Below are positions 1-64,000 of a stretch of 64,000 bases of DNA, in pieces. Below the pieces are notes generated by a model. It was not told the origin of the DNA. It searched no databases and saw nothing but the letters and a program-made list of their open reading frames with translations. The DNA lies in NCBI GenBank assembly GCA_947501635.1, contig CANMWT010000001.1:62001-126000 (forward strand), in the 5' to 3' direction. Within the stretch, counting starts at the first letter, position 1. The number at the start of each line of letters is the position of its first letter. Source of the DNA: an uncultured Roseobacter sp. (GTDB lineage Bacteria > Pseudomonadota > Alphaproteobacteria > Rhodobacterales > Rhodobacteraceae). Made by a program: the position numbers and the translations under genes.

Positions 1-498
1 ATAGATGCCGTCGGGCAGGGGCGCGCCGAGATCAGACAATCCTTGCCATTCATATGGCGCAGTGCCCACGGGTATTTGTTCGCGCTGGATTTCCGCTCCG
101 TCGGCGTTGTACGCGATCAGGACGGCTTCATCGGCGCCGGGCTCTGTTCGCGGTAGCACCGTAATTGGGCTGCCGTCATATGAAACGGCGACCGTCGTAC
201 GGGCCTCCATGCCAATCCAACCTGCCAACTGCCCGAAAGAGCCCGCGCCCATTTGCGCCCCCAGATCCGCCAGCAGGTCGTTTGACAGAACCTGTTGTTC
301 GACCATCGAAAACTGGGCCAGTTGTGCTGCGTACTCAGAGGAATCTATCGGTTCCAAAGGATCCTGATACTTTGCTTGAGCCGTCAGCATTTGAAGGAAG
401 GTTTCAAAATCAGATGCCAGTGCCGCCGCTGTTTCAGTGCGCGCGGCACTGTTTGCCGCTGTGGCTGGTGCCGCATTTTGCGTGGTCAGAATATCCAT
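1..498 (-). CDS. flgD: Flagellar hook capping protein FlgD (partial, cut by window edge)
   Basis: FlgD is the scaffold that caps the growing hook so that FlgE subunits can polymerise; it is removed when the hook is complete. The gene reads leftwards and only its first 166 codons are present; the C-terminal part lies outside the window. The product begins MDILTTQNAAPATAA and carries the conserved FlgD N-terminal core SDFETFLQMLTAQAKYQDPL followed by EYAAQLAQFSMVEQQ, then the start of the Ig-like cap region. The ATG at 498 is preceded by a purine-rich stretch. It follows fliK with only 9 nt between, so hook capping and hook-length control are co-transcribed. Confidence 0.93.
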   Translation of the reverse strand, partial: MDILTTQNAAPATAANSAARTETAAALASDFETFLQMLTAQAKYQDPLEPIDSSEYAAQLAQFSMVEQQVLSNDLLADLGAQMGAGSFGQLAGWIGMEARTTVAVSYDGSPITVLPRTEPGADEAVLIAYNADGAEIQREQIPVGTAPYEWQGLSDLGAPLPDGIY

Positions 499-507
499 AT
501 GAGTCCC

Positions 508-1980
508 CTATAGTCTGATGTCTATGCCAGTGCTCACAGCAACAGGAGGCACCAGTGCGGTTGAAGCGTCGGCTTCGTCTTGTTCGATCGTCAGAGTGGC
601 CGTGGGCTGCGCCTGTTCCGTTTCATCCGAAAAATTGTGCTGCGTTTCGCCCTGAGAGAAGGCAAAATTGATGTCGCTGTAACCGATAAGCTCAAAGTCG
701 CGCGCCAATTGGTCGATGTTTCGCCGCATCAGGTCCAGTGTTTCAGGACGTTCAACAATGACGCTGACGGTAATGCCAGCCTCGGCTGCAGAAATACTCA
801 TGCGTACACGGCCCAACTCTTTCGGATTGAGTGAGATTTCGACAGGTCGGTCAGGCTGCCGCTGCAACGCTTCTGCCATTTGTCGCGCGATCAGTACCGG
901 TGTCTCTGCGCGCTGTAGGATGTTTAGAGTAACGTTTTGCCCACTATGCTGCGGACCACGCGCATCGAAGGGGAGAGCAGCTTCCATGTCCTCGACGGCG
1001 GGGATGGTCAGAATACTGGGCTTGTCCTGAGATCCGAGTGACACCTGCTGTGCCACCGGCAGTGCCGGTGAAAAGATATGTGCCGCTGCATTTGTTGTGC
1101 GCGCGCGCGGCGCGGCTATGTCGGGAGGTGCTGTTGGCTCTGACCTCTGAGTTCTCTGTTCCGCCTTGTTCTTCGCGTCCGCAATGACCGTTTGGGGTGT
1201 TTGAATTGCTACGCCCGACGCTGCAGTCATCGCAACTGACACTGACGATGTCGCGCCTGATTGGGGGTCGAGCTTAGCCACTTGCACGTCTTTGCCGCGC
1301 GAGAGAAGGTCTTTCTCGACACCGGTTTGCGGAGAGTTCTGCAGCCCTGCTGTGCGCGCTGCAGTGTTTTCTAACGCTTTTGTTCTGACGACCGTCTCAG
1401 CCGTAGACAACTTTTGTGCTGGTTTGTTTTCTTTAGCACCCGCGTCTATCGGACCCGTGGCCGCAGTTGTCTTAGGCAAGCCCATAGCCGAAGGCGCCGC
1501 GTCACCGGCCGGTTTGAGACTGTTTGGCCGGACACTTTTTGTAAAGCTCGATGGCTGAATGGCATCGGCGCGGAGACTGGCACTTGCATCGCTGTCTTTC
1601 GCATCAGAACCTGTCGGCGCCGGGGCATTCGGGGCGTCAAATGACAGGCCCAAATCACGCGGTGGCGTATCTGTGGTGAGGTTTTCTTCGGGTGGTTCTG
1701 GATTGAGATCGGTAGTTTCCACCACGTCAGTACCCGGTGACGCTTTGGCAGACTTTGCATCTTCGCCATCTGTAGACGCTTTGGCGCTGGCAACGGTGTC
1801 ATCACCATCTTCCTGCTCCGGTACTGCGTCTTTGTATTCATCCTCAAATCCAGCCGAATCCGCCTTAGCACTTTTGCTTTGGGCATCAGGAGTTTCTTCG
1901 CTGGTTTTCTGACGCGCCGACTGTGCCGGAGACAGCGGCATTGGCATTTCAAGCATAGGAACCTCCGGGAGTTCTTCCAC
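508..1980 (-). CDS. fliK: Flagellar hook-length control protein FliK
   Basis: FliK is the secreted ruler that measures the hook and switches the FlhB export gate from rod/hook to filament substrates. The 490-residue product has a long low-complexity N-terminal two thirds rich in Ala, Asp, Ser and Thr, typical of the poorly conserved ruler part. A C-terminal Flg_hook domain lies at about residues 375-445 (NPKELGRVRMSISAAEAGIT, then ERPETLDLMRRNIDQLARDF), the part that talks to FlhB. The gene is first in the leftward fliK-flgD unit and is divergent from the rod-binding protein gene. Identity rests on the C-terminal domain and the context; the N-terminal part has no recognisable motif. Confidence 0.9.
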   Translation of the reverse strand: MEELPEVPMLEMPMPLSPAQSARQKTSEETPDAQSKSAKADSAGFEDEYKDAVPEQEDGDDTVASAKASTDGEDAKSAKASPGTDVVETTDLNPEPPEENLTTDTPPRDLGLSFDAPNAPAPTGSDAKDSDASASLRADAIQPSSFTKSVRPNSLKPAGDAAPSAMGLPKTTAATGPIDAGAKENKPAQKLSTAETVVRTKALENTAARTAGLQNSPQTGVEKDLLSRGKDVQVAKLDPQSGATSSVSVAMTAASGVAIQTPQTVIADAKNKAEQRTQRSEPTAPPDIAAPRARTTNAAAHIFSPALPVAQQVSLGSQDKPSILTIPAVEDMEAALPFDARGPQHSGQNVTLNILQRAETPVLIARQMAEALQRQPDRPVEISLNPKELGRVRMSISAAEAGITVSVIVERPETLDLMRRNIDQLARDFELIGYSDINFAFSQGETQHNFSDETEQAQPTATLTIEQDEADASTALVPPVAVSTGIDIRL

Positions 1981-2008
1981 GATTTAGACGCGTTATGACA
2001 TGAGTTGG

Positions 2009-2027
2009 TTACCGGTTCTTTACCGGT
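2009..2027. promoter_or_regulatory. Direct repeat TTACCGGT x2 in divergent fliK / rod-binding-protein promoter region
   Basis: Two copies of TTACCGGT start at 2009 and 2020, 11 bp (one helical turn) apart, in the 93-bp divergent intergenic region. Read as TTAC-N7-TTAC they match six of eight bases of the CtrA consensus TTAA-N7-TTAA. It is seen as a repeat; CtrA binding is inferred. Confidence 0.4.
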
Positions 2028-2073
2028 GCTGTGCCATTGTCGAAGAAAGTATTTTCAATTGGAGATAGCGATC

Positions 2074-2352
2074 ATGCAAAATATACACGCGCTGGCGCCC
2101 GGTGTGGAAACCAGGCCAATGTCGGATCGGGCGCTGTACGCGGCCGCCCAACAGATTGAAGCCAGTTTTCTTGCGGAAATGCTGAAGTCGGCAGGCCTTG
2201 GCAAAACAAGCGGCTCGTTTGGCGGGGGCGCTGGCGAAGATCAATTCGCGTCATTTTTGGTTCAAGAACAGGCTGGAATGATGGTGAAAGCCGGCGGAAT
2301 CGGACTGGCCGAGGCGCTTTTTTCATCGCTGAAGGAAAAGCAAAATGACTGA
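2074..2352 (+). CDS. Flagellar rod-binding protein (FlgJ N-terminal / CheL type)
   Basis: This 92-residue protein consists only of the rod-binding domain found at the N terminus of FlgJ. It carries the family signature AAQQIEASFLAEMLKSAGLG followed by FASFLVQEQAGMMVKAGGIGLAEALF. It is expected to act as the rod cap/scaffold in the periplasm. The muramidase half of classical FlgJ is absent and is probably supplied by the separate transglycosylase gene at 16347-17060. The ATG at 2074 is chosen because GGAGA lies just upstream and homology starts there; an upstream in-frame extension to 2005 lacks a ribosome site. The stop overlaps the next gene by 8 nt. Confidence 0.85.
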   Translation: MQNIHALAPGVETRPMSDRALYAAAQQIEASFLAEMLKSAGLGKTSGSFGGGAGEDQFASFLVQEQAGMMVKAGGIGLAEALFSSLKEKQND

Positions 2353-2704
2353 TCGCAGGACAGGCGATATTCTGGATGATCTGGATGAGTTGTTGGAGGC
2401 TGAAAGGCAGGCTCTGCTTAGTGGAAACCTTGAAAAAATTGGGCGCCTTGTGGATCGAAAGGAGGCATTGATTGACGAGCTGTCGCTGGTCGATCTGTCT
2501 GGTGCTGTTGAAGTGAAACGGGTTTCAGCCAGTTTGCGACGCAATCAGGATCTGCTGGATCACGCTCTTGCAGGCATTCGCGATGTTGCCCGACGTCTTG
2601 CCGCGATGCGGCAGGTTCGGCGCAATCTGGATACTTATGATGCTAACGGCAGCAAGCGATCGATTCCATTTTCGCAAAACGGGTCACTGGAAAAGCGCGC
2701 ATAG
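2345..2704 (+). CDS. FlgN-like flagellar chaperone
   Basis: The 119-residue product is helical and charged (DILDDLDELLEAERQALLSG, then GRLVDRKEALIDEL), the pattern of FlgN, the cytoplasmic export chaperone for the hook-filament junction proteins FlgK and FlgL. The C terminus ends in a Tyr-containing basic tail (NLDTYDANGSKRSI). The gene overlaps the rod-binding protein gene by 8 nt and precedes flagellin, so it is translated in a flagellar operon. FlgN family members are short and weakly conserved, so the name rests on length, predicted coiled-coil shape and position; a generic flagellar coiled-coil protein cannot be excluded. Confidence 0.65.
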   Translation: MTDRRTGDILDDLDELLEAERQALLSGNLEKIGRLVDRKEALIDELSLVDLSGAVEVKRVSASLRRNQDLLDHALAGIRDVARRLAAMRQVRRNLDTYDANGSKRSIPFSQNGSLEKRA

Positions 2705-2910
2705 CGCCAGTTTTGTTAAAATGTGAGGCAGAGAGCTCGGCGCAATTTAGGGGTCGTTAGGGATTGCAGGTCATGGTGTAGGTGCATTCGAGGTCGAATG
2801 GCGCATTGCCTTAAAGCGGCAGTTGCATTGGTCAGAAAGACAGTTCTTGCCGGGCGGGTGATCGCCGGGCGCAATCCACGCAAAGCGTGAACGATCAAAG
2901 GAACATGCTT

Positions 2911-4221
2911 ATGTCAAGCATTCTTACCAACAACAGCGCAATGGTCGCGCTGCAAACACTCAAGTCCATCAACATGGATCTGGGCAAAGTCCAAAGCGAG
3001 ATTTCTACAGGTAAAACTGTAGAAAGTGCCAAAGACAACGCAGCCGTATGGGCAATCTCCAAAGTCATGTCGTCCGATGTCGAAGGCTTCAAGGCGATTT
3101 CCGATTCGTTGTCACTTGGTCAGGCCACCGTGGGTGTCGCTCTGGACGCCTCGGAAAGCGTCACTGACCTCCTGACTGAGATCAAAGGCAAAATCGTCAA
3201 CTCGCAGGAAGAAAACGTTGACCGCGCCAAGATTCAGACTGATATCAAAGCGCTAAGCGACCAGATTTCGTCGATCGTCGGCGCTGCGCAGTTCAACGGG
3301 CTCAACCTGTTGAACGACTCTGGCATTACTCTCGAAGAGCAGAACGCCAACATTCTGTCCTCTCTCGACCGCGCCGGCGACGGCACAGTCAGCGCGAGTG
3401 AAATCAGTGTATCTCGTACCGACCTTGGGACGAGCAAGGCACAGCTCTCTGCAACGGTCGCCGTTGCCGGTGGTGCTGAAGGCGGCACAGCCGTTGCTGC
3501 GGGAACCACGCTGAATGATACGGGCGCAACCCTCGCGATCGTGGCCGCAGGTGACAACGTGGCAACCGAAGGCGGAACCGCGTTCAGCCTTCGCCTGACG
3601 GGCGCATCTGCGGATGGTGTGTTCACGCCTGCTGACTTTACGACCGGCACGGCAACCTTGGCGTCCGATATCGTCTATGTTGCGAAAGAAGGAGATACAG
3701 CTCGCGATATCGGAGAGGGTTTGAAAGCAGCCTTTGACGTCTGGCGGCTTGAAAACAATGTGACCACAGATCAAATCGACCTGCAGGTTACCGACACAGG
3801 ACTGACAGCGACATCCGATATGACGGACGCCAATGACACAATCGCCTTGGGGATTGACACAGTTGCCGCGGCGACAGGTCAGACGAACAAGGGTGCCGGC
3901 GCCCTGGCGGCTCTCGGTGCAATTGATGTTTCAACAGATGAGGGTGCAAATCTTGCGCTGGAAGCGATTGAAGGTCTGATCCAAACCTCGATCGATACGG
4001 CGGCCGACCTTGGCTCCAGTGGACGCCGGATTGAAACGCAAGCAGACTTCGTCGGTAAACTGACAGATAACCTGACATCAGGCATTGGTGCCCTGGTCGA
4101 TGCAGACATGGAAGCGGCTTCTGCAAAATTGCAGGCACTACAGACACAACAGCAGCTTGGTGTACAGGCTCTGTCCATCGCAAACCAGGCGCCACAGACC
4201 ATCCTGTCGCTGTTCCGGTAA
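2911..4221 (+). CDS. Flagellin (filament subunit)
   Basis: This is the filament subunit, exported through the flagellar type III gate. The 436-residue product starts MSSILTNNSAMVALQTLKSI and has the D0/D1 N-terminal helices, then NGLNLLN at about 130, a long variable centre (about 150-340) and the matching C-terminal helix ending LGVQALSIANQAPQTILSLF. The centre is Gly/Ala/Thr rich, has no Cys, and is larger than in many short roseobacter flagellins. The stretch D153-R-A-G-D157-G-T-V-S-A-S-E164 looks like an EF-hand calcium loop. Start 2911 is chosen over upstream ATGs because AAGGA sits about 7 nt before it and flagellins begin at this Met. A 206-nt leader separates it from the FlgN-like gene, and flaF and flbT follow. 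Confidence 0.95.
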   Translation: MSSILTNNSAMVALQTLKSINMDLGKVQSEISTGKTVESAKDNAAVWAISKVMSSDVEGFKAISDSLSLGQATVGVALDASESVTDLLTEIKGKIVNSQEENVDRAKIQTDIKALSDQISSIVGAAQFNGLNLLNDSGITLEEQNANILSSLDRAGDGTVSASEISVSRTDLGTSKAQLSATVAVAGGAEGGTAVAAGTTLNDTGATLAIVAAGDNVATEGGTAFSLRLTGASADGVFTPADFTTGTATLASDIVYVAKEGDTARDIGEGLKAAFDVWRLENNVTTDQIDLQVTDTGLTATSDMTDANDTIALGIDTVAAATGQTNKGAGALAALGAIDVSTDEGANLALEAIEGLIQTSIDTAADLGSSGRRIETQADFVGKLTDNLTSGIGALVDADMEAASAKLQALQTQQQLGVQALSIANQAPQTILSLFR

Positions 4222-4228
4222 AATAGCT

Positions 4229-4263
4229 TCGGGGGCGCGTTACGGCGTGCCCCCGATCCTTTT
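4229..4263 (+). terminator. Terminator/attenuator between flagellin and flaF
   Basis: An 8-bp perfect stem, TCGGGGGC (4229-4236) with GCCCCCGA (4249-4256), is followed by TCCTTTT. It lies 7 nt after the flagellin stop and 27 nt before flaF. It fits an intrinsic terminator or a partial one that lowers flaF/flbT output relative to flagellin. Confidence 0.75.
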
Positions 4264-4289
4264 CAATACGTTAGATTGAAGGTCGCCAC

Positions 4290-4661
4290 GTGAACATTTA
4301 CGCCCAAGCACAACGTGCATATGCGCCAACACAGGCACCGGTTCGGACTGCACGCAGCACTGAATATGAAGTCATCGCGCGCATCTCACACCGTATGAAA
4401 CGTGCGCTTCAAAACGACGATTTTGTTGCTTTGGCAAGTGCTGTCCACGAAAACAACGAGCTTTGGTCAGCATTTGCAGCGGACGCTGCAAACCCCGGTA
4501 ACATGCTACCGGACGAGCTGCGGGCAAAAATTATCTACCTGGCCGATTTCACACGTCTGCATTCTCAAAAAGTCCTCCGCAAGGTCGAGAGTGCCGTACC
4601 CTTGCTCGAGATTAACTCGGCTATACTGAAAGGCTTGAAGAATGAGGGAGGCGCACGATGA
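4290..4661 (+). CDS. flaF: Flagellar biosynthesis regulator FlaF
   Basis: FlaF is an alphaproteobacterial protein needed for flagellin translation and secretion; it works against FlbT, which shuts flagellin mRNA off. The 123-residue product begins MNIYAQAQRAYAPTQAPVRT, the typical FlaF N terminus (xxAxxAYxxxxxxxxTxR), followed by ARISHRMKRAL and the helical half ending AILKGLKNEGGAR. No membrane segment is predicted. It lies behind the flagellin hairpin and overlaps flbT by 4 nt (ATGA), so the two regulators are made together. Confidence 0.92.
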   Translation: MNIYAQAQRAYAPTQAPVRTARSTEYEVIARISHRMKRALQNDDFVALASAVHENNELWSAFAADAANPGNMLPDELRAKIIYLADFTRLHSQKVLRKVESAVPLLEINSAILKGLKNEGGAR

Positions 4662-5062
4662 GCGGTCTGGTTCTCAAGCTGAGCCCGAAGGAGCGGGTGC
4701 TTATCAATGGTGTCGTCATCGAGAATGGGGACCGGCGCAGCAGGCTCGCCATCATGACGCCAGACGCGAATATCTTGCGCCTGCGCGACGCCATTCACCC
4801 AGAGGACGCAAAAACGCCTGTTCGCAGGGCTTGCTTTGCTATGCAATTGGTTCTGTCTGGTGACAAAAGCCCGCAAGACGCGCATCTACCGCTGCTTCGC
4901 CAGATTGAGCAACTTAGCCAGGTCTTTACAGATCCAGATAGTAGAAACGTCTTGGCTGAAGCGACAAAGGGCCTTGTCGACGGACAACATTATCGCGCTC
5001 TCAAAGCGCTGCGGGCATTGTTGCCGCGTGAAGACCGGTTGCTTGCCGCTCGGCCAAACTGA
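4658..5062 (+). CDS. flbT: Flagellin translation repressor FlbT
   Basis: FlbT binds flagellin mRNA leaders in Caulobacter and relatives and couples filament synthesis to hook completion. The 134-residue product has the family start GLVLKLSPKERVLINGVVIENG followed by TPDANILRLRDAIHPEDAKTPVRR and ends with a helical tail. It overlaps flaF by 4 nt and the following DUF1217 gene by 1 nt (TGATG). The 206-nt flagellin leader upstream (2705-2910) is the likely target region; that is inferred from the family. Confidence 0.93.
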   Translation: MSGLVLKLSPKERVLINGVVIENGDRRSRLAIMTPDANILRLRDAIHPEDAKTPVRRACFAMQLVLSGDKSPQDAHLPLLRQIEQLSQVFTDPDSRNVLAEATKGLVDGQHYRALKALRALLPREDRLLAARPN

Positions 5063-5850
5063 TGTTTACACCGGTTATTCCTTCTACGGGGCTTGCGGGC
5101 TGGCGGTTTTTGCAGCGTACCTATGATGACCAATTTACGGCGTTCAGCCAGTCGTCGCAATTAACACGCGCGACGGATTACTTCGCTCAGAAAATTGCAG
5201 GCATTTCTTCAGCAGAGACTTTGGTCGCGGATCGCCAGCTTCTCGAGGTCGTGTTAGGCGCTTTTGGCTTGCAAGATGACATCGACAACCGGTTTTTCAT
5301 TCGAAAAGTCCTGGAAGAAGGCACCACAAATGAAGATGCGCTGGCAAACCGCTTTTCGGATACGCGTTACAAGGATCTGTCTGCCGCTTTTGGCCTTGGA
5401 CCGGGCGAAGTGCCAAAAATTCAGGACAATGATTTCGCCCAGAACATCATTGACCGGTACCGCGCAAACAGTTTTGAAGTGGCGACAGGTGCCCAAGACG
5501 ACTCGATGCGAATAGCGTTGTATGCGGGACGTGAACTGCCAGAGCTTGCACTCGATGATATGTCGAACGACGCGAAATGGTTCACCATCATGGGTCAGCC
5601 ACCTCTGCGTGCGGTTTTTGAGAAAGCGCTCAACTTGCCGTCGGCATTCGGCCAAATCGATGTCGACCAACAATTAGTCGTCTTCAAGGAACGGGCCCGC
5701 GCGGTATTTGGAAGCGATGAGGTTAGCCAGTTCGCTGCCGCTGACACCATAGATGAGATTGTAACCAAATACGTCGTGCGCAATCAACTGGAGAGCTTCA
5801 ACTCCGCGTCGTCGTCAGCTTCAATCGCGCTTACACTGTTGCAGGCATAG
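5062..5850 (+). CDS. DUF1217-type flagellar protein of unknown function
   Basis: The 262-residue product resembles DUF1217 proteins, which occur in flagellar clusters of alphaproteobacteria but lack a known role. Seen in it: GLAGWRFLQRTYDDQFTAFS near the start, the central DDIDNRFFIRKVLEEGTTNE and RFSDTRYKDLSAAFGLG, and a C-terminal QLESFNSASSSASIALTLL tail similar to axial-protein ends. It has no signal peptide or membrane segment. It is translationally coupled to flbT (stop and start share one A) and convergent with fliI. The axial-like C terminus suggests an exported or filament/hook-associated protein, but that is inference. Confidence 0.75.
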   Translation: MFTPVIPSTGLAGWRFLQRTYDDQFTAFSQSSQLTRATDYFAQKIAGISSAETLVADRQLLEVVLGAFGLQDDIDNRFFIRKVLEEGTTNEDALANRFSDTRYKDLSAAFGLGPGEVPKIQDNDFAQNIIDRYRANSFEVATGAQDDSMRIALYAGRELPELALDDMSNDAKWFTIMGQPPLRAVFEKALNLPSAFGQIDVDQQLVVFKERARAVFGSDEVSQFAAADTIDEIVTKYVVRNQLESFNSASSSASIALTLLQA

Positions 5851-5889
5851 ACAACAAATGTGGCTGGTTTCATATCGGCCAGACTTGCA

Positions 5890-7254
5890 TCATGCTGCCG
5901 AGTGCGGCCTGCCTTTGGGTGCGAAAGCAGAGACGTTGCTTCTGCGAAAGGCCAGTTCAAGCTGAGAGAAACTGTTCTCGACACTCTGGTCTTCGGTTTT
6001 TGCGAGATACGCTTCTAACTCGGGCCACAACTGCACCGAATCATCAACATCGCTGTCGCTACCAGACGTGTAGAGACCTGCCCGGATCATCAACGCATTC
6101 TGTTCATAAACCGATATGTGTTGACGCACTCGTGCAATCATGGCGTTTTCCTCTCGCGTAGCTGCCTTGGGCAGGCTGCGAGAAACAGATCGCAGAACAT
6201 CAATCGCCGGGTATCTGCCCCTTTCCGCAATTTCACGACCCAAAACAAAGTGCCCGTCAAGAACACCTCGCAAAATATCGGCAATTGGCTCATCCATATC
6301 AGATCCCGCAACCAAAACGCTGAAAACACCGGTAATATCGCCCTGACCTCTCTTGCCCGGGCCTGCTCTTTCGCACAAAGACATGATGAGATGGGCCGTT
6401 GATGGGGGGAACCCGCGCAACACCGGCGCTTCGCCAGACGCGATGGCCACTTCGCGATGGGCTTCGGCAAAGCGTGTTATTGAGTCTGCCAGCATCAGGA
6501 CAGATTGACCCTGATCTCTGAAATGCTCGGCTACTGACATCGCAGTCCAGGCGCAACGCCGCCGAATAAGAGGCGACTGATCCGACGTCGCGCAGACAAC
6601 GACAGCTCTTTTCAGCCCTTCCGGCCCTAAAACGTCTTCGATAAAGTGACGCAGTTCGCGACCGCGCTCGCCAATCAGCGCGACGACGACCACATCCGAT
6701 ACCATGTTTTGTGCGAGATGGCCCAAAAGGCTCGACTTGCCCACGCCTGATCCAGCAAAGAGACCAACGCGCTGGCCGCGCGCGATCGGTAGAATTGTAT
6801 TTAAAACAGCCAATCCTGTGTTCAACCGCTCGCCCATCGCGCGTCTGGCGGAAGGCTCTGGCGGCGCGGCGCGCAGACTGCGAGCCTGTGCACCACGTAG
6901 CAGCGGCTTATCGTCCAGCGGATGGCCGAAAGGATCGATTACTCGGCCGATCCACCCGTCGGATGGCGCAATCCCTCTGGTCTCCAGAAGGGCTGCCCGA
7001 TCATTGAGGGCAACACCCTCAGGCTCTTGATCAGGAAGAACAATTATGTCTTTGCGGTCCAGCTGCAGAACCTCTCCTGACAGCGGTTCACCATGTCTGT
7101 AAACAACGACGAGGTCACCTATCCGCGCTTTCCCGGAAAGCCCGCTGACATGGATGACGCCCCCCTCAACACGGCGAACTCGCCCGATCGAACGCACAGG
7201 GTTCAGTTCAGTGATTTGAGCCGTCAGGCCGTCGAATGGAATTGGCTTGTTCAT
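5890..7254 (-). CDS. fliI: Flagellar export ATPase FliI
   Basis: FliI is the hexameric ATPase of the flagellar type III export apparatus and works with FliH and FliJ at the base of the motor. The 454-residue product has an F1-beta-like fold: N-terminal barrel, Walker A (GSGVGKSS, about 168-175), the conserved GERGRELRHFIED, and Walker B region SVLMLADSITRFAEAHRE. The ATG at 7254 has AAAGGA six bases upstream; an upstream GTG at 7278 is in frame but has poorly spaced signals. It stands alone on the minus strand, convergent with the DUF1217 gene and divergent from flgB, unlike the usual fliH-fliI-fliJ order. Confidence 0.95.
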   Translation of the reverse strand: MNKPIPFDGLTAQITELNPVRSIGRVRRVEGGVIHVSGLSGKARIGDLVVVYRHGEPLSGEVLQLDRKDIIVLPDQEPEGVALNDRAALLETRGIAPSDGWIGRVIDPFGHPLDDKPLLRGAQARSLRAAPPEPSARRAMGERLNTGLAVLNTILPIARGQRVGLFAGSGVGKSSLLGHLAQNMVSDVVVVALIGERGRELRHFIEDVLGPEGLKRAVVVCATSDQSPLIRRRCAWTAMSVAEHFRDQGQSVLMLADSITRFAEAHREVAIASGEAPVLRGFPPSTAHLIMSLCERAGPGKRGQGDITGVFSVLVAGSDMDEPIADILRGVLDGHFVLGREIAERGRYPAIDVLRSVSRSLPKAATREENAMIARVRQHISVYEQNALMIRAGLYTSGSDSDVDDSVQLWPELEAYLAKTEDQSVENSFSQLELAFRRSNVSAFAPKGRPHSAA

Positions 7255-7298
7255 GTCATTCCTTTGTTTGCTGCTCACCCTTTCTAAAGGAATCGGAG

Positions 7299-7313
7299 TT
7301 AAGCCTTGGTGAA
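7299..7313. promoter_or_regulatory. CtrA-like site TTAA-N7-TGAA between fliI and flgB
   Basis: In the 81-bp fliI/flgB divergent region the sequence reads TTAA, seven bases, TGAA. This matches seven of eight bases of the CtrA consensus TTAA-N7-TTAA. The site lies 22 bp upstream of the flgB start. Binding is inferred. Confidence 0.5.
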
Positions 7314-7335
7314 ATCACATGAGGGAGAATCCCGG

Positions 7336-7734
7336 ATGTTTGAAAATTTGGAAATTTTTAGGATGTCGCATGCGATGGCAGTGCACGCGGGTCACAAGCA
7401 GGCCGTTGCCGCGCAGAATGTCGCGAATGCGGATACACCGGAATATAAAGCACGCGATATTGTCGACTTTGCCGTAACTTACGGCGGCAATGGGGCATCC
7501 ATTGGCACCTTGTCGCAACGCGCCACCCGCGCCGGACATATGAATGGGGCCGTTGAAGGGCAGATGGCAGAGCCGTTTGTCGACCCCAACGGCATAGGTA
7601 CGCCCAACGGCAATACAGTGTCTCTTGAGAATGAAATGCTGAAGTCCCTCGATGCAAAACGCCAACATGATAGAGCGCTGGCAATATATAAGTCCTCACT
7701 TGGCATGCTGCGCAGCACGTTAAGCCGGTCTTGA
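7336..7734 (+). CDS. flgB: Flagellar proximal rod protein FlgB
   Basis: FlgB forms the base of the periplasmic rod together with FlgC, FlgF and FliE. The 132-residue product begins MFENLEIFRMSHAMAVHAG and has the rod/hook family motif QAVAAQNVANADTPEYKARD, ending with the C-terminal D0 helix (AIYKSSLGMLRSTLSRS). Start 7336 is preferred over the in-frame 7306 because GGGAGA lies upstream and FlgB proteins start here. It is the first gene of a tight nine-gene rod/ring operon ending at 11977; flgC follows after 10 nt. Confidence 0.94.
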   Translation: MFENLEIFRMSHAMAVHAGHKQAVAAQNVANADTPEYKARDIVDFAVTYGGNGASIGTLSQRATRAGHMNGAVEGQMAEPFVDPNGIGTPNGNTVSLENEMLKSLDAKRQHDRALAIYKSSLGMLRSTLSRS

Positions 7735-7744
7735 GGAGTGTGAC

Positions 7745-8137
7745 ATGAGCGAGTTTTCAAAATCTCTGGATGTTACAACAAGTGGTTTAAAAGCCCAGGC
7801 AACGCGCCTGCGGCATCTTTCTGAGAATATTTCAAACGCTGACACGCCCGGATATCGCAGAAAAACAGTCGCGTTTGAGACGGCGTTCAACAGCGGCAGC
7901 CGCGTTACATCTGTTGAAACCAGCCGGGTGCGGCTGGACCGTTCCGCCTTGGAGCGCGTTTATGATCCCACGCATCCGATGGCCGACGAGAATGGGTACT
8001 ACGACGGCTCGAATGTCGACCTGTTGATTGAGCTTAGCGACGCCCGAGAAGCGCAGCGCAGCTACGAGGCAAACCTCAAGGTTTTTGAACAAACGCGGAA
8101 AATGTCCGGCAGTCTCATGGAGCTGTTACGTAAGTAA
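7745..8137 (+). CDS. flgC: Flagellar proximal rod protein FlgC
   Basis: FlgC is the second proximal rod subunit. The 130-residue product has SLDVTTSGLKAQATRLRHLS followed by ENISNADTPGYRRK, the N-terminal rod signature, a central NVDLLIELSDAREAQRSYEA that is diagnostic for FlgC, and the terminal helix. A GAGGAGTG ribosome site precedes the ATG. It is second in the flgB operon. Confidence 0.94.
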   Translation: MSEFSKSLDVTTSGLKAQATRLRHLSENISNADTPGYRRKTVAFETAFNSGSRVTSVETSRVRLDRSALERVYDPTHPMADENGYYDGSNVDLLIELSDAREAQRSYEANLKVFEQTRKMSGSLMELLRK

Positions 8138-8187
8138 AAAGTACCACGTGCCGAGGCTAAGCTTTCGGTTTTTAAAGGAGATCCAGA

Positions 8188-8514
8188 ATGGATATGAAAG
8201 CAGTATCAGCTATTCAGAACTTCACCAACGCCCGCTCGGCGTCGGCGATACAAAACTATGAAAACGCGCGGCCGGCAACCGAAGCTGAACCGAAAACCGA
8301 ATCTGCGACGCAAACACTTGTGCAAGTTGCGCAGGATTTTGCGGCGACGCTTGCGCAAACCGAAGAAACCGCAAAAGCTTCGATGATCGGTGACGCTGAC
8401 CCGCATGCGCTTGTGCAGGCTCTGGCGCAAACTGAATTGGCGGTCGAGGCAGCTGTGACCGTCCGAAACAAAGTGGTTGAAGCCTATCAGGAAATACTCC
8501 GGATGCCGGTTTGA
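8188..8514 (+). CDS. fliE: Flagellar hook-basal body complex protein FliE
   Basis: FliE joins the MS ring (FliF) to the rod. The 108-residue protein is Ala/Gln/Thr rich in its first half and has the FliE C-terminal pattern DPHALVQALAQTELAVEAAV then VRNKVVEAYQEILRMPV. The conserved family ending ...YQEIMRMPV is matched almost exactly. AAAGGAG precedes the start. The stop is 1 nt before fliQ, and the placement between flgC and fliQ is the usual order in this group. Confidence 0.95.
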   Translation: MDMKAVSAIQNFTNARSASAIQNYENARPATEAEPKTESATQTLVQVAQDFAATLAQTEETAKASMIGDADPHALVQALAQTELAVEAAVTVRNKVVEAYQEILRMPV

Positions 8515-8515
8515 T

Positions 8516-8785
8516 ATGGCTGACCAGATCGTTTTCTTTGATACGTTGAGGCACGGTTTGTGGATAGCTGTCCTGATCTCAATACCGGTGCTGTCCGCCG
8601 CTCTTGTCACAGGCGTGTCCATCGGATTGATACAGGCGTTGACGTCCATCCAGGAAATGACACTGACATTCGTACCGAAACTCGCGGCCATCGTTTTGGT
8701 ATTCTGGCTGTCAATGGGATTCATGACGCAAACGCTGGTGTCGTTCTTTCAAGAACAGGTTGTCCCTTTGATTGTAGGAGGTTGA
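8516..8785 (+). CDS. fliQ: Flagellar export gate protein FliQ
   Basis: FliQ is a two-helix membrane hairpin of the FliPQR core export gate. The 89-residue product has two hydrophobic segments (about 17-40 and 52-74) around the family motif LIQALTSIQEMTLTFVPKL. The ATG at 8516 follows the fliE stop by one base; the longer reading frame from 8477 would only add residues out of the fliE end. Its partners fliP (24447) and fliR (13497) are elsewhere in the window. Confidence 0.95.
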   Translation: MADQIVFFDTLRHGLWIAVLISIPVLSAALVTGVSIGLIQALTSIQEMTLTFVPKLAAIVLVFWLSMGFMTQTLVSFFQEQVVPLIVGG

Positions 8786-8786
8786 G

Positions 8787-9500
8787 ATGGAAAATGCTGG
8801 GTATACAACAGTTACAAGGCAATCTGGTTTGCAGCGTGAAATGCGCGTCATCGCAAACAACATCGCCAATGCCGCTACATCCGGCTTCCAGCAGGAAGGC
8901 ATTGTTTTCTCTGAATATGTCAAGTCGGTCGATGGCGCGTCCAGCATTTCCATGGGTCAGGCAAATGCACGCCATACGTCCTTTTCTCAGGGTGCTTTGA
9001 CACAAACTGGCGGGCAATTCGATTTCGCGATCGAGGGAGAAGGTTTTTTCCTGGTCGAAACGCCTGCGGGGCAAAGATTAACGCGCGCGGGCGGGTTCTC
9101 ACCCAATGCCGAGGGCGATCTGGTAACGGCTGATGGCTATCGCGTATTGGGCCCCGATGGGACGCCTGTGTTCATTCCCGCCGGCGCAGATGACATATCG
9201 GTGTCTGCAGACGGAACCATTTCAAGCAATGGTGATCCGCTTGGACAAGTTGGAGTTGTGCAACCTGAAAACCCACAAGGTCTTGTGCGCGAAGATGGTG
9301 TGATGTTCCGCGCGGACGAAGGTTTCCAGCCGTCGGATCGGGGCCGGATTTTGCAGCGCTTTATCGAAAGCTCGAATGTGAACCCAATTCTGCAGCTTAC
9401 CCGCATGATTGAAGTGCAGCGCGCTTACGAACTCGGAGCGAGCTTTCTGGAGGCTGAAGACGAAAGAGTGCGTCAGGCGATGCGCGCAATATCCCAATAG
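8787..9500 (+). CDS. flgF: Flagellar rod protein FlgF
   Basis: FlgF is a proximal rod protein of the FlgE/F/G family. The 237-residue product has the N-terminal motif MRVIANNIANAATSGFQQEG, the family core FDFAIEGEGFFLVETPAGQR then LTRAGGFSPNAEGDLVTADG, and the C-terminal SSNVNPILQLTRMIEVQRAY that distinguishes FlgF/FlgG. GGAGG lies directly before the start, one base after fliQ. The shorter length than FlgG (261) and its position before flgG support FlgF. Confidence 0.93.
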   Translation: MENAGYTTVTRQSGLQREMRVIANNIANAATSGFQQEGIVFSEYVKSVDGASSISMGQANARHTSFSQGALTQTGGQFDFAIEGEGFFLVETPAGQRLTRAGGFSPNAEGDLVTADGYRVLGPDGTPVFIPAGADDISVSADGTISSNGDPLGQVGVVQPENPQGLVREDGVMFRADEGFQPSDRGRILQRFIESSNVNPILQLTRMIEVQRAYELGASFLEAEDERVRQAMRAISQ

Positions 9501-9528
9501 TCAGTTTACAGTTTAACGAGGACGAATA

Positions 9529-10314
9529 ATGCGAGCTTTAAAGATTGCAGCCACGGGCATGAGCGCTCAACAACTGCGTGTAGAAACCATTTCAAATAAC
9601 CTTTCGAACATGAGCACGACGGGCTACAACGCGCGACGTGCCGAGTTTGCGGACCTTCACTATCAACAAATGGCGCGCCCGGGTACGATCAATGCAACAG
9701 ACGGGACAGTGTTGCCAACTGGTGTGCAACTCGGGCTGGGGGTCAGACCTTCGGCCGTTTCCGTTGTCTTGCAACAAGGGTCGCTGGGCGCCACTGGGGG
9801 AGACCTGGATCTCGCGATCGAGGGTAGCGGCTATCTGGAAGTGACCCTGCCTTCGGGCCTTTCCGCATATACGCGTGACGGCGGATTGAAGCGCGACGGT
9901 GAGGGGTTGATCGTAACATCAGACGGCTACCCGGTAGAACCGGAGATTGTCATTCCGGATGATGCGCGAAGTATCTCAATAAACGCTTCGGGCGAAGTAT
10001 TTGCCTATTTTTCGGACGCACCCGAGGCGCAGTTGCTTGGTCAGTTCAACATGGTCGGCTTTACCAATCCAAAAGGTTTGGAGGCCTTGGGTGGCAATCT
10101 TTTTGCCGAGACCGAAGCGTCCGGTGCCGCATTGGTGTCAACGCCGGGAGAAGATGGGTTGGGCACGGTAAGGCAGGGGTATCTCGAAGACAGCTCGGTT
10201 GATGCGGTACGCGAGATCACGGAATTGATTGAAGCACAACGCGGGTACGAAATGAATGCAAAAGTTATCTCGGCCGCGGATCAGATGATGGGCGCAACGA
10301 CGCAGATCCGATGA
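9529..10314 (+). CDS. flgG: Flagellar distal rod protein FlgG
   Basis: FlgG builds the distal rod that crosses the P and L rings. The 261-residue product has MRALKIAATGMSAQQLRVET with ISNNLSNMSTTGYNARRAEF, the central DLDLAIEGSGYLEVTLPSG, and the C-terminal DSSVDAVREITELIEAQRGY followed by NAKVISAADQMMGATTQIR. An ACGAGGA site precedes the ATG. It overlaps flgA by 4 nt. Confidence 0.95.
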   Translation: MRALKIAATGMSAQQLRVETISNNLSNMSTTGYNARRAEFADLHYQQMARPGTINATDGTVLPTGVQLGLGVRPSAVSVVLQQGSLGATGGDLDLAIEGSGYLEVTLPSGLSAYTRDGGLKRDGEGLIVTSDGYPVEPEIVIPDDARSISINASGEVFAYFSDAPEAQLLGQFNMVGFTNPKGLEALGGNLFAETEASGAALVSTPGEDGLGTVRQGYLEDSSVDAVREITELIEAQRGYEMNAKVISAADQMMGATTQIR

Positions 10315-10733
10315 TTAAGTTGAGTATGATTTTTTGGGCTCTTTTTTTGGGCTCGGTGGCTTTTGCGGAAAGCGTCGTGCCGACGCGGACGATCAGGGCT
10401 GATGCGGAAATTGGTGCAAAAGATGTAACGCTAAAAGAGGTTTCAAATCCTAGCGCTTACACCCGTTTGGCAGATGTTATCGGGCAGGAGGCGCGGGTCA
10501 CGCTGTATGCAGGGCGTCCCATTCTTTTCGATGACATCGGGCCGCCGGCCGTGGTCGCACGCAATCAAATTGTCTTGCTACAGTACAACTCTGCCGGTCT
10601 GCGCATCGTGACAGAAGGCAGATCACTTCAGCGCGGCGGTGTCGGGGACCGGATTCGGATCATGAATCTGGACTCTCGCGCGACGTTGTTTGGTCAGGTT
10701 CAAGAGGATGGAACCATCAATGTGTCAAAGTAG
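10311..10733 (+). CDS. flgA: Flagellar P-ring assembly chaperone FlgA
   Basis: FlgA is a periplasmic chaperone that helps FlgI assemble into the P ring. The 140-residue product has an N-terminal signal peptide (MIKLSMIFWALFLGSVAFA) and the SAF-like C-terminal half, seen as YAGRPILFDDIGPPAVVARN then QIVLLQYNSAGLRIVTEGR. It is shorter than enterobacterial FlgA because the first domain is missing, as is usual in this group. ATGA overlap with flgG and a 14-nt overlap with flgH. Confidence 0.9.
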   Translation: MIKLSMIFWALFLGSVAFAESVVPTRTIRADAEIGAKDVTLKEVSNPSAYTRLADVIGQEARVTLYAGRPILFDDIGPPAVVARNQIVLLQYNSAGLRIVTEGRSLQRGGVGDRIRIMNLDSRATLFGQVQEDGTINVSK

Positions 10734-11475
10734 AAAGTCTACCAGAACCCCTGGAATTGTGCTCGGGGTAGCCCTTGTGCTTGTGGTGTCCGGATGTGCT
10801 CGCTTTGACCACATTGGCAAAGCACCGTCCTTTAGCCCGGCTACCGCGACGAAAGAACACAATGCGATGCTGTCGCCGGGGTTGCCGCTAAGGATTGACA
10901 CTGGAACACCCACGGAAGCCGCATCTCTGTGGTCAGGAGCGCGCCAGTCTCTACTGGGTGATCGGCGCGCGATCCAGCAGGGTGACATCCTAACGGTCGT
11001 GATCGAGATTGATGAGGAAGCCGAAATTTCCAATGCAACAGACAGGTCACGATCTGGAACTGAAAGTCTTGGCGTGCCGGACCTCTTCGGCGTGCCGCAA
11101 CGACTGGAGCGTGAATTGCCCGACGGCGCTTCGTTTGCGGATGCCGTATCCATAAATTCCAGTTCGTCATCTTCAGGAGATGGCTCGGTTCGTCGCAACG
11201 AAAAACTGACGTTGCGCGTTGCCGCCACGATTGTAGACGTTCTGCCGAATGGTGTTTTAGCCATTTCCGGCAGCCAGGAGTTGCGTGTGAACTTCGAAAT
11301 GCGCGAGCTTTTGGTGTCTGGTTACGTTCGGCCGGAGGATATCTCGCGGAAGAATGAAATAACCTACGACAAGATTGCGACGGCCCGCGTTTCGTATGGG
11401 GGGCGTGGCCAGATTACGGATGTCCAGCAACCTCGCATTGGTCAGCAAGTGCTTGATGCGGTTCTACCCTTTTGA
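10720..11475 (+). CDS. flgH: Flagellar L-ring lipoprotein FlgH
   Basis: FlgH forms the outer-membrane L ring around the rod. The 251-residue product has a lipoprotein signal with lipobox VSGC (Cys26), the motif SLLGDRRAIQQGDILTVVIE, a Ser-rich loop, and the C-terminal core VSGYVRPEDISRKNEITYDK. The ATG at 10720 is chosen because AGAGGA lies about 11 nt upstream and the signal peptide then has normal length; an in-frame ATG at 10708 is also possible. It overlaps flgA. Confidence 0.95.
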   Translation: MCQSRKSTRTPGIVLGVALVLVVSGCARFDHIGKAPSFSPATATKEHNAMLSPGLPLRIDTGTPTEAASLWSGARQSLLGDRRAIQQGDILTVVIEIDEEAEISNATDRSRSGTESLGVPDLFGVPQRLERELPDGASFADAVSINSSSSSSGDGSVRRNEKLTLRVAATIVDVLPNGVLAISGSQELRVNFEMRELLVSGYVRPEDISRKNEITYDKIATARVSYGGRGQITDVQQPRIGQQVLDAVLPF

Positions 11476-11485
11476 GGTGCAGTAA

Positions 11486-11977
11486 ATGCGCAAGATTTTG
11501 CCTTTTCTACTCTTGCTTGTCGGCACCGGTGCTGGGGTCGGCGCGGGGGTCTATTTGCGGCCTTCTCCACAAGAGCTCACGGACCAGCATCCCAGCGAAG
11601 TTGACGCTGATCTCGTACGTGAATCCTCACAGAACGAACAACCTGTAGACGGCAAAGAATACATCAAACTAAGCAACCAGTTTGTCGTGCCGATTGTCGA
11701 AGATGACCGGATTGCATCCATGGTTGTGATGACTTTGAGCGTTGAGACGGGGGAGGGGCAGGGGCAGCAAGTCTATGATCTGGAGCCCAAGATAAGAGAC
11801 GTCTTCTTGCGCGTGCTTTTCGATCATGCGGCCATAGGCGGATTTCGCGGAGCATTTCTGAACAATGACAACCTGGACACCGTTCGCCGAAACTTGATTA
11901 ACGCTGCGTTCAAGAGTTTTGGCGAAGATATCATAAGTGACGTACTGATCTTCGAGATTGCGCGACAGGACTACTAG
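11486..11977 (+). CDS. FliL-like flagellar basal body protein (second FliL paralogue)
   Basis: FliL proteins are single-pass inner membrane proteins around the stator that help torque and stator stability. The 163-residue product has one N-terminal membrane helix (LPFLLLLVGTGAGVGAGVYL) and a periplasmic domain of FliL type: VMTLSVETGEGQGQQVYDLE then IRDVFLRVLFDHAA. It is last in the flgB operon, 10 nt after flgH. A clear second FliL gene lies at 21323-21811. The C-terminal part differs enough from that copy that the two probably have separate partners. Confidence 0.8.
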   Translation: MRKILPFLLLLVGTGAGVGAGVYLRPSPQELTDQHPSEVDADLVRESSQNEQPVDGKEYIKLSNQFVVPIVEDDRIASMVVMTLSVETGEGQGQQVYDLEPKIRDVFLRVLFDHAAIGGFRGAFLNNDNLDTVRRNLINAAFKSFGEDIISDVLIFEIARQDY

Positions 11978-11987
11978 CGCCTTAGGT

Positions 11988-12004
11988 GGCAGAGGTCATC
12001 TGCC
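11988..12004. terminator. Hairpin at the convergent ends of the fliL2 and FliJ-like genes
   Basis: GGCAGA (11988-11993) pairs with TCTGCC (11999-12004) across a 5-nt loop, right where the two operons converge. There is no T run, so a weak or Rho-assisted end is all that can be suggested. Confidence 0.3.
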
Positions 12005-12415
12005 CGAAGTGGATTTCACAACCTGTTGTTCCATCGTCTGACTTAAGCGCTTTGTTTGAGCAGCTTTGTTCGCCTGCTTGCGCGCTTTGCCAAGCAAGCC
12101 ACGACACGCCAGAAGCTTGCCATAGTCCTTTTTGACACGCCCTTTCATAGCTTCTTTCTGCGCCAGAGCCTGAGCCAGCTCGATGTTCAGGCTGGTTCTC
12201 GTACGCCCCAGCCAAGCTTGCCACACCACGTCAGCGCCAATCGCTTTCATCTGTGTATGTCCCGACTCTTCCGACGCTTTTGCCATCCGGTCAAGTTTTG
12301 CGAGGTCGTCTCGTAACTTCGCTTCCACTGAAGCGAATTTTGCAAAAACACGTTGTCTTTCCTGGAACTTGATTTCGAGAAGCGTTTCAATTGAATTCAA
12401 CTCATTGCTTTTCAT
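11996..12415 (-). CDS. FliJ-like flagellar coiled-coil protein
   Basis: The 139-residue product is almost entirely charged helix (LLEIKFQERQRVFAKFASVE, then AKLRDDLAKLDRMAKASEE) with no membrane segment, matching FliJ, the coiled-coil stalk that links the FliI ATPase with FlhA. It is translationally coupled to flhB by ATGA and ends the long leftward operon. Sequence conservation of FliJ is low, and fliI is not adjacent, so the call is from size, shape and context. Confidence 0.55.
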   Translation of the reverse strand: MKSNELNSIETLLEIKFQERQRVFAKFASVEAKLRDDLAKLDRMAKASEESGHTQMKAIGADVVWQAWLGRTRTSLNIELAQALAQKEAMKGRVKKDYGKLLACRGLLGKARKQANKAAQTKRLSQTMEQQVVKSTSGR

Positions 12416-13500
12416 ATTCCGCGCCGCCTCGCTTTTTGGCGCATAGCTTCGGCAAATCGGATGGCTGCGGCGACAGCTTTGTAGTGTTCAGGCGCGATCT
12501 GTTGGCCGACTTCGGTTGTCGCATGCAGCGCTCTTGCAGTTGGGGGATCACTGTGAATTGGTACAGCATTTTCAGACGCGATCTCGCGGATGCGCAAAGC
12601 AAGCGCATCCGTTCCTTTTGCCACGCATTCTGGTGCCTGCCCAGGACGTCGATCCCATTTCAGGGCGACAGCATAATGGGTCGGGTTCACAATGATAACA
12701 TCGGCGCGGGCAACGTCCGCCGCCATCTGAGAACCTGCGATCTCCTGTGCACGCTGGCGCCGCTCCTGTTTCATATGCGGATCACCTTCGCTATTCTTGG
12801 TCTCGTCCATGATCTCCTTGCGAGACATTCTGTTTTTTCGCAGGTGTTCAAAGTGTTGCCAGATCGCGTCGCCCCCACCGATGACAACCGAAACCACAAC
12901 AACGACAATCAGGAAGTCGATGCAAACTGTGCCCAAGAGCATTGTAACGTTCTGAGGCGTAGCGTTCAAAGCCGCGATCATATCGTCGAGGCGCAGATAA
13001 AGAAATACGGCGAGGCACAGCGAGTAGATGCACAGTTTGAGAAAGCTCAAAAGAAACTGAAACAGCCCATTGCGGCCGTATTTGTTTTTTGCATTGGACA
13101 ACAATGAGATTTTGGCAAGCTTTGGCGCAATTTTTGTTGGAGCAAAAACAATGCCCCGCGTGGCGAAGAGGGTGAGCAGTACCGCAATGGCCGGAAGGGC
13201 GAAGACTGGCAAAAGTGAGGCTGCGATAGACTTTAAAACGCCCATTGCCGGTGCAGCTGCGGCCCCGCCGAAAAAGAGCGGTGCGATCTGCGCCGACTGC
13301 CCGATCATCACACCCATGGAGCCGCCCAGCTGCAATAATCCGTTGAGTCCAAACCCCAGAAACGCGACGAGAAGGCCGGCGTAGGATGCCGCTGTCAGCA
13401 GTTCCGCTGATCTGGCAAATTCGCCTTTCTTTCGGGCTTCCAAGAGCTTTTGAGGTGTCGCTTCGAACGACTTGTCGGTGTCGTCGCTCTGATTGCTCAC
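12412..13500 (-). CDS. flhB: Flagellar export gate switch protein FlhB
   Basis: FlhB is the export-gate component that switches substrate class after self-cleavage. The 362-residue product has an N-terminal SDDTDKSFEATPQKLLEARK then KGEFARSAEL, four membrane helices, and the cleavage motif NPTH at 272-275 followed by YAVALKWD. The start is the GTG at 13500, which overlaps the fliR stop (GTGA); the longer frame to 13551 runs into fliR. The C-terminal domain is complete. Confidence 0.95.
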   Translation of the reverse strand: MSNQSDDTDKSFEATPQKLLEARKKGEFARSAELLTAASYAGLLVAFLGFGLNGLLQLGGSMGVMIGQSAQIAPLFFGGAAAAPAMGVLKSIAASLLPVFALPAIAVLLTLFATRGIVFAPTKIAPKLAKISLLSNAKNKYGRNGLFQFLLSFLKLCIYSLCLAVFLYLRLDDMIAALNATPQNVTMLLGTVCIDFLIVVVVVSVVIGGGDAIWQHFEHLRKNRMSRKEIMDETKNSEGDPHMKQERRQRAQEIAGSQMAADVARADVIIVNPTHYAVALKWDRRPGQAPECVAKGTDALALRIREIASENAVPIHSDPPTARALHATTEVGQQIAPEHYKAVAAAIRFAEAMRQKARRRGI

Positions 13501-14267
13501 GGGATGTTCCCGATCGGGTTGGCCATGAAGCTGTCGATTGCATCCAGCCACACGGACAAAATGTAAGGCGCCGACACCATCAAAAGAGCCAAGCCACCCA
13601 ATGTGATGACCGGTGCACCGACAAATGCGACCATAAGTTGAGGCATCGCACGGTTAATTGCGCCAAGAGCAAAGTTATATAGTACAGACAGGATGACAAA
13701 AGGTGCCGCCAGCGTAAACGCGAGGGCAAATGCATTTGATACCTGTGCGACCCCCCAATCCGAGATCGCAGCGGCTTCAGTGAACCGGCCGGGTGGCAAA
13801 AACTGATATGAAATTAGGATTAATTGGGCTGCTTTGACATGCAGACCGTTCATTACAGCCAAGGCCATGCCGCCAACGACGAGAATGTATCCCATGGCCG
13901 GCAGTGGATCTACCGCAGCGCCACCCAGTACTTGCGAAAGGGACGTGGACTGCGCCGCGATCGATCCTGCAGTTTGTAAAGCGAGGATGAACAGTCTTAC
14001 GCCGACACCTACGATAAGGCCGGCTGTGATCTCAGCAAGAATAAGCAAGCTCACCTCACCGATGTTTCGCGCGTCTACATCTAATTGCACGGCCGGTGCG
14101 ACGATCACAGTAAATGCAACGGCAACGGCAAGTTTGACCCTTGCGGGCACAGACCTTTCTCCGAATGCCGGTAGCATGGACACCATCGCGCCAACGCGCA
14201 GGAAAACAGCAAATCCATGCCAGATAGCCTCATTTAGAAGCGGTAAAACCTGTTCCAGCGCCGTCAC
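13497..14267 (-). CDS. fliR: Flagellar export gate protein FliR
   Basis: FliR sits at the tip of the FliPQR gate and closes the helical pore. The 256-residue product is a multi-pass membrane protein with GFAVFLRVGAMVSMLPAFGE near the start, RVKLAVAVAFTVIVAPAVQL, and the C-terminal NRAMPQLMVAFVGAPVITLG. It overlaps flhA upstream and flhB downstream by 4 nt each, so all three gate genes are coupled. Confidence 0.95.
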   Translation of the reverse strand: MTALEQVLPLLNEAIWHGFAVFLRVGAMVSMLPAFGERSVPARVKLAVAVAFTVIVAPAVQLDVDARNIGEVSLLILAEITAGLIVGVGVRLFILALQTAGSIAAQSTSLSQVLGGAAVDPLPAMGYILVVGGMALAVMNGLHVKAAQLILISYQFLPPGRFTEAAAISDWGVAQVSNAFALAFTLAAPFVILSVLYNFALGAINRAMPQLMVAFVGAPVITLGGLALLMVSAPYILSVWLDAIDSFMANPIGNIP

Positions 14268-16345
14268 GCTGCAACAACACCCACCAGAGAGGGACGCGCA
14301 TCCAACCCGATTTCTTCAAAGGACAATACAGGATTCGAGATGCCTTTTGCGCGCATAACCGTACGCAAGAACCGGCGCCTGCGTGTATTGGTCACCAAAG
14401 CCGGATGAATTCCGTTTTTGTTTGCAGCCAACAGCTTGTCGGAAACGCTTTCTGCCAGATGATTGAACAGATCTGGAGGCAGCGCAATGTCCAAACCCCG
14501 GTCCCCATCCACTTGATAGGTGTTGAAGGTTTCTTCCCATTCGGGTGCAAGTTGGATCAATGGCAAAGTTCCGTCATCACGACGTATCTCCGCGACAAGC
14601 TGGAACCCAAGGCGTTGGCGTACGTGTTCGCAAATGGCTTCAATTTGAGAGTTTTGACCTCTTGCTTCTGCTGTGGCCTCCAGAATGAGCGGCATGTTTC
14701 GTATGGAGACCTGCTCATCCAGTAAGAGGCGCAACACCGCGTGCAAGATGTCGGTCGGCACTTTGTCGGGGATCATCTCGTCAAGTAGTTTCCGATTTGC
14801 TTCGGCGCGGGAAGGGTCAGAAATATTGGTCAATTCAGTAAGCAGGCGGCGCAGGGATTTCAGCGTGAACAGCCGACTGAGGTTCCGCTTCACAGTCTCC
14901 AGCAGATGCGTCGCGAGAATCTCCGCTGGCGTTATGAGTGTCAAACCTTCCAGTGCGGCGGCTTCCTGGTCGCGACGGTTGATCCACCTCGCCGGTGCGC
15001 CGTAAACCGGTTCTTGCGTATCGGTCCCGCCCGGAAGCTTCACGGGCTCTTCAGGGATGAGCGCGAGAATCTGATCGGGATTGAGCTGAGCGCGGGCCTG
15101 TTCGACACCTTGTATATTCAAAACGTAGGTCCCGACAGGAAGTGACGCGTTGTCTGTGAGACGTATTTCAGGAAGTATTAAGCCATAGACTGTAGCGACA
15201 TGTGTGCGCATGTTGGTAATTCGCGCATCGAGCCCGGTACCCGGGTCCAGTACCATGTTGACAAGATCCGGTGCGAACTCGACGTGGACGTCGTCAATTT
15301 CAAGAATATCACCCAGCGCATTGTTGCTTTGAGGTTCTTCTTCGGTGATGTCATTTGGAGTGTCCTGCGCCGATTTTTGATTTTTGAACAAAAGATAGGC
15401 CGCAAGGGACAAAGCGATGCTGCCACCAATAAAGGGTAGAAACGGCAACCCCGGAAAAAGTGCAAACAGACCCATCAGAACTGCGACTGTTGCAAGTGCC
15501 GCGGGGTGTTTTCCCAGTTGTCCGAATACCGCCAGATCGGTCGCCCCTTGCGCACCGCCACGCGCCAGTAGCAAAGCAGACGCAATGGAAATTACTACCG
15601 CTGGAATTTGCGATACCAATCCGTCGCCCACAGTGAGAATCGCATAGGTTTCAAAAGCCTGACCAATTGGCATGCGGTGGACTGCGATTCCCATAACTAG
15701 CCCAGCCACCAAATTAAGCAGAGTAATCAGCAGGCCGGCCACCGCATCCCCTTTGACAAACTTTGAGGCGCCATCAAGCGAACCAAAAAAAGTCGTTTCT
15801 TGCTGTTCTCGTTCCCTGCGTTCGCGGGCTTCGATATGAGTGATCGCGCCAGCCGCCATATCGCTGTCAATCGCCAGTTGCTTGCCCGGCATGCCATCCA
15901 GTGCAAAACGTGCGCCAACTTCTGCCATTCTGGTTGCGCCTTTGGTGATCACCATGAAGTTCACGATGAGAAGAACGCAAAACACGACGAGCCCCAGAAA
16001 TACATTTCCGCCCATCACGAATTGGGCGAAGCCTTCGATTACTTCTCCTGCGGCGTCGGTGCCTGTGTGACCTTGCCCGATTATGAGTTTCGTTGAAGAT
16101 ACGTTCAGGGACAGCCTGAGCATCAAGGAGGCGAGCAGGATCGTTGGGAACGAAGAAAAATCCAATGGTTTTTCAATGAAAAGTGTTATTGTGAAAATGA
16201 GAATTGCCAAGGAGAAAGATGCGGCGAGCCCCACATCGAGAATCCAGGCAGGCATTGGCAGTATCATCATAACGATGACTGCCATGAGAGCGACTGCAAG
16301 AAGAATGGTCGGGTTGAAGACCATTTTGACGGTGAGGTTGTTCAT
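14264..16345 (-). CDS. flhA: Flagellar export gate protein FlhA
   Basis: FlhA is the ring-forming export gate that uses the proton motive force and docks chaperone-substrate complexes. The 693-residue product has eight membrane helices in its first 330 residues, the FHIPEP-type loop with FALDGMPGKQLAIDSDMAAG, and a large cytoplasmic domain beginning about 350 with the motif RITNMRTHVATVYGLILPEI. Length is normal for the family. It starts 1 nt after the transglycosylase gene and overlaps fliR. Confidence 0.96.
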   Translation of the reverse strand: MNNLTVKMVFNPTILLAVALMAVIVMMILPMPAWILDVGLAASFSLAILIFTITLFIEKPLDFSSFPTILLASLMLRLSLNVSSTKLIIGQGHTGTDAAGEVIEGFAQFVMGGNVFLGLVVFCVLLIVNFMVITKGATRMAEVGARFALDGMPGKQLAIDSDMAAGAITHIEARERREREQQETTFFGSLDGASKFVKGDAVAGLLITLLNLVAGLVMGIAVHRMPIGQAFETYAILTVGDGLVSQIPAVVISIASALLLARGGAQGATDLAVFGQLGKHPAALATVAVLMGLFALFPGLPFLPFIGGSIALSLAAYLLFKNQKSAQDTPNDITEEEPQSNNALGDILEIDDVHVEFAPDLVNMVLDPGTGLDARITNMRTHVATVYGLILPEIRLTDNASLPVGTYVLNIQGVEQARAQLNPDQILALIPEEPVKLPGGTDTQEPVYGAPARWINRRDQEAAALEGLTLITPAEILATHLLETVKRNLSRLFTLKSLRRLLTELTNISDPSRAEANRKLLDEMIPDKVPTDILHAVLRLLLDEQVSIRNMPLILEATAEARGQNSQIEAICEHVRQRLGFQLVAEIRRDDGTLPLIQLAPEWEETFNTYQVDGDRGLDIALPPDLFNHLAESVSDKLLAANKNGIHPALVTNTRRRRFLRTVMRAKGISNPVLSFEEIGLDARPSLVGVVAA

Positions 16346-16346
16346 T

Positions 16347-17060
16347 CTAACCGCGCCGATCCAGATTGGCGAACCACGAACGGTTTACTCTGTTCGATTG
16401 TGGAAAAAGTGAGCCGCTGCCTGCACTGTCAGAACGTCCTCGCAACAATTGGAAATCGTTCTGTGTTTCAAGCGCTATGATTGCATCGCTCGTCGCGTTT
16501 CTTGAGGTTAGATTTTTTACAATCGGGGTGAGCCGCGCCCGATACCGGTCTGCCAATTCCGTTGTGCGGGAATGGTAGGCGCCTACGGCCGCCTGCCAAG
16601 ACCCCAGCTCTTCGTGGAGCTTTTTAAGAAATTTTGCTGCGTAGTGTGCATTCGCTTGAGGGTCCAGAAGTTGTTCGGCGTTCTTAAAGTGCGTTCCATG
16701 CCATTTGAAATTTATCTGAAAGCAGCCGACGTCGACGTTTTGGACACCGGATTGCAGTTTGTGTTCTACAAATTTTGAAGCATCTTCTTTTGTGTTGAAG
16801 TACTTCCCTTGGCCTTCCACGTTAACCGTCCACGGCCACGGCAAGAACACACCTTCTACAGTGAGCCCACTTTCGGCTCTTGCAATCGCCTGCAAAACTA
16901 AAACTGGTACACCCGACGCCTGCGCCGCGGATTTTGCCGCCGCATCGCAGGCCAATCCGTCCGGATAGCCTGGATCGTAGTTTTGTGCATAGCTTTGATG
17001 TGCACTAACCCAGCCAACAATTACCCCAATCACGGCAAACACAGTTAAGTTTTTCCGCAT
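16347..17060 (-). CDS. Periplasmic lytic transglycosylase (SLT domain), probable flagellar muramidase
   Basis: The enzyme is expected to cleave peptidoglycan to open the wall for the rod. The 237-residue product has a signal peptide (to about AHQSYAQ) and an SLT-like domain with catalytic-type Glu in IARAESGL, the segment NVDVGCFQINFKWHG and a late AVGAYHSRTTELADRYRARL. Start 17060 (ATG with GGAG upstream) is preferred to the GTG at 17072. It sits immediately before flhA, and the rod-binding protein at 2074 lacks a muramidase half, so the two probably act together, as FlgJ and SltF do in Rhodobacter sphaeroides. That pairing is inferred. Confidence 0.85.
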   Translation of the reverse strand: MRKNLTVFAVIGVIVGWVSAHQSYAQNYDPGYPDGLACDAAAKSAAQASGVPVLVLQAIARAESGLTVEGVFLPWPWTVNVEGQGKYFNTKEDASKFVEHKLQSGVQNVDVGCFQINFKWHGTHFKNAEQLLDPQANAHYAAKFLKKLHEELGSWQAAVGAYHSRTTELADRYRARLTPIVKNLTSRNATSDAIIALETQNDFQLLRGRSDSAGSGSLFPQSNRVNRSWFANLDRRG

Positions 17061-17155
17061 TCCAAGCTCCACAACTACTTTCTGTAGTGGATCAACACTT
17101 ACGGTTTATTGGTTTATTTTCTGTAACTTCTGTGGGTTTTCGAAGATGATGCTTT

Positions 17156-19405
17156 TTATTCAGATAACTCTAACTTCTGCAAAAAGTCCGTCAGTTTACG
17201 TCGGGCTTGCGCGCTGGCTGAGATGGTGGCGTCGGAAGCCGCCAACATGTTATTGTCGACAGTGATAGAGGTAATGTCTTCGGTTGTCAGCTGTAGAGCA
17301 GAGCCGAATGTGGGGTGGTCTGAATCTATCCATTCGGGCCACTCATCGGCCAGCCATTTGGCTAAATTGGCGGAGCTATCTTCGCTCGCTTCCTGAAAGT
17401 TTGCGGCTGCCAAGAGATGCTCGTCGAGTGCTTGAAGTACCCGTCCCCGCAATCTGGCAGCATGTTTACCTTGAAGTGTTTCTAGCTGTGCCAGTGCTGC
17501 GGGATACTCTTTTCTTTCAAAGTGAATCTTTGCGAAAAGTAGCTTGGATTTTTCCATGTCTTCTCCTGTCATAGGTTGTGCAAGGTTTGTTTCGGCATCA
17601 TCAAAAAAGCCGAGTGATATCAACCTTTCTGCCAGTTCGAGCGCTACACGAGGAGAAAGTCTGGATTGCTTACCTTGTATCTGATTGAAATAGTTTTCCA
17701 AAAATTCGAGGTCGTCGGCATGTGACGTCAACTGTGCAACGACAAAGTTCTCCAAATCGTTCTTTTTTGCTTGCGGCATTTCGCCCGGAGTTTTTTCCAG
17801 GGCTTCAAACGCTTTCACGTACTGTGCAGATTTTGCGGCAGCTTGAACATATGCTGCAAACATCTCGGGTCCTTCGCCACTGTTTTTCAACTCGAATGCA
17901 AATGCCTCGGCAAGAAGCGCAATATCTGGCGGAACACTTGTGTCATCAGCGATGTGTTGGGAAATCAACGCTATAACCGCACGTGGCGCTTCGGCGGTGT
18001 CAGCTTCAATTATCTGATCCAACGTCGTGTTCGCGGAAAAGTCGTTTTGACGTTTTCGCTCGGCCATAGCTCTGGCAATTTTGGGGGTATCAGAGTTGTT
18101 TTCCTGCAGTCTTTCTAAAGTTCTGAGTGCTATCGAAGCACTTTCTATTTCATCCATTTCAAGAAAGCGTTCACCCAGTTCTCGCGCAAAAATATACTTT
18201 AGATGATCCGGCAGTTTCTCAAGCGCGCGCAAAGCGGCCAAAGACTCCACTTCTTGACCAACTATGGGTTTTTTTGTCGCCAAAATGCCCCAAAGTGCAT
18301 GGTCTGAGTCGCAATTTGCAAACTGGTGCATAAGAACTGGATTTCGCATGTATCCATGTTCAAGAACCTGAGAAATATCATGCAACTCTGGGAATTCTAA
18401 CGCCAAGCTGGGTATCAGATTGAGCGTTTGTTTTGCTTCGGCACCAAAGCCAAAATAAATGTACGTACGGGCGCGTTTTACAACTTCTGATGCATTTATA
18501 CGGCCTAGTTCATCATAAAGTGATTTGTTCGATCGGGCAATTTCTGCACCTAAATCGGAAGAGGTCGACCAACTTGCGATATCTATATCGATTCCTTCTG
18601 GGCAAATGCGGCCGTCCAGCGTCATTGGGTTGCTGTGGGATGCGGTGGGCTGGTCCTTGCTGCTAGTTATTCGCAAGTTTTGTTTAATTCCCCCGATTTC
18701 GCGAACTTGCTCTTCGGATGAATCAAAAACTTCAGGTTCTTCGCTACCGTTCGGCACCAGTAGAGACGGCTCGCCCGCCGGGCGCGTTGTGGTGACAAGA
18801 CCCACCGATGCTGCTTGAGAAAATGCGTCCAATAATTGTCTGCGACTGTTCGCAACTTGTGACTTTTGAGACGTAGATCGACCGGTATTCTCGTCGCCGT
18901 CATGGGTGACCGGATCAGCTGGTTGCGCAATGCGTGACGGCTGTTGTTCGATGCTCAGATATTGCGACCACAGAAGATCATCTACGGCGAATGATGTCGT
19001 CGGTAAGACTGAAAATTTAATGACTGGGTTGGTTTCCGCCAAGCCATTCGAAGCGTCTGAAATGTCCAAAACCAGAAATCGGTTTTGCTCCACGAAACCT
19101 TGTACCAGACAGGCGCACCCGAGTTGCAGTTGGAGACGAGAATTCGTCGCCACCAAAGCGTTCAAACGCGTCCGAGGAATTATCGCAAATGCGTCTGTCA
19201 GGTCAAATCCGGCTCTATGCCCTTCAAGTTCCAGGATACTATTGAATTCGCCGGACAACAAAGACCACTCAACGCCTTCCGGCAGTTGCATTACCAAGCG
19301 TGTGAAAGTGTCATGTTCGCCAGATCGCACCACGATTGCGTTTGCCATTGCGCTTGCCGGAAGGAAAAAAAATATTGCTGTCAAAATGGTAAAAATTTGC
19401 CTCAT
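17156..19405 (-). CDS. Large periplasmic helical-repeat protein of the motor cluster, function unknown
   Basis: The 749-residue product has a signal peptide (MRQIFTILTAIFFFLPASAMA), then a beta-rich segment at about 23-120 resembling AMIN-type domains (HDTFTRLVMQLPEGVEWSLL), a polar linker at about 150-260, and a long run of paired helices to the end that resembles TPR/SEL1 repeats (for example FERKEYPAALAQLETLQGKH). It overlaps motA by 4 nt (ATGA). Because a MotE-like chaperone lies just upstream and the protein is periplasmic, it may be the counterpart of the rhizobial MotC stator-associated protein; this is a hypothesis, as length and sequence differ. I do not recognise a named family. Confidence 0.8.
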   Translation of the reverse strand: MRQIFTILTAIFFFLPASAMANAIVVRSGEHDTFTRLVMQLPEGVEWSLLSGEFNSILELEGHRAGFDLTDAFAIIPRTRLNALVATNSRLQLQLGCACLVQGFVEQNRFLVLDISDASNGLAETNPVIKFSVLPTTSFAVDDLLWSQYLSIEQQPSRIAQPADPVTHDGDENTGRSTSQKSQVANSRRQLLDAFSQAASVGLVTTTRPAGEPSLLVPNGSEEPEVFDSSEEQVREIGGIKQNLRITSSKDQPTASHSNPMTLDGRICPEGIDIDIASWSTSSDLGAEIARSNKSLYDELGRINASEVVKRARTYIYFGFGAEAKQTLNLIPSLALEFPELHDISQVLEHGYMRNPVLMHQFANCDSDHALWGILATKKPIVGQEVESLAALRALEKLPDHLKYIFARELGERFLEMDEIESASIALRTLERLQENNSDTPKIARAMAERKRQNDFSANTTLDQIIEADTAEAPRAVIALISQHIADDTSVPPDIALLAEAFAFELKNSGEGPEMFAAYVQAAAKSAQYVKAFEALEKTPGEMPQAKKNDLENFVVAQLTSHADDLEFLENYFNQIQGKQSRLSPRVALELAERLISLGFFDDAETNLAQPMTGEDMEKSKLLFAKIHFERKEYPAALAQLETLQGKHAARLRGRVLQALDEHLLAAANFQEASEDSSANLAKWLADEWPEWIDSDHPTFGSALQLTTEDITSITVDNNMLAASDATISASAQARRKLTDFLQKLELSE

Positions 19406-20271
19406 GCGGCACCTTGCTTGACAGTTTTCAATGCATCTTCCAGTTCGGAAAAGCTTGGCCGGTGATGGGATGGTGTGTTTTGGCGACCGACCTCGATGCA
19501 GATGTTTGTCGCATGCGCGTGCAGATTGGCGACCAGTACTTCGCGAATAAGCTGATAAAAGTGGCTATCTTCTTCTGTTACGCTTTTTACTTTTGCCGCA
19601 AATGGCCCAACAAAACCATAGGCTAGGAATACGCCCAGAAAAGTGCCGACAAGTGCTCCGCCAATCAGTTTTCCGAGAACTTCTGGTGGTTGGTCAATAG
19701 ACCCCATCGTTTTGATGATCCCCAAGACGGCGGCCACGATACCGAGCGCGGGCAGCCCGTCAGCGACAGTTTGCAGAGCATGGCTAGAATGCATGGCGTG
19801 ATGCATATTGGCCTCCATGCGTTTCTCCAGAACTTCTTCCACCTGATGCGGATCATCATAGTTCATCGAAGCCGAGCGCATTGTGTCACAGATCAGGGCG
19901 ATGGCTTCGTCATCTTGCAAAATTTTATCATATTTGGAGAAAACTGAAGATTCGCTGGGCGCTTCGATATGCTCTTCAATCGCTACTGGGTTCTGTCGGG
20001 CAAGACGAATAAGCTCAAAAAGCAGACAGAGCAGATCACGATAGTCGGCATGCGCCCATTTTGGACCCTTGAATACCCGTCCGATATCTCTGACGGTCTG
20101 TTTGATAGCAGACATATCATTACTGATCAGAAAAGCGCCGATCGCGGCCCCGCCGATCATGGTCATTTCATAGGGTAGTGCCTTGAAGATTATCCCCATC
20201 TTGCCACCGGCAGCGAGGTATCCTCCGAACACCATGGCAAATACAGTAACAATACCAATGATACCGATCAT
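19402..20271 (-). CDS. motA: Flagellar stator protein MotA
   Basis: MotA forms the five-subunit collar of the proton-driven stator with MotB. The 289-residue product has membrane helices at about 1-25, 30-48, 165-190 and 197-220, and the family segments HALQTVADGLPALGIVAAVL then GIIKTMGSIDQPPEVLGKLI and GGALVGTFLGVFLAYGFVGP. Start 20271 (ATG, GGGGA upstream) is preferred over a TTG at 20283. The partner motB is 10 kb away at 30353 rather than adjacent. Confidence 0.95.
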   Translation of the reverse strand: MIGIIGIVTVFAMVFGGYLAAGGKMGIIFKALPYEMTMIGGAAIGAFLISNDMSAIKQTVRDIGRVFKGPKWAHADYRDLLCLLFELIRLARQNPVAIEEHIEAPSESSVFSKYDKILQDDEAIALICDTMRSASMNYDDPHQVEEVLEKRMEANMHHAMHSSHALQTVADGLPALGIVAAVLGIIKTMGSIDQPPEVLGKLIGGALVGTFLGVFLAYGFVGPFAAKVKSVTEEDSHFYQLIREVLVANLHAHATNICIEVGRQNTPSHHRPSFSELEDALKTVKQGAA

Positions 20272-20335
20272 ATTTTTCCCCAATACTGAACTGGGTCATG
20301 CATGCCAGAAGTAAGTTAAGAATCCCTATCGCAGC

Positions 20336-20929
20336 TCAACCTTTTGGCGCGTCGGCGTTTCTGCCGGCCAGAATAACGCTGATCGAATAAGCGGTCTGTG
20401 GAGTAAGACCTGCCATGATGCCTGCCGCCGCATCAGGCCTCATGCGCCCCAGGAAACCGGCAGCAAATGCCGGCTCCATTTCTTCAAAAAGCGCTGCTGC
20501 GTCCTGGGGCTTCATATTCTCATATACAGACGTAAGCGTCGTCAGATCTTCTTCTGCTGCCGTATCGGCAATGGCTAACAACGAACGCAAGGACTCCTCT
20601 GCTTGTTCAAGAACCAGAAGCCGTTTTGCTATTTGCTCGTCTGCAACTTCGAGCGCTTTTTTGCGAATGTCGATTTCCTGTTCGAGCCGCTCTATGCGCT
20701 TTTCACGTTCCTGGAAGGCGGCCAGCATATGTCGCAACCCGTCACGATCGGGTTGCGGTGCCTCAGGGAGATTGTCAGAGGCTTCGTTTAGAACTGGCAA
20801 TGGGTTTTCGGTCGCAACAGCTTTGCCAGCTTCGCTACCAACGCGAATAGCAGCCGAGCCAAGAAGAAGTGAGCAGATCAAAAGGATCGAACCGCGTCCG
20901 CTCTTCCTCATGCGTCTCAAGGCGCTCAT
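20336..20929 (-). CDS. MotE-like membrane-anchored coiled-coil protein
   Basis: The 197-residue product has an N-terminal signal/anchor (GSILLICSLLLGSAAI), a Pro/Glu linker, a coiled coil at about 70-120 (REKRIERLEQEIDIRKKALE) and a C-terminal MgtE-N-like helical unit (YENMKPQDAAALFEEMEPAF then AAGFLGRMRPDAAAGIMAGL). This is the layout of MotE, the periplasmic chaperone of the motility protein MotC in Sinorhizobium. It overlaps the gene before it by ATGA and lies 64 nt before motA. Confidence 0.75.
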   Translation of the reverse strand: MSALRRMRKSGRGSILLICSLLLGSAAIRVGSEAGKAVATENPLPVLNEASDNLPEAPQPDRDGLRHMLAAFQEREKRIERLEQEIDIRKKALEVADEQIAKRLLVLEQAEESLRSLLAIADTAAEEDLTTLTSVYENMKPQDAAALFEEMEPAFAAGFLGRMRPDAAAGIMAGLTPQTAYSISVILAGRNADAPKG

Positions 20930-21312
20930 TGCTGGCGCACCTCCGTGCCGCGATGGCGCATAAACATAGGCTCTTCGCCCGCCTGAAAAGTGGGGGCAGC
21001 TTCGGGTTTTCGAATGGGTTGTGGCGATGCTGGGATATCATGCAAGGAAGCCATCTGAAGCTCCAACCGTTGCGACATACTCTCCGCACGCTCCGTCAAC
21101 TCAGTCAACGTTTGCGCCGACACCGACGCGGTGCTTTGGGCGGCGGAGAGAGTTTTTGTCAGATCGTCGACTTGCGCAGATAAAACGGCCACCGCGCCGC
21201 CTACTCCTTTTTCCAAGTCATTGAACCGGTTCAAGCGGCGACCAAGAACAAAGCAATAGAGCCCCGCGCCGATGGCGCCAGCCGCCAGCAATATATCAGC
21301 GATCAAATCCAT
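20926..21312 (-). CDS. Small membrane-anchored coiled-coil protein of flagellar cluster
   Basis: The 128-residue product has one N-terminal membrane helix (MDLIADILLAAGAIGAGLYC), a conserved-looking RRLNRFNDLEKGVGGAVAVL, and a coiled coil rich in Thr/Ser/Glu followed by a Pro-rich tail. The layout resembles DUF6468-type proteins found beside fliL/motE in alphaproteobacterial flagellar loci; the role is not known. Start 21312 is chosen for its AAGGAG site. It lies 10 nt after fliL and overlaps the motE-like gene. Confidence 0.6.
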   Translation of the reverse strand: MDLIADILLAAGAIGAGLYCFVLGRRLNRFNDLEKGVGGAVAVLSAQVDDLTKTLSAAQSTASVSAQTLTELTERAESMSQRLELQMASLHDIPASPQPIRKPEAAPTFQAGEEPMFMRHRGTEVRQQ

Positions 21313-21322
21313 GCTGCTCTCC

Positions 21323-21811
21323 TTAGTTGAGTACAAATTCCATGATGAGAAGGTCGTTTACCCGTCCGGGCCCTGAGACGATTTGGACGCGCCGCAACAT
21401 CTGAGACCGCAATCGGACCAATGATTCAGGCGCTTCTATGTCCGCGAGTTCAACAGCTCTGAGATACCCGTTCAGCACGTCTATGATCCGCGGGGCAACG
21501 AGCTCGACCTCGGCTTTATGCTTCTGGACTACTTCTAATTCTCCTCTGAACCGAAGGTGCTTGTATTGACTGCTGCGCGGCATTGAAATCATCAGCGGCT
21601 CCAAGGGAACGAAGGCGATTTCGTTAAACTTTTCCGTTGTTTCTGCGGGTTGAACGTCTTCAGGTGCCGATTCGGACGACAGCACTAGCCCTTGATGCGT
21701 TGCATAAAATCCGCCAGCGCCTCCAAGTAAGGCCAGCAGAAGGCCTAAAATCAAAGGGCCTTTGCTACTTTTGGGTGCTTCCTGTCCTTCTGAATGTGTC
21801 GCGTCGGTCAT
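21323..21811 (-). CDS. fliL: Flagellar basal body-associated protein FliL
   Basis: FliL encircles the stator and supports torque. The 162-residue product has a short cytoplasmic start, one membrane helix (GPLILGLLLALLGGAGGFYA), a linker, and the periplasmic FliL domain: FVPLEPLMISMPRSSQYKHL, FRGELEVVQKHKAEVELVAP, RIIDVLNGYLRAVELADIEA and the C-terminal VNDLLIMEFVLN typical of the family. It heads the ten-gene leftward stator/export operon and is divergent from fliF. Confidence 0.92.
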   Translation of the reverse strand: MTDATHSEGQEAPKSSKGPLILGLLLALLGGAGGFYATHQGLVLSSESAPEDVQPAETTEKFNEIAFVPLEPLMISMPRSSQYKHLRFRGELEVVQKHKAEVELVAPRIIDVLNGYLRAVELADIEAPESLVRLRSQMLRRVQIVSGPGRVNDLLIMEFVLN

Positions 21812-21857
21812 ATGTTTCCCGTCAATGCTTACGAAAATGGGTATAGACGCAATTGCA

Positions 21858-21872
21858 CTAACCGATTGTTAA
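21858..21872. promoter_or_regulatory. CtrA-like site CTAA-N7-TTAA between fliL and fliF
   Basis: The 122-bp divergent region between fliL and fliF contains CTAA, seven bases, TTAA. This matches seven of eight bases of the CtrA consensus. It could serve both operons. Binding is inferred. Confidence 0.5.
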
Positions 21873-21933
21873 GGCCGATCGTTCATTGCTGGTGTCACCG
21901 TTGAACAGAAAGTTCACTTTAGCGGAGGCACTT

Positions 21934-23556
21934 GTGCAGCAAATTTTAACAGCTTGGACCGGTTTGCCGTTGCGCAGACAAGTGATTGTCGCGTTGGCAA
22001 CAGGAGCGATGTTTTTCGCAATCCTTGCCATGACGCGGATGGCGGCGGCGCCGAGTATGACGTTGCTATTTGCGGGTCTCGAAAACGGCGCCGCTGGGGA
22101 AGTCGTCCGGTCGCTGGAGCAGCAGGGGGCTGCTTTTGAAGTGCGCGGCAACTCCATTTTTGTAGATGCTCGCCAACGCGATCAACTACGTATGACGTTG
22201 GCAAGTGAGGGGTTGCCAGCCAATTCAAGTCGTGGCTATGAACTGCTTGATTCTCTATCGGGTTTTGGCACGACATCACAAATGTTCGACGCGGCCTACT
22301 GGCGTGCGAAAGAGGGTGAGCTTGCCCGAACAATCGTGTCCAGCCCGCATATTGCGATGGCGCGGGTCCACATTGCATCAACGGGCTCAAACCCGTTTCA
22401 ACGGGGCGTTTCGCCTAAAGCATCTGTCGCGGTGACGCCATCAGCCGCCCCGGTAACCACTCAGCAAGCCAAAGCAATTAGGTTCTTGGTTTCGTCAGCT
22501 GTTGCTGGTCTGTCGGCGGAAGATGTTGCGGTGATTGACGCCAACGGCGCGCTGATCGGAAGTGCGGACGACGCGACACCTGTCTCGGGTGGCCAGGACA
22601 AAGCTGAAATTCTAAAGCAGCGGGTCGAGCGATTGTTGGCCGCACGTGTCGGAGTTGGCAACTCTGTGGTCGAAGTCAGCGTGGATACAGTCAGTGAGAG
22701 CGAGGCAATTCGCGAGCGTATATTCGATCCTGATAGCCGCGTTGCGATCAGCACAGACACAGAAGAACGTAGCACCTCGTCTTCTGAGGCGGGCGGTGGA
22801 GATGTGACAGTTGCGTCCAATCTGCCAGACGAAGAAGGAGGTGGTGGCGAAAACAGCTCGTCGCAGAACAGTGAAACGCGAGAGCGTGTGAACTATGAAG
22901 TGTCTGAAACGGAACGTGAAATTCTGCGCGCACCCGGCGCCATAAAAAGAATCACAGTTGCCGTGCTGGTCAATGAAGATGTTGTTCTGGATGAAAATGG
23001 TCAGGAGGGGTTTGTGCCGCGCAGTGACACAGAACTAAGCGCGCTACAGGATCTGGTCGCGTCCGCTGTCGGTTTTGATGAATCGCGGGGTGATATTATC
23101 ACAATAAAATCAATGGGCTTGCAAAGTATCTCACCGCAAGGGACTTCTGCCGGAACAGGACTGATAGATCGCTTCAGTATTGATCTCATGTCTGCAATCC
23201 AGATGGCTGTGTTGGCGTTGGTGACCTTGATACTTGGATTGTTTGTGGTTCGGCCTTTGCTGTCGCGAACGGAGGTAACTTCACAGGAGCCAGTCGTAGC
23301 GCTAGCCGATCCGGCGTCGGGTCTGAATTCAGGAGAGGCTTTTAGCGGGGACGTCGCATCTGATGAATTTGAACTACCAGATTTACCAATGATTTCAGAT
23401 TTTGGAGAGAACGGCGGCGATTTGTCTGATCTAAACATTGCGTCCCCTATGTCCAATGACCCGGTCGAACGGCTCCGAACGATGATTGGGGAAAGACAAG
23501 AAGAATCGGTCGAAATACTGCGGAGTTGGTTGGAAGATAAAGAGGAGAGCGCCTAG
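21934..23556 (+). CDS. fliF: Flagellar MS-ring protein FliF
   Basis: FliF forms the MS ring, the membrane base on which rod, export gate and rotor assemble. The 540-residue product has membrane helices at about 15-37 and 425-447, the ring-building motifs between (EGLPANSSRGYELLDSLSGF, then TSQMFDAAYWRAKEGELART), and a C-terminal FliG-binding tail (RLRTMIGERQEESVEILRSW). The start is set at the GTG at 21934 because GGAGG lies 5 nt upstream; the longer frame begins with TTG at 21886 without a ribosome site. The intact FliG-binding tail implies a FliG encoded elsewhere. Confidence 0.95.
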   Translation: MQQILTAWTGLPLRRQVIVALATGAMFFAILAMTRMAAAPSMTLLFAGLENGAAGEVVRSLEQQGAAFEVRGNSIFVDARQRDQLRMTLASEGLPANSSRGYELLDSLSGFGTTSQMFDAAYWRAKEGELARTIVSSPHIAMARVHIASTGSNPFQRGVSPKASVAVTPSAAPVTTQQAKAIRFLVSSAVAGLSAEDVAVIDANGALIGSADDATPVSGGQDKAEILKQRVERLLAARVGVGNSVVEVSVDTVSESEAIRERIFDPDSRVAISTDTEERSTSSSEAGGGDVTVASNLPDEEGGGGENSSSQNSETRERVNYEVSETEREILRAPGAIKRITVAVLVNEDVVLDENGQEGFVPRSDTELSALQDLVASAVGFDESRGDIITIKSMGLQSISPQGTSAGTGLIDRFSIDLMSAIQMAVLALVTLILGLFVVRPLLSRTEVTSQEPVVALADPASGLNSGEAFSGDVASDEFELPDLPMISDFGENGGDLSDLNIASPMSNDPVERLRTMIGERQEESVEILRSWLEDKEESA

Positions 23557-24155
23557 TGTCTGTCTCACATAGATACCGCAATTTTGGTGGAGCAAAAGAC
23601 TCCACGAACCCAGATGCCGAGCAGCAAGTCGAGGCGCTGGAGGAACAAAAGCTGCAAGCATTCGAGACGGGATATCAGGCAGGTTGGGATGATGCGACCA
23701 AGGCGCAATCTGACCAAAACGAAAAAGCGAGGGCCGAGTTTTGTCAGAACCTGCAGGACATGTCCTTCACGTATCATGAAGCCCTGACAAAACTTACGGT
23801 TTCAATGGAACCAGTGATGGAGCAAATCGTAGCGAAACTCTTACCCGAGCTTGTTAGCAAAGCATTGGGAGCACATATCCTTGAGCAAGTGGGAATACTG
23901 ATTAAGCTCCACGCTGAACAGCCGGCGGAGATAGTCGTCGCGCCTACAAACAAATCATTCATCACCGAGATGATTGGCGACAAAATGCCAAACGAATTCC
24001 TGGTTGTTGGAGACGATTCCTTACGCGAAGGGCAGGCTTTTGTTCGAATTGCTGAAAGTGAACGACAAGTAGACCTTGACGCGATTGTGCAAGATGTCTC
24101 AGAAGCTTTCGACGGTTTCTTTCAAGAGTTTTTGAGCGGGTCCTCAGATGGATAA
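23556..24155 (+). CDS. fliH: Flagellar assembly protein FliH
   Basis: FliH is the regulator/stator of the FliI ATPase and ties it to FliN. The 199-residue product has a polar N terminus, the heptad-like AFETGYQAGWDDATKAQSDQ region with Gly/Ala spacing, and a C-terminal domain (LTVSMEPVMEQIVAKLLPEL) that resembles the peripheral stalk of V-ATPases. It starts with GTG that shares the last base of the fliF stop (TAGTG) and has AGAGGAGAG upstream; it overlaps fliN by 8 nt. The family is weakly conserved, and position plus shape decide the call. Confidence 0.8.
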   Translation: MSVSHRYRNFGGAKDSTNPDAEQQVEALEEQKLQAFETGYQAGWDDATKAQSDQNEKARAEFCQNLQDMSFTYHEALTKLTVSMEPVMEQIVAKLLPELVSKALGAHILEQVGILIKLHAEQPAEIVVAPTNKSFITEMIGDKMPNEFLVVGDDSLREGQAFVRIAESERQVDLDAIVQDVSEAFDGFFQEFLSGSSDG

Positions 24156-24441
24156 GTCTTCTGCAGACGATGACCCTGTGCTCGACACCGGCAATCCCTT
24201 TACGTCGGTTCCTATCGAAATCACCGTTTGTGTCGGAAAGGCACGCCCGCTTGTCCGTGATCTTTTGGCGCTGGGTCAAAACGCTGTTTTGGCTTTGGAC
24301 AAATCTGTCGATGACCCAGTCGATGTCTATGTCGCTGACCGTCTAATCGCCCGCGGAATGCTGGAAGAGAATGATGAGACTGGAACTGGTCAACTTGTAG
24401 TCCGGCTCACGGAGATTATTGACCTGAAAAACGGAATTTGA
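24148..24441 (+). CDS. fliN: Flagellar C-ring protein FliN
   Basis: FliN forms the lower C ring, binds the direction switch and receives FliH-FliI. The 97-residue product consists of the SpoA domain: VPIEITVCVGKARPLVRDLL, LGQNAVLALDKSVDDPVDVY and VADRLIARGMLEENDETGTG, ending VVRLTEIID. It lies between fliH and fliP, an order common in alphaproteobacteria. No fliM or fliG precedes it, so the rest of the C ring is encoded outside this window. Confidence 0.93.
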   Translation: MDKSSADDDPVLDTGNPFTSVPIEITVCVGKARPLVRDLLALGQNAVLALDKSVDDPVDVYVADRLIARGMLEENDETGTGQLVVRLTEIIDLKNGI

Positions 24442-24446
24442 TCGCA

Positions 24447-25178
24447 ATGCCCATGCGCCACAAGTTATCGCTGGTCCTGATCTTTGCATTGCTTCCATCG
24501 ATTAGCGCATCACAAGACATCGCAATCTCTTTCGGCGACGGCGACTCGTTCAGTGCTCGGACGATACAGTTGTTTTTGATAATTACAGTTCTCAGCCTCG
24601 CACCCGGGCTCGCTATTATGGTCACATGTTTTCCGTTCTTGGTGACCGTCCTCTCCATATTGAGGCAGGCAATTGGCTTGCAGCAATCACCTCCGAACAT
24701 GCTGATCGTAAGTTTAGCACTTTTTCTGACATATTTTGTTATGGAACCAGTGTTCACCCAAGCCTGGACAAATGGCATTCAGCCTTTGACCGACGGACTA
24801 ATCGACTCCGAGACAGCGTTCGTCAGAACACTTGAGCCATTTCGGATATTTATGGCTTCTCGGCTCGACCCGGAAACCTTTTTCGCAATGTCAGAGCTGC
24901 GTAGTGAAACAATCGATGCTCAACCTGTTCCTGACGCACCACTATCAATTCTTGTGCCGAGTTTCTTGCTATCCGAAATCGCCCGGGCCTTTCAAATCGG
25001 GTTTCTCATTTTTCTGCCCTTCCTAATAATCGACCTGGTTGTTGCGGCAGTTCTGATGTCAATGGGTATGATGATGGTGCCGCCGGCCATAGTTTCGTTA
25101 CCCTTCAAACTCGCTTTTTTTGTTCTCGCAGATGGCTGGAGTTTAATTGCTGGAAGTCTTGTTCGCAGCTATTTCTAG
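24447..25178 (+). CDS. fliP: Flagellar export gate protein FliP
   Basis: FliP is the main pore subunit of the FliPQR gate. The 243-residue product has a cleavable signal (HKLSLVLIFALLPSISAS), the family motifs LAPGLAIMVTCFPFLVTVLS with RQAIGLQQSPPNMLIVSLAL, and the C-terminal LLSEIARAFQIGFLIFLPFL then VLMSMGMMMVPPAIVSLPFK. The start is uncertain: ATG at 24447 is used, while TTG at 24438 and ATG at 24453 are in frame. It ends the fliF operon. Confidence 0.95.
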   Translation: MPMRHKLSLVLIFALLPSISASQDIAISFGDGDSFSARTIQLFLIITVLSLAPGLAIMVTCFPFLVTVLSILRQAIGLQQSPPNMLIVSLALFLTYFVMEPVFTQAWTNGIQPLTDGLIDSETAFVRTLEPFRIFMASRLDPETFFAMSELRSETIDAQPVPDAPLSILVPSFLLSEIARAFQIGFLIFLPFLIIDLVVAAVLMSMGMMMVPPAIVSLPFKLAFFVLADGWSLIAGSLVRSYF

Positions 25179-25266
25179 CCGTGGTCAAAGTTCAGGAATA
25201 CCCATTCCCGTAATCAAGAAACTTTCGCTTCAACTCGGTGACTATCCTGCTGCCTCCAAAACAGCG

Positions 25267-25288
25267 TTCTCCAAAGAATGTTGGAGAA
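25267..25288. terminator. Hairpin between fliP and flgI
   Basis: TTCTCCAA (25267-25274) pairs perfectly with TTGGAGAA (25281-25288) across a 6-nt loop, in the 170-bp gap where the fliP operon and the flgI end converge. A run of T follows only about 30 nt later, so it is a probable bidirectional transcript end rather than a classic intrinsic terminator. Confidence 0.5.
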
Positions 25289-25348
25289 TCCGGTGATAGC
25301 AGAAGCGTTGGCCTGATTTTTTGACTTGCTTGTCAAGAATTGCGCCTA

Positions 25349-26452
25349 TCAGCGGACAATAAACTCAGCATGAAGCGCGCCTGCTGCTTTTATGCTTTTG
25401 AGTATATCGATCATATCTCTCGGAGAAACGCCGAGTGCATTCAAACCTGCAATCACCTCAGACAAGGATGCGCCATCGGGCACTTCGGCCAACGCGATCC
25501 CAGGCTCCTCTTCAATCTCGGCCCGCGTTCTGGGCACGACGAGTGTTTCGCCATCAGAGAAAGGATTCGGCTGTACGACAATAGGAGCCTCTTGAATGCG
25601 CAAGGTCAGATTACCCTGAGATACTGCCACACGTGAAATGCGGACATCCTCCCCCATGACGATCGTCCCAGACCTTTGGTCAACGACGACGCGCGCCTTC
25701 CTTTCCGGCTCCACTTCGATGTTTTCAATTCTTCCCAGCGCGTGCGCAACCGAGATCATCTGGGTGCTCTCGACATTCAACTGAACTGTTCCTGCGTCAA
25801 GCATGCGTGCGACTGGGCGCCCAAAGTCATTGTTTATGGCATTTTCTATCCGCGCTGCGGTTGTGAAATCAGCGTCGCGCAGGGCCAGCCGCAAATCTTC
25901 CAGGCTTGATAAATTGAAATCAATCTCGCGCTCTACACGCGCTCCGGATGGGATGACGCCGGCAGTGGGCACTCCCTGCGTGAGGTTTGCGCCGTCGCCT
26001 TCTGCAAGCGCGCCGCCTGCGATAATTGTGCCTTGCGCAACTGCGTAGATCTGACCGTCTGCGGCGTTGAGAGGAGTCATAATCAGCGTTCCGCCAAGCA
26101 GACTGTTAGCGTCGCCAATGGCGGAGACGGTTACATCGATTTGGCTGCCCCCGCGCGCGAAGGGTGGTAAAGCCGCCGTGACAAAGACCGCCGCGACGTT
26201 TTTGGGTCGAAACTGCTCGCCGGCGACGTTTACGCCCAAACGCTCGAGGATGTTTGACATTATTTCTTCTGTGAATGGTGCATTGCGCAATCCGTCGCCT
26301 GTCCCATTCAGGCCGACAACCAGACCATAGCCGACAAGATCGTTGCCGCGTACGCCGTCAAACTCGACCAGGTCTTTTATCCGAACGGGACCGGCAACAG
26401 ACGCGCTGGCAATCGATAAAAGACAAATCAGAGTGAAAAAGACCAACCTCAC
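25349..26452 (-). CDS. flgI: Flagellar P-ring protein FlgI
   Basis: FlgI builds the periplasmic P ring around the rod. The 367-residue product has a signal peptide (MRLVFFTLICLLSIASASVA) and the family start VRIKDLVEFDGVRGNDLVGY followed by GLVVGLNGTGDGLRN, then FTEEIMSNILERLGVNV and the C-terminal LNALGVSPRDMIDILKSIKA. It overlaps flgL by 4 nt (ATGA) and is last in the flgE-flgK-flgL-flgI operon. Confidence 0.96.
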   Translation of the reverse strand: MRLVFFTLICLLSIASASVAGPVRIKDLVEFDGVRGNDLVGYGLVVGLNGTGDGLRNAPFTEEIMSNILERLGVNVAGEQFRPKNVAAVFVTAALPPFARGGSQIDVTVSAIGDANSLLGGTLIMTPLNAADGQIYAVAQGTIIAGGALAEGDGANLTQGVPTAGVIPSGARVEREIDFNLSSLEDLRLALRDADFTTAARIENAINNDFGRPVARMLDAGTVQLNVESTQMISVAHALGRIENIEVEPERKARVVVDQRSGTIVMGEDVRISRVAVSQGNLTLRIQEAPIVVQPNPFSDGETLVVPRTRAEIEEEPGIALAEVPDGASLSEVIAGLNALGVSPRDMIDILKSIKAAGALHAEFIVR

Positions 26453-27453
26453 AGGAAATTCACCAAGGACAGTTGCGAGCTCCGCACAGTCACCGAATAT
26501 AGGCTTTGCAATTGAAATTGGACGTTTTCCAACTCTGTTGCGGTTTCAAAGGGATCGGCCAGCAACAAGGCATTGCGGGCAAATTCGACGCTTGTTTCTT
26601 CAGCTTCGTTTCTAACCGAGATCATCTCGATGCGGGCTTCGACGACACCGATAGCTGACCTCAGGTCAGTCAGGCCATCCTGATTTGATTGGAGGCCCAG
26701 ACCTGTCACTTCAAAGAGTTCGGATTGTTCTGAGACGCTTAATCCAAGCGCAGGATCGTCAGCCAGAGCAGCAACGGAGGTAAAAAGCAATGTATCCTTG
26801 ATGGCGGGATCGTTCGCGCGGACGTCAAGTGACACACGTTCAGTTTCAGATAGTGAAAACGGTGCAAGTGCCGTGTCGGAACCTTCGTAAATTACGGTAT
26901 CAAAACCTGCTGGATCGGCAAACCAGTTTTGCGCGGCATTGAGTATGTCTTCCGGCCCACCGGCGCCGGCAACCACGGTTCTCAAGGCATCAATCAGCGT
27001 TTCCGCGCTGGCAAGGGGGGGGCGATCAGTGGCCGTTCCGGCGAACAGACTGCGGCCGGCGATGTCGCTGTTGAGCGCATTCATCATTCCCTGAAGCTGT
27101 GTTGTGGCGTTTTCGGAGGGGCTGCCGGCGATCACGCCCACCGGGCCACCGCCTGCAAGGATCAAGTCCAACCCCAATTGGCCGGCAAAATCCTGCACCC
27201 GTGTCAGCGAGACTTGCATCGTCGCAGTGAAGTAGGACATTTCGCTGTTGGCAACAGAATAGCCTTGCAAGATTTCCATACTGCGCTCGAGGTCGGAGAG
27301 GTAATTGTGGTTGCCGGCCAGTACGTCTTTTACATCGCTCACTTTGCCACTGGAAAGCTCATCTGTCAGCTTGGCCATGGCGTCACGAAGAGCAACGCTA
27401 CGTTTTTGTGTCAAAAAAGACTGTGAGAGATCGCCTAGAGAAACAGAGTTCAT
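26449..27453 (-). CDS. flgL: Hook-filament junction protein FlgL
   Basis: FlgL is the second junction protein, between FlgK and the filament. The 334-residue product has the flagellin-like N-terminal helix (SLGDLSQSFLTQKRSVALRD, then KLTDELSSGKVSD) and a C-terminal helix ending FQLQSLYSVTVRSSQLSLVN, with a variable middle. The order flgE-flgK-flgL-flgI separates it from the flagellin gene. It starts 2 nt after the flgK stop. Confidence 0.9.
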   Translation of the reverse strand: MNSVSLGDLSQSFLTQKRSVALRDAMAKLTDELSSGKVSDVKDVLAGNHNYLSDLERSMEILQGYSVANSEMSYFTATMQVSLTRVQDFAGQLGLDLILAGGGPVGVIAGSPSENATTQLQGMMNALNSDIAGRSLFAGTATDRPPLASAETLIDALRTVVAGAGGPEDILNAAQNWFADPAGFDTVIYEGSDTALAPFSLSETERVSLDVRANDPAIKDTLLFTSVAALADDPALGLSVSEQSELFEVTGLGLQSNQDGLTDLRSAIGVVEARIEMISVRNEAEETSVEFARNALLLADPFETATELENVQFQLQSLYSVTVRSSQLSLVNFL

Positions 27454-27455
27454 AG

Positions 27456-28901
27456 TTACAGCCTCAAAATTGTTTGCATCATGTCGTCGGCAGCTTCAAT
27501 CATCCGTACATTTGCTGCATAGGCTTGTTCCACAATCAAAAGCCGTTGCAGTTCCTGATCCGTATCAACGCCATCAGCCAGGATTTGCTGTGTCATTTCA
27601 TCAAATTGCGACGAGGCAAAGCTGAGCCCTTGTTCGGATTGCGCGCGCGCCGCCCCTACTTGCGACGTAAGTGTGGAGATCAGGTTGGCTGCAGAAAATG
27701 CACCGGCGCCGAATGCGCCGGAAGCGGGTACGCGTGGCCGTGTCAGGGTGTCGGAGAGTGACTGGAGCAAGCGGGATTCGCCCACGTCCCCCGGTGTCAC
27801 AGCATTTATCCCGTCCCGCAGTCGCCAAACATCGCCGCCGACCCGATCATCAACTGCCGGGTTGAGCGACAGACGGGATGCAAGGCCAACTTCATTTGTT
27901 GGATCAAGTGCCATGCTCCCATCTGTAAAAAGCCCCGGATCTCCGGGCATCAGGCTTGGATCCACCGCCGGACTCTGAAAACGTTCGATTAAGTCGCGTG
28001 CCAAGGCATCAAGCTGGTTTTGCGCATTAGTGCCAAGTTCGTCACGTATTTCGAACTGCGCACCAAGCGAACCGCCCCCCAGCGCACCACGGTCACTGTC
28101 GGTGCGGACGGAGAAACCATTGATCGTAAGCCCGGAAAGCGTTCCGTCCTCCACGGTCATGAAAGGGGTTACCTGATTGACCGCGTTAAAGTTGATTTCA
28201 GCAACGCCACCATCGAGCAAGATTGCACCCCCTGTTGAGTATAGCGCGATCTGTCCTCTGTCTCTTGGCACTTGCCGGACTGGCACGATGGCATTGATCT
28301 CATCCACAATCGTCTGCCGGCTATCCAGCAAAGCCGATGGGTCGCCACCGCTGCTCAAGGTGCGGGTAATCTGGGCGTTGAGCTCCTTCACATTGAGCAA
28401 TGATGTGTTCAACTTATCGGTCTGTATCTGAATGTTCTGGTCCGCGTTGCTGCGCGCCCGCTGAACTTCGTCCGAGGCATTATTGATCAAAGTCGCCAGG
28501 TCGCGTGCACTGTTGGCGACGTTTTGCAGACGCTCGGGCGCATCTGGTCTGCTGCTGGCTTCTATAAGCCTGCTTTCGAAATCCGACATCCGCGCAGTCA
28601 GCGAATTTGGCTCATCCGGGGTGCCCAGCAAGTTTTCGAAATCATTGAGGAACCTTGTGCGATCGGAAGCATTGGTAAAAGCGGCTTCTGCCAACCGGTA
28701 GTCAGCCAAAAGACTCGGGTCCACATTCCGGGTGATCCCGTCGATAGTGACGCCGCCAATCTGTGAGGAAGACAAGGAAAGCCCTCGCACGCCGTAGCCC
28801 GGGGTCATCACATTGGCGATGTTGGCCGAAATCACTTCCGACGTCCGACCCGCTGCGCGCAGTCCCGTCATCGCGTTTGACAGTGCTGATGATATCGTCA
28901 T
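27456..28901 (-). CDS. flgK: Hook-filament junction protein FlgK
   Basis: FlgK is the first junction protein on top of the hook. The 481-residue product has the rod/hook-type N terminus (SNAMTGLRAAGRTSEVISAN, then IANVMTPGYGVRG), the FlgK-specific central part (RQTIVDEINAIVPVRQVPRD), and the C-terminal D0 helix (ELQRLLIVEQAYAANVRMIE, then DDMMQTILRL). Length is somewhat shorter than the enterobacterial protein. It lies 41 nt after flgE. Confidence 0.94.
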   Translation of the reverse strand: MTISSALSNAMTGLRAAGRTSEVISANIANVMTPGYGVRGLSLSSSQIGGVTIDGITRNVDPSLLADYRLAEAAFTNASDRTRFLNDFENLLGTPDEPNSLTARMSDFESRLIEASSRPDAPERLQNVANSARDLATLINNASDEVQRARSNADQNIQIQTDKLNTSLLNVKELNAQITRTLSSGGDPSALLDSRQTIVDEINAIVPVRQVPRDRGQIALYSTGGAILLDGGVAEINFNAVNQVTPFMTVEDGTLSGLTINGFSVRTDSDRGALGGGSLGAQFEIRDELGTNAQNQLDALARDLIERFQSPAVDPSLMPGDPGLFTDGSMALDPTNEVGLASRLSLNPAVDDRVGGDVWRLRDGINAVTPGDVGESRLLQSLSDTLTRPRVPASGAFGAGAFSAANLISTLTSQVGAARAQSEQGLSFASSQFDEMTQQILADGVDTDQELQRLLIVEQAYAANVRMIEAADDMMQTILRL

Positions 28902-28942
28902 TTCAACCTCATGTTCCTATTGCGCCAACTTGCGCTTGCGGA

Positions 28943-30253
28943 TTAGCGTTTGATGTTGGTGGTTTCCTGCAGCATCTCGTCAACGGTCTGGATCACTTTG
29001 GCATTCGAGGAATATGCTCTTTGTGTCTTGATCATGTCCGTCAACTCACCTGCAACGTCGGTGGTGGATTCCTCGCGCGCGAAGGATACGATGTCTCCGG
29101 TTGGGCCATCGCCCGCATCCCAAAGAAAGAATGAACCGCTTTGCCGCGATGGCAGATAGGTTTGACTGTCAAAGGCTTGAAGACCGTTGGGATTGGGGAC
29201 ATTCACCAAAGGGATCTGGTAGATTGTGCGGATCTCTCCGGTATCGAAGGTCGCGCGCACGAACCCGTTTGCATCCACATCAACGCCTACGAAGTTGCCA
29301 ATCGCGGAACCGTCTTTGGTCACGGAAATCGGGGCAAAATTGTACGACAGCTGCGATAGCCCTTCTGTGTCGCCCAATGCGCCGATGTCTACTTCGATTG
29401 GCCCCGCTGCAACATTGATCGTGATGAGGCCTGTTGTATCGTTATACGCCGGGCTGCCCACGGCTGGTGTGACATCTGCCAATGTGCCACCACCGGTACG
29501 GGAGTCGTTGAATTCGATTGTATAGGTTCCGATCGAAACACCCGGATTTGTGGAATCAAACATCTCCATCGTCCAGGTGTTGGTCGCGGGATCGCCAACT
29601 GCCGGTACATCTGGTGTGAACGTGATGCTCACGCTTTGCGATGTACCCAGGTTGTCGAAATATTCGACAGACAGCTGTTCAACGAGACCCTGAGAATCAG
29701 CCTCGGTTTCGGTGGCAGGCAAGTTGATGCCCAACGACATTGAAGTTGTCGGATTGCCGGCCAGTTGGCCTGTGTTGATCTGCACAGGTTCAAGCCCGTC
29801 GGCCGTATCGCGCGGATAAGGCGGGATCGAACCATCCGCCGCTGCCGGCCACCCCATGAGTACCAATCCGGACTGTGACGTCAGATACCCCTCCGCATCT
29901 GTTCGAAATGATCCGGTGGTCGTAAGGAACATGGGCGCATCCGCGCCCGCGGTCTGTACTTGTGCGGCCTGTGCTACAGGCAACATACCTGCACCGCGAA
30001 CGGCCAGATCAGTTGAGTTGGAGGTGGAAACCAATGTGCCGCGTTGATCGATCAGGCGCTGCGTGTTCGCGCGCACCCCGCCAGCGGCATAGGAACCACC
30101 GCCGGAGGAAAGCACCATAGACTCAAAGTCGGTTTCGACCCGCTTGTACCCAAAGGTTGAAGAATTGGCGATATTGTCGGAAATGGACGCCAATCGCTGA
30201 GAATTTGTCTGTAGTCCTGCTACGCCCGCGTTGAGCGAGGATGAAATCGACAT
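28943..30253 (-). CDS. flgE: Flagellar hook protein FlgE
   Basis: FlgE is the hook subunit. The 436-residue product starts MSISSSLNAGVAGLQTNSQR and has SDNIANSSTFGYKRVETDFE, the core motif STDLAVRGAGMLPVAQ, and the C-terminal ELTDMIKTQRAYSSNAKVIQ then TVDEMLQETTNIKR. The ATG at 30253 has AAAGG 7 nt upstream; a GTG two codons earlier is less likely. It heads the hook/junction/P-ring operon, and its leader carries a strong inverted repeat and a CtrA-like site. Confidence 0.96.
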   Translation of the reverse strand: MSISSSLNAGVAGLQTNSQRLASISDNIANSSTFGYKRVETDFESMVLSSGGGSYAAGGVRANTQRLIDQRGTLVSTSNSTDLAVRGAGMLPVAQAAQVQTAGADAPMFLTTTGSFRTDAEGYLTSQSGLVLMGWPAAADGSIPPYPRDTADGLEPVQINTGQLAGNPTTSMSLGINLPATETEADSQGLVEQLSVEYFDNLGTSQSVSITFTPDVPAVGDPATNTWTMEMFDSTNPGVSIGTYTIEFNDSRTGGGTLADVTPAVGSPAYNDTTGLITINVAAGPIEVDIGALGDTEGLSQLSYNFAPISVTKDGSAIGNFVGVDVDANGFVRATFDTGEIRTIYQIPLVNVPNPNGLQAFDSQTYLPSRQSGSFFLWDAGDGPTGDIVSFAREESTTDVAGELTDMIKTQRAYSSNAKVIQTVDEMLQETTNIKR

Positions 30254-30264
30254 GGGCACGCCTT

Positions 30265-30297
30265 TCTGATGTGTTTGTCCATAGTTGACACATCAGA
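30265..30297 (-). repeat. 10-bp inverted repeat in flgE leader
   Basis: TCTGATGTGT (30265-30274) and ACACATCAGA (30288-30297) are perfect inverted arms with a 13-bp spacer. The near arm ends next to the flgE ribosome site (30261-30265), so the element could act as a leader stem-loop or as a regulator operator. Confidence 0.6.
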
Positions 30298-30310
30298 TAG
30301 GCCTCCGGGC

Positions 30311-30325
30311 TTAACACTGCGCTAA
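30311..30325. promoter_or_regulatory. CtrA-like site TTAA-N7-CTAA upstream of flgE
   Basis: Between flgE and motB the plus strand reads TTAA, seven bases, CTAAC; on the transcribed strand this is TTAG-N7-TTAA. It matches seven of eight CtrA consensus bases and lies 58 bp upstream of the flgE start. Binding is inferred. Confidence 0.5.
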
Positions 30326-30352
30326 CAGATAAAATCCGCCCTATTTTCGCCA

Positions 30353-31192
30353 TTATTCCCGCAGCAGAACGATCTCCACCCGATTGTTGCGTGTGACCAT
30401 AGGGTTGCGGTGCACGGGTTCGCGGTCGGCATGGCCGGTGACCCGTTCCATGCGTGCGGTGTCAATTCCATTTTGTTCCAGCATGATCCGCGTTCGGGTG
30501 GCACGCTGTGCAGACAGATCCCAAACCGGATTTTGCGCCACGACCACCGGCTGTGCGCGTACATGACCGCCGACGGCAATGCTGTTGGTCGCCACAGTGA
30601 TAACGCTGCTGACCATGTCCACCAGTTGCACCATCAAATCTGTCGGCTGATCCGTGCCCGCTTCGAACAGCGGCAGGCCATTCAAAGCAAAGAGTTCAAT
30701 CACCAACCCTTCGTCGGTGATGCGGGTCACGATATGCTCCAGCGCGTTTTCCATCACAGTGGATTCGCCGCCGCGCCCCATCAGCTCCTCTGCCAGCTTT
30801 TGCAAAGCGTCGTCGCTTGCATCGCGCTCGCCTCCTTGAGTGTTGCTACCGGTCTCGCCACTGGCGGCCTGCTTGCGCGTTGCATGTTTGCTAGTAGCGC
30901 CAAGGCCATTCTGCGGCAGTGTCTCTTCGGAAAAAATACTGTCTCCACCAAAAGACCCGTCACCGCCGCCCGAGATCCGATTGATCGGGATCGTCGGCGA
31001 AAAGTAATCGGCAAGACCCTGCCTTTGTTGTTCCGTCGTTGCATTCAACAGCCACATCATCATGAAAAAGGCCATCATCGCAGTAACAAAGTCGGCGTAA
31101 GCGACTTTCCAGGCGCCACCGTGGTGACCCCCGCCCGAGACTTTTTTCTTCTTCTTGATGATGACCGGTGCCAGATTGCTCTGCGCGCCCAT
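30353..31192 (-). CDS. motB: Flagellar stator protein MotB
   Basis: MotB anchors the stator to peptidoglycan and carries the proton-binding Asp. The 279-residue product has a basic N terminus (KKKKKVSGGGHHGGAWKVAY), one membrane helix with the ion-binding Asp34 in AYADFVTAMMAFFMMMWLL, a linker and plug region, and a C-terminal OmpA-like domain with DLSAQRATRTRIMLEQNGID followed by NRVEIVLLRE. It is transcribed towards flgE, 99 bp away, and is the right-hand end of the flagellar locus. Confidence 0.95.
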   Translation of the reverse strand: MGAQSNLAPVIIKKKKKVSGGGHHGGAWKVAYADFVTAMMAFFMMMWLLNATTEQQRQGLADYFSPTIPINRISGGGDGSFGGDSIFSEETLPQNGLGATSKHATRKQAASGETGSNTQGGERDASDDALQKLAEELMGRGGESTVMENALEHIVTRITDEGLVIELFALNGLPLFEAGTDQPTDLMVQLVDMVSSVITVATNSIAVGGHVRAQPVVVAQNPVWDLSAQRATRTRIMLEQNGIDTARMERVTGHADREPVHRNPMVTRNNRVEIVLLRE

Positions 31193-31233
31193 ATCTCCAC
31201 CACTCTTTATTCACCCAAGGGCAGGATTAGCCA

Positions 31234-31255
31234 TTAAGTGTTTCGGATCACTTAA
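31234..31255. repeat. Inverted repeat between motB and MFS gene
   Basis: TTAAGTG (31234-31240) and CACTTAA (31249-31255) are perfect 7-bp arms around an 8-bp spacer in the 135-bp divergent region. This suggests an operator for motB or the MFS gene. The spacing of the TTAA elements (14 bp) does not fit CtrA. Confidence 0.45.
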
Positions 31256-31327
31256 CGCGGGGCGGCAAAGTTGACCTCTTGTGCTGTTTGTCTCAATGCG
31301 TGCAGATGGTGACAGGAGAGCGCGCAG

Positions 31328-32548
31328 ATGCAGGAACCCCAGATCACCGATAGCCGCTACGCCTGGTTCAGACTGTGCCTGACCCTTGGCGCTGGTGTCA
31401 TCGCAAACGTCGGCATGTGGGCGATCATTGTCATTATGCCCGCAGTCGAAGCCGAATTTGGGGCTGGCCGCGCAGAAGCGTCGATGCCCTATACCCTGAC
31501 CATGATCGGTTTTGCGCTGGGAAACTTCATGTTGGGGCGCGCCGTGGACCGTTTCGGAGTGACCAAATCGCTCATCGGGGCGGCTTTGGGCATCGCTGCC
31601 GGCTTCGGACTGGCTACTCTGAGCACGTCAATTGCCATGCTTTCCGCAGCGCAGCTGCTGGTCGGTCTGGCCTCTGCCATAGGTTTCGGCCCGCTGATCG
31701 CCGATATCTCGCACTGGTTTGTCCGCAGACGCGGTATCGCCGTGGCGCTTGTGGCAAGCGGCAACTATCTGTCCGGCGCGTTCTGGCCGATGGTTCTGGC
31801 GGATTTGCTGGAAGACAGCGGCTGGCGTAGCGTCTACCTTTTCATGGCGGTGGTGACGGTGGTGGGGGTTGTCCCATTGGCACTGGCGCTCAAACGCCGT
31901 GTTCCGGAGCATGTGCATGCCTCCGCTGAAGCGGCCTCCTCGCTAAACGTGCGATCGTCCGGCCTGTCACCCAGAGCTTTGCAGTACCTGCTGGGCCTTG
32001 CGGGTATTGGCTGCTGTGTTGCGATGTCGATGCCGCAGGTGCATATCGTGTCTTATTGCGTCGACCTTGGATATGGCCCCGTTGTTGGTGCCGAAATGCT
32101 TGCCCTGATGCTCTTGGGCGGCGTCGGATCGCGGATCGTGTCGGGTTTGCTGGCCGACCAGCTGGGAGGCGTGAAAACACTCCTGATCGGATCGACACTG
32201 CAAACGCTGGCCCTGTTTTTATACCTGCCGTCAGATGCGCTGGTGTCGCTGTATGTTGTCAGTCTTGTCTTCGGGCTCAGCCAAGGAGGAATTGTACCTA
32301 GCTACGCTCTGATCGTGCGCGAGTATATGCCCGCCCGCGAGGCAGGGTCGCGTGTAGGCTTTGTCATGATGGCCACGATCTTCGGCATGGCTTTGGGTGG
32401 ATGGATGTCCGGGTGGATTTATGACGTCAGCGGCTCATACCAACTTGCTTTTATCAACGGCATTCTGTGGAATGGTTTCAACATAGCGATCATGCTGTGG
32501 CTTCTGTCTCGCAGCCGTCCCGGAACGGTAGTGCCTGCCACGCCCTGA
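31328..32548 (+). CDS. MFS transporter (oxalate/formate-antiporter-like)
   Basis: The 406-residue product has the twelve-helix layout of the major facilitator superfamily, with YTLTMIGFALGNFMLGRAVD followed by RFG between helices 2 and 3, and a second half-repeat GVGSRIVSGLLADQLGG between helices 8 and 9. The overall pattern is of OFA/monocarboxylate-type carriers. The substrate cannot be read from the sequence. It is a single gene, divergent from motB and convergent with trhO (2 nt between stops). Confidence 0.85.
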   Translation: MQEPQITDSRYAWFRLCLTLGAGVIANVGMWAIIVIMPAVEAEFGAGRAEASMPYTLTMIGFALGNFMLGRAVDRFGVTKSLIGAALGIAAGFGLATLSTSIAMLSAAQLLVGLASAIGFGPLIADISHWFVRRRGIAVALVASGNYLSGAFWPMVLADLLEDSGWRSVYLFMAVVTVVGVVPLALALKRRVPEHVHASAEAASSLNVRSSGLSPRALQYLLGLAGIGCCVAMSMPQVHIVSYCVDLGYGPVVGAEMLALMLLGGVGSRIVSGLLADQLGGVKTLLIGSTLQTLALFLYLPSDALVSLYVVSLVFGLSQGGIVPSYALIVREYMPAREAGSRVGFVMMATIFGMALGGWMSGWIYDVSGSYQLAFINGILWNGFNIAIMLWLLSRSRPGTVVPATP

Positions 32549-32551
32549 CCG

Positions 32552-33442
32552 CTATCCGGCAGCACGCTTGCGGGCCAGTTCGATCTGTTTCTGGCGTTCG
32601 CGAAAGCGGTTCTTGTCAAACTCGGTCGTTTTGTCAAAGCAGTTGTGACAACTCACGCCCGCCTCATACTCCGGCCGCTGCATATCCTCGGGCAGGATCG
32701 GTTGGCGGCACCCGTGACACAGAATGTGGGGACCTTCCTGCAAGCCATGGCCGACGCTGACGCGATTGTCGAATACAAAACACTCTCCCTGCCATGTGCT
32801 TTGTTCCTGCGGCACTTCCTCGAGATACTTAAGGATGCCGCCTTTGAGGTGGTAGACCTCGTCCACACCTTGCCCGATCAGAAAGTTGGTCGATTTCTCG
32901 CAGCGGATGCCACCCGTGCAGAACATTGCGACCTTCTTGTTGTGAAAGCGATGTTTGTTCTCTTCCCACCATGCAGGAAAGTCGCCAAAACTCTCTGTTT
33001 TGGGGTCAATTGCGCCTTCAAAGGTGCCGATGGCCACCTCATAGTCATTCCGTGTGTCAATGACGGCAACGTCTTCCTGTGCAATCAGCGCATTCCAGTC
33101 TTCCGGCATCACGTAGTGGCCGACACGCGCGCGCGGGTCTACGTCTGGCTGACCCATGGTGACGATCTCGCGCTTGATCCGAACCTTCATCTTGCCGAAC
33201 GGCCGCCGGTCACTTGTCGCTTCTTTCCATTCCAGATCAGCACAGCCCGGAAGCTTGCGTATGTGACCCAGAACCGCGTCAATACCTGCGCGCGGCCCTG
33301 CGATCGTGCCGTTGACCCCTTCACGGGCCAGCAAAAGCGTGCCCATGACCTCATTCTCAAGGCACAAATCAAGCAGATCGGGTTTGAGCCCGGCAGGGTC
33401 TTCAAATCTGGTAAAGTGGTAAAGTGCTGCGATAACAAACAT
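32552..33442 (-). CDS. trhO: tRNA uridine(34) hydroxylase TrhO (YceA-type rhodanese protein)
   Basis: TrhO makes 5-hydroxyuridine at tRNA position 34 using O2. The 296-residue product begins MFVIAALYHFTRFEDPAGLK, has the N-terminal acylphosphatase-like part (LLAREGVNGTIAGPRAGIDA), the central rhodanese domain with the cysteine loop CTGGIRCEKS, and a C-terminal CxxC-rich segment (HILCHGCRQPILPEDMQ and VSCHNC). The start at 33442 is chosen because homologues begin at this Met; an upstream extension to 33538 has no support. Confidence 0.9.
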   Translation of the reverse strand: MFVIAALYHFTRFEDPAGLKPDLLDLCLENEVMGTLLLAREGVNGTIAGPRAGIDAVLGHIRKLPGCADLEWKEATSDRRPFGKMKVRIKREIVTMGQPDVDPRARVGHYVMPEDWNALIAQEDVAVIDTRNDYEVAIGTFEGAIDPKTESFGDFPAWWEENKHRFHNKKVAMFCTGGIRCEKSTNFLIGQGVDEVYHLKGGILKYLEEVPQEQSTWQGECFVFDNRVSVGHGLQEGPHILCHGCRQPILPEDMQRPEYEAGVSCHNCFDKTTEFDKNRFRERQKQIELARKRAAG

Positions 33443-33558
33443 GGGCGAGGGGATACGCCTGCCAGACCTTTCAGGCAAGAGCCTCTTCGCCGCGGCATCT
33501 GGGTGGCATTGACGCGGGGCGTCTGGCCGCTTAGCCATTGATAAACAGGAGGAACGCC

Positions 33559-34167
33559 ATGGGTCAGGCCTTGATCGTGATCGACGTGCAAAGAGATTTC
33601 TGCCCGGGCGGAGCGCTCGCCGTACCGGATGGGGATGCGATTGTGCCGGGAATCAATGCGATGATGTCCGAGGCCGAGGCGGTGATCCTTACGCAAGACT
33701 GGCATCCGGTTGGACACTCCTCTTTTGCGTCCTCGCACGACGGCAAAGCGCCCTATGAAATGACGGATATGCCCTACGGGCCGCAGGTGCTCTGGCCGGA
33801 TCACTGCGTTCAGGGCAGCACAGGTGCGCAGTTTCATCCCGACCTCAATGTGGACCGTGCCGACTTGATTATACGCAAAGGCTACAACCCGCAGATCGAC
33901 AGCTATTCCGCCTTTTTCGAAAACGATCGCAAGACGCCGACGGGATTGGAGGGCTACTTGCGCACGCGGGGTCTTGACCGCCTTGTGATGGTGGGGCTCG
34001 CGACGGATTTCTGCGTCAACTACTCTGCGGTGGACGCGGCGAAACTGGGCTTTAAGGTTACCGTGCGCGAACAATTCTGTCGTGCCATTGACCTTGACGG
34101 GTCCCTATCGGCGGCATGGGACGGCATGCAGGCTGCCGGCGTTACCCGGGAGGGCACTGATGGTTGA
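33559..34167 (+). CDS. pncA: Nicotinamidase PncA
   Basis: PncA deamidates nicotinamide to nicotinic acid in NAD salvage. The 202-residue product has the catalytic Asp region ALIVIDVQRDFCPGGALAVP, the metal-binding QDWHPVGHSSFAS, the WPDHCVQGSTGAQFH lysine-loop region, and the nucleophile in LATDFCVNYSAVDAAKLGF. The ATG at 33559 follows AGGAGGAA. It overlaps pncB by 8 nt, so product and next enzyme are co-translated. Confidence 0.95.
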   Translation: MGQALIVIDVQRDFCPGGALAVPDGDAIVPGINAMMSEAEAVILTQDWHPVGHSSFASSHDGKAPYEMTDMPYGPQVLWPDHCVQGSTGAQFHPDLNVDRADLIIRKGYNPQIDSYSAFFENDRKTPTGLEGYLRTRGLDRLVMVGLATDFCVNYSAVDAAKLGFKVTVREQFCRAIDLDGSLSAAWDGMQAAGVTREGTDG

Positions 34168-35452
34168 TATCGCGCGGCGGGTCTGGAACCACAAATGGAA
34201 GATTGACCCCATTGTCCGTTCCCTGATCGACACGGATTTCTACAAGCTTCTGATGTGCCAGTCGGTTTTTCGAAACAAACCCGACACGCGTGTCACCTTC
34301 AGCCTGATAAACCGATCGACACATGTGCCGCTTGCAGAACTGATCGACGAAGGCGAACTGCGCGAGCAGCTGGACCATATCCGGTCCCTTTCTCTGTCCC
34401 GAGGCGAAAGCACATGGCTGCGCGGGAACACTTTTTATGGTAAACGCCAGATGTTTCGACCCGACTTTATGGAGTGGTTCGAACAACTTCGCTTGCCTCC
34501 TTACAATCTCGAGCGCAAAGGCGATCAGTACGAACTGACATTCGAAGGCAGCTGGCCCGAGGTGATGCTGTGGGAAATACCTGCGCTTGCGGTGTTGATG
34601 GAACTGCGCGGTCGCTCAGTACTCAACCGTATGGGCAAATTCGAACTGCAGGTGCTTTATGCACGTGCCATGACGCGGGTGTGGGAAAAGATCGAGGCGC
34701 TGCGCGGCATTCCTGATTTGTCGATTGCTGACTTTGGCACTCGTCGCCGACACAGCTACCTTTGGCAGGATTGGTGTGTGCAGGCGATGCAGGAAGGACT
34801 GGGTACGGCATTTACCGGCACATCCAACTGCAAGATCGCGATGAACCGCGAGTTGGAAGCCATTGGTACGAACGCGCACGAGCTGCCGATGGTCTATGCC
34901 GCACTGGCAAGCGATGACGCTGCACTTGCGCAGGCACCTTATGACGTCTTGTCGGATTGGCATGACGAGCATGAGGGCAACCTGAGAATTATTCTGCCCG
35001 ATACATTCGGCACCTCCGGATTTCTTGAAAACGCGCCGGACTGGCTGGCCGGTTGGACGGGTATCCGTATCGACAGCGGCGATCCTGCCACAGCCGCCGA
35101 AAAAGCGATCACGTGGTGGCGCGCGCGCGGTGAGGACCCCGGCCAGAAAAGGATCATCTTCAGCGATGGGCTGGACGTTGATAAAATTCGCAGCCTGCAC
35201 CTGCAGTTTGCGGGCCGGGTGCAAGTGTCTTTCGGGTGGGGCACCTTGCTGACGAACGACTTCCGCGGGCTTGTCGGAAATGACGCGCTGGCACCCTTCT
35301 CTCTGGTCTGCAAAGCCGTTGCAGCCAATGGCCGCCCGACTGTGAAACTGTCTGATAACCCCAACAAAGCGATGGGCCCCGCAGCCGAGATCGAGCGATA
35401 CAAACGTGTCTTTGGCGTGGGCGAACAATCCGCACAGGATGTTCTGGTCTGA
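34160..35452 (+). CDS. pncB: Nicotinate phosphoribosyltransferase PncB
   Basis: PncB converts nicotinic acid and PRPP to nicotinate mononucleotide. The 430-residue product has LIDTDFYKLLMCQSVFRNKP near the start, the phosphoribosyl-binding ADFGTRRRHSYLWQDW, FTGTSNCKIAMNRELE and the later GIRIDSGDPATAAEKAI with SDGLDVDKI. The start at 34160 has GGAGGG 5 nt upstream and lies inside the end of pncA; a longer frame from 34082 is a pncA shadow. Confidence 0.95.
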   Translation: MVDIARRVWNHKWKIDPIVRSLIDTDFYKLLMCQSVFRNKPDTRVTFSLINRSTHVPLAELIDEGELREQLDHIRSLSLSRGESTWLRGNTFYGKRQMFRPDFMEWFEQLRLPPYNLERKGDQYELTFEGSWPEVMLWEIPALAVLMELRGRSVLNRMGKFELQVLYARAMTRVWEKIEALRGIPDLSIADFGTRRRHSYLWQDWCVQAMQEGLGTAFTGTSNCKIAMNRELEAIGTNAHELPMVYAALASDDAALAQAPYDVLSDWHDEHEGNLRIILPDTFGTSGFLENAPDWLAGWTGIRIDSGDPATAAEKAITWWRARGEDPGQKRIIFSDGLDVDKIRSLHLQFAGRVQVSFGWGTLLTNDFRGLVGNDALAPFSLVCKAVAANGRPTVKLSDNPNKAMGPAAEIERYKRVFGVGEQSAQDVLV

Positions 35453-35464
35453 CCCGTCCTGCGC

Positions 35465-35496
35465 AAAAAAACGGCTGGTGACCAAGACACCAGCCG
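35465..35496 (-). terminator. Intrinsic terminator for the leftward HTH-protein gene
   Basis: CGGCTGGTG (35472-35480) and CACCAGCCG (35488-35496) form a 9-bp stem with a 7-nt loop. On the minus strand it is followed by seven T (complement of 35465-35471). It ends the gene at 35530 and may also stop pncB read-through. Confidence 0.85.
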
Positions 35497-35529
35497 CATA
35501 AGGCATTCAACGCATGAGGATCAAAGGCG

Positions 35530-35919
35530 CTATGCCACTGGCGGAACGATGACCACCTCTGCCGCCATAGAGCGTACCGTGCTGCCTGTGGCGACAACTT
35601 TTGCGCGGGGATAAATGTGACCGGACCCTTCGGGCAATAGCAAATGCAGCATATCCGCCCTGCGACGGATGCCGACGCCTGTCTTTTTGGCCACTTTGTA
35701 CAAATTGACCATCACAGTCGAGCGGGACCAACCGGTTTCATCCACAAGCTGCTCTGCGGTGCATCCATAGCCGAGCGCATCGATCAGATAGTCTGCAACA
35801 GTGCCTTCGTCGGGCAGGCAGACCTGCGAATGATGGCGCGCAGGGCTGACCAAAACGCGGTCTGCACTGCGCTTGTTCAGCGCTTGCAGCCGGCGATTCT
35901 TAGCCTCTTCAAGTGTCAT
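35530..35919 (-). CDS. Small helix-turn-helix protein, function unknown
   Basis: The 129-residue product has a basic N terminus (MTLEEAKNRRLQALNKRSAD) and a central helix-turn-helix-like segment: YLIDALGYGCTAEQLVDETG then WSRSTVMVNLYKVAKKTGVG, followed by IRRRADMLHLLLPEG. This suggests a DNA-binding or wHTH protein of fewer than 130 residues. I do not recognise the family. The ATG at 35919 has GAGGA 7 nt upstream. It has its own terminator. Confidence 0.65.
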   Translation of the reverse strand: MTLEEAKNRRLQALNKRSADRVLVSPARHHSQVCLPDEGTVADYLIDALGYGCTAEQLVDETGWSRSTVMVNLYKVAKKTGVGIRRRADMLHLLLPEGSGHIYPRAKVVATGSTVRSMAAEVVIVPPVA

Positions 35920-35999
35920 GTTCAAATCCTCATCGTTACCTTACAGGGGCAGAGTATTGCCCGTTACTGATACTGCGCGGCCGGTCTGGCCACGTTCTG

Positions 36000-36329
36000 T
36001 TATTCGTCTTCCAAAACAGCCTCTGGCGCCTCGGCGTCGGCGCTATCTTCATTGATGGTTTGAACTGCGAATTGATCGCTGTTTCGGTTTTCTTGGGGTG
36101 AAACGACTTCCGCACGTGTTGCGTAGACCACTTCTCTGTGCGGGTTGAGCAATGACAGTGTCAACGCGCCACAGGCTTCCGGGCCGAGATGCGCACACGA
36201 GGCGGTACCAGTTTCCGAAAGATATTTGCTGTCGTCTTCGAGCGGGGAGTCAGAAGCTTGGGTGCATCCGGTGGCTGCACACAAAGCCGCAAGGGACGCT
36301 ATCGCGCAGATTCGGAACATCGACACCAT
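36000..36329 (-). CDS. Putative lipoprotein, function unknown
   Basis: The 109-residue product has an N-terminal hydrophobic signal with a possible lipobox ATGC (Cys22), then two further Cys (CAHLGPEACGALTLSLLNPH) and an acidic tail (NEDSADAEAPEAVLEDE). It looks like a small exported lipoprotein. The -3 residue of the lipobox is Ala, which is unusual, so a simple periplasmic protein is possible. GGAG stands 7 nt upstream of the start. No family recognised. Confidence 0.6.
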   Translation of the reverse strand: MVSMFRICAIASLAALCAATGCTQASDSPLEDDSKYLSETGTASCAHLGPEACGALTLSLLNPHREVVYATRAEVVSPQENRNSDQFAVQTINEDSADAEAPEAVLEDE

Positions 36330-36653
36330 TTAACAACTCCACACACCGTGCGGCAAAACAGTGCAAAATCCCGCACCCATCCCCGACACACCGTACTAAC
36401 CCTCCCAACTTACGCCATATTTCTGCTCAAATTCAAATTTTCTCTAATTTCGTTCGCATGCGGGAAACATTTGGTTGAAATTGTTGTGATTGGCCTTTCT
36501 CAGCACGGTTGCCCGACATGGTCAGCTTTCTTAAAATTATCCTAAGGAATTGTAATTGAATGGAAAAAATCAGTCGATAGTCGAGCGTTTAGGGGTGCTG
36601 TGGAAAACTGTTAACTTTCGCCACCGTGCTACGAATCAAGGCGCAGATCCGGC
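36330..36653. other. Intergenic region without visible gene
   Basis: This 324-bp gap between a lipoprotein gene and the end of ackA is AT-rich in its middle. It contains promoter-like stretches for the lipoprotein gene, but no open frame with a ribosome site, no RNA gene I recognise and no clear terminator. Confidence 0.6.
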
Positions 36654-37814
36654 TCAGATCACGGCCTCGGCATCAAGTTGTTCGGCCACAGCCCTTGCCA
36701 TAATGAGCTCTTCATTGGTTGGAATAACGAGTATTTCGGTCCGCCCCGCACCAATTTCTGCGGCATTGTTGGCATTTGCCGCTTCGTCCAGAGACAGTCC
36801 AAGAAAATCCATTCCGTTGATGACCCGCGCTCTGATTTCCGGCGCGTTCTCTCCGACCCCGCCACAAAAGACCAGCGCGTCGATGCCGCCCAGAATAGCG
36901 GCCATAGCTCCCAGTTCGCGCCGGATGCGGAACACATAGTAGCTGATGGCCTGCTCCGCTTCAGGAGCGTCGCTGGCGAGCAGGCTGCGCATGTCGTGGG
37001 TGATGCCAGACAGGCCCTTCAGCCCGCTTTCTTTGAACAGAATATGCGTGATCTCTTCCGAGGTGCGACCCTGATCCAGCATATACAGGATGACCCCCGG
37101 ATCGAGCTGCCCGCATCGCGTGCCCATCGGCAACCCGTCGAGCGCAGTGAAGCCCATGGTCGAACCAACACTTCGCCCATCCCGGATTGCGCACATCGAA
37201 GCCCCATTGCCCAAATGGGCCACCACAAGTTTGCTGGCGCGCAAGGCGGGCCGTTCTTTTGCAAGCGTGCCTGTGATGTAGTCATACGACAGGCCATGAA
37301 ATCCATAGCGCCGCACGCCTTCTTCATAGAAATAACGTGGCAGGGCGAACGTGTCGTTCACCCATGGGTGCCCCTGATGAAATGCCGTATCGAAGCACCC
37401 CACCTGTACGGCCTGCGGGAAAAGCTTTTGTGCGGTTTCGACCATCTGCAAGTTAAAAGGTTGGTGTAGCGGGGCAAGGGTGCTGAATTCGGCCAGGCGT
37501 TTCAAAACCGGTTCGTCAAGACGCAGGGGGGCCGCAAATTCAGTGCCGCCATGCACGATGCGGTGGCCGACACCGACCACTTTGTCCCGTCCCAACTCTG
37601 CGCTGACCGCCTGCAGGATTACTGCTAGCGCGCCTTGGTGATCCATCTGTCCCAGAGGTCGCCGTGTCTTTGGGTGGGTTTGCAGCACCAACTCCGCGTT
37701 CGGGCCCAGTTCCTCTACCTGCCCTTCCAGCAAAAGCTTGGGTTCGCTGCCGTGGGCGTAGATTGAGAACTTGACCGAAGAACTACCTGCATTGAGAGTG
37801 AAGATAAGGCTCAA
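36654..37814 (-). CDS. ackA: Acetate kinase AckA
   Basis: AckA interconverts acetyl phosphate + ADP with acetate + ATP. The 386-residue product has the family signatures LIFTLNAGSSSVKFSIYAHG at the start, VGHRIVHGGTEFAAPLRLD, the substrate site QVGCFDTAFHQ, the HLGNGASMCAIRDGRSVGST phosphate-binding region, and the C-terminal FCGGVGENAPEIRARVI. Length matches the family. No pta or phosphoketolase gene lies beside it. Confidence 0.95.
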   Translation of the reverse strand: MSLIFTLNAGSSSVKFSIYAHGSEPKLLLEGQVEELGPNAELVLQTHPKTRRPLGQMDHQGALAVILQAVSAELGRDKVVGVGHRIVHGGTEFAAPLRLDEPVLKRLAEFSTLAPLHQPFNLQMVETAQKLFPQAVQVGCFDTAFHQGHPWVNDTFALPRYFYEEGVRRYGFHGLSYDYITGTLAKERPALRASKLVVAHLGNGASMCAIRDGRSVGSTMGFTALDGLPMGTRCGQLDPGVILYMLDQGRTSEEITHILFKESGLKGLSGITHDMRSLLASDAPEAEQAISYYVFRIRRELGAMAAILGGIDALVFCGGVGENAPEIRARVINGMDFLGLSLDEAANANNAAEIGAGRTEILVIPTNEELIMARAVAEQLDAEAVI

Positions 37815-38546
37815 GACGCGTTCTTTCTGTTGGATGCGACGGGTCGGTCAAAGGATGCTGCAGCCCCATCAGATGCGGCGCGCAATCGGGTTTTGAGCCT
37901 GGCGTGCACCAGTTTCATGTCCATTCTGTCACGCTATGCGGTTTACCGTGTGGGCGCCAGCTTCGGCGTCTCAGACCACCTGCGACAAAGGCCGTCCACT
38001 GAGCATTTTTCCGAAACAATTGTCTTTTGGGTACCATGCTGTCTCGTCCATCGAAACTAAGAAGTTGTTCGTAAAAAAGGAACAATTAAGCACAAAGAAA
38101 ATTATTGCTTACAATAGTAACGTAATTCCGCGCTGGATTGTGCCTTATGTCACTTTTTTAGCGACAATAGGCTTAATAAAAAATTATTGTTTGCGGCGTA
38201 TTGTTACCTGTCAAAACCGTTTTGTTTCCCGAAATCAAATTGCGATTTACTCTTCCGGAAGTAAGAAATTGGACAGAATTACATCTACCGCAACTTTTAT
38301 GATCATAGCATTTTACGGTGCCATTTTTATGACTGCTTATGTTGAGACGCATTGTAACATGGGCCACTGCCCATGGAGCCCGGAACAAGGGCCGCGCGAT
38401 GGCGGGTCTCACTCAATCGGCGAGGTCGACAAAAGCCGACCCACCACGCAAGCCTGATCGGCGCATCGTAACAAATGAGGACAATCTCAGAGACATCCGC
38501 GCCAGCGGCCGACTTTGTCGCAGCAAAACCAGAGTAGTGTTGGGGA
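37815..38546. other. AT-rich region without convincing gene
   Basis: From about 38045 to 38345 this region is clearly poorer in G+C than its neighbours, with many A/T runs. Only weak reading frames exist (up to 173 codons on the plus strand at 37936-38457), none with a ribosome site or recognisable sequence. A small inverted repeat TTGTTC/GAACAA lies near 38070. It borders the tRNA-derived repeat at 38547 and may be older foreign DNA, while its left end carries the ackA promoter. Confidence 0.55.
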
Positions 38547-38563
38547 TTGGTGCCCAGGAGAGG
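38547..38563. repeat. Attachment-site copy (partial tRNA-Leu 3' end)
   Basis: TTGGTGCCCAGGAGAGG, identical to 39539-39555. It is the complement of the last 16 nt of the tRNA including CCA plus one flanking base; identity stops at both sides. Confidence 0.75.
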
Positions 38564-38631
38564 TTTCAGAACAAGCAAAAGCCTTAAAATTATTTATTTA
38601 TTTACAATTAGTTACGGTTTATGCTTGATTT

Positions 38632-39261
38632 CTATGTTGCGGGAATGGTTGCGGGAATGGTTGCGGGAATGGTTGGTGGCCACTCAACGTCTCGCAAATA
38701 GTCTGAATGCGAAAGCAAGGTCTTGTGGACGCGATAAACCGGTTCTGGCAACTGAACGATAGCCACCTCTATTCCAGCTTTACGCGCTTCCTTCATTGCC
38801 GGGATCATGTCTGTATCGCCGCTTACAAGAATTATTCTGTCTACAGATTTCTTCGCCGAGATTAGGGCGATGTCCAAACCAATTCTCATATCGACGCCCT
38901 TCTGTTCAAAGATGGGCGAGAAATCACTGTCTTTTAAATCGCGCCCTGAAATTGGCACTCGCTTTGGTTTCCAACCTCGGAAACCCAAAGTTCCCCGCCG
39001 AACGGCGAACTTTTCTCTTCGCGACACATCCTCCAACCAAGCATCGTTTGCAGAGAATGATGTGTTGTCACCCGAAACAGGGAGCTTCACTGTGCCCCGA
39101 AATTGAGGGGAGTCGTAGTAGTAGGTGCGCACCAAATACTCGTCCGCAAGGATACAACCTTTCGCGAATTGTTCGATGAAGTCTGGGTTGTATTCAAAGG
39201 TGGAATGCGCGCGGGCCGTCGCGCGAAGGTATCCACCATCTATGAGCAAGAAGCATTTCAT
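38632..39261 (-). CDS. NYN-domain (LabA/DUF88-type) putative nuclease
   Basis: The 209-residue product has a complete NYN/PIN-like fold: the first acidic residue in KCFLLIDGGYLRATARAH, the middle conserved Asp in VDMRIGLDIALISAKKS, and the third acidic cluster in ILVSGDTDMIPAMKEARKAG. NYN proteins are metal-dependent RNases or nucleases, some in defence or RNA turnover. The ATG at 39261 is preferred because homology begins there; the region before it holds a 30-bp palindrome. The C terminus ends in three TIPA repeats. It is the only gene between the tRNA-derived direct repeats. Target and biological role are unknown. Confidence 0.85.
   Translation of the reverse strand: MKCFLLIDGGYLRATARAHSTFEYNPDFIEQFAKGCILADEYLVRTYYYDSPQFRGTVKLPVSGDNTSFSANDAWLEDVSRREKFAVRRGTLGFRGWKPKRVPISGRDLKDSDFSPIFEQKGVDMRIGLDIALISAKKSVDRIILVSGDTDMIPAMKEARKAGIEVAIVQLPEPVYRVHKTLLSHSDYLRDVEWPPTIPATIPATIPAT
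38638..38673. repeat. Three tandem 12-bp repeats at the 3' end of the NYN gene
   Basis: TGCGGGAATGGT occurs three times in a row. On the coding strand this gives T-I-P-A units and is in frame, so the number of copies can change the protein tail without frameshift. Confidence 0.9.
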
Positions 39262-39277
39262 CGCGCCATAATATAAA

Positions 39278-39307
39278 GAGCCTTCGATGTTGCAACATCG
39301 AAGGCTC
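39278..39307. repeat. Perfect 30-bp palindrome before NYN gene
   Basis: GAGCCTTCGATGTTG is followed directly by its exact reverse complement. The palindrome ends 16 nt before the NYN start codon. In the NYN orientation it is followed by a T-rich stretch (CTTTATATTAT). It can be an operator, a leader RNA hairpin, or a terminator for upstream transcription from the tRNA. Confidence 0.9.
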
Positions 39308-39538
39308 AAAAGATTGTCGCCCCGAAAATCGAAGCGTCAGGATTATGAGGCAAATGTAGGTTGTAAAACTTGACAAGTCAATAACGCTACATCCTGACCA
39401 TGGACCTGTTGCAGCGGCTCAACAGTTCCGGATAATCGCGGTAAACAATCGCGAAGTGTTGCGGGTTTTGGTGCTTTTTCGGCTTCGGGAATCGAACCTG
39501 AAAAATCTTCTTCGATAAAATCAATTACTTAGAAAAAT

Positions 39539-39555
39539 TTGGTGCCCAGGAGAGG
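39539..39555. repeat. Attachment-site copy at the tRNA-Leu 3' end
   Basis: TTGGTGCCCAGGAGAGG, the copy inside the intact tRNA-Leu gene, identical to 38547-38563. Confidence 0.75.
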
Positions 39556-39625
39556 ACTCGAACCTCCACGTCCATACGGACACTAGCACCTGAAGCTAGC
39601 GCGTCTACCATTCCGCCACCTGGGC
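39540..39625 (-). tRNA. tRNA-Leu (anticodon CAG)
   Basis: On the minus strand the gene is 86 nt including an encoded CCA. It has a GCCCAGG acceptor strand pairing with CCTGGGC, the D arm TGGCGGAATGGTAGACGC, an anticodon loop with CAG (CTAGCTTCAGGTGCTAG), a long variable arm (TGTCCGTATGGACG) and T arm GGTTCGAGTCC. The variable arm and near identity to known tRNA-Leu(CAG) establish the type. Its 3' end is used as an insertion site. Confidence 0.95.
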
Positions 39626-39785
39626 CGGTGTCGTGGAGCAGGCATGTACGCGCAACCTTTCGGCCTGTCAAACGGAAATTCACCTGCCCCAGAGGTGATC
39701 CGTGATCCCCTGCGCCTATTTGCGCCTTGTCTCGCAACGGGGGGGGCGATACATCATCGGCAGGGCGCGACAAAAGAGGCAAGCG

Positions 39786-40769
39786 ATGTCAAAACTGGTC
39801 ACAATATATGGTGGTTCGGGATTTGTGGGGCGTTATATCGCGCGTCGCATGGCTAAGGCCGGGTGGCGCGTTCGGGTGGCCGTGCGCAGACCTAATGAGG
39901 CGATCTTTGTGAAACCCTACGGCGTAGTGGGACAGGTCGAACCGATTCTATGCAATATCCGCGACGACGCGTCGGTTGCAGCCGCCATGTCGAGCGCGGA
40001 CGCCGTTGTGAACTGCGTTGGTATCCTTGCCGAAGACGGTAAGAACCGTTTCGATAGCGTACAGGCAGAAGGCGCGGGCCGCGTTGCCCGCCTCGCGGCC
40101 GAACAGGGGATCACAAGCATGGTCCATGTGTCGGCGATTGGCGCGGACGAGACTTCTGAAAGCAGCTATGCACGCACAAAGGCACTCGGCGAAGCCGCTG
40201 TTTTGGAGCATATGCCAAACGCGGTGATCTTGCGCCCGTCCATCGTGTTCGGCCCGGAAGATCAGTTCTTTAACCGCTTTGCCGATATGACCAAGCTGGG
40301 CCCTGTGTTGCCGGTTGTCGGGGCGGATACAAAGTTCCAGCCCGTGTACGTGGACGACGTGGCACAGGCCGCAGAGAAAGCGCTGACGCAGGGCGTTGCA
40401 CCGGGCATCTACAGCCTTGGGGGGCCGGATGTGGCCAGTTTCCGCGAGTTGATGGAGATTATGCTGGAAACCATTCACCGCCGCCGGGCTGTGGTAAATA
40501 TTCCGTTCTTTGCTGCAAAGGCTATGGCCTTCGGGTTTGACATGATTCAGATCTTGTCCGCGGGATTGATAAAGAACGGCATGATCACGCGCGACCAGGT
40601 GAAGAACCTTGCGAAGAACAATGTGGTTGGCGATGCCGAGAAAACCTTTGCTGATCTGGGTATCCAGCCCACGACCATGGCGTCGATTTTGCCCGAGTAT
40701 TTGTGGCGCTTCCGTCCGTCCGGTCAGTATGACGCTATCAAGCGATCGGCTAAAAACCTTCGCACTTAG
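39786..40769 (+). CDS. Complex I NDUFA9-subunit-like NAD(P)-binding protein
   Basis: The 327-residue product is an atypical SDR: a Rossmann start TIYGGSGFVGRYIARRMAKA, then VNCVGILAEDGKNRFDSVQA, MVHVSAIGADETSESSYART, and VILRPSIVFGPEDQFFNRFA. This pattern is typical of NDUFA9-like proteins linked to respiratory complex I or of related NAD(P)H-binding quinone-metabolism proteins. The start at 39786 has GAGG upstream. It overlaps uppP tail to tail by 4 nt. Confidence 0.8.
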   Translation: MSKLVTIYGGSGFVGRYIARRMAKAGWRVRVAVRRPNEAIFVKPYGVVGQVEPILCNIRDDASVAAAMSSADAVVNCVGILAEDGKNRFDSVQAEGAGRVARLAAEQGITSMVHVSAIGADETSESSYARTKALGEAAVLEHMPNAVILRPSIVFGPEDQFFNRFADMTKLGPVLPVVGADTKFQPVYVDDVAQAAEKALTQGVAPGIYSLGGPDVASFRELMEIMLETIHRRRAVVNIPFFAAKAMAFGFDMIQILSAGLIKNGMITRDQVKNLAKNNVVGDAEKTFADLGIQPTTMASILPEYLWRFRPSGQYDAIKRSAKNLRT

Positions 40770-41569
40770 GCGTAGGCATAAACTAGCAGTAAGACACCCA
40801 GAAACACTCTGTAGATGACATAGGGTGTAAAGCTGACTGTCCGAAGCAACCGCATCATCAGACTGAGTGCCGCGAGGGCCGCGACGAAGGAAAACAGCAC
40901 CGCGAACAGCGCATCGCGGGCCATCGCCCAGTTTGCCGTGCCAACGACGTCAAGGCTCAGCACCAGACCCGAGGCGATGATGGTCGGGATTGACATGAGC
41001 ATCGACAGTTTTGCGGCACCCTCACGTTCATATCCCAGCTTGCGTGCCGCGGTGATGGTGATGCCGGAACGCGATGTGCCGGGGATCAGCGACAAAACCT
41101 GTGCAAGCCCCATGACCACAGCGTCCTTGATCGTCCAGCGGTCTGCTGTCCGGTCTGTCGCGCCGGTTTTGTCGGCCCAGTAAAGCACAAGTCCGAACAA
41201 CAGCATCGCCCAACCGATGACAGCGACCGAACGCATCGCTTCGTCCAGACCGCTAAGTTTGAGCGCGAGGCCGGCCAAGATGACAGGTACCGTTGCCGCC
41301 GCCAGACAGAGGGCGAGAAAGGCGCCCTGAGTGTCGACTTTGCCGCGCATCAGCCTGAGGGTTCCGCGCGCAGCGACCATCACATCTGCCCGGAAATACA
41401 GGATCACCGCAAACAGCGATCCGACATGCGCCGCGACATCAATGGCGAGCCCCTGATCCTGCTGTCCGGTCAGCGCGGGCAGCAGCACCAGATGGCCGGA
41501 CGAGCTAACGGGAAGGAATTCCGTAAGCCCCTGAATGGCCGCGACCAGCAGAAGATAGAAAAGAGACAT
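40766..41569 (-). CDS. uppP: Undecaprenyl-diphosphatase UppP (BacA)
   Basis: UppP recycles undecaprenyl pyrophosphate, the lipid carrier for peptidoglycan, and gives some resistance to bacitracin. The 267-residue product is a multi-pass membrane protein with both active-site loops: GLTEFLPVSSSGHLVLLP near the start and LSLIPGTSRSGITITAARKL in the middle. Length is normal. It is divergent from gltD. Confidence 0.95.
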   Translation of the reverse strand: MSLFYLLLVAAIQGLTEFLPVSSSGHLVLLPALTGQQDQGLAIDVAAHVGSLFAVILYFRADVMVAARGTLRLMRGKVDTQGAFLALCLAAATVPVILAGLALKLSGLDEAMRSVAVIGWAMLLFGLVLYWADKTGATDRTADRWTIKDAVVMGLAQVLSLIPGTSRSGITITAARKLGYEREGAAKLSMLMSIPTIIASGLVLSLDVVGTANWAMARDALFAVLFSFVAALAALSLMMRLLRTVSFTPYVIYRVFLGVLLLVYAYA

Positions 41570-41636
41570 GCGGGTTCCCGATCAGCCCTATCGATAGCTG
41601 TGGTATAAGCGCAGGGAATCAAATGAAAAGCGCCAA

Positions 41637-41659
41637 TTTAAGTCCGAACCGGACTTAAA
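41637..41659. repeat. 10-bp inverted repeat upstream of gltD
   Basis: TTTAAGTCCG (41637-41646) and CGGACTTAAA (41650-41659) are perfect arms around AAC. It lies in the 222-bp divergent region between uppP and gltD and looks like an operator or a short leader hairpin. Confidence 0.6.
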
Positions 41660-41791
41660 AATACATGACAGAGCGCGCGAAGTCTGATTTTACGTGAAAA
41701 TAATTGCATTTTATGTCAGTATTACTGACTTTATTTCCATTTCAACTTGCCGTAAACGTGCGGCTCTGACGGTTTGGGAAGGATTGCGGAT

Positions 41792-43225
41792 ATGGCTGGC
41801 CAGCAGATGCTGAAATTTGTGAATGTAGAACGGGACATGCCAGAAAAGCGTGAAGCGGACGTGCGCCGTGAGGATTTCAAGGAAATCTACGCGGAATACG
41901 CCGACGCGAAAGCAAAAGAGCAGTCCAGCCGCTGCAGCCAATGCGGGGTCCCCTATTGTCAGAGCCACTGCCCACTGCACAACAACATCCCCGACTGGCT
42001 GCGCCTGACCGCCGAAGGCCGCCTGCAGGAGGCCTATGAGGTCAGTCAGGCCACCAATACCTTCCCCGAGATTTGCGGCCGCATCTGCCCGCAGGACCGC
42101 CTGTGCGAAGGCAACTGCGTGATCGAACAGTCAGGCCATGGCACTGTCACGATCGGTGCTGTGGAAAAATACATTACCGATACCGCGTGGGAGGAAGGCT
42201 GGGTGCTGCCGATCTCGCCGCCGCAGGAGCGTGCGGAATCCGTGGGTATCATCGGCGCAGGCCCGGGCGGGCTGGCCGCAGCGGATGTGCTGCGCCGCGC
42301 AGGTGTTCAGGTGACTGTCTATGACCGCTACGACCGCGCTGGTGGCCTTCTGACGTATGGCATTCCCGGCTTCAAACTGGAGAAAGACGTGGTCATGCGC
42401 CGTAACGACCAGCTGGAAAAAGGTGGCGTCAAGTTTGAGCTGAACTGCAACGTGGGCGAAGACATCTCTTTTGCGGACCTGCGCGCGAAACATGACGCGA
42501 TCATCATCGCCACGGGCGTGTATAAATCCCGTGAAATCGAAGCTCCCGGTGTCGGTGCAAAAGGTCTGGTCCGCGCCATTGACTTTCTGACCGCGTCGAA
42601 CCGCAAAAGCTTTGGAGATGCGGTGCCGGAATTCGATAGCGGCGAGTTGAACGCCGAAGGCAAGCGCGTTGTTGTCATCGGTGGAGGCGATACCGCCATG
42701 GACTGCGTGCGCACCAGCGTGCGGCAGGGGGCAACATCGGTGAAATGCCTCTACCGCCGTGACCGCGCCAATATGCCGGGCTCGCAGCGCGAGGTCCAGA
42801 ACGCCGAAGAAGAAGGCGTCGTGTTTGAGTGGCTTTCCGCGCCCAAGGGCTTTGTCGGTGACCCGGTTACCGGTGTGATGGTGCAGAAGATGCGTCTTGG
42901 CGCGCCGGATGCCACAGGCCGTCAGGCCCCGGAGTTGATCGAGGGCGCGGACTATATCGAGGACGCCGATCTGGTTATCATGGCGCTGGGCTTTGAGCCT
43001 GAGGCGCTGCCGACCCTGTGGGAGCAGCCAGAGTTGCCTGTTACGCGATGGGGCACGATCAAGGCGGCCTTTACCACCGGCGAGACCGAGCTTGAGAACG
43101 TTTATGCTGTAGGCGACATCGTACGGGGTGCGAGCCTTGTTGTGTGGGCCATTCGTGACGGACGCGACTGTGCCGAGGCGATCCTTGAGAAGATGGACGC
43201 TGCGGGCATGATGGCCGCGGAGTAG
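41792..43225 (+). CDS. gltD: Glutamate synthase (NADPH) small subunit GltD
   Basis: GltD feeds electrons from NADPH via FAD and Fe-S clusters to GltB for glutamate synthesis from glutamine and 2-oxoglutarate. The 477-residue product has the N-terminal Cys cluster CSQCGVPYCQSHCPLHNNIP and a second CGRICPQDRLCEGNC, the FAD site VGIIGAGPGGLAAADVLRRA and the NADPH site RVVVIGGGDTAMDCVRTSV. The start at 41792 (GGAAGGA upstream) is used rather than a TTG at 41774. It is separated from gltB by three small genes. Confidence 0.96.
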   Translation: MAGQQMLKFVNVERDMPEKREADVRREDFKEIYAEYADAKAKEQSSRCSQCGVPYCQSHCPLHNNIPDWLRLTAEGRLQEAYEVSQATNTFPEICGRICPQDRLCEGNCVIEQSGHGTVTIGAVEKYITDTAWEEGWVLPISPPQERAESVGIIGAGPGGLAAADVLRRAGVQVTVYDRYDRAGGLLTYGIPGFKLEKDVVMRRNDQLEKGGVKFELNCNVGEDISFADLRAKHDAIIIATGVYKSREIEAPGVGAKGLVRAIDFLTASNRKSFGDAVPEFDSGELNAEGKRVVVIGGGDTAMDCVRTSVRQGATSVKCLYRRDRANMPGSQREVQNAEEEGVVFEWLSAPKGFVGDPVTGVMVQKMRLGAPDATGRQAPELIEGADYIEDADLVIMALGFEPEALPTLWEQPELPVTRWGTIKAAFTTGETELENVYAVGDIVRGASLVVWAIRDGRDCAEAILEKMDAAGMMAAE

Positions 43226-43349
43226 GCGTCTTTGAACAAAAGGTTAAAGAGCAATACTTGATACAGCTTCCGTATGGGATCCGCCCATACAGGCATCAGG
43301 TGGTGACAGACACAAAGGTCAGCGTTTCTGACCCGAGGAGCAATGAACG

Positions 43350-43898
43350 ATGAAATCGATGGTGAGATATAGTCTGGTTCTTGCGGCTTTGGTCGGCACG
43401 ACGTCCACGCTTTGGGCAAGCGATACGCCCTATGCCGGACAGGACGCGCGTGCCATCGCGACCTTGTCCGAACAGGACGTCGACGATTTGCTGGCCGGAC
43501 GGGGCTGGGGTTTTGCGTTGCCTGCGGAGCTTAACGGATACCCGGGGCCGCTGCATGTTCTTGAACTGGGCGATGCGCTGGGCCTGAGTGCTACACAGCG
43601 CCGTCAGGTGCAGCAGATATTTGATGAGATGCGCGCGCAGGCGCGCGTTCTGGGTGGCCAGTATGTCGATGCCGAAGCCGCGTTGAGTGCGGCTTTTGAT
43701 GCGGGCGATATCGACGCTGCGCGTTTGCAGGCGCTTGTTGCGCGGTCGGCACAGATCGAAGCGGAGTTGCGCGCGGTTCATCTGGCCGCGCATCTGAAGA
43801 CAAAGCCGTTGATGAGCCGGCATCAGATCATGCTGTATGACGAGGCGCGCGGCTATGCGGGCGGCCAACCCCACGGTCAAGGGCATTCCCATGACTGA
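43350..43898 (+). CDS. Periplasmic Spy/CpxP-like protein
   Basis: The 182-residue product has a signal peptide (SLVLAALVGTTSTLWA), a helical LTXXQ-like part (LGDALGLSATQRRQVQQIFD, then EMRAQARVLGGQYVDAEAAL), and a His/Gly-rich end (GGQPHGQGHSHD). This is the pattern of periplasmic Spy/CpxP/CnrX-type chaperones or metal sensors; the His tail could bind metals. It overlaps the first GFA gene by 8 nt. It is 124 nt after gltD and its position inside the glt gene set is unusual. Confidence 0.65.
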   Translation: MKSMVRYSLVLAALVGTTSTLWASDTPYAGQDARAIATLSEQDVDDLLAGRGWGFALPAELNGYPGPLHVLELGDALGLSATQRRQVQQIFDEMRAQARVLGGQYVDAEAALSAAFDAGDIDAARLQALVARSAQIEAELRAVHLAAHLKTKPLMSRHQIMLYDEARGYAGGQPHGQGHSHD

Positions 43899-44325
43899 CG
43901 CCACCCACATAAAGGGGCAGTGCCTGTGCGGTGCGGTGACGGTTGAGGCCACCTTGACGGGCACCGGCCTGACCGCGTGTCACTGCGACATGTGCCGGCG
44001 ACATACCAGCAGTTTCTTTGTTGGCCTGTCGCCTGTGCAGTCCAGCCTGAAGATTGACGGACCTGCCAAGAGTTTCCGGTCGTCGGACTGGGCGGAGCGC
44101 GGGTTTTGCAGCACGTGTGGCTCGACCCTGTGGTACGGCACTGTGCATGACGGGGCGCGCTATCTGGCGGCGGGGCTGTTTGACGATGCTGCAGGCGGCA
44201 CGGTTGCTGTCGAGTATTTTGTCGACAAGTGTCCGCAGGGATACGGCATTTCTGGCGACCACAAGCGCCTGACCGAAGCAGAGACCATTGCCTTTTTCAC
44301 CGGTGGCGGGGAGGCGGGCACATGA
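43891..44325 (+). CDS. GFA-family zinc protein (glutathione-dependent formaldehyde-activating type), copy 1
   Basis: The 144-residue product has the GFA/CENP-V-type zinc Cys pattern: GQCLCGAVTVEA at the start, CHCDMCRRHTSSFFV, and GFCSTCGSTLWYGT. These residues form the zinc sites of the S-hydroxymethylglutathione synthase-like family. Some members bind glutathione adducts; the substrate here is unknown. The start at 43891 is preferred over 43837 because the family begins at this Met. It overlaps the second copy by ATGA. Confidence 0.85.
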   Translation: MTDATHIKGQCLCGAVTVEATLTGTGLTACHCDMCRRHTSSFFVGLSPVQSSLKIDGPAKSFRSSDWAERGFCSTCGSTLWYGTVHDGARYLAAGLFDDAAGGTVAVEYFVDKCPQGYGISGDHKRLTEAETIAFFTGGGEAGT

Positions 44326-44759
44326 GCGACGCTTTGAGCGGTCACTGCCTGTGTGGTGCGGTGATGATCACTGTAGAGGGGGCGCATGTACCGCAACCCG
44401 GTATCTGCCACTGCCGCATGTGCCAGCGCTGGTCGGGGGGCGTGTTCATGTGTTTTGAGGCGGATGCCGGTGCGGTGACGGTGACAGGCGATGTGACGCG
44501 CTATGCTTCTTCCGATTTTGCCGAGCGCGCCTTTTGCCCGCGCTGCGGGTCGCATCTTTGGATGCGCGACACGGTGGAAGAGACCACTGCGTATGAATTG
44601 ATGCCGGGCCTTTTTGATGCCGCGCAGCACTGGCCTTTGCGGTCAGAGATATACACCGACCAGGCGATTGCCGACATCCGTATCCACGGCGATCATCCGC
44701 GCGCCACGGCGGCGGTTTACGAAGCAAAGAACAGATTTGTAGATGGAGAAACCCGATGA
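44322..44759 (+). CDS. GFA-family zinc protein, copy 2
   Basis: The 145-residue product has the same zinc pattern as its neighbour (GHCLCGAVMITV, CHCRMCQRWSGGVFM, AFCPRCGSHLWMRD), so the two arose by duplication but have drifted apart. It overlaps copy 1 and gltB by 4 nt each. Because gltB is translationally coupled to it, the GFA proteins may be made in step with glutamate synthase. Confidence 0.85.
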   Translation: MSDALSGHCLCGAVMITVEGAHVPQPGICHCRMCQRWSGGVFMCFEADAGAVTVTGDVTRYASSDFAERAFCPRCGSHLWMRDTVEETTAYELMPGLFDAAQHWPLRSEIYTDQAIADIRIHGDHPRATAAVYEAKNRFVDGETR

Positions 44760-47700
44760 CCAAATATGATGACGCATGGGTCGCCCGTGAAGAAGCCAAG
44801 CGCGCCTATATGGCGGAAAACGGTTTGTACTCTCCCGAGGAAGAGCATTCCTCCTGTGGCGTGGGACTTGTGGTGTCGGTTGACGGGACGCCGTCGCGGC
44901 GGGTGGTCGAAAACGGTATTCAGGCGCTTAAGGCGATCTGGCACCGCGGGGCCGTCGACGCGGATGGCAAGACCGGCGACGGTGCCGGCATCCATGTGCA
45001 GATCCCTGCGCCCTTCTTTTACGATCAGGTGCGGCGCACTGGTCACCAGCCCAAGACCGACCTGCTGATGGCGGTGGGGCAGGTGTTCTTGCCGCGCACG
45101 GATTTCGCCGCTCAGGAGACATGCCGGACCATCGTGGAAACCGAAGTGCTGCGCATGGGCTATTACATCTACGGCTGGCGTCATGTGCCCGTGAACATCA
45201 GCGTTCTGGGCGAGAAGGCGAATGCGACGCGCCCCGAGATCGAGCAGATTCTGATTTCGAACATCAAGGGCGTGGATGAAGAGACCTTTGAGCGAGAGCT
45301 TTATGTCATACGGCGCCGTATTGAAAAGGCGGCGGCAGCTGCGCAGGTGCCATCGCTTTATATCGCGTCGCTGTCGTGCCGGTCGATCATCTATAAGGGG
45401 ATGATGCTGGCTGAGCAGGTGGCCGAGTTCTATCCCGATCTGATGGACCCGCGGTTCGAGAGTGCCTTTGCGATTTATCACCAGCGCTATTCGACCAATA
45501 CCTTCCCGCAGTGGTGGCTGGCGCAGCCGTTCCGCATGCTGGCGCATAACGGCGAGATCAACACGCTGAAGGGCAACCTGAATTGGATGAAGAGCCATGA
45601 GATCCGCATGGCGTCGTCAACCTTCGGCGAAATGGCCGAGGACATCAAACCCATCGTGCCTGCGGGATCGTCGGATTCTGCCGCACTGGATGCGGTGTTT
45701 GAAGTGCTGGTGCGTGCGGGGCGTAATGCGCCGATGGCCAAGACGATGCTGGTGCCGGAATCCTGGTCCAAGCAGGCGGTTGAGCTGCCGCAGGCGTGGC
45801 GCGACATGTATTCCTACTGCAACTCTGTGATGGAGCCGTGGGACGGGCCTGCCGCACTTGCCATGACGGACGGGCGCTGGGTGTGCGCCGGGCTTGACCG
45901 CAACGGCTTGCGGCCGATGCGCTATGTGGTGACGCGCGACGGTTTGCTGGTTGCGGGCTCTGAGGCGGGCATGGTTCCGATGAATGAGGCGAATGTGGTG
46001 GAGAAGGGTGCGTTGGGTCCCGGTCAGCTGCTGGCTGTGGACATGAAGGAAGGCGCGCTGTTCCACGATACCGAGATCAAGGACAAGCTTGCTGCCAGCC
46101 AGCCGTTTGGCGATTGGGTCGGCAAGATCAACGATCTGGACGAGGCCTTGTCAGGGGTGACCGAACGCCCGCTGTTTACCGGCAACGAGTTGCGCCGTCG
46201 TCAGGTCGCCGCCGGGTACAGCATTGAAGAGCTTGAGCAAATTCTGGCGCCGATGGCGGAGGATGCCAAGGAAGCCTTGGCGTCGATGGGTGATGACACG
46301 CCGTCGGCGGTGCTGTCCAAGCAGTACCGGCCGCTGAGCCATTTCTTCCGGCAAAACTTTAGCCAGGTGACGAACCCGCCGATCGACAGCTTGCGCGAAT
46401 ACCGCGTGATGAGCCTGAAGACGCGGTTTGGCAACCTCAAGAACGTGCTTGACGAGGACAGCAGCCAGACCGAGATCATCACGCTCGACAGCCCCTTTGT
46501 GGGCAACAGCCAGTTCGACGAACTGGTAAAGAACTTTAACGCGGAGCTGGTGCAGATCGATTGTACCTTCAGCCCCGGTCACGGCAATCTGAGCGCCGGT
46601 CTGAAACGCATACGCGCAGAGGCAGAAGATGCCGTGCGTTCGGGTGCGGGGCATATTGTACTGACCGATCACGAAAGCGGGCCGGGCAAGGTCGGGATGC
46701 CGATGATCCTTGCAACCTCGGCGGTGCACAGCCATCTGGTGCGCAACGGTTTGCGCACCTTCTGTTCACTGAACGTGCGGTCGGCCGAATGCATCGACCC
46801 ACACTACTTTGCCGTGCTGGTGGGGGCGGGGGCCACGGTCGTGAACGCCTATCTGGCCGAAGATTCGCTGGCTGATCGCATAGAGCGGGGCCTGCTGGAC
46901 ACGACGCTGACCGAGGCAGTTTCGCGCTATCGCCATGCCATTGATCAGGGGCTTCTCAAGATCATGGCCAAGATGGGCATTTCGGTCATCTCGTCTTATC
47001 GCGGAGGCCTGAACTTTGAGGCGGTGGGCCTGAGCCGCGCCATGTGTGCCGAATATTTCCCCGGGATGACCAGCCGCATCAGCGGTATTGGTGTCTGGGG
47101 CATCCAGCACAAGGTTGAGGAAGTGCATGCCAAAGGCTGGGGGGCGTCCGCGTCTGTCCTGCCGATCGGCGGTTTCTACAAAGCCCGCAAATCGGGCGAG
47201 ACCCACGCGTGGGAAGCCACGTCAATGCATATGATGCAGGTCGCTTGTAATCAGGCCTCTTACGAAGTCTGGAAACAGTATTCTGCCAAGATGCAAAGCA
47301 ATCCGCCGATCCACCTGCGCGATCTGCTGGATATCAAACCACTGGGCAAGCCTATTCCACTGGAGGAAGTGGAGAGCATCACTTCCATACGGAAGCGTTT
47401 TGTAACGCCGGGCATGAGCCTTGGGGCGCTGAGCCCCGAAGCGCATAAAACCCTGAACGTTGCGATGAACCGCATCGGCGCGAAATCCGACAGCGGTGAA
47501 GGCGGGGAAGATCCCGCGCATTTCGTGCCGGAACCCAACGGTGACAACCCCTCGGCCAAGATCAAACAGGTGGCCTCGGGCCGTTTCGGGGTGACCGCAG
47601 AGTACCTGAACCAGTGCGAAGAGCTGGAAATCAAAGTGGCGCAAGGGGCCAAGCCCGGAGAAGGCGGCCAGTTGCCCGGCATGAAGGTCACCGACCTGAT

Positions 47701-49288
47701 CGCGCGGCTGCGCCACTCGACCAAGGGTGTGACGCTGATCTCGCCGCCGCCGCACCATGACATCTATTCGATCGAGGACCTTGCGCAGCTGATCTATGAC
47801 CTCAAGCAGATCAACCCACGCTGCAAGGTCACCGTCAAACTGGTGGCGTCAAGCGGTGTTGGCACGATTGCGGCCGGTGTGGCAAAGGCCAAGGCGGATG
47901 TGATCCTGATTTCGGGTCACAATGGCGGCACCGGTGCCTCGCCCGCGACGTCGATCAAATACGCAGGCCTGCCGTGGGAGATGGGACTGACCGAGGCGCA
48001 TCAGGTGCTGGCGATGAACCACCTGCGCGACCGTGTCACGCTGCGCACGGACGGCGGGTTGCGCACAGGGCGCGACATCGTCATGGCGGCGATGCTGGGG
48101 GCCGAGGAATACGGTATCGGCACGGCGGCTCTGATCGCGATGGGGTGTATCATGGTGCGCCAGTGCCAGTCGAATACCTGCCCTGTGGGTGTCTGCACAC
48201 AGGACGAAAGCCTGCGCGCGAAATTCACCGGCAACGCCGACAAGGTCGTGAACCTCATCACCTTCTATGCCACGGAAGTCCGTGAAATTCTGGCGGAAAT
48301 CGGGGCGCGTAGCATTGACGACATCATCGGACGAGCGGATTTGCTGACGCAGGTCAGCCGCGGGTCAGCGCATCTGGATGATCTGGACCTCAATCCTCTG
48401 TTGATCACTGTCGACGGGGCGGAAGACATCGTTTACGACCGCGATCGTAAGCGCAACAAGGTGCCGCATACCCTGGACGCCGAGATCGTGCGCGACGCCA
48501 AGCGTTTTCTGGAAGATGGCGAGAAAATGCAGCTGTCCTACGCGGTGCAAAACACGCACCGCACTGTGGGCACGCGCACGTCGAGCCATATCGTCAAGCA
48601 GTTTGGTATGCGCAACAGCTTGCAGCCGGATCACCTGACGGTAAAGCTTTCGGGGTCTGCGGGCCAGTCGCTGGGTGCCTTTGCCGCGCCGGGCCTCAAG
48701 CTGGAAGTGTCGGGAGATGCCAACGACTATGTAGGCAAAGGGCTGTCGGGCGGACGCATTGTCGTGCGGCCTCCGATGTCATCGCCTATCGTTGCGGGCG
48801 AGAACACGATCATTGGCAATACGGTGCTGTATGGTGCGACGGACGGGTACCTCTTTGCGGCGGGACGCGCGGGCGAGCGCTTTGCTGTCCGGAACTCTGG
48901 CGCGAAGGTCGTGATCGAGGGCTGTGGGTCAAACGGGTGTGAGTATATGACCGGCGGTGTCGCCGTGATCGTCGGCGAGATTGGTGCCAACTTTGGCGCA
49001 GGGATGACCGGCGGCATGGCCTATCTGTATGATCCGGAGGGCAAGTCGCTGCCGTTGATGAACATGGAGACGCTTGTGACCTGTCCGGTGACGGTCGATC
49101 ACTGGGTCGCGCAGTTGGAAGAGCTGTTGCAGATGCATCTGGCCGAGACCGGCAGCCGGCGCGTGGCCGATATTCTGCAGCATTGGGACACCGAGCGGCA
49201 TAACTTCCTGCAGGTCTGCCCCAAGGAGATGCTGGTGCATCTTCCGGCGCCACTGAGCCTTGAAGAGGGGGCGATCCCGGCCGAGTAG
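44756..49288 (+). CDS. gltB: Glutamate synthase (NADPH) large subunit GltB
   Basis: GltB hydrolyses glutamine and passes the ammonia to 2-oxoglutarate. The 1510-residue product has a 33-residue propeptide before the catalytic Cys34 (EEHSSCGVGLVVSVDG), the class II amidotransferase domain, the FMN-binding synthase domain with GGTGASPATSIKYAGLPWEM, the 3Fe-4S Cys set MVRQCQSNTCPVGVCTQDES, and a C-terminal beta-helix (GCGSNGCEYMTGG). Length is normal. A strong terminator follows. Confidence 0.97.
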   Translation: MTKYDDAWVAREEAKRAYMAENGLYSPEEEHSSCGVGLVVSVDGTPSRRVVENGIQALKAIWHRGAVDADGKTGDGAGIHVQIPAPFFYDQVRRTGHQPKTDLLMAVGQVFLPRTDFAAQETCRTIVETEVLRMGYYIYGWRHVPVNISVLGEKANATRPEIEQILISNIKGVDEETFERELYVIRRRIEKAAAAAQVPSLYIASLSCRSIIYKGMMLAEQVAEFYPDLMDPRFESAFAIYHQRYSTNTFPQWWLAQPFRMLAHNGEINTLKGNLNWMKSHEIRMASSTFGEMAEDIKPIVPAGSSDSAALDAVFEVLVRAGRNAPMAKTMLVPESWSKQAVELPQAWRDMYSYCNSVMEPWDGPAALAMTDGRWVCAGLDRNGLRPMRYVVTRDGLLVAGSEAGMVPMNEANVVEKGALGPGQLLAVDMKEGALFHDTEIKDKLAASQPFGDWVGKINDLDEALSGVTERPLFTGNELRRRQVAAGYSIEELEQILAPMAEDAKEALASMGDDTPSAVLSKQYRPLSHFFRQNFSQVTNPPIDSLREYRVMSLKTRFGNLKNVLDEDSSQTEIITLDSPFVGNSQFDELVKNFNAELVQIDCTFSPGHGNLSAGLKRIRAEAEDAVRSGAGHIVLTDHESGPGKVGMPMILATSAVHSHLVRNGLRTFCSLNVRSAECIDPHYFAVLVGAGATVVNAYLAEDSLADRIERGLLDTTLTEAVSRYRHAIDQGLLKIMAKMGISVISSYRGGLNFEAVGLSRAMCAEYFPGMTSRISGIGVWGIQHKVEEVHAKGWGASASVLPIGGFYKARKSGETHAWEATSMHMMQVACNQASYEVWKQYSAKMQSNPPIHLRDLLDIKPLGKPIPLEEVESITSIRKRFVTPGMSLGALSPEAHKTLNVAMNRIGAKSDSGEGGEDPAHFVPEPNGDNPSAKIKQVASGRFGVTAEYLNQCEELEIKVAQGAKPGEGGQLPGMKVTDLIARLRHSTKGVTLISPPPHHDIYSIEDLAQLIYDLKQINPRCKVTVKLVASSGVGTIAAGVAKAKADVILISGHNGGTGASPATSIKYAGLPWEMGLTEAHQVLAMNHLRDRVTLRTDGGLRTGRDIVMAAMLGAEEYGIGTAALIAMGCIMVRQCQSNTCPVGVCTQDESLRAKFTGNADKVVNLITFYATEVREILAEIGARSIDDIIGRADLLTQVSRGSAHLDDLDLNPLLITVDGAEDIVYDRDRKRNKVPHTLDAEIVRDAKRFLEDGEKMQLSYAVQNTHRTVGTRTSSHIVKQFGMRNSLQPDHLTVKLSGSAGQSLGAFAAPGLKLEVSGDANDYVGKGLSGGRIVVRPPMSSPIVAGENTIIGNTVLYGATDGYLFAAGRAGERFAVRNSGAKVVIEGCGSNGCEYMTGGVAVIVGEIGANFGAGMTGGMAYLYDPEGKSLPLMNMETLVTCPVTVDHWVAQLEELLQMHLAETGSRRVADILQHWDTERHNFLQVCPKEMLVHLPAPLSLEEGAIPAE

Positions 49289-49295
49289 AATTGGC

Positions 49296-49332
49296 AGGCA
49301 CCGCCCCTGCGCGACCGGGGCGGTGCCTTTTT
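49296..49332 (+). terminator. Intrinsic terminator after gltB
   Basis: AGGCACCGCCCC (49296-49307) and GGGGCGGTGCCT (49317-49328) form a perfect 12-bp stem with a 9-nt loop, followed by a run of T. It closes the gltD-gltB gene set. Confidence 0.95.
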
Positions 49333-49413
49333 ATCCGGCCTTCGGGGCAGGCAGATGCGCCGCGCTGCTGATCTTTGGTTCACAAGGGCTGCGTGCGCGC
49401 CTATTGTCCGGCC

Positions 49414-50154
49414 ATGGCAAGGCGGGCAGCAAAATCGAAAAAACGGGGGCGCAGGGCCGCGCCACGGGCGCAGGGGCTGCGCCGTGGATTGCAACGGCTC
49501 AGGGTCTGGCTATTGCGGTCAATTCTGGGCCTTGTCCTGCTGGTTCTCGCGGTCATGCTTTTGGGCCGTTTTGTTGCGCCGGTGACCACGCCTTACATGT
49601 TCATGGAAAGCCGGGCGCTGGGGGGCGTGGCGTATGAGTGGGTGCCACTGGCACGGATTGCACCGGTGATGGCGCGGTCTGCTGTCGCGGCGGAGGATGC
49701 CAATTTCTGCACCCATTGGGGCTTTGACATGGAAGCGATCCGTGACGCGATTGAGGATGGTGGCACGCGCGGTGCGTCGACCCTGAGCCAGCAGACCGTG
49801 AAGAACCTTTATCTCTGGCATGGGCGGAATTACCTGCGCAAGGCACTGGAGGCGGTGATTACCCCGGCGCTGGAGGCGATCTGGCCCAAGGCGCGGATTG
49901 TTGAGGTTTATCTGAACATTGCAGAGTTTGACGCCGGTGTTTTCGGCGTAGAGGCGGCGGCGCGGCACTACTTTGGCGTGGCCGCACAGGATCTAAGTGC
50001 GGTGCAGGCGGCGCGGTTGGCGGCTATTCTGCCTGATCCGAAGGGGCGGTCGGCAGCGCGCCCTTCGGATTTCGTGCGCCGGCGGGCCGCGTCGATCATG
50101 GACGGGGCGGAGACGATCCGCCGGGATGGGCGTGCTGCTTGTTTCGAGAGTTGA
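49414..50154 (+). CDS. mtgA: Monofunctional biosynthetic peptidoglycan glycosyltransferase MtgA
   Basis: MtgA polymerises lipid II glycan strands without transpeptidase activity. The 246-residue product has a basic start, a membrane anchor (SILGLVLLVLAVMLLGRF), and the GT51 motifs AAEDANFCTHWGFDMEAIRD, RGASTLSQQTVKNLYLW and KARIVEVYLNIAEFDAGVFG with the catalytic Glu in the first and second. The start at 49414 is chosen over 49375 because the basic MARRAAKSKKRGRR is typical. Confidence 0.93.
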   Translation: MARRAAKSKKRGRRAAPRAQGLRRGLQRLRVWLLRSILGLVLLVLAVMLLGRFVAPVTTPYMFMESRALGGVAYEWVPLARIAPVMARSAVAAEDANFCTHWGFDMEAIRDAIEDGGTRGASTLSQQTVKNLYLWHGRNYLRKALEAVITPALEAIWPKARIVEVYLNIAEFDAGVFGVEAAARHYFGVAAQDLSAVQAARLAAILPDPKGRSAARPSDFVRRRAASIMDGAETIRRDGRAACFES

Positions 50155-50209
50155 ATCCGCCGCCCGTTGCGGGCATTGAGGAAAGAGATTTTGAAATGTG
50201 GAAGATCTG

Positions 50210-50875
50210 ATGGCGCGTCTTTACCATGTCCCCCTGTCTCCGTTTTGTCGCAAGGTGCGGCTGAGCCTTGCCGAGAAGAAGGTTGAGGTCGAATTGGTGG
50301 AGGAGCGGTACTGGGAGGAGGATGCGGATTTTATGCGGCGCAATCCCGCGGGCAAGGTGCCGGTCCTGAAGATCGACAATGTGACCATGGCCGAGAGTGT
50401 GGCGATTTGCGAGTATATCGAAGAGACCCGCCCGACGCCTGCGCTGATGCCCAAGGATCCGGTTGCGCGGCAGGAGGTGCGGCGGCTGGTGGGGTGGTTT
50501 GACGACAAGTTCCACCGCGAGGTGACGTCGAAGCTGCTGTACGAGCGGGTCAACAAGAAGGTCATGGGGCAGGGCTATCCTGACAGTGGCAATGTCAAGG
50601 CCGGTGCGAAGGCGATCAAGTATCATCTGGACTACATGACGTGGCTGCTGGATCACCGCCGCTGGCTGGCGGGGGATGTGATGACGTTGGCGGATTTTGC
50701 GGCTGCGTCGCATCTGAGTGCGTTGGACTACATATCGGATGTGGACTGGAACCGGTCGGAGGTTGTTAAAGACTGGTATGCAAAGATCAAGTCGCGGCCT
50801 GCGTTCCGGTCGATCCTGGCGGATCAGGTGCCCGGCTTTCCCCCGCCGCGGCATTACAATGATCTTGATTTTTGA
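50210..50875 (+). CDS. Glutathione S-transferase-like protein, probable FzlA homologue
   Basis: The 221-residue product has a thioredoxin-like N domain (RLYHVPLSPFCRKVRLSLAE, then NPAGKVPVLKIDNVTMAES) and an all-helical C domain ending VPGFPPPRHYNDLDF. The terminal LADQVPGFPPPRHYNDLDF resembles the conserved tail of FzlA, the alphaproteobacterial GST-like protein that binds FtsZ in cell division. The start at 50210 is used over an in-frame GTG at 50198. Its place before queG supports the assignment only weakly, and a plain GST is possible. Confidence 0.8.
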   Translation: MARLYHVPLSPFCRKVRLSLAEKKVEVELVEERYWEEDADFMRRNPAGKVPVLKIDNVTMAESVAICEYIEETRPTPALMPKDPVARQEVRRLVGWFDDKFHREVTSKLLYERVNKKVMGQGYPDSGNVKAGAKAIKYHLDYMTWLLDHRRWLAGDVMTLADFAAASHLSALDYISDVDWNRSEVVKDWYAKIKSRPAFRSILADQVPGFPPPRHYNDLDF

Positions 50876-50876
50876 G

Positions 50877-50938
50877 GGGATGAGGGGGCTGTCTGCCCCC
50901 TCAAACACCCCCGAGGATATTTTGGGACCAAAGAAGCC
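50877..50938. repeat. Hairpin and short interspersed-type intergenic repeat
   Basis: GAGGGGGC/GCCCCCTC forms an 8-bp stem around a 5-nt loop, followed by CCCCCGAGGATATTTTGGGA and a purine-rich run before queG. Similar sequences are common between genes of Rhodobacterales, judged from memory, so it is likely a family repeat; it may also act as a terminator. Confidence 0.5.
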
Positions 50939-51991
50939 ATGGAAGGGCTGAAGGCGCGTTTGAAGGCACAGGCTTTGCGGGAGGGGTTTGTGGCTTGCAG
51001 GATGTGTCGGCCGGATGCGGTGCCGGACGTGGCGGCGCGGCTCGAGGCTTTTGTTGCGGCGGGGTATCACGGGCAGATGGGTTGGATGGCGGACCGCATG
51101 GCGTGGCGCGGTAATCCGGCGGCTTTGTGGCAGGACGCGCGGACGGTTGTAATGTTGGCGGAGAGCTACACGCCGGAGCATGACCCGATGGCTGTGTTGG
51201 AGCATCCAGAGCGGGGAGCGATTTCTGTTTACGCGCAGGGGCGTGACTATCATGATGTGGTCAAGAAGCGGTTGAAGCGGGTGGCGCGCTGGTTGATGGC
51301 TGAGGCTGCGGCGCAGGCGCCACAGGTCAAGGTGTTTGTTGATACAGCGCCGGTGCCGGAGAAAGCGCTTGCGGCGGCGGCTGGGCTGGGCTGGCAGGGC
51401 AAGCACACCAATCTGGTCAGCCGCGCATGGGGCAACTGGGGTTTTCTGGGGTGTATTTTCACCACCGTCGAAATGGCACCTGACGCGCCGGAGGTGGATC
51501 ATTGCGGGTCGTGTCGGGCCTGTCTTGACGTCTGCCCGACCGATGCTTTTCCCGCGCCGTACCGTCTGGATGCGCGGCGTTGCATTTCTTATCTGACGAT
51601 TGAACACAAGGGGCCTGTTGCGGAAGACTTGCGCGGGTTGATAGGCAACAGGATATACGGCTGTGATGACTGTCTTGCGGTATGTCCGTGGAACAAGTTT
51701 GCGGTTGCTGCACGGGATATGCGCCTGTTGGGGAAAGAGGCGTTGCGCGCGCCGGCTTTGGCGGATCTGGCCGGTCTGGATGATGCGGCTTTTCGGGCAT
51801 TGTTTGCGGGCTCTGCAGTCAAGCGGATCGGTCGCGACAGGTTTGTACGCAACGTGCTTTATGCCATCGGAAACTCGGGAGACAGTGCCTTGATGCCCGT
51901 CGCGAGGGGCCTGATGGCGGACCCTGATGCGGCTGTGGCGGATGCCGCCCGCTGGGCTGTGGCGCGGTTGCAGCAGCCCCCTTGCGAATGA
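50939..51991 (+). CDS. queG: tRNA epoxyqueuosine(34) reductase QueG
   Basis: QueG reduces epoxyqueuosine to queuosine at tRNA position 34 using cobalamin and two [4Fe-4S] clusters. The 350-residue product has the cobalamin domain ([20 protein letters not shown]), the ferredoxin-type Cys set [20 protein letters not shown] with [14 protein letters not shown], then [15 protein letters not shown], and a C-terminal HEAT-like end. The ATG at 50939 has a purine-rich lead. Confidence 0.95.
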
Positions 51992-52047
51992 GATCGACAG
52001 GCGCGTCTTTCTTCCGTTAAACGGTTTTGAGAGAAGGAGAACGGCGG

Positions 52048-54054
52048 ATGTCACTGCTGCTTGGGGTCGATACGGGTGGAACCTATACAGATGCGGTTCT
52101 GCTGCGCGATGAGGCGCATGTTATCGCCTCGGCGAAAGCACTGACCACGCGGCAGGATCTCGCAATTGGTATTGGTGCTGCGGTCCGATCCGTTCTGAAA
52201 GAGGCGGATGTCGACCCGGCGCAGGTTTCCCTGGCGTCGCTGTCCACGACCCTGGCCACCAATGCTTTGGTGGAGGGGCAGGGTGGCCGTGTTGCGCTGA
52301 TCTATATCGGGTTCCGTGCACAGGATCTTGAGGCACATGGGCTAGCGGCGGCGTTGCGCGGCGATCCGGTCCTGATTTGCGCGGGCGGGCACGATCATGC
52401 AGGGCAGGAGCAGGTCACGCTGGACGAGGCGGCGTTGCGTGCGTTTCTTGCTGCGCAGGGATCGCAGGTGTCGGCCTTTGCAGTGGCGTCGCAATTTGCC
52501 ACGCGCAATCCGGCGCACGAGCTGCGTGCCGCCGCATTGGTGCAGGAATTGACGGGCCGGCCCGTGTCGGCATCGCATCAGCTTTCGGCCAAGCTGAACG
52601 GGCCCAAGCGGGCGATGACGGCATTGTTGAACGCGCGGCTTGTGGGGATGATTGACCGGTTGATCGGGCGGGCGGAGACCATTCTGAAGACTTCCGGCAT
52701 CGTGGCGCCGATGATGGTGGTGCGCGGAGACGGCGCGCTGATCTCGGCGGCACAGGCGCGGGCGCGTCCGATCGAGACGATCCTGAGCGGACCGGCGGCG
52801 TCGCTGGTGGGCGCGCGTTGGCTGACCGGCGCGGATCATGCGCTGGTCAGTGACATTGGCGGCACGACCACGGATGTGGCTTTGTTAAAGGACGGGCGCC
52901 CGTCGATAGACCCTGCCGGCGCGCAGGTAGGTCCTTACCGGACGATGGTCGAAGCGGTGGCGATGCGCACCTCCGGTCTGGGCGGCGACAGCGCCGTCAG
53001 CGTGGTGCAGGACGGGCTTGCCGGTGGCGTGGTGCTGGGGCCGCGGCGAGTGTTGCCGGTGTCCCTGCTGGGGCAGGACGCGCCGGAGGTTGTGCATGCG
53101 GCGTTGGACAGGGCGCTGCGCAGTACCACTCCGGGAGAGCATGACGCCCGATTTGTGCGCGCGGTGCAGGGTCAGTCGCAGGAGGGGTTGGGGCCGCGCG
53201 AGGCCGCGTTGCTGGAGCGTATCGCAGACCGTACGCTACCGTTGGGTGATGTGCTGCGGGCGCGGATAGAGCATGGGGCGCTGAACCGGTTGGTCGCGCG
53301 CGGCCTGGTGCAGTTGGGCGGCGTGACACCCACGGACGCGAGCCATGTTCTGGGCGTGCTCGCCGATTGGGATACCGCGGCGGCGGAAAAGGCCCTGTAC
53401 CTTATGGCGCGCAAGCGCGTGGGTTCGGGCGATGTGCTGGCCGGGTCGGCGCGGCAGATGGCGAAGATGATCGTGGACCAGTTGACCGATCAGACGGTTC
53501 TGGCGCTGCTGGAAACTGTTTTCGCCGAAGACACGCCGGATTTCGGTTTGCCGCCTGCTGAACTGGCGCGGCACGTTCTGACGCAGCGTGCGCTACGGGG
53601 GCATCATGGTCTGTTGCGGTTGCACGCGGGGTTGTCGGTGCCGGTGGTGGGGCTGGGCGCCTCTGCGCCGAGCTACTACCCTGTGGTGGGCAAGGCCATC
53701 GGAGCAGAAATGGTATTGCCCGAGCATGCGGGGGTCGCCAATGCTATCGGTGCGGTTGTTGGCCGTGTGACGATGCGGCGGGCGGGTACGGTGACGTCTC
53801 CGGGAGAGGGGCGGTACCGCACCCACCTGGAAGCGGGGCCGCAGGATTACACCGACCGCGCGCGGGCATTGGATGCGTTGGAGCAGCATTTGCGCGAGGA
53901 TGCGCGGGCGGCAGCACAGGCTGCGGGTGCCGATGACATTCAGCTAAGTGTGACCCGCGATATCAAGGTCGCGGGCGTGGAGGCCCGCGAGGTATTCATC
54001 GAGGCGGTCATCACCGTCGAGGCCGCCGGCCGGCCGCGTGTGGCGGCAGGCTGA
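52048..54054 (+). CDS. Hydantoinase/oxoprolinase family protein (HyuA-type)
   Basis: The 668-residue product has the ASKHA-type ATP site at the start (SLLLGVDTGGTYTDAVLLRD), the Hydant_A_N segment SLSTTLATNALVEGQGGRVA, and the second phosphate loop HALVSDIGGTTTDVALLKDG. It belongs to the A subunit of ATP-dependent hydantoinases, oxoprolinases and acetone carboxylase relatives. No B subunit is found beside it, so the substrate is unknown. The start at 52048 follows AAGGAGAA. Confidence 0.85.
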   Translation: MSLLLGVDTGGTYTDAVLLRDEAHVIASAKALTTRQDLAIGIGAAVRSVLKEADVDPAQVSLASLSTTLATNALVEGQGGRVALIYIGFRAQDLEAHGLAAALRGDPVLICAGGHDHAGQEQVTLDEAALRAFLAAQGSQVSAFAVASQFATRNPAHELRAAALVQELTGRPVSASHQLSAKLNGPKRAMTALLNARLVGMIDRLIGRAETILKTSGIVAPMMVVRGDGALISAAQARARPIETILSGPAASLVGARWLTGADHALVSDIGGTTTDVALLKDGRPSIDPAGAQVGPYRTMVEAVAMRTSGLGGDSAVSVVQDGLAGGVVLGPRRVLPVSLLGQDAPEVVHAALDRALRSTTPGEHDARFVRAVQGQSQEGLGPREAALLERIADRTLPLGDVLRARIEHGALNRLVARGLVQLGGVTPTDASHVLGVLADWDTAAAEKALYLMARKRVGSGDVLAGSARQMAKMIVDQLTDQTVLALLETVFAEDTPDFGLPPAELARHVLTQRALRGHHGLLRLHAGLSVPVVGLGASAPSYYPVVGKAIGAEMVLPEHAGVANAIGAVVGRVTMRRAGTVTSPGEGRYRTHLEAGPQDYTDRARALDALEQHLREDARAAAQAAGADDIQLSVTRDIKVAGVEAREVFIEAVITVEAAGRPRVAAG

Positions 54055-54057
54055 GGA

Positions 54058-54573
54058 TTACTCGGCCGCGGTTGCCGAGCGTTTCGGCAGGACCCAGTTG
54101 GGCCTTGGGAAGTGGCAGGTGTAGCCGCCCGGAAACCTTTCCAGATAGTCCTGATGTTCGGGCTCAGCTTCCCAGAAGTCGCCTGCGGGTTCGACTTCGG
54201 TGACGACCTTGCCCGGCCAGAGGCCGGAGGCTTCTACGTCAGCGATGGTGTCGACCGCGCATTCTTTTTGCGCATCATCGACGTAGTAGATTGCCGATCT
54301 GTAGCTGAGGCCGATGTCGTTGCCTTGCCGGTTCGGGGTCGTGGGGTCATGTATCTGGAAAAAAAGCTCTAGTAGGTCGCGGTAGCTTATAATGCCGGGG
54401 TCAAAGATCACCTCGATGCCTTCGGCATGTGTGCCGTGATTGCGGTAGGTGGCGTTCGGGACGTCACCGCCGGTGTAGCCTACGCGGGTCGAGAGGACCC
54501 CGTCGCGTTTGCGGATCAGGTCCTGCATGCCCCAGAAACATCCGCCTGCCAGTACTGCGCGTTCTTCGCTCAT
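54058..54573 (-). CDS. msrA: Peptide methionine sulfoxide reductase MsrA
   Basis: MsrA reduces the S form of methionine sulfoxide. The 171-residue product has the catalytic [60 protein letters not shown] and YHCHF-like [10 protein letters not shown]. It overlaps msrB by 4 nt, so the two stereospecific repair enzymes are coupled. Confidence 0.95.
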
Positions 54574-55019
54574 GCGATATCCTCCACTTGATTGATGTAG
54601 TCGCCGTAGCCTTCCGCTTCCATGTCGTCGCGGTGGACAAAGCGCAGGCTGGCCGAGTTGATGCAGTAGCGCAAGCCCCCCCGGTCGCGCGGGCCATCGG
54701 GAAAGACGTGCCCGAGGTGGCTGTCGCCGTGGGTGGAGCGGACTTCGGTGCGGATCATCCCGAGGCTGACGTCACGGCGTTCGGTGACATATGCGGCTTC
54801 GATGGGTTTGGTGAAGCTGGGCCAGCCGCAGCCGCTTTCGTATTTATCCGAGGATGCGAACAGCGGCTCGCCCGAGACAATGTCAACGTAGATGCCGGGC
54901 TCTTTGTTGTTGAGGAGTGGCCCGGTGCCGGGACGTTCGGTCCCGTCTTGTTGGGTGACGCGGTATTGTTCGGGGGACAGTTTTGCGATGGCATCCTGTG
55001 TCTTGGCGTAGTTTGGCAT
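54570..55019 (-). CDS. msrB: Peptide methionine sulfoxide reductase MsrB (non-zinc type)
   Basis: MsrB reduces the R form of methionine sulfoxide. The 149-residue product has [30 protein letters not shown] then VFPDGP, and the catalytic Cys in [12 protein letters not shown]. The two CxxC pairs that bind zinc in many MsrB enzymes are replaced (for example STHG), so this is a zinc-free form. The start at 55019 has AAGGAG upstream. Confidence 0.95.
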
Positions 55020-55171
55020 GGAGTACTCCTTTGTCGGTCTTGCCACTAACATGGGGGAGAAATGCGCAAAATAAAGAGCTTTGGTGGTCTGATGCGCAGT
55101 TGGGCCCGCCGGTCGATTGACAATAGTGTGAAGCGGGCGTCTGTTTGGGAGGTTGGCAAGGGGAGGATGTG

Positions 55172-55927
55172 ATGGAGTTGGTGCTGATCACTGGCGCGTC
55201 GAGCGGTGTAGGTGCTGCTGCGGCGCGGAAGTTTGTGCGCCGCGGGGCCCGGGTAATCCTTGTGGCGCGGTCGGCCGACAAGCTGCAGGCCGTGGCTGAT
55301 GACATCGGCTTCGGGGCGATTGCGGTCCCTTGTGATGCGTCGGACCCGCAAGCTGTCGCGGCGCTTGCAAAAGATGTGACGGCGGCGCATGGCGTGCCTG
55401 ACATCATCATCAACAGTGCGGGCGCCGGGGCGTGGAAGCGGTTGGAAGACACCCCGCCTCAGGAGGCGGTGGAGATGATGGGGGCGCCTTATTTTGCGGC
55501 CTATAATATCACCTATGCTTTTCTGCCGGCGATGCTGGAGCGCGGCCATGGTACAATTATACACGTCAATTCGCCGGCTTGCCTGACGGCATGGCCTGCA
55601 AGTGTGGGGTACACGGCGGCGCGTGCAGCTCTGTTGGGTTTTCACAAGGCGTTGGCGCAGGATCTGGTGGGCACGGGAGTGCGCAGCTGCCATGTGATCT
55701 TTGGTCGGATATCGTCGCCCTATTTCGAGGAAAACAACGTGGCCGAGGCCGACATCCCGTGGTTGGGCAACCTTGTTCCCATCCTGTCGGAGGAAAGCTG
55801 CGCCGAGACACTGGCTGATGTGGCCATCCGCCCGCGCGACTACGTGATATCGCCCTTCCTGCTGCGCCCGCATATCGCCGTGGCGATGGCGTTTCCGCGC
55901 TTTGCCGCCTGGATGCTGCGCTTCTGA
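55172..55927 (+). CDS. SDR family protein with altered active site
   Basis: The 251-residue product has the classical SDR cofactor site [20 protein letters not shown] and the NSAG motif (residues 81-84). The catalytic Ser134 and Tyr147 are present, but the usual Lys of YxxxK is Arg151 (GYTAARAAL). The C terminus is hydrophobic ([20 protein letters not shown]) and may touch the membrane. The substrate is unknown; the Lys-to-Arg change could lower or alter activity. Confidence 0.8.
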
Positions 55928-56009
55928 CCGCAAGGGTTTGGACCTTGGCCGTCGCCGGCCTATATCAGGCGCAGTGCGACAGATGATGGCAAGACGGCAG
56001 GAGGCCCGA

Positions 56010-56549
56010 ATGAGACGACAACTGACGGCGGCAGTGGCAAGCTTGGTTCTGGCAGGGACGGCGTGGGCAGGCGCGCGCGATTATCAATTCCCTAACATTG
56101 ACGGCGGCACGTTGGAGATGTCCGATTGGGCGGGGCAGCCTGTCTTGGTGGTCAACACGGCGTCGCAATGCGGATTTACCGGCCAGTATGCCGGCCTGCA
56201 GCAGTTGTATGACACCTACCGCGACGCCGGGCTGGTGGTCTTTGCGGTACCTTCGGACGACTTCAATCAGGAATTGGGCAGCGCAGAAGAGGTCAAGGAA
56301 TTTTGCGAGTTGAATTATGGTCTGGACATGCCGATGGCAGACATCACGCGCATCAAGGGCCGCAAGGCGCACCCTTTTTATCAGCATGTCCGGGAAGAGA
56401 CAGGATTTGTGCCGCGTTGGAACTTTAACAAGGTGCTGGTCGGACCGGATGGTGACATCGTTGATACGTGGGGATCGCGCACCGAGCCTATGTCCTCTGA
56501 CATCACCGACGCCGTCGAAGCCTTGCTGGACACTGGCGGTCAGGGATAG
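56010..56549 (+). CDS. Exported glutathione peroxidase (Cys type)
   Basis: The 179-residue product has a signal peptide (MRRQLTAAVASLVLAGTAWA), placing the enzyme in the periplasm. The peroxidatic residue is Cys54 in VVNTASQCGFTGQYAGLQQL; the later motifs VPSDDFNQELGSAEEVKEFC and PRWNFNKVLVGPDGDIVDTW match the family with a divergent second motif. It probably uses thioredoxin-like donors rather than glutathione. AGGAGG precedes the ATG at 56010. Confidence 0.88.
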   Translation: MRRQLTAAVASLVLAGTAWAGARDYQFPNIDGGTLEMSDWAGQPVLVVNTASQCGFTGQYAGLQQLYDTYRDAGLVVFAVPSDDFNQELGSAEEVKEFCELNYGLDMPMADITRIKGRKAHPFYQHVREETGFVPRWNFNKVLVGPDGDIVDTWGSRTEPMSSDITDAVEALLDTGGQG

Positions 56550-56573
56550 ACTGTCGGGCAGGGAGGGCCTGCA

Positions 56574-57206
56574 ATGGGGAACGGCAACGACCTGAACGTT
56601 GACGCGGCCTATGCGTTAAAGACACCTGAGGACAGCAAAAAGCTCTACCGCGACTGGGCGGCCAGCTACGACCAAACATTTGCAGAGGCGATGGACTTTC
56701 TGATGCCGGGCCATGTGGCGCGGCTTTTTCAGGAGCGCCGGGGTGCGGGCCCCGTCCTTGATGTGGGTGCCGGAACGGGTTTGGTGGCGGCGGCGCTAAA
56801 GGCGCATGGCCTCGAAGAGGTCGACGGGCTGGACATCTCGCCCGAGATGCTGGAGGTCGCACGGTCCAAGGGGCTGTATCGCAAAACGATTGTTGCCGAC
56901 CTGACCCGAAGACTGCCCTTGTCCGACGCATGCTATCACGGCGTGACCAGCAGCGGCACTTTCACACACGGTCATGTGGGCCCCGAAGCGTTGGATGAAT
57001 TGCTGCGTGTCGCTGCGCCCTCGGCGCTATTTGTGCTGACGGTCAAAACCGAGCACTACACCGACAAGGGTTTTGACCGCAAATTCGACAGCATATCGGG
57101 ACAAATCCGCGATTTTGAGATAGTAAGCCTGCCCATTTACGGGGCTGCGGCGGACCCGGACCATGCGCAGGACGAGGGGCTGGTCGTGCAGTTCCGGCGC
57201 GTCTAG
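56574..57206 (+). CDS. Class I SAM-dependent methyltransferase
   Basis: The 210-residue product has the SAM-binding motif I GPVLDVGAGTGLVAAALKAH, motif II EVDGLDISPEMLEVARSKGL, and motif III DLTRRLPLSDACYHGVTSSG. The sequence after motif III (PSALFVLTVKTEHYTDKGF) closes a standard Rossmann-like fold. The substrate is not evident. It lies 24 nt after the GPx gene and may share its transcript. Confidence 0.85.
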   Translation: MGNGNDLNVDAAYALKTPEDSKKLYRDWAASYDQTFAEAMDFLMPGHVARLFQERRGAGPVLDVGAGTGLVAAALKAHGLEEVDGLDISPEMLEVARSKGLYRKTIVADLTRRLPLSDACYHGVTSSGTFTHGHVGPEALDELLRVAAPSALFVLTVKTEHYTDKGFDRKFDSISGQIRDFEIVSLPIYGAAADPDHAQDEGLVVQFRRV

Positions 57207-57226
57207 ACCCCGCCGCGCCAGACAAG

Positions 57227-58186
57227 CTACGTGCTGCCGCTTTCAAGGCCGGGGCTGATGCCATAGGCGCCGCGATAGCTTTTGGAGAAATGGGACAGCG
57301 ATTTGAACCCGCAGGCCACACAGACATCGGTCACGGAAAGGTCGGTCTGGCGCAGCAGGTCGCGCGCTTTTTCAAGCCGTAGTTTCAGGTAGTACCGCTT
57401 GGGCGACACACCGATGTATTTGGCAAAGAGCCGTTCAAGCTGGCGCGTGGACAGGTCGACAACCTCTGAAATCTCATCCGGCGTCAGCGGGTCTTCGATG
57501 TTGTTTTCCATCACCTGCAGGGCCAGCGCGAGTTTGCCGTTGCGAACCTGAGACCGGGTATGCAGTGCGGCGCGCTGAGAGTGGTTGGGCAGTCGCGGGT
57601 CTGTGTAGACCATCTGGTCGGCCACCCATGTCGCCACCTCCAGACCCTGTTCGGTGCGGATGCGTTCAAGCATCATGTCCATGGAAGCAGCACCGCCCGC
57701 ACAGGTGAACACGCGTCCGTCGACGCAGAAAAGGGAATCTTCCATGATGACGTCAGGGAGCACTTCGGTCAGCGCAGAGCGGTACTCCCAATGCGTGGTG
57801 ACGCGTTTGCCTGTGATGAGCCCCGCGCGGGCCAGTATATAGGTGCCCGATGACAGAGCGCCGAAGTCCATACCCTTGCGCACTTCCTGCCGCAGCCAGT
57901 TGAGCAGTTTCTTCGATGTGCTGACGCCCACGTTCTCGCCAGCGCAGATGACGATGGTTTCCTCTTTGCGCAGACTATCAAGCGGCCCGTCCGCCGTGAC
58001 TTTTACGCCGTTGTAGGCGGCAACCGGTTCGCCGTTTTCGCTGAGGATGCGCCATTTGTAAGAAGGGGCGCCTTCGGGGTATCTGTTGGCGAGGCTGAGG
58101 GTTTCCAGCGCGCAGGAGAAGCCCAGCTGCGAAAATCCCGGGATCAGAATGAAGACATAGGATTTGAGGGTGTCGGGTTCAGGCAT
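57227..58186 (-). CDS. GlxA-family AraC-type transcription regulator
   Basis: The 319-residue product has an N-terminal GATase1-like sensing domain (YVFILIPGFSQLGFSCALET, GALSSGTYILARAGLITGKR) and a C-terminal AraC-type DNA-binding domain with two helix-turn-helices (DEISEVVDLSTRQLERLFAK and LSVTDVCVACGFKSLSHFSK). This is the layout of GbdR/CdhR-type regulators of betaine or carnitine use. It overlaps the DMT transporter gene by 8 nt at its start. The 58453 upstream extension is not supported. Confidence 0.9.
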   Translation of the reverse strand: MPEPDTLKSYVFILIPGFSQLGFSCALETLSLANRYPEGAPSYKWRILSENGEPVAAYNGVKVTADGPLDSLRKEETIVICAGENVGVSTSKKLLNWLRQEVRKGMDFGALSSGTYILARAGLITGKRVTTHWEYRSALTEVLPDVIMEDSLFCVDGRVFTCAGGAASMDMMLERIRTEQGLEVATWVADQMVYTDPRLPNHSQRAALHTRSQVRNGKLALALQVMENNIEDPLTPDEISEVVDLSTRQLERLFAKYIGVSPKRYYLKLRLEKARDLLRQTDLSVTDVCVACGFKSLSHFSKSYRGAYGISPGLESGST

Positions 58187-59057
58187 CTTGCGCCTTTCTC
58201 TGACGGGACAGTTGAACAGCGAGGATACCGCCGGTGATGATTGCGACGCCCAGCAGGTCCTGACCTCCCAGTGGTTCGCCCAGCAGTAGCGCGGCGATGG
58301 CAACGCCGAAGAAAGGGTTGAGAAAGTGGAAGGTGGCAGCGCGCGTGGCGCCGATACGGTTGACCAGCCAGAACCACACGAAAGTAGCGGCAAGCCCGGG
58401 CACCAGCGTGGTATAGGTAAAGGCAGCCAAGAGCGGCCAGCTTGGCGTGACATTGGGCGTTTCGAACAGCAGGGTGGCCAGCGCCAGCGCCGCGCAGCCC
58501 ACCAGCATCTGCAGGCCGACGATCATCAGAAAGTTACCGCCCGACGTGGCCCCGCGCACCGACAATGTGGCGATGGTCAGGGCGATCACGCCGATGCCGC
58601 AGAGGATCAGGCCGAAGGGGTCGACCCCGCCGGTGATCCTTGCGCTCATGATGATGGACACGCCGATCAGCCCCGCGATCAGCCCCGCGATGCCCAGTGG
58701 CCGCAGGCGCTCGCCCAGAAAGACCCATGTGGCCAGCGCAACCAGCAGCGGCATGGTCGAGGCGATGATGGCTGCGACCGATGCTTCGACCGTTTGCATC
58801 GCCACGAAGTTCAGCCCCAGATAGACCGCGTTTTGCAGGATGCCAAAGATGATCGTGGCGCGCCACTGGGTGGGGGTCAGCCGCCACGACTGTCCCATGG
58901 CGCGCGCAATAGCGACGCCCAGCAGCCCCGAGATCAGGTAGCGCAGGGTCAGTGCCGCCAACGGCGTGGCATCCGCCACGATAATCCGCGCGGATGTAAA
59001 GGCCGAAGACCACATCAGGGCAAAGGCCAGGCCCATCAAAATCGCACGAATGTCCAT
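58179..59057 (-). CDS. EamA/DMT-family transporter
   Basis: The 292-residue product has ten predicted membrane helices in two EamA repeats (FALMWSSAFTSARIIVADAT at the start of the first, and LLAAFTYTTLVPGLAATFVW in the second). DMT members export amino acids or metabolites; the substrate is unknown. It lies upstream of and overlaps the GlxA-type gene. The start at 59057 is chosen over 59150 because the added N terminus would be non-hydrophobic. Confidence 0.88.
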   Translation of the reverse strand: MDIRAILMGLAFALMWSSAFTSARIIVADATPLAALTLRYLISGLLGVAIARAMGQSWRLTPTQWRATIIFGILQNAVYLGLNFVAMQTVEASVAAIIASTMPLLVALATWVFLGERLRPLGIAGLIAGLIGVSIIMSARITGGVDPFGLILCGIGVIALTIATLSVRGATSGGNFLMIVGLQMLVGCAALALATLLFETPNVTPSWPLLAAFTYTTLVPGLAATFVWFWLVNRIGATRAATFHFLNPFFGVAIAALLLGEPLGGQDLLGVAIITGGILAVQLSRQRKAQDA

Positions 59058-59197
59058 GTTGTCCCACTGTTGAGGCCGGGAGATTTTGTCGGACAATCCT
59101 TTAAATCGGGCGGGGACACAAGCCGCGTGTCGGGGGGAAGTGATTGACAATCAAACTGCTGTGGATTTTGAGTGATCTCAAGAAAGGAGTGCCGTTC

Positions 59198-59827
59198 ATG
59201 CTGCTGCCGCCTGATCTGATTTTAGTGTTCGCAACGGCCTCTGTCGCTTTGGCGCTGGCGCCAGGGCCGGACAATATTTTTGTGCTGACGCAATCGGCAT
59301 TGAACGGGCGCGTGGCGGGGCTGATGGTGACACTGGGACTGATGACTGGCGTATTCATACATACCGCATTTGTCGCCGTCGGGGTCGCCGCAATTTTCCA
59401 GACATCAGCACTTGCCTTTACTGCGCTCAAGGTTGTGGGGGCAGCCTATCTTGTCTATCTCGCGGTCAAGGCCTTTCGCGCGGGGGCACAGGACCTGACA
59501 TCCGAGAATGCCCCCAAACGGTCGCTGCCAAGGCTGTACGGGACCGGCGTGGTGATGAATGTAACCAACCCGAAAGTTGCGATCTTCTTTCTGGCCCTGC
59601 TGCCGCAGTTTGCCGACCCGGCGCGCGGATCGGTGCCTTTGCAGATTGTCCTGCTGGGGTGCATCTTTATCCTCTGCGCCACCGTCATCTTTGCCGGCGT
59701 TGCCTGGGTCGCGGGGTTTCTTGGCAATTGGCTGGCACAAAGCCCGCGCGCGCAGGTCATGCTGAACCGGATCGCGGGTGTCGTGTTTCTGGGTCTTGCC
59801 GCACGTCTGGTTGTGGCCACCCGCTAG
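59198..59827 (+). CDS. LysE-family amino acid exporter
   Basis: The 209-residue product has six membrane helices and the LysE-type start ASVALALAPGPDNIFVLTQS, then GRVAGLMVTLGLMTGVFIHT and GTGVVMNVTNPKVAIFFLAL. These proteins export amino acids or homoserine-lactone-like compounds. The ATG at 59198 follows AAAGGAG. Confidence 0.9.
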   Translation: MLLPPDLILVFATASVALALAPGPDNIFVLTQSALNGRVAGLMVTLGLMTGVFIHTAFVAVGVAAIFQTSALAFTALKVVGAAYLVYLAVKAFRAGAQDLTSENAPKRSLPRLYGTGVVMNVTNPKVAIFFLALLPQFADPARGSVPLQIVLLGCIFILCATVIFAGVAWVAGFLGNWLAQSPRAQVMLNRIAGVVFLGLAARLVVATR

Positions 59828-59831
59828 GCAA

Positions 59832-59860
59832 TAAAAAAGGGCCACCCGAGGTGACCCTTT
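59832..59860 (-). terminator. Intrinsic terminator for hupB
   Basis: On the minus strand an 11-bp stem (59836-59846 with 59850-59860, one G-U pair) is followed by TTTTTT. It ends the HU gene and overlaps the region just after the LysE-type stop. Confidence 0.85.
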
Positions 59861-59881
59861 GAAAGTTCGCGTGGTGTGGTC

Positions 59882-60169
59882 TTAGCCGTTCACGCTGTCT
59901 TTAAGCGCTTTTGCGATGGTCATCTTGACCACCTTGTCAGCGTCTTTCTTGAATTGCTCGCCTGTGGCAGGGTTACGTACCATACGCTCGGGGCGTTCAC
60001 GGCAGTAGATCTTGCCAACGCCGGGCAGGGTGACGGCACCGCCGCCGGAAACTTCACGTGTGATGAGGTTGCAAACTGCATCCAGAGCAGCACTTGCGGA
60101 TTTCTTATCGGTACCCATTTCTTCTGCCAGTGCGGCAACAAGTTGGGTCTTGGTCATAGGTTTTGCCAT
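59882..60169 (-). CDS. hupB: HU-family DNA-binding protein
   Basis: HU is a small nucleoid protein that bends DNA. The 95-residue product has MTKTQLVAALAEEMGTDKKS, LPGVGKIYCRERPERMVRNP (the DNA-binding arm with RNP near its end) and FKKDADKVVKMTIAKALKDS. Length is typical. AGGAG lies before the ATG. It is transcribed alone and has its own terminator. Confidence 0.95.
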   Translation of the reverse strand: MAKPMTKTQLVAALAEEMGTDKKSASAALDAVCNLITREVSGGGAVTLPGVGKIYCRERPERMVRNPATGEQFKKDADKVVKMTIAKALKDSVNG

Positions 60170-60306
60170 TTTATTCTCCTTCGCTGCCCGCTGAATAGGG
60201 CCTCATGTCGCGAATCTATCCGTATGTTGTGGCGAAACACAACGATTAGTAGGCAAAATTAACGAAAAACATGCCATTTTTTCCTATTTTTTAAGGATAT
60301 CGGGCC

Positions 60307-61770
60307 TCAGAGGAAGGCGGTTTCCTCAAACGAGCGCAATTTCCGGCTGTGAATGCGTTCAAGCGGCATGGAGCGCAGGCGGTTCATGGCGTGAATTCCG
60401 ATCATCAGATGGCGCGAAACCTGCGTTTTGTAGAAGTCCGACGCCATGCCTGGCAGTTTCAATTCGCCGTGCAGCGGCTTGTCAGAGACGCACAAGAGGG
60501 TGCCGTATGGTACGCGGAAGCGAAAGCCGTTGGCTGCGATGGTGGCGCTTTCCATGTCTAACGCAATCGCGCGCGACTGGCTGAGACGCTGCACCGGGCC
60601 TGACTGGTCGCGCAGTTCCCAGTTGCGGTTGTCGAGGCTTGCGACAGTGCCGGTGCGCATGACGCGCTTGAGCTCATAACCTTCCAGTTCCGTGACCTTG
60701 GCCACGGCCTGTTCCAGCGCGATCTGCATTTCGGCCAGAGCGGGGATAGGCACCCAGACCGGCAGATCGTCATCCAGCACTTTGTCTTCGCGCAGGTAGG
60801 CGTGCGCCAGCACGAAATCACCCAGTGCCTGACTGTTTCGCAGGCCCGCGCAGTGTCCGACCATCAGCCACGCGTGCGGGCGCAGGACGGCGATATGGTC
60901 GGTGGCGGTTTTTGCGTTTGAGGGTCCCACACCGATGTTCACCAGAGTGATCCCCGATCCGTCCGCCCGCTTGAGGTGATAGGTCGGCATCTGGGGCGTC
61001 TTCAGGCTGGGGGCCAGCGGCGCGTCCGCCTGTGTGATCTCGACATTGTCGGTCGAGACAAAGGAGGTGTAGCCCGAGGCGCGGTCGGCCAGTTGCGCCC
61101 GCGCGTAGGCTTCGAATTCAGAGACATAGAACTGGTAGTTGGTGAACAGAACATGGTTCTGAAAGTGGGATGGGTCGGTCGCGGTGTAATGCGCCAGCCG
61201 CGCCAGTGAATAGTCGACCCGTTGCGCGGTAAAGGGTGCCAGCGGCTGCACGCCGTCCGGAGAGACATAGGTGCCGTTGACGATATCGTCATTCGTGGTG
61301 CTGAGGTCCGGTACATCGAACACGTCACGCAGGGTGAAATCGGCGGCGCCTTCCTGCGGGACCGTGATACTGGCGTCCGCCGCCACGGCGAAATGCACTG
61401 GCATGGGCGTGTCAGAGGCACCGATCATCACAGGTTGCTTGTGGTTTTCGATCAGCAGGCTGATCTGTTGTGTCAGGTAATTGCGAAAGAGGTCCGGCCG
61501 CGTGATCGTGGCGCGGTAACAGCCCGGAGCAGAGACATGTCCGAAGGACAGTCGCGTATCCACCTGCGCATAGCTTGAGGTTTCAAAAAGAACCTGCGGG
61601 TAGAAGGCCCGTACGCGGCAGGCCGGTGCGCCCTCGGACATGGCGCAGGCAAAGTGGTCGCGCAGGAAAACACTGGCCTGCGCATAGAGAGCCTCTAGCC
61701 GTGCAACCGCCGCTTCGGCCGTGTCAAAGAATTCGGGGTCCGGCGTATCTGGTGTGAGGATATCAGTCAT
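60307..61770 (-). CDS. amn: AMP nucleosidase Amn
   Basis: Amn splits AMP into adenine and ribose 5-phosphate. The 487-residue product has an N-terminal regulatory part (RVRAFYPQVLFETSSYAQVD) and a C-terminal phosphorylase-like domain with VNIGVGPSNAKTATDHIAVL, PHAWLMVGHCAGLRNSQALG and AIALDMESATIAANGFRFRV. It overlaps ade by 4 nt, so AMP breakdown and adenine deamination are coupled. Confidence 0.94.
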   Translation of the reverse strand: MTDILTPDTPDPEFFDTAEAAVARLEALYAQASVFLRDHFACAMSEGAPACRVRAFYPQVLFETSSYAQVDTRLSFGHVSAPGCYRATITRPDLFRNYLTQQISLLIENHKQPVMIGASDTPMPVHFAVAADASITVPQEGAADFTLRDVFDVPDLSTTNDDIVNGTYVSPDGVQPLAPFTAQRVDYSLARLAHYTATDPSHFQNHVLFTNYQFYVSEFEAYARAQLADRASGYTSFVSTDNVEITQADAPLAPSLKTPQMPTYHLKRADGSGITLVNIGVGPSNAKTATDHIAVLRPHAWLMVGHCAGLRNSQALGDFVLAHAYLREDKVLDDDLPVWVPIPALAEMQIALEQAVAKVTELEGYELKRVMRTGTVASLDNRNWELRDQSGPVQRLSQSRAIALDMESATIAANGFRFRVPYGTLLCVSDKPLHGELKLPGMASDFYKTQVSRHLMIGIHAMNRLRSMPLERIHSRKLRSFEETAFL

Positions 61771-63569
61771 GTATTTGGCTCTATTACCGGAATGAATTCA
61801 AACGTGCGGACATCGACCAGGCCCAGATCGGAGATGCGCAGTTCGGGGATGACCACGAGGGCGAGCAGAGAGTGCTGCATATAGGCGTTGTTCAGCGTGC
61901 ATCCGCAGTCGCGCATGGCCTGCATCATTGCGTCGGCCTTGGCGGCGACCTCGGCTGCGGGGCTGTCTGACATCAGACCGGCAATGGGCAATTCTACCAA
62001 TGCAAGCTCTTGCCCTTCTTTATAGATCACGATGCCGCCCCCGACGGCGCGCAATCGGTTGGCGGCCAGCGCCATTTGCGCGCGGTCTGTGCCCACCACG
62101 ATCATATGGTGGCTGTCATGCGCCACGGTCGAGGCCAAAGCCATCGCTCCGGTATAGCCAAAGCCGGACACCAGCGCGTTTGTCACGCCGCCGGTCGCGC
62201 GGTGACGTTCCACAAGCGCGATATGCGCGACGTCGCCTGTCGGCTGCACGCGCCCCTCGGTGACGGGCAGTTCGAATTTCAGCGCCTTGGTCGGGGCCTG
62301 ATTTTCAACCACGCCTATGACGTTGGCGGTGACATGGTTTGCACCGCGCGGGGCGTCGATAACGAAATCTGCCGCCGTGAGGTCGCGCGCCATCTGCACT
62401 GTCTGGCGGGCATGGTCGGGCCAGTCGAGGTGCGGGCAATCGACAAGGCAGTGGCCGTCTTGGGCGACGACCCGCCCGCGGGCGATCACCTGTTCGATGG
62501 GCAGGGTCCGCAGATCCGAGGTCAGGATGATATCGGCCCGCCGCCCGGGTGTGATCGACCCGATCTCGCGTTCCAGTCCGAAGTGCGTGGCCGTGTTGAT
62601 CGTTGCCATCTGCAGTGCCACCAGCGGGTCGCAGCCACAGTCGATGGCATGGCGCACCACGCGGTTCATATGGCCTTCGCCCACCAGCGTGCCGGAATGG
62701 CAGTCATCCGTACACAGGATCATGTTCCGCGGGTCGAGTCCTTTTTCCGTGATCGCGGTGATCTGGCTTTCCACGTCATACCATGCAGAGCCGAGGCGGA
62801 TCATGGACCGCATGCCCTGCCGCATGCGCGCGACGGCATCCTCTTGGCAGGTGCCTTCATGATCATCTGCAGGTCCGCCGGCCACATAGCCGGCAAAGGC
62901 GGGGCCCAGATCCGGCGATGCGTAGTGACCGCCGACGGTTTTGCCGGCGCGTTGTGTCGCGGCAATCTCGGCCAGCATCTTTGGATCTCCGCCCGAGACG
63001 CCGGGAAAGTTCATCATCTCGCCCAGCCCGATGATCCCCGGCCATGTCATGGCAGTGGCCACGTCTTCTGCGGTGATCTCGAACCCAGTGGTTTCCATGC
63101 CCGGCGCCGACGGCGCGCAGGATGGCATCTGGGTGAAGATATTGACCGGTTGCAGGAGCGCTTCGTCGTGCATCATGCGCACCCCTTCGAGGCCGAGCAC
63201 ATTGGCGATCTCATGCGGGTCGGTGAACATGGTTGTCGTGCCATGGGGGATCACCGCACGGGCGAATTCCGCCGGTGTCAGCATGCCGCTTTCGATATGC
63301 ATATGCCCGTCGCACAGGCCGGGGATCATATAGCGTCCCTCTGCGCGCAGAACGACGGTGTCCGGTCCGGTGCTGTGGGTAGCATCGGGCACAACACAGG
63401 CGATGCGGCCATGGATGATTGCGATATCGTGATTGTCGAGCACTTCGCGGGTATGGACATTGACCCAGCGACCACCCCTAATGACCATATCCGCGGCTTT
63501 GCGGCCGGTGGCTACGGCGATAAGGTCGGCTGCGGCGTCGGGCCACGATGGGATGGAAGCGCGCGTCAT
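61767..63569 (-). CDS. ade: Adenine deaminase Ade
   Basis: Ade converts adenine to hypoxanthine and ammonia. The 600-residue product has the amidohydrolase metal site MIPGLCDGHMHIESGMLTPA, TTTMFTDPHEIANVLGLEGV, GKTVGGHYASPDLGPAFAGY, and ILCTDDCHSGTLVGEGHMNR. The start at 63569 (ATG, GGAAGG upstream) is chosen over a GTG at 63584. It is followed by amn. Confidence 0.95.
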   Translation of the reverse strand: MTRASIPSWPDAAADLIAVATGRKAADMVIRGGRWVNVHTREVLDNHDIAIIHGRIACVVPDATHSTGPDTVVLRAEGRYMIPGLCDGHMHIESGMLTPAEFARAVIPHGTTTMFTDPHEIANVLGLEGVRMMHDEALLQPVNIFTQMPSCAPSAPGMETTGFEITAEDVATAMTWPGIIGLGEMMNFPGVSGGDPKMLAEIAATQRAGKTVGGHYASPDLGPAFAGYVAGGPADDHEGTCQEDAVARMRQGMRSMIRLGSAWYDVESQITAITEKGLDPRNMILCTDDCHSGTLVGEGHMNRVVRHAIDCGCDPLVALQMATINTATHFGLEREIGSITPGRRADIILTSDLRTLPIEQVIARGRVVAQDGHCLVDCPHLDWPDHARQTVQMARDLTAADFVIDAPRGANHVTANVIGVVENQAPTKALKFELPVTEGRVQPTGDVAHIALVERHRATGGVTNALVSGFGYTGAMALASTVAHDSHHMIVVGTDRAQMALAANRLRAVGGGIVIYKEGQELALVELPIAGLMSDSPAAEVAAKADAMMQAMRDCGCTLNNAYMQHSLLALVVIPELRISDLGLVDVRTFEFIPVIEPNT

Positions 63570-63619
63570 ATCCTTCCGTGCCACGGGTTATCGCGATGTT
63601 CAAGGCAGGAGCACGTAGA

Positions 63620-64000
63620 ATGGACTATGAAACGGTGTCGGCGGATGATTTCGGCAAGTCTTTGCGCGGGATCGGGCTGAACATGCTTGTACGCGACGTG
63701 CGCCGGACAGCGGCCTTTCTGCAAGAGGTGTTCGAGGTGGGGGTGCACCGGTTGTCTGATGATTTCGCGATTATCACCTACGCAGACGATGTGTTTCAGT
63801 TACACAGCGACGGGACGTATCACGCCAATCCGCTGTTGGGTTTGTTGCCCGAAAACCCGCCGCGTGGGGCGGGGATCGAGGTGCATTTTTACGAAACCGA
63901 TCCGGATGCGGCGCAGCAACGGGCGCTGGCGCGGGGTGCGGTGGTGTTGCAGGCGCCGACGGACAAGCCGCACGGGCTGCGGGAGTGCTATATCCTGTGC
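63620..64000 (+). CDS. VOC-family protein (partial, cut by window edge)
   Basis: The first 127 codons run off the right edge. The product begins MDYETVSADDFGKSLRGIGL and has NMLVRDVRRTAAFLQEVFEV, a typical first half of a VOC (glyoxalase/dioxygenase) fold, with GIEVHFYETDPDAAQQRALA as the start of the second half. AGGAG lies about 10 nt before the ATG. The function cannot be told from this part. Confidence 0.8.
   Translation, partial: MDYETVSADDFGKSLRGIGLNMLVRDVRRTAAFLQEVFEVGVHRLSDDFAIITYADDVFQLHSDGTYHANPLLGLLPENPPRGAGIEVHFYETDPDAAQQRALARGAVVLQAPTDKPHGLRECYILC

Follow-up and report, generated by a model that had tools for sequence, protein, structure and literature searches.

Cis-mobilizable elements (CIMEs) are, in the terms in which PMC5704250 introduces them, elements that have kept their att sites and lost their integration genes. 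Measured against that description, a short island behind a tRNA-Leu(CAG) gene of an uncultured Roseobacter sp. shares with CIMEs the att copies at both ends, the lack of an integrase and the presence of tandem islands at one target. It differs from the elements characterised there in its length of 975 bp, in its single gene and in having related ends with two different cargo genes; its ends are shared with temperate phages, and a derivation from an ICE or IME would be putative. Phage satellites (StCI and others), as summarised in PMC13376191, are 7-20 kb long and carry integrase, regulatory and replication genes. Flanking att sites, defence-type cargo and a suggested phage dependence are traits in common with the satellites of that summary (PMC13376191), from which the island is set apart by its size and by a content of one gene without integrase or regulators.

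Two prophages of the same genus, in genomes G215 and G201, resemble the island in having ATTCCCGCAAC-type repeats at either end and an att core that lies within the 3' end of a tRNA gene; unlike it, they carry an integrase, together with the main phage genes that were scanned for in G215 and similar ORFs in G201. The leader, terminator and NYN gene of the island recur as the same unit in IS1-family transposons (loci L010, L011, L016, L022, L024 and L058), which unlike the island have a DDE transposase, inverted repeats and 8-bp target duplications. A type III toxin-antitoxin system of the ToxIN type consists of a promoter, a small structured RNA, a terminator and a nuclease-type gene. The NYN unit has the same order, with the terminator between the RNA and the nuclease gene, but its leader is a single RNA unit rather than tandem repeats and its protein belongs to a different family; no ToxN-type fold occurs among the structural matches listed for it. 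Among the matches listed in searches of the literature on IS1 passengers, NYN proteins and toxin-antitoxin systems, satellites, SoFic and DUF6538, no description of this element was found.

A probable integration footprint behind tRNA-Leu(CAG)

The window, which is the whole stretch of 64,000 nucleotides analysed, contains a tRNA-Leu(CAG) gene whose 3' end, TTGGTGCCCAGGAGAGG, is present a second time 992 bp away (Table 1). An earlier note on this DNA had reported this perfect 17-bp repeat and had taken it for the footprint of site-specific integration. The two copies are indeed exact, and the copy at the tRNA consists of the 3' end of the gene plus one base. A given 17-mer is expected to recur by chance within 2 kb with a probability of about 1e-7 under a uniform model; in shuffles of the whole window, the mean number of matches with up to three mismatches was 0.25, and two or more matches were seen in 2 of 100 shuffles. 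When the tRNA-Leu loci of 18 genus-mates were used as a control, an exact repeat of at least 12 nt of the tRNA 3' end was present only in G200 (13 bp); the downstream DNA of this control amounted to 121 bp, 708 bp and 4.5 kb at single loci and to about 7 kb at the other 15, so that it is blind to more distant att copies, such as those of G215. The att copies, the arm-like repeats at both ends and the G200 island together give the integration reading good support.

Table 1 Features of the island and its tRNA target (coordinates of the window)
Feature	Position	Strand	Basis
Distal att copy, 17/17 bp identical	38547..38563	-	17-bp repeat TTGGTGCCCAGGAGAGG
Island body, 975 bp, 46.6% GC vs 56.6% for the window	38564..39538		composition
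Distal end common to the window and G200 islands, 64 columns, 77% identity, E 5e-5	38595..38656	-	alignment
Predicted NYN-domain nuclease, 209 aa, last residues from the arm-like repeats	38632..39261	-	ORF, PF01936
Three 12-bp ATTCCCGCAAC arm-like repeats, encoding in frame the NYN tail PATIPATIPAT	38636..38675	-	direct repeats
Leader RNA, two hairpins	39268..39347	-	-33.2 kcal/mol, z -6.9; covariation; R2 model, 66.6 bits (window sequence itself included in the model)
30-bp perfect palindrome, terminator hairpin with T-rich tail, located 16 nt upstream of the start codon	39278..39307	-	sequence
Leader hairpin 1	39318..39336	-	folding, covariation
Promoter-like TTGACT-17-TACATT	39353..39381	-	pattern; weak alone
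tRNA-proximal end common to the window and G200 islands, 89 bp, 82% identity, E about 1e-19	39450..39538	-	alignment
Arm-like core CCCGCAAC, tRNA-proximal	39458..39465	-	repeat search
att copy in the tRNA 3' end	39539..39555	-	17-bp repeat TTGGTGCCCAGGAGAGG
tRNA-Leu(CAG), target gene	39540..39625	-	ARAGORN; Rfam tRNA 55.4 bits

The ORFs of at least 80 aa in the island body are the NYN gene and two antisense ones of 127 and 99 aa; of these three, the domain scan covered the NYN gene. The ORF list and the PF01936 match thus bear out the description of the unit between the copies as one complete NYN-domain gene without an integrase. ATTCCCGCAAC-type repeats with a 12-bp period are present at both ends of the island, three of them adjoining the distal att copy, and their position and repetition suggest that they are integrase-arm-like sites. 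In the tRNA-proximal array, a second unit is present in G200 and degenerate in the window. Between ackA and the distal att copy (37815-38546), the DNA is partly AT-rich and its longest ORF has no Pfam match; this part is perhaps the debris of an older island.

The tRNA-Leu locus within the genus

The genus set consists of 19 genomes including that of the window, with one genome per species, and strain variation is therefore invisible to it. The tRNA-Leu gene and the gene on its other side are kept in all 18 genus-mates. The DNA past the tRNA 3' end is variable (up to 300 bp of the 19 loci compared, E 1e-5): G209 resembles G199 and G202, G211 resembles G198, G200 resembles the window, and there is no further pair. 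An integrase-family domain lies downstream of the tRNA in 5 of the 18 (G206, G207, G208, G212 and G215), a count for which five candidates were scanned. The NYN gene is found in the window's genome and in none of the genus-mates. The backbone of the window is kept only in G204, where it resumes 1.8 kb past the tRNA, as compared with 4.1 kb in the window, and no significant match to the 734 bp past the distal att copy occurs in the DNA compared from downstream of the tRNA in the 18 genus-mates. An empty site with a single 17-bp copy, which the earlier note had named as support for mobility, was not found in that DNA either. The outcomes that it had named as speaking against mobility were an invariant gene order in distant relatives and close relatives that keep the NYN gene but lack the 17-bp copy. 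Neither was seen: the flank varies among the 18 genus-mates, and none of them has the gene.

In G213 (locus L121), a 138-bp direct repeat with 86% identity, made up of 27 bp of the tRNA end and a further 111 bp, lies directly behind tRNA-Leu and a second time about 2.0 kb away, with small ORFs between the copies. This is perhaps another integrase-less island at tRNA-Leu.

A sister cassette in G200

In G200, the tRNA-Leu gene is followed by a 1.6-kb island in the order of repeats, one Fic gene, repeats and an att-like copy (13 bp exact). PADLOC assigns the cargo to SoFic (1.5e-101), and SoFic is a tested single-gene defence system. Apart from the two ends listed in Table 1 and a shorter overlapping match in the repeats, the window and G200 islands have no match at E 0.01: their ends are related, and the gene between them differs, NYN in one and SoFic in the other. 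Other cargo at the same tRNA-Leu locus had been put forward as a test of mobility, and G200 provides it between related ends. When the tRNA-proximal end was searched against 394 family genomes, 12 weak matches were obtained besides the window, and the 11 of them that were examined have no tRNA nearby and no repeat pair. In all, two cassettes of this kind were found, those of the window and G200.

Arm-like repeats at the ends of prophages

With up to one mismatch, CCCGCAACNNTTCCCGCAAC has eight matches in four of the 19 genus genomes, as compared with none for the reversed control, and all eight lie at the termini of elements that have att or att-like copies on both sides. The pattern is present at both ends of the G200 island, of a prophage in G215 and of a prophage-like element in G201; the two matches in the window overlap within the distal array. 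The G215 prophage is 38 kb long and is inserted at tRNA-Leu, with 18-bp att copies at 52012 and 90194. The G201 element is 39 kb long and is inserted at tRNA-Phe, with 18-bp att copies at 64498 and 103881. Six proteins of G215 scanned besides the integrase are a terminase, a portal, a head, a tape-measure and a tail protein and an endolysin, and the G201 element is judged to be a prophage by ORFs similar to those of G215. The G215 integrase is a DUF6538 protein that matches a PHROG integrase (1.2e-17) and stays just under the Pfam cut-off for Phage_integrase (26.0 vs 27.1 bits). The integrases of G215 and G201 are 87% identical despite their different targets, tRNA-Leu and tRNA-Phe. Between the window and G200 islands and the two prophages, the repeats align, as does a 16-bp core in the case of G215, and the rest is at chance level.

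An exact search of 394 family genomes with a slightly different pattern gave 7 genomes (12 places), as compared with 4 genomes (4 places) for the control. A tRNA gene is close to the pattern in four of the seven: the window's genome, G215, and G075 and G273, both at tRNA-Gln. The matches in G287, G395 and G166 have no close tRNA and are probably background.

Integration in trans or a trimmed remnant

On a modest balance of probability, the island of the window is an integrative cassette that carries a single gene, is non-autonomous and depends on a phage integrase acting in trans. Both ends of such a cassette would hold att cores and arm-type binding sites for a phage-type tyrosine integrase with DUF6538, and a 38-39-kb temperate phage of the same genus would supply this enzyme in trans. 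The enzyme would insert a circular form of the cassette at the 3' end of tRNA-Leu(CAG), where the 17 bp brought in would leave the tRNA intact and the old tRNA end would be displaced to the far side. The cargo would be one self-contained expression unit of a promoter, a terminated two-hairpin leader RNA and an NYN nuclease. From these comparisons we infer that the repeats bind the integrase, that integration was in trans and that the cargo serves in anti-phage defence or as an addiction-type gene. Integration in trans is supported by the core and arm-like repeats at both ends, by the different single genes between related ends, by the repeat motif in common with two prophages and by the variable flank of the tRNA. 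It is weakened because neither an exact empty site in the genus-mates nor a close helper integrase in the two genomes was found, because the cassettes found number only two, and because the tRNA-side arm array is partly degenerate and the att copy of G200 is imperfect.

The serious rival is the explanation that an integrase-bearing prophage or island was trimmed to its ends and one cargo gene, in the manner of a CIME; the SoFic cassette of G200 would then have arisen by an independent deletion in a related element. The probability of this explanation is substantial, though clearly below even. The best match to a helper integrase in the window's genome has 25% identity, and none was found in G200 at E 1e-10; the degenerate arm unit of the window and the 13-bp att copy of G200 fit such decay as well, and the description in PMC5704250 has CIMEs losing their integration genes while keeping their att sites. 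However, both cassettes, about 1 kb and 1.6 kb long, have retained a single gene between recognisable ends. Moreover, these ends are alike beyond the repeats (82% over 89 bp), whereas the prophages share with them essentially the repeats and, in G215, the att core.

The NYN protein and its carriers

The NYN protein matches PF01936 with E=1.5e-9 and 39 bits against a gathering score of 24.2. Its acidic residues are conserved, D8 in 81 of 81 sequences and D124, D130, D149 and D151 in 80 of 80. A Foldseek search of the PDB gave no meaningful ranking; VIA-align gave one, in which the structural matches are the MARF1 NYN domain (6fdl/5yaa) and VPA0982 (2qip) at 11-20% identity, in agreement with an NYN fold. 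The MARF1 NYN domain has RNase activity. In PADLOC, the protein matches a LabA-like NYN model (9.5e-10) and, weakly, HEC-09 (2.8e-4). Residues 202-209 fall below pLDDT 50 in the AlphaFold model, and the tail is thus predicted to be disordered. The PATIPATIPAT tail is found in none of the C-terminal ends of 80 relatives, many of which stop at or near a conserved WP motif.

Genome contigs of 84,980 species yielded 122 relatives, of which the best 80, with 48-64% identity, were kept; their records are labelled Alphaproteobacteria, Acidobacteria and others, and many are metagenome bins. The nearest among the matches listed (60-64%) come from records labelled Parvularculaceae, Sphingomonadaceae, Kiloniellaceae, Rhizobiales and so on. 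Beyond the genome contigs, seven relatives are in viral contigs, and more remote ones are in 15 phage and 170 plasmid records. Within the family, matches come from 8 of 198 genomes: one is the window's own protein, and the other seven are remote (38-51% identity, over parts). The suggestion of the earlier note that the NYN gene might lie beside tRNA 3' ends elsewhere holds as a weak enrichment (4 of 80 vs 8 of 785 other ORFs, p=0.019), but no convincing att copy goes with it: no repeat of the host tRNA at L023, L044, L060 or L079 is convincing, L060 having two 12-bp matches 1.8 and 4.0 kb on. In L029, L031, L035, L045 and L049, from several Hyphomicrobiales, the NYN gene appears by eye to lie between rpsP- and rimM-like genes, a fixed position that suggests vertical keeping.

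In 7 of the 80 loci, a transposase of one family is located about 1 kb upstream of the NYN gene. The three transposases scanned match PF03400 (IS1) above its cut-off, and in three the IS1 model of NCBIfam is the best match but stays below its own. Six of the seven loci (those named in the opening comparison) hold complete transposons, 2.4-4.0 kb in length and bounded by inverted repeats; the right repeat overlaps or just follows the NYN stop codon, and all six transposons are flanked by perfect 8-bp target duplications. Further cargo is variable; in L010 it includes HigB-like and HTH/M78 genes. Within the order of G412 (61 genomes), such a transposase is present in seven genomes, at eight places, one of them a fragment. 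Three of the seven full transposases are followed by NYN, two of these being L016 and L011 again. Behind a fourth lies an Abi_2/PD-T4-5-like gene (PADLOC 1.7e-7; Pfam 22.3 bits, short of the cut-off of 25.6), behind a fifth an unknown ORF, and behind a sixth nothing but the inverted repeat; no repeat was recognised at the seventh, L302.

Some smaller features accompany these transposases. In three of the seven loci (L024:6747-6835, L033:6751-6822 and L058:939-1014), a tRNA-like sequence with an odd anticodon arm closely precedes the transposase, and in L016 a stretch at this place looks by eye like a tRNA-type 3' end. A small ORF with a GGKKGGKARA-type motif is located near the left inverted repeat in L010 (4690-4914) and, in similar form, in L011, L016 and L058; Pfam gave no match for it in L010 or L016, nor did NCBIfam for the ORF of L010.

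These carriers raise the question of whether the window's island is itself the remnant of an IS1-family transposon, its tRNA-end repeat being a coincidence. The near relatives L010, L011 and L016 (61% identity) are passengers of complete transposons, with their stop codons overlapping the right inverted repeat or a few bases before it, and the homology of the window's protein to its relatives ends at the same WP residues. Nevertheless, such an origin is improbable. Beside the window's NYN gene there is no transposase and no such inverted repeat within five mismatches; the lone match with five mismatches is on the other side of the tRNA, at a distance of 662 bp from the start codon. The ends that the island has in common with the cassette of G200 are, moreover, situated outside the NYN unit. 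A chance repeat beside an ordinary chromosomal gene, for which the short length of the repeat is the only argument, has a negligible probability in view of the figure for the 17-mer, the repeats at both ends and the lack of NYN in 18 genus-mates, and is in our judgement refuted by the sister cassette.

The leader RNA

A leader RNA precedes the NYN gene in 75 of 81 loci (80 relatives and the window). A first, GTAGGCG-type leader is found in 63 of them, and a second type in the window and L009-L019, with a weak score in L018 (23.6 bits); the leader is weak or absent in L044, L057, L059, L060, L080 and L084. In both types, a first hairpin is succeeded by a terminator hairpin that lies immediately ahead of the start codon. 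The 30-bp palindrome that the earlier note had described before the gene is real, but it is the terminator of this gene-linked leader and not a feature of the island. Promoter-like sites number 2 in 38500-39700, as compared with 1.1 expected in shuffles, and by eye a promoter-like stretch is at the same place in many relatives.

In the second type (the window and 10 others), 12 of 16 pairs are changed on both sides and 90.3% of cells are paired, and none of 500 shuffles was as good on any measure. In hairpin 1 of the first type (60 sequences), 99.3% of cells are paired and 20 cells are changed on both sides, again matched by none of 500 shuffles; only two of its five pairs vary, and that number of pairs is reached in 211 of 500 shuffles. 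A pseudoknot of UAC with GUA was dropped, because these columns hardly vary. In an independent test, the leader lies directly upstream of NYN in all seven viral loci outside the models (six R1, one R2). Rfam has no match for the window's leader up to E 5, and for L035 only SNORA70, far below the cut-off.

The first-type hairpin, with a UAGG loop, also occurs without NYN; the leader of the window is of the second type. Two hairpin patterns were found in viral contigs at 24 and 17 places, 21 and 14 of which have complementary stems, with NYN in the locus at 6 and 0 of these, respectively. Among the complementary places of the first set without NYN, a same-strand tRNA gene is within 130 nt in 6 of 15; for the second set, ARAGORN places a tRNA no more than 400 bases away at 1 of 17 places. 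An AUCCG-N-UA hairpin with a UAGG loop adjoins same-strand tRNA genes in the viral contigs L231, L236, L239, L240, L245 and L246. By eye, many of the 15 complementary places of the first set without NYN are followed by a terminator-like hairpin. In named phages, the leader element is almost absent (1 and 3 weak records). The models gave 14 strong matches in 13 of 15 whole genomes with NYN loci, and NYN adjoins 13 of the 14. The other one, L224:1501-1567, lies before a small gene in a region that looks prophage-like by eye, with no NYN in the locus. The reading of leader and NYN as a type III toxin-antitoxin system is weakened because the leader hairpin occurs without NYN, in L224 and in the viral contigs. 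The leader may act in attenuation by the nuclease itself or in a phage-type terminator control, both of which are guesses. Because a related leader type recurs in viral contigs without NYN, expression of NYN may, on a tentative reading, answer to phage infection.

Implications

The NYN unit is present on two unrelated kinds of mobile DNA, in slots that also hold SoFic and an Abi-like gene, and this makes NYN a defence candidate. A defence or addiction role is favoured, by association only, because its slot also holds defence-type genes in the two unrelated carriers. Its leader adds a covarying RNA without an Rfam match. Tentatively, and with more doubt than conviction, the two islands may represent a class of cassettes, about 1-2 kb long and without an integrase, that each carry a single anti-phage gene (SoFic, NYN) between the core and arm sites of a phage integrase and enter tRNA genes in trans; such cassettes would be the att-site counterpart of the integron cassette, with a phage as the integrase donor. 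If these cassettes do move, a single defence gene could do without its own island, satellite or transposon, and two short ends recognised by a phage integrase would suffice. This would help to explain lone defence genes behind tRNA genes and would give a concrete end sequence with which to search for them.
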